Below are positions 1 to 64,000 of a stretch of 64,000 nt of DNA, piece by piece. The notes under the pieces are model-generated. The model saw nothing but the letters and a program-made list of their open reading frames with translations. It had not been told where the DNA came from and searched no databases. Every line of letters starts with the position of its first letter. Position 1 is the stretch's first letter. The position numbers and the translations under genes are program-made. This stretch comes from Micromonospora sp. NBC_01699 (GTDB taxonomy: Bacteria > Actinomycetota > Actinomycetes > Mycobacteriales > Micromonosporaceae): positions 4,836,001 through 4,900,000 of the forward strand of contig NZ_CP109199.1 of the NCBI RefSeq assembly GCF_036250065.1. The letters are read 5' to 3'.

Positions 1-12783
<12,783 letters not shown>

Positions 12784-12785
12784 TG

Positions 12786-14760
12786 TTACTCCTTGTCACC
12801 ACGCATGGGCCGAAGCACCGGCCGGTTCGATTTCTGCTGTTGGCCGATCCGGCGCGCCAGGCCGGCCGCAGTGGGCGCCTGTAGGAGGGCGCGCAACGGC
12901 ACGTCAACGTCGAGCGCCGCCCGGATCCGGGCGAGGGCCCGGACCGCCAGCAGCGACTGACCGCCGAGGGCGAAGAAGTCGTCGTCGATGCCGACCCGGT
13001 CCAACCCGAGAACCTCGGCGAAGGCGGCACAGACCGCCTCTTCCCGGGGATCGGTCGGGGCGCCGCCGCCCGGCACCGGCGTCGGGGCGAAGTCCGGCAG
13101 GGGCAGCGCGCGGCGGTCGATCTTGCCGTTGGGGGTCACCGGCAGCGCGTCGAGCAGCACGACGGCGGATGGCACCATGTACGGCGGCAGCCGGTGCGCC
13201 ACGAACTGCCGTATCCGCTCGGCCACCTCGTCGTCGGCGAGGCCCATTGCGGAGGTGGCGGCGACGTCGGGCCAGTCGAGGCGCAGCCGGTGGCGCTCGG
13301 CCTCGTCCACGGTGTCGATCGCACTCAGCGGCGGGTCGCTGTCGTCGTCCGCCGCGGCCTGCAACGCGTCGACCAGGTTCCGCGTGGTGGTGCGCAGCAG
13401 CGCCGCCACCGTGTACGGGTCGATCGGCGCGGTGGCGTCGACGGTGAGCACCAGGGCGTCGCCGTCGTCGTCGACGGATGCGTTGACCGGGAACGTGCTG
13501 CGTTCCCGGGCGTGCAGCACCCGGATCCCGGTCGCCTCCGGGATCAGGTCGGGCTCGTCCGACGGGTCGGCGCCGTTGTTGTGCCGGTAGTTGAACAGGG
13601 CGGTGAACAGTGGGGTCTCGGCGGCGACGCCGCTGGCCCGTTGCGCGACGGCAAGCGGCGCGTGCTCGTGTTCGAGCAGGCCGGCAAGCTGGTCGCGCAT
13701 CGCCACCATCGCCGCCCGTACGGTCAGCTCGCCGGTGCGGACCCGCACCGGCAGGGTGTTGATGAATGGGCCGGGCACCCGGTCGGAGCCGGTGCCGGCG
13801 TTCATCCGCCCGAACAGCACCGTGCCGAACACCACGTCGTCCCGTCGGGCGAGGGTGGCGACGACCCGCGCCCAGGCGACGTGCAGCAGCGTGGCCGGGC
13901 TGACGCCCAGCGTTCGTGCGGTCTCGCGCAGCCGGTCGGCGAAGCCGGCCGGGAAGTGGAGCCGTTCCCTGGTCAGGTTGCTGCCGTCGCCCCGTACGTC
14001 GCGGATGCCGAACGGCACCGTCGGTTCGGTGACATCGCCGAGGAGCTCGGCGAAGTAGCGTTCGTGCTCCGTTTCGGCGACGGCGGTGCGGGCGTGCGCG
14101 ACGAAGTTTCGGAACGGCAGTGGAGCGGCGATCAGGTCGTCGCGGCCGGCGAGGATCGCCCGCACCTCGCCAAGCAGCACGTCGAGCGCGACGTGGTCCT
14201 GGATCATGTGATGGACCCGCAGCAACGCGTACCAGCCCGGCCCGTCGGGCGCCGCGGCGGCGTGGATGTCGAGCAGCGGGGCACGGTCGAGGTCCATGGC
14301 AAGCCCGGCGACGGCAGCCAGCACGACGACCGGGTCCTCGTCGGCGGCAAGCACTGTGTCGATCACCGGCAGGGTGACCCGTCGCCACACCACCTGCACC
14401 GGCTCCGGCAGCCCCTGCCAGACGATCGCGGTGCGCAGAACGTCGTGGCGGTCGACGACCCGGCGTAAGGCGTCGACGAACCGGTCGAGGTGGGCCCGAG
14501 TGTCGAACCCGACGGTGGTCGACATGATGTAGGCATCAATGCCGCCCTCGGCGAGTAGATGGTGGAAGAGGATGCCCTCTTGCAGCGGGGCGAGGGGATA
14601 GATGTCGGCGATGTTGCCGGCGCCGCCGTCGACGGTGGCGGCGATCCGGTCGACCTGCTCGACGGTCAGATCGACCAACGGCAGCATGTCCGGGGTGATC
14701 TCGGTGGCGTCGATGGGAATGGCATTGGCCGGCACATCGACCTGCCGGGCACCGCCGGTC
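12786..14760 (-). other. Module C4: dual E/C-(A remnant)-T, no functional A domain
   Basis: The dual domain is complete at its N-terminus ([12 protein letters not shown]) but its second core is [11 protein letters not shown], with Ala where the others have Gly. About 13290-13090 encodes only the last A-domain piece: a helix ([20 protein letters not shown]) and the A10 motif [10 protein letters not shown]. The T domain (GGQSL) is intact. Amino-acid loading must come from another protein, or the position is skipped. Confidence 0.9.
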
Positions 14761-17700
14761 ACCGCCAGCGCCGCCGGCGTCGGCGTCTGGAAGAACGCCC
14801 GTACGGACACCGACACCCCACGCCGACGCAACCAGTCGACCAGCCGCACCACCAGCAACGAATGCCCACCCAGAACAAAGAAATCGTCATCCACACCGAC
14901 CACTTCCAAGCCGAGGATCTCCGCGAACCCCGCACACAGCAATTCCTCACGCGCATTCACCGGTGGACGGCCGGAACCAACCCGGATCTGCGGGTCAGGC
15001 AGAGCGGAGCGGTCGAGCTTGCCGTTGGCGGTCACCGGCAACGCATCCAGCACCACCACCGCCGCAGGCACCATGTACTCCGGCAACCGCCGGCTCACGT
15101 ATTCCCGGACACCGGTACCGTCACCACCGACGACGTACGCGATCAGCTTGTCGTCGCGGACGATGACGGCGGCCTGGGTCACCTCCGGGTGCGCGGCCAC
15201 GGCGGCCTGCACCTCACCCAACTCGATCCGGAACCCACGCAGCTTCACCTGCTCATCCGTACGACCCAGATAGTCCAGTCGCCCGTCAGCGGTCCAGCGG
15301 ACCAGGTCACCCGTGCGATACAACCGCCCACCCGGCTCGTACGGATTGGCAACGAACCGCTCACCGGTCAACCCGGCCCGGTTCACATACCCCCGCGCGA
15401 GCTGCACACCAGCCAGATACAACTCCCCGGCCACACCCACCGGCACCGGCCGCAAACTGTGGTCGAGCACATACGTGCGGGTATTCGCGACCGGCTCACC
15501 GATCGTCACCCGCGCACCCGACTCACACCGAGCGGCGGTAACGTCAACCGACGCCTCCGTCGGCCCGTACAAATTATGCAGTTCAACATCGGGAAGCGCG
15601 GCCAGGAACCGATCCTGCACAGTGGCCGGCAGCGCCTCACCCGAACAAATCACCCGGGTAAGGACGCCACACCGGTCAGCGACCGGCAGGAACGCCTCCA
15701 GCATCGACGGCACAAAATGCACCGTCGACACCCGCTCAGCGTCAATCAACTCCGCCAGATACGCCGGATCACGATGACCCCCCGGACGCGCCACCACCAA
15801 AGTCGCGCCCTCCAACAACGGCCAGAAAAACTCCCACACCGACACATCGAAGGTAAACGGCGTCTTCTGCACCACCCGATCCGACTCCGTGAGTCCAAAC
15901 CGGTCCTGCATCCACCGCAACCGGTTCACAATCCCCGCATGCGAAACAACAACACCCTTCGGCCGACCCGACGACCCCGACGTGAACAACACATACGCCG
16001 GATGATCCGGACGCGGACGCGCACGCACCGGCGGCGCCGACGACGACGGCGCCTCGTCGACCCCGACCCGGGCCACACCCAACGGCAGCACCGACGCGCA
16101 CTCCGGCGAGGTCACCACCGCCACCGGCAACGCGTCAGCCAACATCACCGCCACCCGCTCCACCGGATACTCGGGATCAACCGGCAAATACGCCCCACCC
16201 GCCTTCAGCACACCCAACAACGCCACCACCAGATCAGCACCACGCGGCAGACACACCCCCACCACCGACTCCGGACCCACACCACGCCCCACCAACACCC
16301 GCGCCAACCGCTCCGCCCGCGCATCCACCTCCGCATACGTCAACGACTCGCCCTCGAAGACCACCGCCACCGCCGCCGGCGACGCCACCACCCGCGCACC
16401 GAACAACGAAACCAGCGTGTCGCCCGCCGGATACACCACCGACGTGTCATTCCAGTCGATCAACAGGCGCGCACGCTCGTTGCCGTCGAGGACGTCCACG
16501 GCGCCTACCCGTACGGTCGGGTCGGCGACCACGGTGCGCAGCACCCGGACGAACCGTTCGCCGAGTTGGTGTACCGAGGCCGGATCGAACAGGTCGGCGG
16601 CGCCGATCAGTTCGCCGCGCAGGCCCTGCGGTTGCCGGGCGGGACCGTACTCCTCGGTGATGCCGAGCTCCAGGTCGAACTTTGCGGTCCGGGCCTCCGA
16701 CCCGACGTGACCGGTGTCGACGTCGGTCAGTTCGAGTACCGCCGCCGCCTGATTCTGCACCGTCAACATCACCTGAAACAACGGATGCCGCGCCAACGAC
16801 CGCACCGGCGACAACTCCTCCACCAACCGCTCAAACGGCACATCCTGCCGCTCAAACGCCGCCAAATTCGACTCCCGCACCCGCCCCAACAACTCCACAA
16901 ACGACGGATCCCCCGACACATCACCCCGCAACACCAACGTATTAACAAAAAACCCCACCAAATCATCCAACGCCTCATCCACCCGACCCGCCACCGCCGT
17001 ACCGATCGGCACATCCACCCCCGCACCCATTCGCGACAACAACACCACCAACGCACCCTGAACCACCATCGCCACCGTCACACCCTGCACCCGAGCAAGC
17101 CCCACCACCGCCGCGTGAACCTCAGCCGACACCACCAACGACACCCCATGACCCCGAAAACTCGGCACCACCGGACGCAACCGATCCACCGGCAAACCCA
17201 ACTCCTCCGGCAACCCAGCCAAAGCCTCCCGCCAAAAACCCAACTGCCGCGACAACACACTCCCCGGATCCGACTCCACACCCAACAACTCCCGCTGCCA
17301 CACCGCAAAATCCGCATACTGCACCCGCAACGGCAACCACCCCGGCACCCCACCGGCCACCCGCGCCGCATACGCCACCGAAAGATCCCGCGCCAACGGC
17401 ACCAACGACCACCCATCAGCCGCCACATGATGCACCACCACCACCAACACCGACCCACCAAACAACCACGCCCGCAACGGCACCTCAACCGACAAATCAA
17501 ACGGACGACCAATTACCTCCGACAACTCCCCCACCGGACCATCGACAACCCCCAACCGCCAATCCAACTCCCCCACCGGAACAACCCGCTGAAACGGCTC
17601 ACCATCAACCACCGGAAACACCGTACGCAACACCTCATGCCGACCCAACACATCCCGCAACGCCAACTCCAACGCCAACACGTCCACCCCATCCAGCCGC

Positions 17701-20700
17701 AACACAAACGGCATGTGATAGACCCCGGACGACCCCTCCAACTGATTCACAAACCACAACCGACGCTGCGCGAACGACAAACCCACCCGCGACCCACGCA
17801 CCACCGGAACCACCACCGGACGCGCGACCGCCACCGACGACAACCGCACCGCCAACCGCCCCGGCGTCGACGCCTCAAACAACACCCGCAACGACACCTC
17901 CACCCCCAACACCACCCGCACCCGACCAACCAACCGCACCGCCAACAACGAATGCCCACCCAACACAAAAAAATCGTCATCCACCCCCACCACATCCCGA
18001 CCCAACACCTCAGCAAACACCACACACAACAACTCCTCACGCGGCGTCAACCCCACCCGACCCACACCACCACCAGCCTCAACCACCGGCACCGGCAACG
18101 CCTTACGATCGACCTTGCCGTTCGACGTCAACGGCAAACAATCCAACAACACCACCACCGACGGCACCATGTACTCCGGCAACCGCCCCGCCACAAACCC
18201 CCGCACACCCTCAACATCAAAACCCGCCCCACCCGCAACCACATACGCCACCAACCGCCGCTCACCCGGACTATCCTCACGCACCACCACACACACCTGC
18301 TCCACACCCGGACACACCGCCACCACCGCCTGCACCTCACCCAACTCAATCCGAAACCCACGAATCTTCACCTGATCATCAACCCGACCCCCGAACACCA
18401 ACTCACCATCCACCGTCCACCGCACCAAATCACCAGTCCGATACATCCGCTCACCAAACCCAAACGGACACGCCACAAACCGCTCCCCAGTCAACCCAGC
18501 ACGCCCCACATAACCCCGCGCCAACTGCGACCCCGCGATATACAACTCACCCACCACACCCACCGGCACCGGCACCAACGCGGCATCCAGGACGAACGCC
18601 CGGCTGTTGGGCAGCGGCCCGCCGAACGGCACCGGGCCGTCGGCGCAGCCCGGGTCGATCCGGCCGGCGGCCATGATGACGGTGGCCTCGGTCGGCCCGT
18701 ACGCGTGCACCAGGTGCCGGCCCCGCGCCCATCGGGCGGCCAGGGCCGGGTCGACGACCTCGGAGCCCACCACCATTGCCTCGATGTCGGTGAACTGCGC
18801 CGGGTCCAGCACAGCCAGCAGCGACGGCACCACGCTGGCTGAGCGCACTCCATTCTCGGTGACCAGCCGGTGCAGCAACTCCGGCTCCGACCGCTCCGCC
18901 GCTGAGGCGATGAACAGGGTGCCACCGCAGGCGAGGGTGACCGCCACGTCGAGTACGGAGGCGTCGAAGCTGAACGAGGCGAATTGCAGGACGGGAATTC
19001 CGGGTCGTACCCGCAGCACCGACGCGAACACCGACACGAGGTTGGACAGGCCGCCGTGCGGGACGCACACGCCCTTGGGCCGTCCGGTTGAACCGGAGGT
19101 GTAGATGACGTACGCCGCCCCGCCGGGCGCCGGGGCGGTAGGCAGCGCGACGTCGGCGAGGTCGTCCGGTAGCGGCGCATCGACGACGACCGGGTCGACG
19201 TCGTCCGGCAGCACGTTGGCGCACGACGACGCGGTCAGCACCACGCGCGGCCGGGCATCGGAGACGAGGTAGGCGATGCGCTCGGCCGGATATTCCGGAT
19301 CGATCGGCAGGTACGCGCCGCCGGCCCGCCAGACGGCCAGGATCGCCACCACCATGTCGAGTCCGCGGGGCAGGCAAAGCCCGACGACAGTCTCCGGTCC
19401 GACGCCGCGGGCCGCGAGCAGCCGGGCGAGCCGGTCGGCCCGGGTGGCAAGTTCGGCGTACGACAGCGCGGCGCCCTCGTGCACCGCGGCCGGCGCCTCC
19501 GGCGTACGGACCACCTGTCGGCGGATCAGCTCCGGCACCGGGATGCCGGCGAAGTCCGCAGCGGTGTCGTTCCACTCCTCGATCACCCGGCGCCGTTCGG
19601 CGTCGTCGAGGACCTTCACCGCGCGCAGCGGCGGGTCGGTGTCGCCGTCGAGAGCGGCCCGGAGCCGGGTCACCAGGTCGTCGACCGTGGTGACGATGAG
19701 CCGGCCCAGGGCGTCGACGTCGATCGGCGCCACCGCGTCGACGGAGACGCTCGCGTCGTCGCCGTCGTCGTCGACGGAGACGGTCAGCGGGTAGTTGTTG
19801 CGCTCGTGGGCGTAGACCACCCGGATGCCGCCGTCGCCGTCGCCGGTGGGGTCGGCAGCGGCCGTATTCCGCCGGTAGTTGAAGATCGACGTGAACAGCG
19901 GGGTGTCGGCTGGTACGCCGCTGACCCGCTGCGCGACGGCGAGCGGGGCGTGTTCGTGTTCGAGTAGGGCGGCCAGCTGGTCGCGCATGGTGGCGACCGC
20001 GTCGCGTACGCCGGTGTCGCCGGTCCGTACCCGGACCGGCAGGGTGTTGATGAACGGGCCGGGCACCCGGTCGGCGCCGGCGCCGGCGTTCATCCGACCG
20101 AACAGGACCGTGCCGAACACCACGTCCTCGCGGCCGGAGACAACGGCGAGCGCCCTCGCCCAGGCGACGTGCAGGACGGTCGCGGGACTCGCGCCGAGCC
20201 GTCGGGCGATCTCGCGCAGCCGGCCGGCCAGTCCGGGCGGGAACGGGGTGCGACCGCGCGCCGGGTACAGATCGCTGCGGACTTCCGGCACCCCGAACGG
20301 CACGGTCGGCTCGTCAACGTCGCCCAGCAGTGCGGCAAAGTACCGCTCGTGCTCCTCCTGAGGGACGCCGGCGCGGGCCTGGGCGACGAAGTCGCGGAAC
20401 GGCGGCGCGGGCGGCAGTTCGTCGCCCCGGCCGGCGAACAGCGTCCGCACCTCGTCGAGAACGACGTCGAGGCCGGTGTGATCCTGGACGAGGTGGTGGA
20501 CACGGACCAGCACCAGCCACCGGTCGTCGCCGGGGATCCGGGCGGTGAACAGGTCCATCAGCGGCGCTCGCCCCAGGTCGATCCGCGACCCGCCGGCCCG
20601 GACCAGCTCTGCGACCGGGTCGTCGCCGTCGGGGTCGAGGGTCACCTGCTGGACCCGGAGGGTGGCTTGCCGCTGGACGACCTGGACGGGTTCGGGCAGG

Positions 20701-21122
20701 CCGTCCCAGACGATCGAGGTGCGGAAGATGTCGTGCCGGTCGACGATTCGGCGCAGCGTGTCGACCAGCCGGTCGACGAGTGCGTGGGCGTCCAGCTCGA
20801 TGACGGTGGGCAGGACGTAGGTGTCCGGTCCGTCGCCGGCCAGCAGATGGTGGAACAGCAAACCCTCCTGTAACGGAGCCAGGGGATAGATGTCAGCGAT
20901 ATTCGCGGCACCACCATCGACGCTGACAGCGATCCGATCAATCTGCTCGACGGTCAGCTCAACCAGCGGCAACATATCCGGAGTAATCCCAGTGGCACCG
21001 ACCGGAATCCGATTCGCCGGCACCTCCACCTGCCGAACACCAACACTAGCCGCCAACGCACCCGGAGTAGGAGTCTGAAAAACGCCCGCACCGACACCAC
21101 CACACCACGCCGACGCAACCAC
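12786..21122 (-). CDS. NRPS-C, 3' fragment: dual E/C-A-T, C-A(Ser)-T, dual E/C-(A remnant)-T
   Basis: This continues NRPS-C after the frameshift. The apparent first residues (before FQTPTP) are out of frame, and no ribosome site supports an independent start, so I treat it as the rest of the same gene. In repaired numbering: C2 dual E/C-A(DALSVGAVIK)-T about 1047-2124; C3 C-A(Ser)-T 2125-3134; C4 dual E/C, A-domain remnant, T 3135-3793. Module C4 lacks motifs A1-A8 and keeps only the end of an A domain. The C-terminus is [12 protein letters not shown], like the ends of A and B. TAA is followed after two bases by the NRPS-D ATG, and the NRPS-D ribosome site overlaps the last two codons, so C and D are translationally coupled. 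Confidence 0.93.
12789..12794 (-). promoter_or_regulatory. Ribosome binding site of NRPS-D inside the end of NRPS-C
   Basis: AAGGAG forms the last Lys-Glu codons of NRPS-C and lies five bases before the NRPS-D ATG (12783). The TAA stop is between them. This layout favours translational coupling. Confidence 0.85.
14765..17790 (-). other. Module C3: C(LCL)-A(Ser)-T
   Basis: The C core is HHVAADGWS. The pocket is DVWHISLVDK (Ser). The N-terminal half of this A domain differs from the other Ser domains ([18 protein letters not shown]...), while its central specificity region is near-identical to them, suggesting subdomain exchange. A dual E/C domain follows, predicting D-Ser. Confidence 0.85.
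17795..21025 (-). other. Module C2: dual E/C-A(DALSVGAVIK)-T
   Basis: The dual domain has HHLLAGDG and the core [11 protein letters not shown]. The A pocket is the same as A5, so the unknown residue is used twice. From about 18540 down to the T domain the codon use switches abruptly. The next C is LCL. Confidence 0.77.
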
Positions 21123-21988
21123 TCCACCAACCGCACCACCAACAACGAATGCCCACCCAACACAAAAAAATCGTCATCAACCCCCACACCATCCACACCC
21201 AACAACTCAGCAAACCCCGCACACACCAACTCCTCCCGCACATTCACCGGCGCCCGACCCCCACCCCCAGACCACACCGGCACCGGCAACCGCCCACGAT
21301 CCAACTTCCCATTAACCGTCAACGGCAACGCATCCAAAACCACCACCGCCGCCGGCACCATATACCCCGGCAACCGCCGAGCCACCTCCCCCAACACCAC
21401 CCCCGACAACCCCACCAAATCCACCCCACCCACCGGAACCACATAAGCCACCAACCGCACATCACCCCGAACATCCTCACGCACCACCACCACCGCCCGC
21501 GACACCAACCCCACCGCCGCAACCACCGCCTCCACCTCACCCAACTCAATCCGAAAACCCCGAACCTTCACCTGATCATCAACACGACCCACAAACTCCA
21601 ACCGACCACCACCACTCCACCGCGCCACATCCCCACTCCGATACATCCGCCCACCCAAACCACCAAACGGACACGCCACAAACCGCTCACCAGTCAAAGC
21701 AGCCCGCCCCAAATAACCCCGCGCCAACTGCCCACCCGACACATACACCTCACCCACCACACCCGGCGGCACCGGCCGCAACCCCGCATCAAGCACAAAC
21801 ACCCGCAACCCCGGCAACCCCCGACCCACCACACTCCCCCCACCACCCGAACCCACCCGCTCAAACGTCACATGCACCGTCGTCTCAGTAATCCCATACA
21901 TATTCACCATCACCGGCCCACCACCACCATGACGAACGAACCAACCCCCCAACCGACCCGGATCCAACGCCTCCCCACCAAACACCAC
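20806..21988 (-). repeat. Copy 1 of a >1.18-kb A(Thr)-T-dual E/C cassette
   Basis: By eye it matches 62817-64000 with only the single-base difference at 21078-21082. It covers the end of the Thr A domain, the T domain and the first part of the dual domain. The partner runs off the window, so the repeat may be longer. Confidence 0.9.
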
Positions 21989-24166
21989 CACCCGCAACAA
22001 CGACCCATCCAACAAATCCATCACCCCATAAAACGCCGACGGCGTCTGACTCAACACCGTCACCCGCTCCCGCACCAACAACGCCGCGAACTCCCCCGGC
22101 GACCGCGACACCTCAAACGGCACCACCACCACCCGACCACCATGCAACAACGCACCCCACAACTCCCACACCGAAAAATCAAACGCCGCCGAATGAAACC
22201 ACGACCACACATCAGCACCATCGAACCCACCAAACAACCCCGCCGCACCCGCAAACAACCCCACCACATTCCCATGCGTAACCGTCACACCCTTCGGCCG
22301 ACCCGTCGACCCCGACGTATAAATCACATACAACGAATGATCCACCAACACCGACACCGGCAACGCAACCGGCAACCCCGCCAACTCCGCGACGACCTCC
22401 ACATCGTCCAGCACAACCACCGGCACCGGGCAATCAACCAACACCCCCACAGTCGCCGCCGAAGCCAACACCACCACCGGCCCCGAATCCTCCAACATGT
22501 ACCCAACCCGCTCCACCGGATACCGCGGATCAACCGGCACATACGCACCCCCCGCACGCACCACCGCCAACATCGCCACCACAAACTCCGAACCCCGACC
22601 CAACACCAAAGCAACCCGCGACTCCGGACCCACCCCACAACCCACCAACAAACTCGCCAACCGACCCGCCCGCTCATCCAACTCGCCATACGTCAACCCC
22701 ACACCATCCGCCACCACCGCCACCGCACCCGGCGCCCCCGCCACCACCGCCGCAAACAAGTCACCCACCGACACCGCCGGCACCACCACCGGCACCGAAT
22801 TCCACTCCACCAACACCCGCCGACGCTCAACATCATCCAAAACATCCACCGAAGACAACCGACGACCGACATCGGCCACCACCACGCCCAGCAGCCGGAC
22901 GTACCAGATGACCAGGCGCTCGACGGTGGCCCGCTCGAACAGGTCGGCGGCGCCGACGACCGCCCCGTGCAACCCGGCCGGCATGCCGGCCGGGTCGACG
23001 GTCTCGGCGGCGTTGATCTCAAGATCGAACTTCGCCGCGCCCGGTCCGGCCGACAAGCGCCCGGTGGTGACGCCGGACATCGCCAGGTCGGAGTCGGCGT
23101 TGTTCTGCACGGTCAGCATCACCTGGAACAGCGGGTGCCGGGCCATCGACCGCGCCGGCGACAACTCCTCCACCAGCCGCTCGAACGGCACGTCCTGATG
23201 CTCGAACGCGGACAGCCCGGTCTCCCGCACCCGGGCCAGCAGCTCGGCGAAGGTCGGATCGCCGGACAGGTCGGTGCGCAGCACGAGAGTGTTGACGAAG
23301 AAGCCGATCAGGTCGTCGAGCGCCTCGTCGGTGCGCCCGGCGACCGCGGTGCCGATCGGCACGTCGGCGCCGGCCCCCAGCTTGGACAGCAGTACGGCGA
23401 GGGCAGCCTGCAACACCATGAACACGGTGACGCCCTCGGTGCGGGACAGCTCCACGATCCGGGCGTGCACGTCGGCGGGTACCCACAGCGGCACGGCGTG
23501 TCCCCGGTGGGTGGCCTCGGCCGGCCGTGGGTGGTCCGCGGGCAGGGCAAGTTCCTCGGGTACGCCGTCAAGGGCGGTCTGCCAGTAGCCGAGCTGCCGG
23601 GACACCACGCTGTCCGGATCGGACTCCGCGCCGAGCAGCTCCCGCTGCCACAGGGCAAAATCGGCGTACTGCACCGGCAGCGGCGCCCAGTCCGGGGCGC
23701 GGCCCTCGCGCCGCGCGGCGTACGCGGTGGAGACGTCGCGGCCGAGCGGTTCCATCGACCAGCCGTCGCCGGCGATGTGGTGCAGGACCACCACCAGGAC
23801 CGAGTCGGTCGGGCCGGCGCACACCAGCGAGCCGTGCACCGGCACGTCGGTGGCCAGGTCGAAGGTGTGCGCGGCGGCCACCGCGACCGCCGCGTCGAGC
23901 CCGTCGGGTGCGACGTCGACCACGTGCAGGTCCCAGTCCAACTCGGCGACGTCGAGGACCTGCTGGTACGGCTCGCCGTCGACAGTCGGGAAGACCGTAC
24001 GGAGCACCTCGTGGCGGTCCAGCACGTCCCGCAGGGCCGCCCGCAGCGCGGCGACGTCTACGCCGCCGGAGAGATGCAGCACGATCGGCATGGTGTACGT
24101 CGTGCCGACATCGCCCAGTTGGGCGATGAACCACAGCCGGCGCTGCGCAAACGACAACGGGATCAT
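20954..24166 (-). CDS. NRPS-C, 5' fragment: C-A(Thr)-T ending in a frameshift
   Basis: This is the first reading frame of NRPS-C (1070 residues). It starts [16 protein letters not shown] with a GGAAGG ribosome site at 24174-24179, one base overlapping the NRPS-B stop. It encodes an LCL condensation domain (HHIAGDGWS), an A domain with pocket DFWSVGMVHK (Thr-like) and a WLRRRG-type T domain. After the T domain the frame turns into Arg/Leu/Cys-rich nonsense and stops at 20954. The cause is a run of five A (plus strand, 21078-21082) where the near-identical copy at 63089-63094 has six. With one base restored the frame joins the next fragment to give a single protein of 3793 residues. As it stands this fragment would end after a T domain and could not deliver its chain normally. 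Confidence 0.85.
21030..24166 (-). other. Module C1: C(LCL)-A(Thr)-T
   Basis: The pocket reads D235 F236 W239 S278 V299 G301 M322 V330 H331; Thr is normally DFWNIGMVHK. The A-T part belongs to a cassette shared with NRPS-A. A dual E/C domain follows, predicting D-Thr or D-allo-Thr. Confidence 0.82.
21078..21082 (-). other. One-base deletion (A5 instead of A6) breaking NRPS-C
   Basis: On the minus strand the codons should read GCG TTT TTT CAG, as in the copy at 63089-63094, giving A-F-F-Q. Here one T is missing and the frame changes to A-F-F-R-L. Flanking sequence is near-identical for over a kilobase. A sequencing or assembly error in a repeat is the simplest explanation; a real inactivating mutation is possible. 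Confidence 0.9.
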
Positions 24167-27100
24167 CAGGAATCCTTCCGCTCACGCATCGGCCGCAGCG
24201 CCGGCCGACTGGACTTCTCGGCGGGAATGCGCTGGGCAAGCTGGGCCACGGTTGGCGCGTCGAACAGGTCGCGGAGGCCGAGTTCGACGTCAAGCACGGT
24301 GCGGATGCGACTGATCAGCCGTATGGCCAGCAGCGAGTGCCCGCCGAGGGTGAAGAAGTTGTCGTCGACGCCGACCCGTTCGAGCCCGAGGACCTGCGCG
24401 AACGCGGCGCACAGTGCCTCCTCGCGCGGGTTCGCGGGCGCGCGGCCGGAACCGGCGGTCCCGGCGAAGTCGGGCGCCGGCAGGGACCGCAGGTCGAGCT
24501 TGCCGCTGCTGGTCAGCGGCAGGGCGTCCAGGGTCACCACCGCGGCCGGCACCATGTAGCCGGGCAGCCGCCGGGCGACGTGCTCGCGGACCTTGGCAGG
24601 GTCGGCGGCGCCGACCACGTACGCCACGATCCGGTCGTCGCGGACCGCGACGGCGGCCTGGGTGACGTCGGGGCTCGCGACCACGGCGGCCCGGACCTCG
24701 CCGAGTTCGATGCGGAACCCTCGGATCTTGACCTGGTCGTCGGTGCGGCCCAGGTACTCCAGTTGCCCGTTGTCGGTCCAGCGGACCAGGTCGCCGGTGC
24801 GGTACATCCGCTCCCCCGACCCGCCGTACGGGCAGGCCACGAACCGCTCGGCGGTCAGCTCGGCCCGGTTGACGTAGCTCCGCGCCAACTGCACACCGGC
24901 CAGATACAACTCCCCGGCCACTCCCACCGGGACGGGTTGCAGGCCGCTGTCCAGCACGTAGGTGCGGGTGTTCGCGACCGGTGAACCGATCGTCACCGGC
25001 ACACCGGGCTCGCACCGGACGGCGGTGACATCAACCGACGCCTCCGTCGGCCCGTACAAATTGTGCAGTTCGACATCGGGAAGCACGGCCAGGAACCGAT
25101 CCCGCACACCGGCCGGCAACGCCTCACCCGAACAAATCACCCGGGTAAGGCCGGTGCAGGACTCCGCCACCGGCAGGAACGCCTCCAACATCGACGGCAC
25201 AAAATGCACCGTCGACACTTGCTGCGTGCGAATCAACTCGGCCAGATAACCCGGATCACGATGACCCCCCGGACGCGCCACCACCAGCGTCGCGCCCTCC
25301 ACCAACGGCCAAAAGAACTCCCACACCGACACGTCAAACGTGAACGGCGTCTTCTGCAACACCCGATCCGCAGCGGACAACCCGAACCGGTCCTGCATCC
25401 ACCGCAACCGGTTCACAATCCCCGCATGCGAAACAACAACACCCTTCGGCCGACCCGTCGACCCCGACGTGAACAACACATACGCCGGATGATCCACACA
25501 CAGATCGACCACCGTCTCCGGCACCGGACCATCCAGACCGGTGATCGAATCCAGGACCAGCGTCGCCCCGGCATCGGCCAACATCACCGCCACCCGCTCC
25601 GCCGGATACCCCGGATCGACCGGTAGATACGCCCCGCCGGCCTTCAACACGCCCAACAACGCCACCACCAGATCGAGACCACGGTCCATCCGCACCCCGA
25701 CCACCGACTCCGGACCCACACCCACAGCCCGCAAATACCGGGCGACCCTGTTGGCCCGAGCGTCCAGCTCGGCGTACGTGAACGGCTCACCCTCGAACAC
25801 CACCGCCACCGCATCCGGCGACGCGGCGACCCGCCCCGCGAACAAATCCGGCAACGTCCCATTAACCGGATACGACACCTCCGTGTCGTTCCAGCCGACG
25901 ACCAACTGCCGACGCCCGGCCTCATCGAGCGCGTCGACCGAGCGAAGCGACAGCTCTCCGTCCGCCTCCAGCGCGGTCACCAGATTGCCGATCACCGTAC
26001 GCAACAACGAGGCGACCGAATGAGCGTCGATCGGCGTGGCCGCATCCACAGTGAGGTAGATGGCGTCGCCGTTGTCGTCGACGGAAGCCGTCAGCGGATA
26101 GTTGGTGTTCTCCCGGGAGAACACCACCTGAATGCCGTCCGTGCCCGTCGTCTCGACGGCTTCGGCCTCCGTGGTCTCCTGGGCGGCGTTGTGCCGGTAG
26201 TTGAGGATCGAGGTGAACAGTGGCGTCTCCGGTGCCACCCCGCTCGACCGTTGCGCCAGCGCCAGTGAGGCGTGTTCGTGTTCGAGCAGCCCGGCGAGTT
26301 GGTCGCGGATCGCGCTAACTGCCGCCCGGACGTTCAGGTCGCCGGTGCGCACCCGTACGGGCAGGGTGTTGATGAACGGTCCCGGCGCCCGGTCGGCACC
26401 GGCGCCGGCGTTCATCCGGCCGAACAACACGGTGCCGAACACCACGTCGTCGCGGCCGGACAGCACCGCGACGGTGCGCGCCCACGCGACGTGCAGCAAC
26501 GTGGCGGGGCTGGTGCCCAACGACCGGGCCACTCGTCGGAGCTGACCGGCCAGGGCAGCGCCGAGGGCGGCCGAGGCGTGCCGCTGGCCCGTGCCGTCGC
26601 CGCGCACGTCGAGCACCCCGTACGGGGCGGTTGGCTCGTCGACGTCGCCGAGCAGGTCGGCGAAGTATCGCTCGTGCTCCTCCTCGGCCACTCCGCCACG
26701 GGCCTGCGCCACGAACTCCCGGAACGGCACCACCGGCGCCAGAGCGTCGTCCCGCCCGGCCATCACCGCGCGCACCTCGGCGATCAGCAGGTCCAGACCC
26801 GTGTGATCCTGCACCAGGTGGTGCACCCGGACCAGGGCCAGCCACTCATCGCCACCCGGCACCGCCGTCCGGTGGACCTCGATCAGCGGTGCCCGACCCA
26901 GATCCATCGCCGTCTCCCCGGCGGCGAGCAGCTCCGCCACCGGATCGGCCCCGGCAACCGCCACCTCGGTCACCGGCAGGGTGGCGTGCCGCCACACCAC
27001 CTGCACCGGCGAGTCCAGACCCTCCCAGAGGATCGCCGTACGGAAGACGTCGTGCCGATCGATCACCCGCTGCAACGCCGCCAGGAAGCCGTCGAGCAAC

Positions 27101-27360
27101 TCCCGGCGATCGAACCGCACCACGGTCGGCAACACGTACGCATCCCGGCCCCCCTGGGCCAGCAGGTGGTGAAACAGCAACCCCTCCTGCAATGGGGCGA
27201 GCGGGTAGATGTCGGCGACGTTGCCCGCACCACCGTCGACCGTCGCCACCACCCGGTCGATCTGCTCCGGGGTCAGCGCCACCAATGGCAGCATCTCCGG
27301 AGTGATCGGGACGGCGTCGACCGGAATCGCGTTGGTCGGCACCCGCACCTGCCCCCGACC
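24166..27360 (-). other. Module B7: dual E/C-A(Ser)-T plus C-terminal tail
   Basis: The dual domain has [12 protein letters not shown] and the core [11 protein letters not shown]. The A pocket is DVWHISLVDK (Ser). The T domain is the RIRTVLD type, and the next protein begins with an LCL C domain, so L-Ser is expected. The tail is [13 protein letters not shown]. Confidence 0.86.
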
Positions 27361-30300
27361 GGCACCCGCGGCAGCCAACCCGGCCGGCGTGGGGGTCTGG
27401 AACAACGCCCGCACCGGCACCGACATCCGCCGCTGGCGTAGCCATTCGACCAGCCGTACGACCAGCAGCGAGTGACCACCCAGGGCGAAGAAATCATCAT
27501 CGACGCCCACACTCTCCAAACCCAACACCACGGCGAAGCCCGCGCACAACAACTCCTCCCGCGCGTTCGACGGCCCCCGCCCCACCCCCACCCCCACACC
27601 CGCATTCGCAGCAAAATCCGGAACCGGCAACGCCCGCCGATCCAACTTCCCCACCGCAGACAACGGCAACCCATCAACCACCACCACCGCCGCCGGCACC
27701 ATATGCCCCGGCAACCGACCAGACACATAAGCCCTCACCCCAACAGACAAACCCCCACGATCAACACCCGACACCGGCACCACATACGCAACCAACCGCC
27801 TATCCCCCGTCGAATCCTCCCAAGCAACCACCGCAACCTCAACCACATCCGGATGCCCCGCAACAACCACCTCCACCTCACCCAACTCAATCCGAAAACC
27901 ACGAACCTTCACCTGATCATCAGAACGACCCACATACTCCACCAACCCACCCACACCCCACCGCACCAAATCACCCGTCCGATACATCCGCCCACCCACC
28001 TCAAACGGATTAGCCACAAACCGCTCACCCGTCAACCCCGCCCGACCCAAATAACCCCGCGCCAACCCCACACCCGACAAATAAAACTCACCCACCACAC
28101 CCACCGGCACCGGACACAACCCCGCATCCAAAACATAAACCCCAACATTATCCAACGGACGACCAATCGGCGGCACACCCCCCACCACACCATCCGCAAA
28201 CCACTCCGTCGAATACACCGTCGCCTCAGTCGGACCATAAACATTCGCCACCCGCACCCCCGGCAACGCCAACCGCACCTCACCCAACACCCGCTCCGAC
28301 AACGCCTCACCAGCCAACACCACCACCCCCACCCGAGCACCCACCCCACCACCACCCAACACCCGCACCAACGCCGACGGCACCGCACTCACCAAACTCA
28401 CATCCCACTCCCGACCCCCACCCACCAACTCCAACAAATCCGCCACCACCTCCACACAACCCCCACACACCAACGGCCCAAACAACTCAAACACCGACAC
28501 ATCAAAACTCAACGACGTCGACGCCAACACCCGCGAAAAACCCCCACCACCAAACCGACCAACCGCCCAACCCAACAAATCCACCACCGACCGATGCTCC
28601 ACCACCACACCCTTCGGCCGACCCGTCGACCCCGACGTAAACATCACATACGCCGGATGCTCCCCCCGCAAACCAGAACAACCCACAAACCCCCCACCAT
28701 CCACCCGATCATCCACCGACACCCGAACAATCCCCCGAGGCAACACCCCCTCCACCACCGAAGACGTCACCACCACCACCGGCACCGCATCACCCACCAT
28801 AAACGCCACCCGCTCCACCGGATAACCCGGATCAATCGGCAAATACGCCCCACCCGCCTTCAACACCCCCAACACAGCAACAACCAAATCCACACCACGC
28901 GGCAAACACACCCCCACCACCGACTCCGGACCCACACCCCGCGCAGAAAGGAACCCCGCCAACCCAGACGCCCGCGAATCCAATTCCGCATACGTCAACG
29001 CCACATCACCACACACCACCGCCAATGCGTCCGGCGTCCGCGCCACCTGCGCCTCAAACAACCCCGACACCGTCACCCCCACCCGCTCCACCACAGACCC
29101 ATTCCACTCCACCAAAACCCGACGACGCTCCACCTCGTCCAACACATCCACCGCACCCAACCGCAACCCCGGATCGGCCGACACCAGCCGCAGCACCCGG
29201 ACGAACCGGTCGGTCAGCCGGCGTAGCGACTCGGGCTCGAACAGGTCGGCGGCCGCCACGACGCTGCCCCGGATCCCGGCCGGCCGGCCGCTCTCGTCGA
29301 CCATTTCCTGAAGGCTGAAGTCGAGGTCGAATCGAGCGGTCGCCTCGGCGACCTCGCCGGCGAACGTGCCGCCGGAGTCGGCCGCCACGTCGGTCGCGGC
29401 CACGTCGAGAACGGCCTCCTCCTGGTTTTGCAGGGTGAGCATCACCTGGAACAGTGGGTTGCGGGCCAACGACCGCGTCGGCGCCAGCTCCTCCACGAGC
29501 CGTTCGAACGGCACGTCCTGGTGGGCGAAGGCAGCCAGGCTGGTCTCCCGGACCCGGCGCAGCACCTCGGTGAACTCCGGGTTGCCGGACAGGTCGCCGC
29601 GTATCACCAGGGTGTTGACGAAGAACCCGACGAGATCGTTGAGCGCCTCGTCGGTGCGGCCGGCGACGGCCGTACCGATCGGGATGTCGGTGCCGGCGCC
29701 GTGCCGGGACAGCAGCACGGCGAGAGCCGCCTGCAACGCCATGAAGACGGTGACGCCCTCGGCCCGGGCCAACCGCGCCAGATCGGCGTGTACGTCTGCG
29801 GGCAGTTGCACCGAGACACGGTGACCACGGTCGCTGAGGACCACCGGGCGCGGCCGGTCGAACGGCAGGTTCAGCTCCTCGGGCGCCCCGGACAGGTTGT
29901 CTCGCCAGTAGGCGACCTGTCGGGCCAGCAGGCTGTCCGGGTCCTGTCCGTCGCCGAGCAGCTCGTGCTGCCAGAGCGCGTAGTCGGCGTACTGCACCGG
30001 GAGCGGCGTCCAGTCCGGGGCGGCGCCGTTGCCACGGGCCGCGTACGCGGTGGAGAAGTCCCGGGCCAGCGGGGTCCAGGACCAGCCGTCGCCGGCGGTG
30101 TGGTGCATGACCACGAGCAGCACGTGCCGGTCGGCGTCGGTGCTGAACAGCCAGGTTCGGATCGGCAGCTCGACGGCCAGGTCGAAGGCGTACGACTGCC
30201 AACGGCCGACCGCCGCGTCGATTTCGTCGTCGGCCACCATCTCGTGCCGCACCCGCCAGTCGAGCTGATCCGCCGGCACGATCCGCTGCACCGGCTCGCC

Positions 30301-33300
30301 GTCGACGGTCGGGAACAACGTACGCAGTGCCTCGTGCCGGCCGATGACATCGCGCAGCGCGGCCTCGATGACGGCCGGATCGACCGGACCGGCAAGGCTG
30401 ACCGCGTTCGAGACGTTGTAGACCGGGCTGGGTCCCTCGAGCTGGTTGATGAACCAGAGGCGGCGTTGACCGGAGGACAGCGGGATACGTTCCGGGCGGG
30501 GTCGGGCGGTCAGCACCGGCCGACCCACGCTGTCGGTGGAGTCGTCCTCGGGGTCGGGCAGGGTCGCGGCCAGTCCGGCGACGGTCGGGGTCTCGAACAA
30601 CGCCCGGATCTCGACCTCGACACCCAGCAGCGCCCGGATCCGACTGATCAGACGTACCGCCAACAGCGAATGCCCACCCAGGTCGAAGAAATCGTCATCG
30701 ACACCGACGCCCTCGACACCGAGGACCTCGGCGTAGGCCGCGCACAACAGTTGCTCCCGCTCGTTGGCCGGCTCCCGTCCGGCGCCGGCCGACGCGGCCA
30801 GATCCGGCTCGGGCAGGGCCCGACGGTCCAGCTTGCCGTTCGAGGTCAGCGGCAGCACGTCGAGCACCACCACGGCCGACGGCACCAGGTGCTCGGGCAA
30901 CCGCTGTCCCGCGTAACGACGCACCTGCTCGACAACACCGTCAACGTCGTCGTCGGACACCACGTACGCGATCAGCCGCAGCTCACCACGGACGTCCGGT
31001 CGCGCGACCACGGCGACCTGATCCAGCCCGGGGCACCGGGCCAGCACCGACTGGATCTCGCCCGGCTCCACCCGGAACCCACGGATCTTGACCTGCTCGT
31101 CGACCCGGCCCAGGAACACCAACCGGCCGTCGGCCAACCGCCGCACCCGGTCGCCGGTGCGATACATCCGCCCAGCCGTGCCGTAGGGGCAGGCCACGAA
31201 CCGCTCCGCCGTCAGTCCCGGTCGGCGCAGATAGCCACGCGCCAACGCCGCACCCGCGACGTACAGTTCGCCGGGCGCCCCGACCGGCACCGGCCGCAGA
31301 CCCGCGTCCAACACATAGGTACGCACGTTCGCGATCGGCTCACCGATCGGCACCACCTGCCCACCGTCCAGGCGGGTCGTGGTGACACCGATCGTGGTCT
31401 CGGTCGGCCCGTAGTGGTTGAACACCCCCCGGTCCCCGGCGGCGGCGACCAGCTCGGCCACCCACTCGGCCGGGGCGGCCTCACCGCCGAGCACGAGACT
31501 CCCGGCCGGGATCACGTCCTCCAGGCGACCGGCCGCGCCGAGCGCCATCAGATGCGACGGCACCGCCTTGAGGTGATCGATCCGGTGCTCGGCCAGATAG
31601 CCGCCCACGGTGACCGGGTCGGTGACCGCCTCCTCCGGCAACACGTGCAACTGCCCGCCCCGGGCCAGGCTCGCGAACAACACCGTGTTACCCAGGTCGG
31701 TGACCTGAGCCTGCAACAACGCGTATCGGCCACCACGGGCGGCGAAGCCGAGCCGGTCCGGCACCGAGGCCACATAGTTCGCCAACGCGCCCTGGGTGAC
31801 CGCCACACCCTTCGGCTGGCCGGTGGAGCCGGACGTGTAGATGACATAGGCCAGGTCGCCGGGGCGACGCGACACGGACGGGGCGGTGGACTCGGCCATC
31901 GCCAGGTGCGCGGCGGTCATCGCCCCGTCCAGCGCCACGATGCGTACCTTGCCGGCGGGTAGGTCGTCCACCAGGTCCTCGGTGGTCAGCAGCAACACCG
32001 CCAGGCTGTCGCGCAGCATGTACGCCATCCGGTCAACGGGCTGCTGCGTGTCGATCGGCAGATAGGCCGCACCGGCCTTCCACACCCCGAGAATCGCGGT
32101 GACCAGCTCGACCCCGCGCGGCAGCGACAGGGCGATCACCGACTCCGGACCGACGCCCTGGGCGAGCAGGTAGCGGGCCAGCCTGTTCGCCCGCGCGTCC
32201 AACTCGCCATAGGTGGTCCGCTCGCCGTCGGCGACCACCGCCACCGCGTCCGGGGTCTCGACGACGCGCCGCGCGAACGACGCCACCACCAGCTCCGCCT
32301 CAGCATCGGTGGCGGTGTCGTTGAACTCCACCAGCACCCGATGCCGCTCCGCCTCGTCGAGCACGTCGACGGCGTGCAGCCGCAGCGACGGGTCGCCGGT
32401 CACCGTATCCAGGACCCGGACCCAACCGGCGGAGACCCGGTCGGCGAACGGCGCGTCGAACAGATCCGCCGCCACCGTGACAGTGCCCCGCAGACCCGCC
32501 GGTCCGCCATCGGCGTCGAACACCTCACCGACCAGCACGTCCAGGTCGAACTTCACCGCCGAGGTACCCGAGCCGAGACCCGACGCCTCGACGCCGGGCA
32601 GGTCCAGCACCGCGTCCACCGTGTCGGTCTTCGTCAGCACCACCTGGAACAGCGGGTGCCGGGCCATCGACCGGGCCGGCGCCAACTCTTCCACCAACCG
32701 CTCAAACGGCACATCCTGATGCTCAGCACCGGCCAGCGCCGCCTCCCGCACCCGCACCAGCAGCTCCGCGAACGACGGATCACCCGACAGGTCCGCCCGC
32801 AGGACGAGCGTGTTCACGAAGAAGCCGACAAGATTGTCGAGCGCCTCGTCGGTGCGACCCGCGTGCGCCGAACCGATCGGGACGTCGAGGCCCGCACCCA
32901 ACCGCGACAACAGCACCGCCAGCGACGCCTGCATCACCATGAACACCGTCACCCCGTGCGCGCGGGCGGTCTCCACCATCCGCGCGTGCACCGCGGCCGG
33001 CACGTCGACCGGCACGCTGAACCCACGGTGACTCGCCACCGCGGGCCGTGGCCGGTCGTGCGGCAACGCCAACTCCTCCGGCACACCGGCGAGCGCCTCC
33101 CGCCAGTAACCGAGCTGCCGCGACACCAGACTCCGCGGATCGGTCTCGTCGCCCAGCACCGCCCGCTGCCACAAAGCGAAATCCGCGTACTGCACCGGCA
33201 GCGGCACCCACTCCGGCTCCGCCCCCCGTTGACGAGCGGCATAGGCCGTCGACACGTCCTGGGCGAGGGGCGCCATCGACCAGCCGTCACCGGCGATGTG

Positions 33301-36300
33301 ATGCACCACCACGACCAGCACCTCACCGCTGATCAACCAGGCCCGGATCGGGACCTCGACCGACACGTCGAAGGCGTACGCGGCCGCCTCGGCGACCGCC
33401 GCCTCGACGTCACCGGTCTCCACCCGCTCCAGCCGCCACGCCAACCCGTCCATCGGGAGCACCCGCTGGTACGGCTCCCCGTCCACCGTCGGGAACACCG
33501 TCCGCAGCACCTCGTGCCGCCCGACCACGTCCCGCAACGCCGCGTCCAGCACGGCCGCGTCGACCGCGCCGGACAACCGCAGCACCACCGGCATGTTGTA
33601 CGCCGCCGTCGGCCCCTCCAGCTGGTTGATGAACCACAACCGGCGCTGCGCGAACGACAACGACAGCCGCTCCGGCCGCTCCCAGGGCACCAGCGCCGGT
33701 CGACCCGCACCGGCGTCGGTCAGCCGCGCCGCGAACCGGGTTGGCGTCGGCGCCTCGAACAACACCCGCAGCGACACCTCCACCCCGAACACCGACCGCA
33801 GCCGACTCAGCAACCGCACCGCCAACAGCGAGTGGCCACCCAGGGCGAAGAAGTCGTCGTCCACTCCCACCCGTGGCAGGCCCAACACCTCGGCGAACGC
33901 CGAGGCCACCAGCTCGGCGCGCGGATCGGCACCGCCACGGGCGGCGCTCACCGACAGCGTCGGCGCCGGCAGTGCCGCCCGGTCCAGCTTGCCGTTCGCC
34001 GTTGTCGGCAGCGCATCCAGCGCGACCACCGCGGCGGGGACCATGTGCGCCGGCAACCGCCGGCCGACGAACTCCCGGATGCCGGTGCCGTCACCACCGA
34101 CGACGTACGCGACCAGCCGGTCGTCGCGCAGGACCACCGCCGCCTGGACAACCTCCGGGTACGCCGCGACGGCCGCCTGCACCTCACCCAGCTCGATCCG
34201 GAACCCGCGCAGCTTCACCTGGTCGTCCGTCCGACCGAGGTACTCCAGCCGCCCGCCGTCGGTCCAGCGGACCAGGTCACCGGTGCGGTACATCCGCTCC
34301 CCCGACCCGCCGTACGGGCAGGCCACGAAACGCCCGGCGGTCAGCCCCGACCGGCGCAGGTAGCCCCGCGCCAGGCCGGCGCCGGCCAGGTACAGCTCGC
34401 CGGCCACCCCCTGCGGCACCGGACGCAGCGCGGCGTCCAACACCAGCGTGCGGGTGTTGGCCACCGGCCGACCGATCAACGGGCGGTCGCTGTCGGTGGA
34501 GTCGAGCGAGGTGGCGTACACGGTGATCTCGGTGGGGCCGTACAGGTTGACGCACCGCACGCCGTCGGCGGCGCGGAGGTCGGCCCAGATCTGCGGGGTG
34601 ACCGCCTCACCGCCGAGCATCATGATCTCCGGCGGGGCGGCCAGCAGGCCGTCGGCGACCAGGCGTTCCGCGTACGTCGAGGTGATCACGTCGATCACCT
34701 GGATGCCCCGGTCCCGGACGTACGCCACGGTGGCGGCGGTGTCACGGCGGACGTCGTCGGCGACGACGTGCAGTTCGTGCCCGGCGGCCAGCCACAGCAG
34801 CGGGTCGACCGAGGCGTCGAAGGACAGCGAGGAGGTGAACGCCACCCGCTTGCGCCCGTCCGTGGCGGCGGGGATGAACCGGGAGGTGTGGACGCCGTAC
34901 AGGTTGCGCAGGCCGCGGTGGGTGACCACGACACCCTTGGGTCGGCCGGTCGAGCCCGAGGTGTAGATGATGTAGGCGGGCTGCTCGGCGTGCCGAGGCG
35001 GGACCGGGTTGTCGGTCGGCGTGTCGGCCGGTTCGTCGACGGTGGACGGGGCGTCGAGCACCAGCACCGGGGCGCCCGCCGGGACCGCGTCGGCCGTCCG
35101 GGTCGAGACCAGCAGCAGCGCCGGAGCGGCGTCGGCGATCATGAACGCGATCTGCTCCGCCGGGTACTCCGGGTCGATCGGCAGGTACGCCGCACCGGCC
35201 CGCCACACGGCCAGGATCGCGGCCACGGCGTCCAGGCCCCGCTCCAGCATCAGCCCGACCACCGACTCCGGCCCCACCCCACGGTCGGCGAGCAGCCGGG
35301 CCAGCTGGTTCGCCCGCGTCGCCAGCTCGGCGAACGTCAGCGACGCGTCCCGGAACACCACCGCTGTCGCGTCCGGCATCGCCGCCGCCCGCGCCGCGTA
35401 CACCTCCGGCAGGAACTGCGGGGCGACCTCGGCCGCCGTGTCGTTCCAGTCGACCAGGACCCGACGCAGTGCCGCGGCGTCGAGCACGTCGACCGTGTTC
35501 AGGGCCACGTCGTCGGCGCTTTCCAGGGCGGTGAGCAGACCGGTCGTGGTCGTCGCCAGCAGCGCGCCGACCTCGTACGGGTCGATGGCCGGCACGCCGT
35601 CGATGGTGAGCGCGATGCCGTCGCCGTCGTCGCTGACCGACACCGACAGCGCGAAGTTGTGGTACTCCCGGGAGTAGACGACGGACACGCCGTCGAGGGC
35701 CGGGTCCGGGTCGGCCGCCGTGCTGTGTCGGTAGTTGAACAGCGACGTGAACAGCGGGGCGTCGCCGGGCAGGCCGCTGGCCCGCTGGGCGGTCGCCAGC
35801 GGTGCGTGCTCGTGCTCCAGCAACCCGGCGAGCTGGTCGCGCATGGCGGCGACCGCCGCACGCGCACCCACCCGACCGGTACGCACCCGGACCGGCAGGG
35901 TGTTGATGAACGGGCCGGGCACCCGGTCGGCGCCGGCGCCGGCGTTCATCCGACCGAACAGGACCGTGCCGAACACCACGTCGTCGCGGCCGGAGAGGGC
36001 GGCGAGGGTACGCGCCCACGCCACGTGCATCAGCGTCGCCGGGCTGGTGCCGAGCGTCCGGGCCACCTCGCGGAGCCGGGAGGTGACCGTGTTGTCGAGC
36101 CCGATCCGGGCGTAGGTCTGACCGGTGCCGTCGCCGCGCACGTCGAGCAGCCCGTACGGGGCGGTTGGCTCGTCCACGTCGCCGAGCAGCGCGGCGAAGT
36201 ACCGCTCGTGCTCCTCGTCGCTGACGCCGCCGCGGGCCTGCGCGACGAACTCCCGGAACGGGGCCGGGGCGGGCAGGTCCGCGCCGCGGCCGGCGAGGAT

Positions 36301-39300
36301 CGTCTGGATCTCGGCCAGCATGATGTCCATGCCGGTGTGGTCCTCGATCATGTGGTGGGCGCGGACCAGGGCCAGCCAGCGGTCGCTGCCCGGCACCGCG
36401 GCGAGGTGGACGTCCAGCAGCGGCGCCCGGCCCAGGTCCATCCAGAGCCCGACCTGCTCGGCCAGGGCGGCGGACGGGTCGTCCGCGTCCGGCAGCACGA
36501 CCTCGGTCACGGGCAGACCGGCGGTACGCCACACGACCTGCACCGGCGTGTCGAGTCCTTCCCAGACGATGCCGGTGCGGTAGATGTCGTGCCGGTCGAC
36601 CACCTGCTGTACCGCCGCGAGGAAGGTGTCGAGTCGCTGCCGGGAGTCGAACTCCACCACGGTCGGTGTGACGTACGCGTCGACTCGGCCGTCGGCGGCG
36701 AACAGGTGGTGGAACAGCAGCCCTTCCTGGAGCGGGGCGAGGGGATAGACGTCGGCCACGTTGGCCGCGCCGCCGTCGACGGTGGCGACGATCCGGTCGA
36801 TCTGCTCCACGGTGAGCGTGACGAGGGGCAGCATCTCCGGGGTGACGACCGTGGCGCCGGCCGGGATCGCGTTGGCCGGCACGGTCACCTGGTGGGCATC
36901 CGCGGCGGTGGCCAGACCGGCCGGGGTTGGCGTCTGGAACAGCGCTCGGACGGCGACCGACATGCCGCGTTGGCGCAACCACTCGACCAGCCGGACGACC
37001 AGCAGGGAGTGTCCACCCAGGGCGAAAAAGTCGTCGTCGACACCGACCTCCGGCAGGCCGAGCAGGTCGGCGAAGCCGGCGCAGAGCAGTTCTTCCCGGG
37101 CGTTGGCCGGAGTGCGGCCGCGGCCGGCCAGACCGGCGAAGTCGGGTGCGGGCAGGGCCCGCTGATCGAGCTTCCCACTCACCGTCACCGGCAGGTCGTC
37201 AAGCACCACCACCGCGGCCGGCACCATATGCCCCGGCAGCCGCTCCGCGACGAACCCACGCACCCGGCCCGGCAACCCGTCAACATCCCCACCATCGGCA
37301 ACCGCATAAGCAACCAGGCGCCGGTCACCCACCACATCCGTATGCACCACCACCACCGCCCGAGCAACACCCGGACAGGCCGCAACCGCCGCCGCCACCT
37401 CACCCAACTCGATCCGGAACCCACGAATCTTCACCTGATCATCAACCCGGCCCAAAAACTCCAACCGCCCCCACACATCCCACCGCACCACATCACCCGT
37501 CCGATACATCCGCTCACCCACACCACCGAACGGACACGCCACAAACCGACCCGCCGACAAACCCGCCCGCCCCAAATACCCACGAGCCACACCCGCACCC
37601 GCCAAATACAACTCACCACCCACACCAACCGGCACCGGCCGCAACAAAGCATCCAACACATACGCCCGCGTATTCGCAATCGGCACACCCACCAACGGCC
37701 GCTCACCAACGGCCACCGACAAACCCAACGCATCCACGCTGTACTCCGTCGGCCCATACAACGGCACAAACAACATCCCCACCACACCCCGCAACCGATC
37801 CCACAACCCAGAACCAACCGCCTCACCACCCAACAACAAAACCTCCGGCGGCCCCTCCAACAACCCATCAGCCACCAACTGCTCCGCATACGTCGGCGTC
37901 ACATCCATCACACCCACACCCACCTCAACCACATACCGCACCATCGCCGCCGTATCCCGCCGCACCTCATCAGAAATGACGTGCAACTCATGCCCCGCCA
38001 CCATCCACAACAACCCCTCCCACGACGTGTCAAAAGACAACGACGCCGTCAACGCCACCCGCAACCGACGACCCACAAAACCCGCCATCGTCCCCGCACG
38101 ATGGAACGCAAACAAATTCCGCAACCCACCATGAGTCACCACCACACCCTTCGGCCGACCCGTCGACCCCGACGTATAAATCACATACGCCGCCGACTCC
38201 GCACCCACCACCACCGGCAAAGAATCGGACGACACAGCCGCCCATTCCACGCCGACCCCCGGATCGTCCAACGCCAAGACCGGAACACCCGCCGGCACGG
38301 CGCTCACCGACTCCGACAACGTCACGACCACCACCGGCGCCGCGTCCGCCACCATCAAATTGATCCGCTCAACCGGATACTGCACATCCAGCGGCAGGTA
38401 CGCCCCACCCGCCTTCAACACCGCCAGAATCGCCACCACCACGTCCACATCCCGTGGTAGCAACAGACCCACCACCGATTCCGGACCCACTCCACGACCG
38501 ACCAACAACCGGGCCAACCGATTCGCCCGCCGATCCAACTCCACAAAACTCAGAGCCACCTCCCCACACACCACCGCCGTCGCCTCCGGCGACAACACCA
38601 CCTGAGCCTCGAACACCTCCAACACCAACGGCGCCCCCACCGCCACCGCAGTCTCGTTCCACTCCACCAACACCCGCCGCCGCTCATCAACATCGAGTAC
38701 GTCCACGGCATTGACCGGTGACGTCGGGTCGGCCAGCACGGTATTCAGGACGCGGATGAAACGCCGCGCGAGCGTCTCGACCGTCGCCGGGTCGAACAGG
38801 TCCGCGGCGGCGACGAGGATGCCGCTCATACCGGTCGGTGCGCCTGCGTCGTCGAAGGTCTCGCCGAACGTCACGTCCAGGTCGAACTTCGCGGCCGGCG
38901 TCGCGTGGGGCAGGGAGTCGGCGGCCGTGCCCGACAGCACCAGCGCGGCGTCGGCGGTGTTCTGGAGGGTGAGCATCACCTGGAACAGCGGGTTGCGCGC
39001 CATCGACCGGGCGGGGGCCAGTTCCTCGACGAGTCGTTCGAACGGCACGTCCTGATGCTCGAACGCCGCCAGGTTCGTCCCGCGTACCCGGGTCAGCAGT
39101 TCGGCGAACGAGGGGTCGCCGGAAACGTCGGTGCGCAGCACCAGCGTGTTGACGAAGAAGCCCACGGCGTCATCGAGGGCGGCGTCGATGCGGCCGGCGA
39201 CCGGCGCACCGATCGGCAGGTCGGTGCCGGCTCCCAGCCTGGACAGCAGCACGGCGAGGGCGGCCTGGAGCACCATGAACACGGTTGCGCCCTCGGCCCG

Positions 39301-42300
39301 GGCCACGTCGCGCAGTCTGGTGTGCAGTTCGGCCGGCAGCGAGAGCGGCACGGCGTGGCCGGTGTAGCCGGCGGCCGCCGGGCGGGGCCGGTCGAACGGC
39401 AGGTCGAGCTCCTCGGGCGCGCCGGCGAGCGCCTGCCGCCAGTACGCGACCTGCCGGGACAGCAGGCTGTCCGGATCGTCGGCCGCGCCGAGCAGGTCGC
39501 GCTGCCAGAGCGCGTAGTCGGCGTACTGCACGGGCAGCGGCTTCCACAGGGGTGCGCTGCCCTGCCGGCGGGCGGCGTAGGCGATGGAGAGGTCCCGGGC
39601 CAGCGGCTCCATCGACCAGCCGTCGCCGGCGATGTGGTGCACGACAATGGCGAGCACCTGCTCGTCCGGGCCGGTTTCGAACAGCCAGGCCCGGATCGGC
39701 ACCTCACGGGAAAGGTCGAACGGGTACGACGCCGCGGCGCTGACCGTCTCGGCGACCGCTTCGGGTGCCACCGACCGGACGGACAGCTCCCACGGCAGGT
39801 CCTCGGGGTCCAGCACCCGCTGGTACGGCTCGCCGTCGGCGGTGACGACGACCGTACGCAGCACCTCGTGCCGGCCCAGCACGTCACGCAGCGCGGCGCC
39901 CAGCGCGGGCCGGTCGACCGGTCCGGACAGCCGCAGCACGACCGGCATGTTGTAGGTGCCGGACGGCCCTTCCAACTGCCCGATGAACCAGAGCCGGTTC
40001 TGGGCGTACGACAGTGGCAGACGCTCCGGCCGCTGCCCGGCCACCAGCGCGGGGCGCGCGGTGCCGGCGCTGCTCAGTCGTTGCGCAAGCCGGGCCGGGG
40101 TGGGCGCGTCGAACAACGCGGGCAGCGGGACCTCGACGCCGAACAGGCTCCGGACCCGGCTGATCAAACGCACTGCCAGCAGCGAATGCCCACCCAGGGC
40201 GAAGAAATCGTCGTCCGCCCCGACCCGTGGCAGGCCCAGTATCTCGGCGAACGCGGTCGCCACCAGGTCGGCGCGCGGATCCACGCCACCACGACCGGCA
40301 CCCACCGACAGCACCGGCGCCGGCAGCGCCGCCCGGTCCAGCTTGCCGTTCGCCGTCACCGGCAACACGTCGAGGGCCACCACGGCGTCCGGGACCATGA
40401 ACTTCGGCAGCCGCCGGCCCACGAACTCCCGTACGCCGTTGCCGTTGCCACCCACGACATAGGCGACCAGCTTGTCGTCACGCACGACGACGGCCGCCCG
40501 GACGACGTCCGGGTGCGCGGCCACCACGGCCTGTACCTCGCCCAACTCGATCCGGAAGCCACGCAGCTTCACCTGGTCGTCGGCGCGGCCCAGGTACTCC
40601 AGCCGCCCCTCGGCATCCCAGCGCACCAGGTCACCGGTGCGGTACATCCGCTCACCCGGCTCGTGGGGGCAGGCGACGAACCGCTCGGCGGTCAGCCCGG
40701 CCCGGTTGACGTAGCCCCGGGCGAGCTGCGCCCCGGCGAGGTACAGCTCACCGGCCACCCCCGGCGGCACCGGGCGCAGCGCGGCGTCCAACACCAGCGT
40801 GCGGGTGTTGGCCACCGGTCGGCCGATGAGCGGCCGCTCGCTGTCGGCCACGTCGAGCCAGACCGCGTCGACCGTCGCCTCGGTGGGGCCGTAGAAGTTC
40901 ACACACCGCACACCGTCGGCGGCCCGGAACGCGGACCACAACGACGCGCCGACCGCCTCACCACCGAACATGACAATCTGCGGCGCGACGGCCAGCAGGC
41001 CGTCAGCGACCAGTTCCTCGGCGTACGTCGGCGTGACGTCCAAGAAGCCGATGCCGTGCTCACGCACGTAGCCGACCATCGCGGCCGGATCACGGCGGGT
41101 CTCGTCGGCGATCACGTGCAGCTCGTGCCCGGCAACCATCCACAGCAACGCGTCCCAGGAGGTGTCGAACGACAGCGACGCCGTCAACGCCGCGCGTACC
41201 CGACCGGACGCTCCGGCGAACAGCCCGAACCGGTGCAACCCGAACAGGTTGCGCAGATTGCCGTGCGTGACCGCGACGCCCTTCGGCCGCCCCGTCGAGC
41301 CCGAGGTGTAGATGACGTAGGCGAGGTCGCCGGCCCGCGTACCGACCGCCGGCGGACCGGGGGGCGCCGCCGCCAGCTCCGCCGCGACGCCCGCGTCGTC
41401 GAGCGGGAGCGTCGGCACTCCGGCCGCAGCGAGTCCGGCGAGCGCCGATGACGTCACGACCGTCGTCGCGGCCACGTCCGTGACCAGGAAGGCAATCCGC
41501 TCGGCCGGGTACTCCGGATCGATCGGCAGGTACGCCCCACCGGCCTTGAACACCGCCAGGATCGCCACCACCGCGTCCAGCCCGCGCGGCAACAGCACGC
41601 CCACCACCGACTCCGGACCGACACCTCGGCCCCGTAACACCTGCGCCAGCCGGTTCGCCCGCTCGTCCAGGTCGGCGAAGCTCAGGGCCGCGCCCTCGTA
41701 CACCACCGCCGTCGCGTCCGGCGTCGTCGCCGCCTGCGCGGTGAACACCTCCGGCACGAGTGGCGCCGCCACCTCGACGGCCGTCTCGTTCCACTCGACC
41801 AGCACCCGCCGCCGCTGGTCGATGTCGAGCACGTCGACCCGGCCGAGGGCGATGTCCGGTCCGCCGTCCAGCACCGCCTCCAGCGCGGCGACCAGCGCGC
41901 CGGTCGCTGTGCCGAGTTGCGCGCCCACGGCCGCCGGGTCGATGGGGGCGACCGCCTCCACCTCCACCGCCAGGCTGGCGCCGTCGTCGTCGACCGAGAC
42001 CGACAGCGGGTAGTTGGTGTACTGCTCGGTGACGAGTACGCGGATGCCGTCGACGGGCTGCGCCGCTCCGGTCGGCGCGTTGTGCCGGTAGTTGAACAGC
42101 GCGGTGAACAGCGGCGTGTTGGCCGGGACACCGCTGGCCTGCTGGGCGGTGGCCAGCGAGGCGTGCTCGTGTTCGAGCAGCCCGGCGAGTTGGTCACGCA
42201 TCGCGTCGACCGCCGCTCGTACGCCGACGCTCGCCGTACGGACCCGCACCGGCAGGGTGTTGATGAACGGGCCCGGCACCCGGTCGGCGCCCGCGCCGCC

Positions 42301-45300
42301 GTTCATCCGGCCGAACACGACGGTGCCGAACACCACGTCGTCACGGCCGCTGACCGCGGCGACGACCCGCGCCCAGGCGACGTGCAGGACGGTCGCCGGG
42401 CTGACCGACAGCTGCCGGGCGACCCGACGCAGCCGCTCGTCCAGGTCCGCCGGCACCGGGGTGACCGACCGGGTCAGGGCGGTGCCGTCGCCGTGCACGT
42501 CGAGCACCCCGTACGGGGCGGTCGGTTCGTCCACGTCGTTGAGTAGCGCGGCGAAGTAGCGCTCGTGGGCGGCGGTGTCCGTCGCGCCGCGCGCCCGGGC
42601 GACGAAGTCGCGGAACGGCAGCGCGGCCGGCAGCGCGGCCGGCAGCGCGGCGTCGGATCCGGACAGCACCGTACGGACCTCGTCGAGCAGCACCTCCAGG
42701 CCGAGGTGGTCCTGGGACAGGTGGTGCACGCGGACCAGGCCGAGCCAACCGGTGCCGTCCGGCTTCGCCGCGACGTGCAGGTCGAGCAGGGGCGCCCGAC
42801 CCACGTCCATCCTGCGGCCGGCGGCCACCCGCAACGCCGCCACCGGGTCGCCGGCATCCACGGCGACCGTCACCACCGGCAGCGTCGCCCGTCGCCAGAC
42901 GACCTGCACCGGCTCGGGCAGGCCGTCCCAGACCACCGAGGTGCGGTAGATGTCGTGCCGGTCGATCACCCGTTGCAGGGCGGCGGTGAAGTCGTCCAGG
43001 CGCCGCCGGGTGTCGAACTCGACCACGGTGGGCGTGACGTACGCGTCGACCCCACCCGCGGTGAGCAGGTGGTGGAACAGCAGTCCCTCTTGCAGCGGGG
43101 CGAGGGGGTAGATGTCGGCGACGTTCCCGGCGCCGCCGTCCACGGTGGCGACGATCCGGTCGAGCTGCTGCGGGGTGAGCGTGACCAGCGGCAGCATCTG
43201 CGGCGTCAGCTCGGTGGCGCCGGCCGGGATCGCCCGCGGCGGGACCGGCGCCTGGGCGGTGATGTCAGCCGCCGCCCGCGCCAGGCCGGCCGGGGTCGGC
43301 GTCTGGAACAGGGCGCGCACCGGCACCGACATCCCCCGCTGGCGCAGCCATTCGACCAGCCGGACGACCAGCAGGGAGTGCCCGCCGAGGGCGAAGAAGT
43401 CGTCGTCGACGCCGACCAGGGGCAGGCCGAGTACGGCGGCGAAGCCGGCGCACAGCAGCTCCTCCCGGGCGTCCGCCGGTGCGCGGCCGGCGCCCGCCGC
43501 CGCGGCGAAGTCGGGGTCGGGCAGCGCCGCACGGTCGAGCTTGCCGCTGACCGACAGCGGAAGCGTGTCCAGGGCGAGGACGGCGGCGGGGACCATGTAG
43601 TCGGGCAGGACGGTGGCGACGTGCGCGCGGACCGCCGCCGGCAGCGCGGCACGGTCGGCGCCGTCGACCGGTACGACGTAGGCCACCAGGCGTCGTTCGC
43701 CGGCCGGGTCCTGCCAGGCGACCGCCGCTGCCTGGGCGACCTGCGGGTGGCCGGCGATCGCGGCGCGCACCTCGCCCAGCTCGATGCGGAAGCCGCGCAC
43801 CTTGACCTGGTCGTCGTCGCGGCCGAGGAACACCAGTTGCCCGTCCACGGTCCAGCGGGCCCGGTCGCCGGTGCGGTACAGCCGTGATCCGGCCGGATCG
43901 AACGGGTCGGCGACGAACCGCTCGGCGGTCGGCGCCGGGCGTCGCACGTAGCCACGGGCCAGGCCGGAGCCGGCAACGTAGAGGTCCCCGGCCACGCCCG
44001 GCGGCACCGGGTTGAGCCATCGGTCGAGCACGTACATCCGGGTGTTGGCGATCGGCCGGCCGACCGGCACGGTGCCGCCGGCCACCAGCTCCGGGGTGAG
44101 CCGGGTGGTGGCCACGCCGATGGTGGTCTCGGTCGGGCCGTAGTGGTTGAAGATTGGGCGCTCACCGGCGGCTTCGATGAGCTGCCGGACCCAGCCGGCG
44201 GGCGCCGCCTCGCCGCCGAGTACGAGGGACCGGGCCGGAATCACCGCGGCGACGCCACGGGATGCCGACAGGGCGGCCAGGTGCGACGGCACCGCCTTGA
44301 GGTGGTCGATGCGATGCCGGGTCAGGTAGTCGGTGACCGCGGCCGGGTCGGTGCTGGCGTCCTCGCCGAGCACGTGCAGCTGCCCGCCGTGGACCAGGCT
44401 GGCGAACAGTGTGGTGTTGCCCAGGTCGGTGGTGTGTGCCTGGAGCAGGGCGTACCGGCCGCCGGCCGCGCCGAAGCCGACCCGGTCCGGGACGGACGAC
44501 AGGTAGTTCGCCAGCGACGCGTGGGTCACCGCGACGCCCTTGGGGGTGCCGGTCGATCCGGAGGTGTAGATGACGTACGCCAGCGCATCCGCAGACCCGC
44601 TGACCCGGGGTGACGTGGCGTCGGCGGCGGCGATCGCGGCGACCACCGCCGGGTCGTCCAGCACCAGGGTGGGTACGGCCGCGCCGGTACGGTCGCCGGC
44701 GGTGTTTGCCGTGCTCGGTACCACCGCCGCAGCGGTGTCCGCCGTGCTCAGTACGACCGCCGCGGCGCTGTCGGCCAGCAGGAACGCCTGCCGCTCGGCC
44801 GGCTGCCGGGCATCGATCGGTAGGTATGCGGCGCCCGCCTTCCACGTGGCCAGGATCGACACGATGGTGTCCACGCCCCGGTGCAGCCGGAGCGCCACCA
44901 CCGACTCGGGGCCGACGCCGAGCGTCAGCAGGTGCCGCGCCAGCCGGTTGGCCCGTGCGTCCAACTCGGCGTAGGACACCTCGACGCCGTCGCAGACCAC
45001 GGCCGTCGCGTCCGGGGTACGGGCGACCTGCGCCTCGACCCGTTCGATGACCGAGGCGGCGGGCAGCGCGACGGCGGTGTCGTTCCACTCCTCGATCACA
45101 CGGCGCCGCTCGTCGGCGTCGAGCACGGTGAGCGCGCTCAGCCGGACGTCAGGGTCCCCGGCCACCGTGTCGAGCAGGCCACCGAGGCGGTCCGCGAGCC
45201 GCTGCGCCGACCCGGCGTCGAACAGGTCCGCCGCCACGGTGATCCAGCCGGTGATGCCGGCCGGCTGCCCGGCCGGGTCGTACGTCTCCGACACGCTCAC

Positions 45301-46458
45301 GCTCAGGTCGAACTTCGCCGGGTCGGGCCCGGCGGGCAGGTCGACGACCCGCACACCGTCCAGGTCGAGGACCGCTTCCTCCTGGTTGAGCACGGTCAGC
45401 ATCACCTGGAAGAGCGGGTGCCGGGCCAGCGACCGGGCGGGGGCCAGCTCCTCGACCAGCCGCTCGAACGGCATGTCCTGGTTGGCCAGCGCCCCCAGCC
45501 CGTTCTCCCGGGCCTGCCGTACCAGCTGGGCGAACGTCGGGTCGCCGGACAGGTCGCTGCGCATGACCAGGGTGTTGACGAAGAAGCCGACGAGGTCGCG
45601 CAGCGCCACGTCGGTACGCCCGGCGACCGACACGCCGATCGGAATGTCGGTGCCCACGCCCAGCCGGGACAACAGCGCCGCCAGGGCCGCCTGGAGCACC
45701 ATGAAGACCGTCGCACCCTCGGTACGGGCCACGCGGCGCAGCCGGGTGTGCACCGCCGCCGGCACGGTCACCCGGACGCTGTGCCCGCGATGGCTGGCCA
45801 CCGCCGGTCGCGGACGGTCGACCGGCAGGGTCAGCTCCTCCGGCATACCGGCCAGCGCTGTACGCCAGTGGGCAAGTTGGCGGGACACGATGCTGTCCGG
45901 GTTCCGGTCGTCGCCGAGCAGTTCCCGCTGCCACAGGGCGTAGTCGGCGTACTGCACCGGCAGCGGTTCCCAGTCCGGCGCCGTGCCGGCGCACCGCGCC
46001 GCGTACGCGACGGAGACGTCGCGCGCCAGCGGGCCGCGCGACCAGCCGTCGCTGGCGATGTGGTGCGTGACGACCACGAGGGCGTGCTCGTCCGGGCCGG
46101 CGGAGAACAGCCACGCCCGGATGGGCACCTCGCAGGACACGTCGAAGGTTTGCTCGGTCGCGGCCTCGGCCGCCTCGGTCAGCGCCTGCGGGGCGTCGGC
46201 GGGCAGGTCGACGACCCGCAGTTCCCAGTCCAGTTCCTCGATGCCGACGATCCGCTGCACCGGGTCGCCGTCCACGGTCGGGAAGACGGTGCGCAGCGAC
46301 TCGTGACGTCCGATGACGTCGCGCAGCGCGGCGGCCAGCGCCTCCCGGTCCACCCGTCCGGACAGCCGGAGCGCGACGGGGACGTTGTACGTGGCGCTGG
46401 GCCCGTGCAGCTGCTCGATGAACCACAGCCGGCGCTGGGCGAACGACAACGGGATCAT
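24166..46458 (-). CDS. NRPS-B: seven-module nonribosomal peptide synthetase
   Basis: This is a 7430-residue synthetase with seven complete modules and no docking domain, TE or free-standing E domain. Approximate residues: B1 C-A(Asp)-T 1-1063; B2 dual E/C-A(DTDDMGFVDK)-T 1066-2144; B3 C-A(DTEDLGLVDK)-T 2146-3184; B4 dual E/C-A(DADVMGLVYK)-T 3186-4259; B5 C-A(Asp)-T 4263-5323; B6 C-A(DVFSVAVVYK)-T 5324-6364; B7 dual E/C-A(Ser)-T 6366-7430. Every T has GGHSL and every C or dual domain has an HHxxxD core. The N-terminal C is LCL type and the C-terminus ends [13 protein letters not shown], so it should receive from NRPS-A and hand on to NRPS-C. Its TGA overlaps the NRPS-C ATG by one base (TGATG), implying coupled translation. 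Confidence 0.97.
27365..30486 (-). other. Module B6: C(LCL)-A(small residue?, DVFSVAVVYK)-T
   Basis: The C core is HHTAGDGWS. The pocket reads D235 V236 F239 S278 V299 A301 V322 V330 Y331. It looks like a small-residue pocket, perhaps Ala, but I am not certain. The A domain is very Gly/Val-rich and has markedly different codon use (see composition finding). A dual E/C domain follows, so the residue would be D if chiral. Confidence 0.72.
30422..33941 (-). repeat. 3.5-kb segment homologous to D3-D5 (copy in B4-B6)
   Basis: This is the partner of 275-3797. The match stops abruptly inside the A domain of B4 (near 33941) and shortly after the start of the B6 condensation domain. Confidence 0.8.
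30490..33670 (-). other. Module B5: C(LCL)-A(Asp)-T
   Basis: The C core is HHIAGDGWS. The pocket is DLTKVGHIGK, matching Asp. The segment from the B4 carrier domain through this module to the start of B6 is homologous to the D3-D4-D5 segment. The RIRALLG-type T domain is followed by LCL, predicting L-Asp, unlike B1. Confidence 0.85.
33680..36900 (-). other. Module B4: dual E/C-A(DADVMGLVYK)-T
   Basis: The dual domain has [19 protein letters not shown] and the core [11 protein letters not shown]. The A domain has one extra residue around position 278 ([11 protein letters not shown] where relatives have LDVTPTYAE), so position 278 is V or D. M299 G301 L322 V330 Y331 follow. The code is unassigned. 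The next C is LCL. Confidence 0.72.
36905..40020 (-). other. Module B3: C(LCL)-A(cationic, DTEDLGLVDK)-T
   Basis: The C core is HHIAGDGWS. The A domain has the same pocket as A2 and is nearly identical in DNA sequence (37130-38708 against 60090-61668). The T domain is the WLRQRG type before a dual E/C domain, so here the residue should be D, while the same A domain in A2 feeds an L position. Confidence 0.78.
37130..38708 (-). repeat. Copy 1 of a 1.57-kb A-domain repeat (module B3)
   Basis: It matches 60090-61668 at a constant offset of 22960 with roughly a dozen substitutions I can see. It spans almost exactly the A domain, from its C-terminal end to the C-A linker, so the unit exchanged is a whole A domain. 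Confidence 0.9.
40025..43260 (-). other. Module B2: dual E/C-A(cationic?, DTDDMGFVDK)-T
   Basis: The dual domain has [12 protein letters not shown] and the core [11 protein letters not shown], the most divergent second core of the nine. The pocket has Asp at 235, 239, 278 and 331, pointing to a basic side chain; identity is open. The dual domain carries a short tandem repeat at 42617-42650. The next C is LCL, so an L residue is expected. Confidence 0.72.
42617..42650 (-). repeat. 12-bp tandem repeat inside the B2 dual E/C domain
   Basis: There are 2.8 copies of a GC-rich 12-base unit. It adds Ala-Ala-Leu-Pro repeats to a loop where other dual domains have a single copy. It is in frame and probably harmless. 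Confidence 0.75.
43270..46458 (-). other. Module B1: C(LCL)-A(Asp)-T
   Basis: The C core is HHIASDGWS. The A pocket reads D235 L236 T239 K278 V299 G301 H322 I330 G331 (DLTKVGHIGK), the known Asp code of surfactin-type synthetases. The WLRQRG-type T domain and following dual E/C domain predict D-Asp. Confidence 0.88.
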
Positions 46459-46891
46459 CGTGACTCCTTCTGGCATCGCATGCCCGCGACGCCGGCCTCG
46501 CTGGATGTTCGGTTCCTTGTACGGACACGCCGCGAACGGGCGCGGTCCCGGTCGACTGCGGTACACCGCGGGTCCGGTCGCGCTCCGACGGACCGTGGAT
46601 ACGGGAGTCCCGGCCCGCCGGGGTGACGACGGCGACGCGCTCGACGGCCCGCATCCGGAGCCATCATCTGGGCGCGGACCGGATTCGTCACGAGGTAAGC
46701 CCTGCCAACCGCGGCGGGCTGCGGAACCCCCGTCGACCGGGTATCGGGCCATCGACCGTGGACCCGCGTACGGCGATCACCGCCGCGCCGCCGGCCGTCC
46801 GACGTGGTCGGTTTCGGCGAACGCGTCCAACTGCTGCCCGTCGACAGTTGAACCGACCCGGCCGGCGTACGGATTCGGTTGGAGCGGTCCG
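46459..46891. other. 433-bp gap between aminotransferase and NRPS-B
   Basis: I see no supported gene. The NRPS-B frame stays open upstream to 46752, but that extension is Arg/Pro-rich low-complexity sequence with no homology to a condensation domain. A small inverted repeat CAACTG-11-CAGTTG (46828-46850) could be an operator half-site pair, at low confidence. A promoter for the B-C-D operon could lie here; no clear -35/-10 is visible. Confidence 0.4.
46464..46469 (-). promoter_or_regulatory. Ribosome binding site fixing the NRPS-B start
   Basis: AAGGAG lies five bases before the ATG at 46458, which begins [13 protein letters not shown]. This is the same spacing as in NRPS-D. It excludes the longer frame that opens at 46752. 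Confidence 0.85.
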
Positions 46892-48076
46892 TCAGCGCCG
46901 TCCGCCGACGGCGGCGGCGTGCGTGAACGTGACCAGACGGCGTACGCCCTCCTCCAGGGCACTGTCGTCGGCGGTGAGGGAGACCCGTACCCAGCCACCG
47001 CCGCGCGCGCCGAAGGTGGAGCCGGGGGCGACCAGCACCCGCTGCGAGCGCAGCAGCTCGCGGGTCCAGTCCCAGTCACCGCCCTGGCCGCCCTCGTCGG
47101 GCGGCGGGTCGGTGACCCGGGCGAAGACGTAGAAGGCGCCCTGCGGCTCGACGTACGGGATTCCGGCGTCCCGCAGCGTCCGGGTAACGCTGGCCCGCCG
47201 CCGCAGGAGGCTGGTCCGCAGGTCGGTGACCACCTGCTGCGGTCCCTGGAGGGCGGCCACGGCACCGGCCTGGGCGGCGATGTTCACGCAGCAGATCGAC
47301 ATCTCCTGTAACCGGAGGCAGAGCGCGGCCAACGCCCGTGGCACCACCAGGTAGCCCACGCGCATGCCCGGGATCGCGAAGGTCTTGGAGAAGCTGAAAG
47401 AGCTGATGACGCGTTCGCCGTCGAGGGCGGCCGGGCTGAGGTGGCGGCCGGTAAACCGGAACGACTCGTAGCACTCGTCGGAGATCACCCACAGGTCGTG
47501 TCGCCGGGCCAGCTCGACGACGCCCTGCATGGTCTGCGCCGACAGCACCACGCCGTGCGGGTTGGCCGGCGAGTTCACCACGATGGCAATGGTGGCCGGG
47601 CCGATGCTGCGCTCCAGGTCGGCGAGCTGCTCGGCGGCGGAGTCGTCGGCCGACAGCGCGTAGGGCCGCGCCACGCCGCCGAGCGACCGGGTCGCCATCG
47701 CGTAGTTCGGCCAGCCCGGGTCCGGCACCAGCACCTCCTGCCCGGGTGCCAGGATCGTGGCCAGCGCGAAGTGGACGCCCTGGGCGGCACCGGCAGTCAC
47801 GACGATCTGCTCGGTGCCGACCCGGATGTCGTTCTGTCGGGCCAGTTTGGCCTGGATCGCCTCGACCAGGTCCGGTTCGCCGCGGTTCGGCCCGTAGCGG
47901 GCGGCGCCCCGGCGTACGGCCTGTTCGACGGCGGTGACCACGTGGTCGGGCGAGGGGTGGTCCGGCGCCCCGATGTGCAGGGCGATCTCCGGTCCCGGTA
48001 TCTCCTGAAGCCACTCGCTGATGGCCCGGAAGCCGGACCGGCCCACCGCCTGCGCGTACGCGCCGACTGACGGCAT
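46892..48076 (-). CDS. Class I/II PLP-dependent aminotransferase
   Basis: This is a 394-residue fold-type I aminotransferase. Visible active-site elements are RYGPNRGEPDLVEAI near residue 60, NSPANPHG (PLP phenolic-oxygen Asn), SDECYESF (Asp and Tyr of the PLP site), SKTFAIPGMRVGY with the Schiff-base Lys, and the C-terminal substrate-carboxylate Arg in WVRVSL. A strong AGGAGG site (48082-48087) lies five bases before the ATG, 62 bases after the upstream lyase gene. It probably aminates a 2-oxo acid, perhaps made by the neighbouring lyase, to give an amino-acid building block for one of the unassigned modules. It lacks the look of the arginine-oxidising MppP group. The substrate is not predictable from the sequence. 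Confidence 0.88.
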   Translation of the reverse strand: MPSVGAYAQAVGRSGFRAISEWLQEIPGPEIALHIGAPDHPSPDHVVTAVEQAVRRGAARYGPNRGEPDLVEAIQAKLARQNDIRVGTEQIVVTAGAAQGVHFALATILAPGQEVLVPDPGWPNYAMATRSLGGVARPYALSADDSAAEQLADLERSIGPATIAIVVNSPANPHGVVLSAQTMQGVVELARRHDLWVISDECYESFRFTGRHLSPAALDGERVISSFSFSKTFAIPGMRVGYLVVPRALAALCLRLQEMSICCVNIAAQAGAVAALQGPQQVVTDLRTSLLRRRASVTRTLRDAGIPYVEPQGAFYVFARVTDPPPDEGGQGGDWDWTRELLRSQRVLVAPGSTFGARGGGWVRVSLTADDSALEEGVRRLVTFTHAAAVGGRR

Positions 48077-48138
48077 CTATACCTCCTAAGGGTTTCTCCG
48101 CCAGCTCGGCGACCGTGACGAACGGCCCGCGGCGTGGG

Positions 48139-49029
48139 TCAGAGCACGTGCAGCCGCTTCATCACCATCAGCAGTTCCTCGCGCGACTCGGGGTCGATCC
48201 GACGCAGCGGTGACCGGACGTGGGCGCTGGCTATCACGCCCATGGCCGCCACCACCTCCTTGAAGCGCGCGATGAAGTTCCGCTCGGGGATGGAGATGGC
48301 GACCATCGCCGGGAGCAGCGTGTTGGTGAAGATCGTGTACGCCTCGTCCAGGTCGCCCCGGTGGTACGCCTCGTGCACCGCCATGACCTCGCGGGGCTGG
48401 ATGTTGCCGGTGGCGATCGTGCTGCCGACCGCACCGGCCCGGAAGGTGCTCAGCAGCGCGCTGTCCTCGCCGGCGAGCGGGACGACGCCCGGCGCCAGGC
48501 GGAGGATGTCGCTGGCCCGCTCCGGGTCGGTGAACGCCAGCTTGGCGTACTTCACGTTGGACGCCCGCTTGGCGACCTCGGCGACGACCTCGGCCGGAAC
48601 GGGGATCCTGCCGGCACCGTCGTACAGCATGATCGGCAGGTCGGTCGACCGGGCCACCGTCGTGAAGTGCTCGATCTGCGCCGCCGGCGACAGGTCGAAA
48701 TAGAGCGGGGGCAGCACCATCAGACAGTCGGCGCCGGCCTCCCGCGCGGCCTGGCTGAGTTCGATCGCGGCGGCGGTGCCGTCGGCGCCGACGCCGACGG
48801 TGACCGGCACCCGGCCGGCGACCCGGGTCACGACGTTGCGCATGACCTCGACCCGCTCGGCGGTGGACAGGGTGAAGAACTCGCCCGTCGTGCCCAGCGC
48901 GATGATTCCCTGGATGCCACCGCCCAGCACGAAGTCGATGAGCGACGCCATCGACTTGTGATCGAGCTCTCCGGAGTCGTCGAACGGGGTCACCACGAGG
49001 GTGTTGGCCCCACCCGGTACGAGGTCCAT
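48139..49029 (-). CDS. DHDPS/N-acetylneuraminate lyase-family aldolase
   Basis: This is a 296-residue class I lyase, about the length of E. coli DapA (292). Key residues are present: GTTGE (pyruvate carboxylate binding), the catalytic Tyr in LYDGAGR, and the Schiff-base Lys in VKYAKLAF. The Arg five residues after that Tyr matches DapA Arg138. The usual Tyr-Asn-x-Pro motif is instead Tyr-Asp-Gly-Ala, so the second substrate may differ from aspartate semialdehyde. Family members join pyruvate to an aldehyde or do the reverse. Next to an aminotransferase and a hydroxylase, a plausible job is building a 2-oxo acid that is then aminated to a non-proteinogenic amino acid. The ribosome site GAGAGGA (49036-49042) is six bases before the ATG. 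A housekeeping DapA paralogue recruited to the cluster is the alternative. Confidence 0.85.
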   Translation of the reverse strand: MDLVPGGANTLVVTPFDDSGELDHKSMASLIDFVLGGGIQGIIALGTTGEFFTLSTAERVEVMRNVVTRVAGRVPVTVGVGADGTAAAIELSQAAREAGADCLMVLPPLYFDLSPAAQIEHFTTVARSTDLPIMLYDGAGRIPVPAEVVAEVAKRASNVKYAKLAFTDPERASDILRLAPGVVPLAGEDSALLSTFRAGAVGSTIATGNIQPREVMAVHEAYHRGDLDEAYTIFTNTLLPAMVAISIPERNFIARFKEVVAAMGVIASAHVRSPLRRIDPESREELLMVMKRLHVL

Positions 49030-49156
49030 GATGCGTCCTCTCTTCTTCGTGTACCGCGGGCCGGACGGACCGCGGCGCCGCCGGGCGGAGACCGCCGGCA
49101 GGTGCCGGCCGGGGACCGTCTCGACGGGAACGTCCGTGGATGCAGCGGCCGGAAGC

Positions 49157-49984
49157 TCAGAAATCAGGTACGAAGGGCGCGACGCCGATGATCAGGATCG
49201 AGCGCTGACCGGGGCCCGGGGATTCGTCGCCCAGCCGCACGGCGCTGACGTGGTGGCTGACCCGGTGGTCGTGCACCACGTACGTGTCCAGCGGCTGGGT
49301 CAGCGTGAACTGGGCGTGGATCGCCTCCGGCGCGAGTTCCTCGGGCTGTCGCCCGGCGCTCTCCGGGGTGGCGATGACGTTCTCGCCGCCGACCACGTTG
49401 TGGCAGTCGACCAGGTGCGCGAAGGTGAACATGGTCGCCCCGCCGTCCTGGTGCAGACAGTTCGGCGACGAGACGGCGGCCTCGCCCGGATTGTGCACGG
49501 CGAGCTTCACCATATGCAGCCCGATGTAGATCGGGGTTCGGGTCAGCTCCTCAAGCCACTGCACGCGGGCGACGTCCGACCGGAGGATCTGTAGCAGCAG
49601 CGGATTCACCCGGAGCTCGTCGGGCACTTCCGGAAAGCGCCTACGCAATTTCGTGAAATCCGGATTGTAGCGACCCTGATAGTATTCCGCGACGGATCCG
49701 TACACGTCGTCCGAAACGCCGGGAATCCAGAACAGACCGTCATTCCACGGCAGATACACGAGCTGTGAGTACCGGCGGAAACGGTTGCTGCCCGGCGCGT
49801 AAGAGTCCGGTGGAAGGTCGGCGAAGGCGGCAGCTAGCTGCCGGAACCCCTCCGGGTGCTCGTCCGCCGAGAAGCCGAAGTCCGCAGCCCGGCCGCGGGC
49901 GAAGCCGCGTTCGGCCAGGCTGTCCGCATTCGCGTCCGGGCGATCCGGTAAGACCAAAGTCGTCTCGGGTCGACTCCCGTCCAT
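49157..49984 (-). CDS. 2OG-Fe(II) dioxygenase, amino-acid hydroxylase type (PF10014-like)
   Basis: This is a 275-residue predicted non-haem iron, 2-oxoglutarate-dependent oxygenase. The iron facial triad is visible as CLHQDGG (HxD, about residue 170) and a distal His in YVVHDHRVSHHVSAVRL, followed by an Arg/Ser stretch (RSILIIG) typical of 2OG binding. The HQDG, GGEN and PLDT-HDHRVSHH signatures resemble the family that contains isoleucine dioxygenase IDO and the pipecolate hydroxylase GetF, which hydroxylate free amino acids. The start is set by an AGAGGGG ribosome site (49991-49997) six bases before the ATG. It is the first of three small genes between NRPS-A and NRPS-B, so it probably prepares or modifies a residue of the peptide. 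The substrate cannot be read from the sequence; action on a carrier-bound residue is possible. Confidence 0.85.
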   Translation of the reverse strand: MDGSRPETTLVLPDRPDANADSLAERGFARGRAADFGFSADEHPEGFRQLAAAFADLPPDSYAPGSNRFRRYSQLVYLPWNDGLFWIPGVSDDVYGSVAEYYQGRYNPDFTKLRRRFPEVPDELRVNPLLLQILRSDVARVQWLEELTRTPIYIGLHMVKLAVHNPGEAAVSSPNCLHQDGGATMFTFAHLVDCHNVVGGENVIATPESAGRQPEELAPEAIHAQFTLTQPLDTYVVHDHRVSHHVSAVRLGDESPGPGQRSILIIGVAPFVPDF

Positions 49985-50338
49985 GAATTGCCCCTCTCTC
50001 GGTCTGCTTACGCCTCACCGACGGTGACAAGAATTGGTCGACAGCAGTGAATCACGTCTTTGATGCGGTGGCCAGGAATCGTACGCGGACAATTGATCGG
50101 GCGTAGACGCTCACGACGGTGTCGTGGAATGCGGCGGCGGCCGGACGGCCGGCGGCGCACGCTCAACTGCGTGGCGGCGGCGGTTGAACGCGTCCGTGAG
50201 CGCCTGCTTGAACGCGCTGGCGGGCGGCGCCCGTCCACGGCGGGACGACGACCGGGCGGCGGCCGCACGTGCCGCCGTCGAGGAACCCGGACGGTCCCGG
50301 GTTCCTCGACGAGGCCGGCGGCGTCGCCCGGTTGTCGG
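49985..50338. other. 354-bp intergenic region between NRPS-A and the dioxygenase gene
   Basis: No credible gene lies here. The right part holds the hairpin at 50276-50311. The part nearest the dioxygenase (about 49985-50100) is less GC-rich than its surroundings and is the likeliest place for a promoter driving the downstream genes, but I see no convincing -35/-10 pair. The ribosome site of the dioxygenase gene is at 49991-49997. Confidence 0.5.
50276..50311 (-). terminator. Strong hairpin 27 bases after the NRPS-A stop codon
   Basis: There is a perfect 15-base inverted repeat (arms 50276-50290 and 50297-50311) around a 6-base loop. It lies just downstream of the NRPS-A stop on the transcribed strand. 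No U-tract follows, which is common for actinomycete terminator-like hairpins. It could instead be an mRNA-stabilising or attenuating structure, because the next genes have the same orientation. Confidence 0.6.
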
Positions 50339-53300
50339 TCAGTCGCCGCGCCGCATCGGGCGCAGCGCCGGCCGGGCCGCGACGGCGGTGGTGGTGGCGG
50401 CGATCCGACGGGCCAGCCCCGCCGGGGTGGGCGCCTCGAACAGCTCCCGGATCCCGACCTCTGCTCCCAGACGTTCCCGGATCCGGGCGATGACGTCGAT
50501 CGCCAGCAGCGAGTGGCCGCCCAGCTCGAAGAAGTCGTCGTCGGCGGTGACGCTGCCCAGGCCCAGCGCGGCGGCGAACGCGGCGCAGATCGCCTCCTCC
50601 TCCGGCGTGGCCGGCGGCCGGCCCAGGCCGGCCCCGGCGGCGTGGTCGGGCGCCGGCAACGCCCGCCGGTCCAGCTTGCCGTTGGGGGTCAGCGGTATCG
50701 CGTCCACCACCACGATGGCGGACGGCACCATGTACTCCGGCAGTGTGGCCGCCGCCCCGGCACGGACCTCGGCAGGCAGCCCGTTGATGTCGGTCCCGTC
50801 GGCCGGCACCACGTAGCCGACCAGGCGACGGTCGCCGGGCGTGTCCTCGCGCAGCAGCGCCGCGGCCTGCCCGACGCCCGGGTGTGCGGCCAGCGCCGTC
50901 TGGACCTCACCGAGCTCGATCCGGAACCCGCGCAGCTTCACCTGGTCGTCGGCCCGGCCGAGGAACACCAGCTGCCCGTCGGCGGTCCACCGCACCAGGT
51001 CGCCGGTGCGGTACATCCGCTCGCCGGCCGCGCCGTACGGGCAGGCCACGAAGCGCTCCGCGGTGAGCCCGGAACGGCGCACGTAGCCGCGGGCGAGCTG
51101 GTCGCCGCCGACGTACAGCTCGCCGACGACCCCCGGTGGCACCGGTGCCAGCGACCGGTCGAGGACGAAGGCCCGGCTGTTGGCCAGCGGGCCGCCGAAC
51201 GGCACCGTGGCGCTACCGGCGCCGTCCGGGTCGACCGGTCCGGCCGCGACTATGACGGTTGCCTCGGTCGGCCCGTACGCGTGGGTCAGCCGCCGGTCCC
51301 GGGCCCAGGCCGCCGCCAGCGACGGCTCGATGCCCTCCGACCCGACCACCATCGACTCCACGCCGGCCAGGTCGTCCGGCGACAGCACACCGAGCAGCGA
51401 CGGCACTACGCTGGCCGACCGCACGCCGGTGCCGGCGACCAACTCGCGCAGCAGCGCCGGCTCGGCGCGTTGCGCGGCGGTGGCGACCACCAGCGTGCCA
51501 CCGCAGGCCAGGGTGACCGCCACGTCGAGCACGGAGGCGTCGAAGTTGAACGACGCGAATTGCAGCACCGGCACACCGGGGCCGACCCGCAGCACCGGCC
51601 GGAACACCTCGACCAGGTTGATCAGGCCGCCGTGCGGCACCGCTACCCCCTTCGGCCGCCCGGTGGAGCCAGAGGTGTAGATCACGTACGCCGGATGCGC
51701 GGGCAGCAGCGCCGGGCCGGCGACGGCACCGGCCACCGTGTCGGGTGCCGGTGCGTCGAGCAGCAGGCGCGGCGCTTCGTCGGGCAGCAGGTCGGCGTGC
51801 GCCCGGTCGGTCACGACCACGACGGGCTCGACGTCCCCGATCAGGTACGCGACCCGCTCGGCCGGCTGCTCCGGATCGATCGGCAGGTACGCCGCGCCGG
51901 CCTGCCAGGCCGCCACGATCGCCACGACCACGTCGAGGCCACGCGGCAGGTACAGACCCACCACGGTCTCCGGGCCGGCACCCAGGTTGCGCAGCGACCG
52001 GGCCAGGCGCCGGGCGCGGGCATCCAGCTCGGCGTAGCTGAGCGCCGCGTCGTCGTACCGCACCGCGACCGCGTCGGGGGTCTCGGCGGCCCGGGCGGCG
52101 ATCAGGTCCGGCACCAGTGTGCCGGGTACGTCGCGGCCGGTGTCGTTCCACTCCACCAGCACCCGGTGCCGCTCGGCCGGGCCGAACACGTCGACCGCGC
52201 CGACCCGCACCGCCGGGTCGGCGGTGACCGCGTCCAGGGTCCGGGCGAGGCGTTCCGCCAGCCGGCCGACCGTGGCCGCCTCGAACAGGTCGGCGGCGGC
52301 GATGAGCACACCGTCCACTCCGGCCGGTACGCCCGCCGCGTCGAAGGACTCGGCGACCACCAGCTCAAGGTCGAACTTGGCCACCGACAGCTCCGCCGGC
52401 ACCCCCTCGACCCGTATCTGGGGCAGGTCGACGACCGCGGCGGCGTTGTTCTGCAAGGTCAGCATCACCTGGAACAGCGGGTGCCGGGACAGCGACCGGG
52501 TCGGCGCCAGTTCCTCGACCAGCCGCTCGAACGGCACGTCCTGGTTGGCCAGCCCGGCCAGGCCGGCGTCCCGGACCCGGGTCAGCACCTCGTCGAAGGC
52601 CGGGTCGCCGGACAGGTCGACCCGGGTGACCACAGTGTTGACGAAGAATCCGACCAGGTCGTCCAGGGCCACGTCGGTGCGGCCGGCGTTGGTCGAACCG
52701 ATCGGCACGTCGGTGCCGGCACCCAACCGGGACAGCAGCACGGCGAGGGCCGCCTGGAGCACCATGAACACCGTCGCCCCCTCGGCCCGCGCCACCTCGC
52801 GCAGCCGCGCGTGCACGGCGGCCGGCAGGTGCACCGGCACCTCGTGCCCATGGTGCGAGGCGACGGCCGGACGGGGCCGGTCGGTCGGCAGGGCCAGCTC
52901 CTGCGGCGCGCCGTCGAGCGCCGCCCGCCAGTACGCGATCTGCCGCGACAGCAGGCTGTCCGGGTCGCCGTCGGCGCCGAGCAGCTCGCGCTGCCAGAGG
53001 GCGTAGTCGGCGTACTGGACCGGCAGCGGTTGCCAGTCCGGCGCCCGTCCGGCCGTCCGGGCCGCGTACGCGGTGGACAGGTCCCGGGCGAGCGGGTCGC
53101 GCGACCAGCCGTCGCCGGCGATGTGGTGCAGCACCAGCACCAGCACGTGCTCGTACGGTCCGACGGTCAGCAGCGACGCGCGCACCGGCGGCTCGACGGC
53201 GAGGTCGAACGGCCGTGCGGCGAGCGCCGCGACGGCGGCCGGCAGCCCGGCGGCCGGCACGGTGATGGTCGCCAGCTCCCCGCGCGGATCGGTCGGGTCG

Positions 53301-53509
53301 AGAATCCGCTGGTAGGGCTCGCCGTCGGCGGTCGGGAACGTCGTCCGCAGCGCCTCGTGCCGGTCGATCAGGTCGCGCAGTGCCGCGGCGAGCGCCGGCA
53401 CGTCGACCCGGCCGGTGAGCCGCACGGCGAGCGGCATGTTGTACGTCGCCCCGGGCCCTTCGAGTTGGTCGATGAACCAGAGCCGGCGCTGGGCGTACGA
53501 CAGTGGCAC
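50339..53509 (-). other. Module A5: C(LCL)-A(DALSVGAVIK)-T plus C-terminal tail
   Basis: The C core is HHIAGDGWS. The A pocket reads D235 A236 L239 S278 V299 G301 A322 V330 I331, identical to module C2, so both should load the same amino acid. I do not recognise the code; the pocket looks mostly hydrophobic. The T domain is followed by [11 protein letters not shown], a tail shared with the ends of NRPS-B and NRPS-C. Confidence 0.78.
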
Positions 53510-56500
53510 CCGCGGTGGCCGGAGCCGGGCGGTCAGCGACAGCCGCGCCGTGTCGGCGCCGGTCAGCCGCGCCGCCAGCCCGGCCGGGGTGGGCGCCTCG
53601 AACAGGGCCCGGATCTCCACCTCGACGCCGAGCACCGCCCGCAGCCGGCTGACGAGCCGCACCGCCAGCAGCGACTGCCCGCCCAGGGCGAAGAAGTCGT
53701 CGTCCACACCCACCCGGTCGACCCCGAGCAGACTGGCGAAAGCCACGCAGATGAGCTCCTCCCGCAGGTTCGCCGGACCCCGGCCGCCAACGCCGCCACG
53801 CAGGTCCGGCGCCGGCAGCGCCGCACGGTTCAGCTTCCCGTTCGCGGTCAGCGGCAACGCGTCCAGCAGCACCACCGCCGACGGCACCATGTAGTCCGGC
53901 AGCCGCTGCGCGGCCAGCCCGCGGACCAGGTCGGGCAGCGTGCCCGCCGCCTCCGGGCTGGTCGGCACGACGTAGCCGACCAGCCGGACGTCGCCGGGGA
54001 CGTCCTCGCGGACCACGACCGTGGCCTGTGCCACGCCGGGGTGTGCGGAGAGCACGGCGGCGATCTCGCCGGGCTCGATCCGGAAGCCACGGATCTTGAC
54101 CTGGTCGTCGGCCCGGCCGGCGAACAGCAGCTCCCCGTCGGCCGTCCACCGTGCCCGGTCGCCGGTGCGGTACATCCGCTCGCCGGCCGCGCCGTACGGG
54201 CAGGCCACGAATCGTTCCGAGGTGAGGCCGACGCGGCTCACGTAGCCGCGGGCCAGCCCGACGCCGGCGACGTACAGCTCACCGGCCACCCCGACCGGGA
54301 CCGGGGTGAGCCGGTCGTCGAGCACGAACGCCCGGGTGTTGAGCACCGGCGCGCCGATGGACACCTCCCGGGCGTCCGGGACGAACCGCCACAGGGTGGC
54401 GTCCACCGTGGTCTCGGTCGGGCCGTACGAGTTGAACATCCGCCGTCCCGGCGACCAGCGCGCCATCACGTCCGGCGGGCAGGACTCGCCGGCCACCACC
54501 AGCACCACGTCGGCGGCGACGGAGGTCTCGTCGAGGGTGGCCAGCACGGCCGGCGGCAGGGTCACGTGCGTCACCCCCCGCTCGGCGAGGAACGCCGGCA
54601 GCGCCGTGCCGAGCCTACGCTCGGTCGGGATCACCACCAGGGCGGCGCCGGTCAGCAGCGCCATCATCCACTCCCAGCCGAACGTGTCGAAGCTGGCCGA
54701 GGCGAACTGGCCGACCCGGGAGCCCGCGCCGACGCCGAGGAACTCGACGTGCCCGGCGACCAGGCTCGGCACGCCGGCGTGCGACACCAGGACGCCCTTG
54801 GGCCGGCCGGTCGATCCCGACGTGTAGATGACGTACGCCGGATTGGTGGGCCGGGCCCGCTCCCCCGGACGGGGCGTCACCGGGTCCCAGGCGGCCAACT
54901 CGGCGGTCAGCTCCGCGCCGTCGGTGACCAGCACCGGCACGTTCGACACGTCGGCGAGGACAGCGGCGGTGTCGGTGGTGGCCAGCACCACCGGCGGCTG
55001 CGCGTCCTGCAACATGTACGCGATCCGCTCGGCCGGATAGTCGGGGTCGACCGGCAGGTAGGCGCCGCCCGCCTTGAGCACGCCGAGCAGGGCGGTGGTC
55101 AGCGCGGCGCCGCGCGGCATGCAGACCGCGACGACCGACTCCGGGCCAACCCCCCGCGCGGCCAGCGAGCGGGCCAGCCGCTCGGCCCGCGCGTCGAGTT
55201 CGGCGTACGTCAGCTCGCCGTCCTCGGCCACGACGGCGGGTGCCTCCGGCGTCCGCTGGACCTGCCGCTCGAACAGTTCCGGGATCGTCGCGTCCGGCAC
55301 CTCGCTGGCGGTGTCGTTCCATTCGCGGAGCAGGCGCCGGTGCTCTCGCTCGTCCAGGACGTCCACGCCCTCCAACGGGCTGTCCGGTCCGCCGTCCAGT
55401 ACGGCGCCGAGCGTGTCGACGAGGTTCCGCGTGGTCGCGTGCAGCAACCCGCAGACCAGCTCGGGGTCGATCGGCGCGACCGCGTCGATGGCGAGCGCGA
55501 GCTGGTCACCGTCGTCCTCGACCACCACCGACAGGGGATAGTTGGTGGGCTCGTCGGAGTGCACCATCCGGATCCCGGCCAGCGCCACGTCCTCCGGGTT
55601 CACCGTGGTGTTGTGCCGGTAGTTGAAGATCGACGTGAACAGCGGCAGGTCGGCGGCGACGGCGCTGGCCCGCTGGGCGACCGCCAGCGGCGCATGCTCG
55701 TGCTCCATCAGCTCGGCGAGCTGGTCGCGCATCGTGGCGACCGCGGTGGACGTGTCCCGGTCGTCGATCCGCACCCGTACCGGCAGCATGTTCATGAACG
55801 GGCCGGGCACCCGGTCGGCGCCGGCGCCGGCGTTCATCCGGCCGAACAGCACGGTGGCGAACACGACGTCATGGCGGCCGGACAGGGCGGCGAGCACTCG
55901 GGCCCAGGCCACGTGCAGGACGGTGGCCGGGCTGGCACCCAGCCGCCGGGAGACGTCCCGGACCCGGGCCGACAGCGCGGGTGGAAACTCGCGGACGCCG
56001 CGCACCACGCCGCTGCCGCTGCCGAGCACGTCGGTCACCCCGAACGGCGCGGTGGGCTCGTCCACGTCGCCGAGCAGGCCGGCGAAGTAACGCTCGTGCT
56101 CCTCCTCGGCCATGCCGCCCCGGGTTTGGGCGACGAAGTCGCGGAACGGCAGTGCCGGCGGCAGCTCCTCACCACGGTCGGTGAGGAAGGCCCGCAACTC
56201 GGCCAGCGCGACGTCCATGCCGGTGTGGTCCTCCACCATGTGGTGAACGCGGATCAGCGCCAGCCAGCGGTCGCCGTCCGGGACCCGGGCCACGCTGAGG
56301 TCCAGCAGCGGCGCGCGGTCCAGCGGCATCGCCATCCCGGTCGCGGCGATCAGCGCGGCCACCGGGTCGTGCGCCCCCGCCGGCAGGGTGACCTCGGTGA
56401 CCGGCAGCACGGCGTACCGCCGGACCACCTGCACCGGCTCGGTGAGTCCTTCCCAGACGATCGAGGTGCGGTAGATGTCGTGCCGGTCGACGACCCGTTG

Positions 56501-59500
56501 CAGCGCGGCGACGAAGTCGTCGAGCCGCGACCGGGAGTCCATCTCCAGCACCATCGGCCGGATGTACGCGTCGTCGCCGCCGTCGGCCAGCAGGTAGTGG
56601 AAGAGGATGCCCTCCTGGAGCGGGGCGAGGGGGTAGATGTCGGCGATGTTGGCGGCGCCGCCGTCGACGGTGGCGGCGATCCGGTCGACCTGCTCGGCGG
56701 TCAGGTCGACCAGCGGCAGCATGTCCGGGGTGATCTCGGTGGCGTCGATCGGGATCCGATTGGCGGGCACCTCCACCTGCCGAGCGCCGGTGTTGGCCGC
56801 CAGCGCAGCCGGAGTAGGAGTCTGGAAGAACGCCCGCACCGGCACCGCGACCCCGCGTTGGCGCAGCCACTCCACCAACCGCACCACGGCGAGCGAGTGC
56901 CCACCGAGCGCGAAGAAGTCGTCGTCCACGCCCACGGTGTCGAGGCCGAGAATCTCGGCGAAGGCGGCACAGAGCAGTTCTTCACGCGCGTTCGCCGGGC
57001 CACGACCGGAACCGGCGGTGAACTCCGGGTCCGGCAGCGCGCGGCGGTCGAGCTTGCCGTTCGCCGTGACCGGCAGTGCATCGAGCACCACCACGGCGGC
57101 GGGAACCATGTACTCCGGCAACCGCCGGCTCACGTGTTCCCGGACACCGGCGCCGTCACCGCCGACGACGTACGCGATGAGCTTGTCGTCGCGGACGATG
57201 ACAGCGGCCTGGGTCACCTCCGGGCACGCGGCCACGGCGGCCTGCACCTCACCCAACTCGATCCGGAACCCACGCAGCTTCACCTGCTCATCCGTACGAC
57301 CCAGATAGTCCAGTCGCCCGTCAGCGGTCCAGCGCACCAGATCACCCGTGCGATACAACCGCCCACCCGACTCGAACGGATCGGCAACGAACCGCTCACC
57401 CGTCAACCCGGCCCGGTTCACATAACCGCGAGCGAGCTGCACACCAGCGAGGTACAACTCCCCGGCCACACCCGGCGGGACGGGTTGCAGGTTGGCGTCG
57501 AGCACATACGTGCGGGTATTCGCGACCGGCTCACCGATCGTCACGAGCGCACCCGACTCGCACCGGGCAGCGGTAACGTCGACCGACGCCTCCGTCGGCC
57601 CGTACAGGTTATGCAGTTCGACGTCGGGAAGCGCGGCCAGGAAGCGGTCCTGGACAGTGGCCGGCAGCGCCTCACCCGAACAGATCACCCGGGTAAGGCC
57701 GGTGCAGGACTCCGCCACCGGCAGGAACGCCTCCAACATCGACGGCACAAAATGCACCGTCGACACCCGCTCAGCGTCAATAAGCTGCGTCAGATAAGCC
57801 GGATCACGGTGACCCCCCGGACGCGCCACCACCAAAGTCGCGCCCTCCAACAACGGCCAGAAGAACTCCCACACCGACACATCGAACGTGAACGGCGTCT
57901 TCTGCACCACCCGATCCGCAGCCGACAACCCGAACCGGTCCTGCATCCACCGCAACCGGTTCACAATCCCCGCATGCGAAACAACCACACCCTTCGGACG
58001 ACCCGACGACCCCGACGTAAACAACACATACGCCGGATGATCCGCACACACATCCACCAACGTCTCCGGCACCGGACCATCCAGGCCGGTGATCGAATCC
58101 AGAACCACGACCGGACGGGCATCCTCCACCAACAACGCCACCCGCTCCACCGGATACGACGGATCAATCGGCAAATACGCCCCACCCGCCTTCAACACAC
58201 CCAACAACGCCACCACCAAATCAACACCACGCTCCAACCGCACCCCCACCACCGACTCCGGACCCACACCCGCAGCCCGCAAATACCGGGCGACCCTATC
58301 CGCCCGAGCATCCACCTCCGCATACGTAAACTGCTCACCCTCGAACACCACCGCCACCGCACCCGGCGACACAGCCACCCGCCCCGCGAACAACTCCGGC
58401 AACGTCCCACCAACCGGATACGACACCGAGGTGTCATTCCACTCCACCAGCACCCGGGAACGCTCGTCCGCGTCCATCACGTCAACGCTGCTCAGTGGGC
58501 GCTCGGCGTCGTCCGCGAGCGCGTCGAGCACGCGGACGAAGCGGCTCAGCAGTTGGCCCGCGGTGGTGGGTTCGAAGAGGTCCGCCGAGGCGATCAGCTC
58601 TCCGGCCAGGCCGGCCGGCGCACCCTTGTTGTCGAAGGTCTCGGCGAGGCTGAACTCAAGGTCGAACTTCGCCGCGGTACTCGGCACCGGGCGTTCCTGG
58701 GCGTGCAGCCCCGGCAGGTCGAGCGTCGCGGCGGCGTTGTTCTGCAACGTCAACATCGTCTGGAACAGCGGGTGGCGGGCCAGCGACCGGGCCGGGGCTA
58801 GTTCCTCGACCAGCCGCTCGAACGGCACGTCCTGGTTGCCGAGACCGGCCAGGGCGCTCTCCCGTACCCGGACGAGCACGTCGCGCAGGGTCGGGTCGCC
58901 GGAGAGATCGGTGCGCAGGACCAGCGTGTTGACGAAGAAGCCGACCAGGTCGTCCAACGCCTCGTCGGTGCGCCCGGCGACCGCCATGCCGATCGGGATG
59001 TCGGTGCCGGCCCCGAGCCGCGACAGCAGTACGGCGACGGCGGCTTGCAGCACCATCGAGACCGTCACGCCCTCGGTCCGGGCCAGCTCACGGAGCCGGG
59101 CGTGCAGCGCGGCGGGCACCTCGACGCTCATGGGGTGGCCGCGGTGTCCGGGCACCGCCGGGCGGGCGTGGTCGTACGGCAGGGCCAGTTCCTCCGGCGC
59201 GCCGGCCAGGGTGTCCCGCCAGTAGGCGACCTGCGCGGACAGCAGCGTGCCGTCCGGGTCCCGCTCGTCGCCGAGCAGCTCGCGCTGCCACAGCGCGTAG
59301 TCGGCGTACTGGACCGGTAGCGGCTCCCACGCCGGGGCATGTCCGGCGAGTCGCGCGGCGTACGCGGCGGACAGGTCGCGGGCGAGCGGGCCGACCGACC
59401 AGCCGTCGCTGGCGATGTGGTGCACCACGAGGAGCAGCACGTGCTCGTCGGGCGCGGTGGAGAACAGCCGGGCCCGGACCGGCACTTCGCGGGCCAGGTC

Positions 59501-62500
59501 GAACGGCTGCCCGGCCGTCTCGGCGATCGCGCCGTCCAGCGCCTCCGGTGCCACGGTCACGGCGCCGGGTCGCCAGTCGAGATCGTCCAGCGCGATGACC
59601 CGCTGGTGGGCCTCTCCGTCGACGGTGTCGTAGACGGTCCGCAGGATCTCGTGCCGGCCGAGGACGTCGCGCAGCGCGGCGCCCAGGGCGTCGATGTCGA
59701 CGTGCCCGGACAGCCGCAGCGCCTCGGGCAGGTTGTAGGTCGCGTTGGGGCCTTCCAGCCGGTCGATGAACCAGAGCCGGCGCTGCGCGAACGACAGCGG
59801 CACCCGATCGGGACGGGCGACGGCGGTCAGCGGCGGGCGGGCCGGACCGGCCTCGGTCAGCCGGGCGGCGAATGCTCGGGGGGTCGGCGCGTCGAAGAGG
59901 GTCCGCAGCCGCACCTCGGCACCGAGGACGTTCCGCAGCCGGCCGAGCAGGCGTACGGCGAGCAGGGAGTGTCCGCCCAGGGCGAAGAAGTCGTCGTCGA
60001 CCCCGACCTCCGGCAGGCCGAGCAGGTCGGCGAAGACACCGCACAGCAGCTCCTGCCGGGGATCGGAGACGGCCCGGCTGGTGCCGCCCTGGTCGGCGAA
60101 GTCGGGTGCGGGCAGGGCCCGCTGGTCGAGCTTCCCACTCACCGTCACCGGCAGGTCGTCGAGCACCATTACGGCGGCCGGCACCATGTGCCCCGGCAGC
60201 CGCTCCGCGACGAACCCACGCACCCGGCCCGGCAACCCGTCAACATCCCCACCATCGGCAACCGCATAAGCAACCAGGCGCCGGTCACCCACCACATCCG
60301 TATGCACCACCACCACCGCCCGAGCAACACCCGGACAGGCCGCAACCGCCGCCGCCACCTCACCCAACTCGATCCGGAACCCACGAATCTTCACCTGATC
60401 ATCAACCCGACCCAGAAACTCCAACCGCCCCCACACATCCCACCGCACCACATCACCCGTCCGATACATCCGCTCACCCACACCACCGAACGGACACGCC
60501 ACAAACCGACCCGCCGACAAACCCGCCCGCCCCAAATACCCACGAGCCACACCCGCACCCGCCAAATACAACTCACCACCCACACCAACCGGCACCGGCC
60601 GCAACAAAGCATCCAACACATACGCCCGCGTATTCGCAATCGGCACACCCACCAACGGCCGCTCACCAACGGCCACCGACAAACCCAACGCATCCACGCT
60701 GTACTCCGTCGGCCCATACAACGGCACAAACAACATCCCCACCACACCCCGCAACCGATCCCACAACCCAGAACCAACCGCCTCACCACCCAACAACAAA
60801 ACCTCCGGCGGCCCCTCCAACAACCCATCAGCCACCAACTGCTCCGCATACGTCGGCGTCACATCCATCACACCCACACCCACCTCAACCACATACCGCA
60901 CCATCGCCGCCGTATCCCGCCGCACCTCATCAGAAATGACGTGCAACTCATGGCCCGCCACCATCCACAACAACCCCTCCCACGACGTGTCAAAAGACAA
61001 CGACGCCGTCAACGCCACCCGCAACCGACGACCCACAAAACCCGCCATCGTCCCCGCACGATGGAACGCAAACAAATTCCGCAACCCACCATGAGTCACC
61101 ACCACACCCTTCGGCCGACCCGTCGACCCCGACGTATAAATCACATACGCCGCCGACTCCGCACCCACCACCACCGGCAAAGAATCGGACGACACAGCCG
61201 CCCACTCCACGCCGACCCCCGGATCGTCCAACGCCAAGACCGGAACACCCGCCGGCACGGCGCTCACCGACTCCGACAACGTCACGACCACCACCGGCGC
61301 CGCGTCCGCCACCATCAAATTGATCCGCTCAACCGGATACTGCACATCCAGCGGCAGGTACGCCCCACCGGCCTTCAACACCGCCAGAATCGCCACCACC
61401 ACGTCCACATCCCGTGGTAGCAACAGACCCACCACCGATTCCGGACCCACTCCACGACCGATCAACAAACGGGCCAACCGATTCGCCCGCCGATCCAACT
61501 CCACAAAACTCAGAGCCACCTCCCCACACACCACCGCCGTCGCCTCCGGCGACAACACCACCTGAGCCTCGAACACCTCCAACACCAACGGCGCCCCCAC
61601 CGCCACCGCAGTCTCGTTCCACTCCACCAACACCCGCCGCCGCTCATCAACATCGAGTACGTCCACGGTGTTCAGCTGGGTGTCGGCCGCCGATTCGAGC
61701 GCGGTGACGAGCCCATCGGTCGCGGTACGCAGGAGCACGCCCACCGCGTACGGGTCGATCTCTCCGGTGGCGTCGACGGCGAAGGCGATCCGGTCGCCGT
61801 CGTCGTCCACCGAGACCGACAGCGGGAAGTTGTCGAACTCGCGGGCGGAGACGACGCTGACGCCGTCGATGTCGATGTCGGTTCCGGAGATGTTGTGCCG
61901 GTAGTTGAAAATCGACGTGAAGAGGGGCTGGTCCGCCGGGACCCCGCTGACCCGCTGCGCGACGGCGAGCGGGGCGTGTTCGTGTTCGAGCAGTCCGGCG
62001 AGCTGGTCACGCAGGGCGGCGACGGCGTCCCGGACGGTCAGCGCACCGGTGCGTACCCGGACCGGCAGGGTGTTGATGAACGGGCCGGGCACCCGGTCGG
62101 CGCCGGCGCCGGCGTTCATCCGACCGAACAGGACCGTGCCGAACACCACGTCCTCGCGGCCGGAGACAACGGCGAGCGCCCTCGCCCAGGCGACGTGCAG
62201 GATGGTCGCGGGACTGGTAGCGAGGTCGCGGGAAACCCGGCGCAGCCGGTCGGCCAACGAGGCGTCGAGCGGTACCTCGGCTCGCCGCTGGCCGGTGCCG
62301 TCGCCACGGACGTCCAGCACCCCGTACGCGGCGGTCGGCTCGTCGACGTCGGAGAGCAGGGCGGCGAAGTACCGCTCGTGCTCCTCCTCGGCGGCGCCGC
62401 CCCGGGTTTGAGCGACGAAGTCGCGGAACGGCAGCGGCCGGGGCAACTCGTCGGCCCGGCCGGACATGATCGCGCGTACCTCGGAGAGCAGCACGTCCAG

Positions 62501-64000
62501 GCCGGTGTGGTCCTGCACGACGTGGTGGACCCGGATGAGCGCCAGCCACTGCCCGTCGGCGGTGGGAGTCAGCGTGGCGTCCATCAGCGGTGCACGGCTC
62601 AGGTCCATCGTCAGACCCGTGACGGCCAGCAGCTCGTCCGTCCCGTCCGCGACGACCTCGCGTACGGGCAGGGTGGCGTGTCGCCGGACGACCTGGACCG
62701 GTTCGGGCAGGCCGTCCCAGACGATCGAGGTGCGGAAGATGTCGTGCCGGTCCACCACCTGCTGCACCGCGGTGAGGAAGTCGTCGAGCAGGTGCCGGTC
62801 GGCGAAGCGCAGGACGCTGGGCAGGACGTAGGTGTCCGGTCCGTCGCCGGCCAGCAGATGGTGGAACAGCAAACCCTCCTGTAACGGAGCCAGGGGATAG
62901 ATGTCAGCGATATTCGCGGCACCACCATCGACGCTGACAGCGATCCGATCAATCTGCTCGACGGTCAGCTCAACCAGCGGCAACATATCCGGAGTAATCC
63001 CAGTGGCACCGACCGGAATCCGATTCGCCGGCACCTCCACCTGCCGAACACCAACACTAGCCGCCAACGCACCCGGAGTAGGAGTCTGAAAAAACGCCCG
63101 CACCGACACCACCACACCACGCCGACGCAACCACTCCACCAACCGCACCACCAACAACGAATGCCCACCCAACACAAAAAAATCGTCATCAACCCCCACA
63201 CCATCCACACCCAACAACTCAGCAAACCCCGCACACACCAACTCCTCCCGCACATTCACCGGCGCCCGACCCCCACCCCCAGACCACACCGGCACCGGCA
63301 ACCGCCCACGATCCAACTTCCCATTAACCGTCAACGGCAACGCATCCAAAACCACCACCGCCGCCGGCACCATATACCCCGGCAACCGCCGAGCCACCTC
63401 CCCCAACACCACCCCCGACAACCCCACCAAATCCACCCCACCCACCGGAACCACATAAGCCACCAACCGCACATCACCCCGAACATCCTCACGCACCACC
63501 ACCACCGCCCGCGACACCAACCCCACCGCCGCAACCACCGCCTCCACCTCACCCAACTCAATCCGAAAACCCCGAACCTTCACCTGATCATCAACACGAC
63601 CCACAAACTCCAACCGACCACCACCACTCCACCGCGCCACATCCCCACTCCGATACATCCGCCCACCCAAACCACCAAACGGACACGCCACAAACCGCTC
63701 ACCAGTCAAAGCAGCCCGCCCCAAATAACCCCGCGCCAACTGCCCACCCGACACATACACCTCACCCACCACACCCGGCGGCACCGGCCGCAACCCCGCA
63801 TCAAGCACAAACACCCGCAACCCCGGCAACCCCCGACCCACCACACTCCCCCCACCACCCGAACCCACCCGCTCAAACGTCACATGCACCGTCGTCTCAG
63901 TAATCCCATACATATTCACCATCACCGGCCCACCACCACCATGACGAACGAACCAACCCCCCAACCGACCCGGATCCAACGCCTCCCCACCAAACACCAC
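50339..64000 (-). CDS. NRPS-A: nonribosomal peptide synthetase, 5' partial, modules A1 (partial) to A5
   Basis: This is a multimodular NRPS that selects, activates and joins amino acids on carrier-bound phosphopantetheine arms in the cytoplasm. The frame is open to the right edge (4553 residues visible) and starts inside an A domain, so the true start lies beyond the window. Domain order by approximate residue: A(Thr, C-terminal part)-T 1-320; dual E/C-A-T 320-1390; C-A(Ser)-T 1399-2410; dual E/C-A-T 2412-3490; C-A-T 3497-4553. All T domains carry GG(H/Q)SL. It ends in a T domain plus a basic tail ([11 protein letters not shown]) with no thioesterase, so the chain is passed to another protein, most simply NRPS-B, which begins with a condensation domain. 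The stop codon is followed by a strong hairpin and then three tailoring genes. NRPS identity is certain; the order relative to B, C and D is inferred from colinearity. Confidence 0.97.
53530..56765 (-). other. Module A4: dual E/C (His-Tyr variant)-A(DTWTVASVDK)-T
   Basis: The dual domain reads [14 protein letters not shown] where all eight others have LFHH; its second core, [11 protein letters not shown], is intact. The A pocket reads D235 T236 W239 T278 V299 A301 S322 V330 D331. It partly resembles Phe-type pockets (DAWTIAAICK) but has D331, so the substrate is unassigned. The T domain has GGQSL instead of GGHSL. The next C is LCL, so an L residue is expected. Confidence 0.75.
56594..56599 (-). 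other. Dual E/C first histidine motif changed from HH to HY (module A4)
   Basis: The codons read CAC TAC on the minus strand, giving F-H-Y-L-L. The eight other dual domains in the window all read F-H-H-L-(L/F). The N-terminal histidine motif is the feature associated with epimerization in dual E/C domains, so D-Ser formation at module A3 may be impaired. That consequence is inference. Confidence 0.85.
56770..59803 (-). other. Module A3: C(LCL)-A(Ser)-T
   Basis: The C domain has the normal HHIASDGWS core. The A pocket reads D235 V236 W239 H278 I299 S301 L322 V330 D331 (DVWHISLVDK), essentially the EntF serine code DVWHFSLVDK. The T domain is the WLRQRG type followed by a dual E/C domain, predicting D-Ser. 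That following dual domain has an altered histidine pair. Confidence 0.88.
59830..63035 (-). other. Module A2: dual E/C-A(cationic, DTEDLGLVDK)-T
   Basis: The dual E/C domain has [22 protein letters not shown] and the core [11 protein letters not shown]. The A pocket reads D235 T236 E239 D278 L299 G301 L322 V330 D331. Four acidic residues suggest a cationic side chain; the pattern resembles hydroxy-ornithine-type codes such as DMENLGLINK, so an Orn-like substrate is a tentative guess. The A domain is a near-copy of that in B3. The T domain is the RLR-V-LG type and the next C is LCL, so an L residue is expected. Confidence 0.75.
60090..61668 (-). repeat. Copy 2 of the 1.57-kb A-domain repeat (module A2)
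   Basis: This is the partner of 37130-38708. The flanking condensation and carrier domains are of different types in the two copies (LCL upstream in B3, dual E/C in A2). Confidence 0.9.
62817..64000 (-). repeat. Copy 2 of the A(Thr)-T-dual E/C cassette
   Basis: This is the partner of 20806-21988 and reads in frame throughout. The left boundary is sharp: inside the dual domain the two genes diverge immediately after the [15 protein letters not shown] region. Confidence 0.9.
63040..64000 (-). other. Module A1 (partial): A(Thr)-T
   Basis: Only the last third of the A domain and the T domain are in the window. The visible pocket residues are V299, G301, M322, V330 and H331. They are identical to the complete copy in module C1, whose full code is DFWSVGMVHK, close to the Thr code DFWNIGMVHK. 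The T domain is the WLRRRG type and the next condensation domain is dual E/C, so D-Thr or D-allo-Thr is expected. The stretch is near-identical to 20806-21988. Confidence 0.8.

Follow-up and report, generated by a model that had tools for sequence, protein, structure and literature searches.

The last module of a long nonribosomal peptide synthetase (NRPS) gene in Micromonospora sp. NBC_01699 lacks most of its adenylation (A) domain, which raises the question of how its carrier (T) domain receives an amino acid. The genome is a single contig of 8.28 Mb, and the gene lies in the 64,000-nucleotide stretch analysed here (the window, C1:4836001-4900000), which is itself part of a very large minus-strand NRPS cluster that extends from about 4905895 to 4800603 of the genome. 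The synthetase genes follow one another as G1 (six modules), G2 (seven), G3 (one), G4 (two plus the A-less module), G5 (ten) and G6 (four). With 31 condensation (C) and 31 T domains, the whole line would make a peptide of about 31 residues, and we know of no product of this cluster. G4 (window 12786..21122, minus strand, 2778 aa) carries two complete modules followed by the A-less one, in the domain order EC-A-AC-T-C-A-AC-T-EC-[AC second half]-T according to the profile search, and is succeeded by G5 (window 1..12783, minus strand, continuing to genome position 4817629).

The A-less module is real and was confirmed in several ways. Its condensation domain (window 13278..14615, minus strand, with HHMIQDH at 14193-14213), which we take to be of the dual E/C type from its likeness to other such domains here, is followed by a 16-aa linker (13230..13277, minus strand) that replaces the A core and the first half of the A-domain C-terminal subdomain. 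Next come a 43-aa remnant corresponding to the second half of that subdomain (13101..13229, minus strand), with the a9 motif LPPYMVP and a 10-aa a10 motif bearing a catalytic-type lysine (13101-13130, minus strand), and an intact T domain (12846..13052, minus strand, with LGGQSLL at 12948-12968). The A-domain motif names are the customary ones and the A10 lysine is required for function, in agreement with the corallorazine paper discussed below. The remnant matches positions 38-76 of the 76 in the Pfam AMP-binding_C profile (30.5 bits, above the cut-off of 24.5) and shares 53-76% identity with the corresponding stretch of the 30 complete A domains of the cluster. Alignment with eight complete E/C modules of the window, in which 11 linker residues were placed opposite a8 by the aligner, likewise revealed that the A core and the first half-subdomain are missing. 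The first-pass annotation, made from the letters of the window, had reported an A domain lost between a complete dual E/C domain and an intact T domain, and the profiles, the alignment and a second species all bear this out. It had also described the A10 piece as the only part retained; a10 is indeed present, but the remnant is the complete second half of the C-terminal subdomain, from the helix before a9 onward (a helix that we place from general knowledge of the fold).

The second species is Micromonospora matsumotoense DSM 44100 (L017), in which the same EC-remnant-T module is 83% identical across all 643 aa and is cut at the same place, so that chance or an assembly fault is unlikely to account for the missing domain. 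There too the start of a G5-like gene comes after the A-less gene. In a search of plasmid records with the 2778-aa G4 protein, matches were obtained in 2465 records, the best match in each record lying below 60% identity.

A free-standing gene containing an A domain had been predicted for the cluster, and such a gene was found in an unexpected form at genome positions 4814816-4817503 (plus strand, 896 aa), about 18.5 kb to the left of the window and on the strand opposite to the synthetase genes. Its neighbours are G5, which ends convergently to it at 4817629, and G6, which starts divergently from it; the start codon of the trans gene was chosen by us, as the open frame begins further upstream. 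About 455 aa at the N-terminus can be recognised as a C domain (153.7 bits) and are followed by an AMP-binding match that spans positions 6-384 of the 384 in the profile (272.6 bits), while AMP-binding_C is matched only over positions 1-35 of 76, at 17.3 bits and below the cut-off of 24.5. The protein ends in LVAYVVPAR directly before the stop codon, has no T domain, and contains one a8 motif and no a9-a10 in the motif scan; reading the other two frames past the stop gave no continuation. Downstream of the stop lies a strong hairpin (-37 kcal/mol, z -4.5).

The M. matsumotoense genome encodes a counterpart that is 82% identical over residues 20-896, with an AMP-binding_C match of 22 bits that is again below the cut-off. 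As both genes end in LVAYVVPAR-stop and each has a strong hairpin downstream (-33.7 kcal/mol, z -3.5, in M. matsumotoense), the end of the trans gene is not a recent truncation. In both genomes the trans gene is divergent from a G6-like gene. On the 3' side the neighbourhoods differ, with M. matsumotoense having a 330-aa open reading frame on the same strand (L017:10699-11691, cyclase-like by eye) where NBC_01699 has the convergent end of G5.

By comparing the break points of the two genes, we found that they are complementary. The AMP-binding_C subdomain is divided into positions 1-35 in trans and 38-76 in cis in NBC_01699, and into 1-35 and 41-76 in M. matsumotoense; A1-A8 and A9-A10 are thus on different genes, neither half has the motifs of the other, and together they are complete. 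The domain counts agree with this division, as the six synthetase open reading frames hold in cis 31 C, 31 T, 30 A and 30 full-length A C-terminal subdomains in addition to the split halves, and a8 motifs number 30 in cis plus the one on the trans protein. These totals include the G3 T domain although its tail changes frame, and the subdomain counts were taken from profiles, a strict a9-a10 pattern having counted 17 including the remnant.

Since the trans protein lacks the A10 part and a carrier while the module has both, the simplest arrangement is one A domain assembled from two proteins. We therefore favour, with a probability of roughly 75% on sequence grounds, a naturally split A domain that is reconstituted between them. 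The cis half, located after the dual E/C domain and before the T domain of the A-less module, would comprise a9-a10 including the A10 lysine, and the trans half would comprise A1-A8 with the first half of the C-terminal subdomain, on the separate C-A protein of about 896 aa. The trans protein would dock on the module, probably via its condensation-like N-terminal domain, and the joined domain would adenylate an amino acid (putatively Gln-like) and load the T domain of the same module, after which the dual E/C domain would condense and epimerise as other modules do. As the trans protein is a C-A protein without a T domain, it would load the carrier of the module directly. From these features we infer physical association, adenylation, substrate and the docking role of the C-like domain, the last by comparison with the N-terminal extensions of the ramoplanin and enduracidin stand-alone modules. 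It is also probable, judging by the architecture, that the A domain is obligately intermolecular, with an A10-bearing socket in the line and a carrier-less, condensation-dead plug-in selector for one position of the roughly 31-residue peptide.

The loading of this residue had previously been left as a choice between supply in trans and omission, and our results make trans loading the most likely outcome. Module skipping is known in NRPSs, and a skipped module, whose T domain stays empty while the chain bypasses it and gains no residue there, would be in keeping with the missing A core in cis. Both HHMIQDH and LGGQSLL are intact, however, and each of the two genomes with this module also encodes an A core whose ends are complementary. 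This was further examined through dN/dS between the two species (Nei-Gojobori), which is 0.19 for the E/C domain (478 codons) and 0.34 for the T domain with its flanks (101 codons). With its motifs and coding sequence maintained in this way, the module is improbable as one that is simply passed over.

The same comparison was extended to the two A halves. In the trans protein, dN/dS is 0.43 for the C domain (455 codons), 0.19 for the A core (387 codons) and 0.09 for the half-subdomain (54 codons); in the A-less module, the remnant a9-a10 gives 0.23, a value from only 43 codons with a low dS of 0.15. For the remnant and linker together the ratio is 0.57 (60 codons), and the linker alone, whose sequence varies between the species, reaches 0.92 (14 codons) and appears close to neutral. 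As a baseline, the first module of G6, an ordinary orthologous module, gave 0.28 (C), 0.22 (A), 0.16 (AC) and 0.11 (T), G6 beyond that module being left out as probably not orthologous. Both halves thus seem to be under about the same constraint as a functional A domain, neither contains an internal stop codon, and the trans C domain appears to be relaxed yet kept open.

These values also bear on two accounts that treat the arrangement as damage. In the first, the A domain of the module would be misassembled or recently deleted and the C-A gene would be a truncated pseudogene, an idea encouraged by the repetitive nature of the cluster and by a frame change in the T domain of the neighbouring gene. 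It is nevertheless hardly credible: an independently assembled genome of another species has the same architecture with the same end points, the A halves show dN/dS of 0.09-0.23, and no stops lie inside either half. In the second, proposed in the first-pass annotation, the surviving last A subdomain was a sign of deletion by recombination. This interpretation is not supported, given a trans protein that lacks the same piece, conservation in a second species and the low dN/dS of the remnant; for these very reasons the remnant looks like one functional half of a split A domain, although the split itself may have arisen by deletion or in another way.

The remaining alternative is that a complete stand-alone A or A-T protein loads the T domain in trans, in the style of ramoplanin and enduracidin, in which case the remnant would be a scar and the C-A gene would do something else. 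Loading of such modules by A-T proteins is established (PMC8949500), and NBC_01699 does encode a complete A-T protein (genome 4988366-4990486, plus strand) and a complete free A protein (4967254-4968807, minus strand), about 82 kb and 61 kb past the G1 end of the cluster, respectively. Both of these, however, sit among other NRPS genes. When M. matsumotoense was searched with the A-T protein, only 39-47% matches were returned (27 matches), and with the free A protein the best match was 41%, all matches lying in open frames of at least 598 aa and the own-genome control giving 100%. With no orthologue in M. matsumotoense, neither of these two genes on the right of the cluster was retained as a general partner. 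Between G1 and G6, no partner with a complete A domain and a T domain was found, the sole free A gene there having no T domain. The expectation of a ramoplanin- or enduracidin-type A-T partner was accordingly not borne out, as the gene actually present encodes a C-A protein with half of AMP-binding_C. A complete partner would, moreover, leave unexplained both the conservation of the remnant and a C-A gene that ends where the remnant starts, and we regard it as unlikely.

Returning to the split domain, the C-like part of the trans protein deserves separate attention. Its condensation motif is HQLAADT (HQLAADP in M. matsumotoense), whereas all 31 cis domains have HHxxxD(G/H) at the same position; neither HHxxxDG nor HHxxxDH, the active-site motif, occurs in the trans C domain. 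The C-like domain looks catalytically dead from this motif and would be structural. A clean motif difference was also seen among the cis domains themselves, HHxxxDH being present in 13 of the 13 dual E/C-type domains and HHxxxDG in the 18 other condensation domains. AlphaFold predictions (9 and 13 sequences) returned low confidence for both halves, with pLDDT of about 30-45 in the remnant and about 34-55 in the trans half-subdomain; such values would fit a half domain without its partner and equally a shallow alignment.

In both species, DGWQFGLMN occupies the specificity positions of the trans A domain, with columns assigned according to the PheA code, and this combination is absent from the 30 other A domains. 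We take it to be close to a glutamine code, a weak substrate call. Nine of the 30 cis A domains share the code DVWHISLVD, presumably Ser-like. The trans C-A protein is 40-42% identical to six modules of the cluster among the matches listed, and in 100 relatives searched with it (own genome aside) identity was 36-43% among the matches listed. It is thus no close relative of the cluster modules, so the pair is not simply one domain recently cut in two; the two halves may differ in origin, and their fit is not guaranteed.

To define the distribution of the pair, several searches were combined. A pattern scan with the trans protein over genomes of 84,980 species, sensitive to close relatives only, gave 58 pattern matches and two confirmed relatives, namely M. 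matsumotoense and a 34% match in Frateuria. A family search for the A-less module in 354 genomes, in which three candidates were scored per genome and other A-less modules could be missed, returned full-length matches in M. matsumotoense (G275, the positive control) and the own genome only. Across 296 genomes of the class, with up to nine candidates scored per genome, a search for the E/C-remnant-T junction gave one other clearly contiguous match among the matches listed (genome G678). Reading its translation revealed a methyltransferase-like stretch that interrupts an A domain between a8 and a9 (L052:9482-11896, C36, in another genus of the class), and this match was rejected as an A-less module; a second, longer junction match (genome G577) proved to be an ordinary module and was also rejected. 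By these searches, the trans gene and the A-less module occur together in two species only.

A precedent exists in corallorazine biosynthesis. PMC11342130 reports that the A2 domain is cut after A8, that Crz2 starts with A9-A10, and that the Crz1 piece alone gave no glycine turnover, which became almost quantitative when Crz2 was added; the authors allow for a recombination accident. As in Crz1/Crz2, the cut here lies between A8 and A9, two genes are involved and a9-a10 stays with the T domain. The two corallorazine genes lie next to each other, with the first half forming the end of the preceding synthetase protein and an N-methyltransferase interposed at the break, whereas in NBC_01699 that half belongs to a free C-A protein encoded on the opposite strand beyond the 10-module G5, no methyltransferase is present, and the C domain of the trans protein duplicates the cis E/C domain. 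With opposite strands, G5 in between and no inserted domain, the present locus is a variant and not a crz-type cluster. Interrupted A domains, with a methyltransferase between a8 and a9, indicate that the same site tolerates foreign sequence, but they remain one polypeptide.

A-less modules fed in trans by A-T partners are already known and are textbook cases. The ramoplanin and enduracidin module is reportedly A-less, and, as here, a module of a long synthetase is served by a separate gene; the A-less module described in this work belongs to a multimodular synthetase. The partner in those systems is an A-T protein with its own carrier, unlike the C-A protein here, which has no carrier and lacks half a subdomain that is supplied in cis. 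In PMC8949500, the ramoplanin and enduracidin module is spoken of as having an inactive A domain, and the stand-alone modules carry an N-terminal extension that is needed for trans-complementation in the ramoplanins. In SyrE/SyrB1 (syringomycin) and albicidin, trans complementation likewise makes up for an A domain that is absent or dead (PMC8949500), but the partner is a complete A-T protein with no shared A domain, and SyrB1/SyrC involves aminoacyl transfer between carriers. The passages of PMC8616955 that were consulted make no mention of this type of A-less module, and our literature search of open-licence papers found corallorazine as the only functional split A domain. The combination of a split A domain with trans feeding by a C-domain-bearing, carrier-less protein looks new.

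If true, this would be a second split A domain, cut in the same loop, with a detachable partner and conserved in two species, in a phylum that we take to differ from that of the corallorazine source. The a8-a9 loop would then be a natural point at which substrate choice can be uncoupled from the assembly line, offering a testable design rule for amino-acid swaps in peptide antibiotics, and the pair would provide a clean system for studying how a trans protein locates its single target among 31 carrier domains.

Further observations concern the surrounding cluster. In G3 (24166-20954), the reading frame of the terminal T domain is lost at a stretch of T's and the domain goes on in the G4 frame (window 20954-21122); a sequencing indel may have divided what is a single gene, or the break between G3 and G4 may be genuine. 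Between G1 and G2, three genes on the minus strand (window 46892-49984) encode a 2OG-Fe dioxygenase (PF10014), a DHDPS-family aldolase and a class I/II aminotransferase, which, judged from these family assignments, might together supply an unusual amino acid. Finally, the flanks of the cluster carry D-ornithine/lysine aminomutase-like subunits and a CmlA-like diiron beta-hydroxylase (genome 4907871-4910367 and 4794230-4795870).
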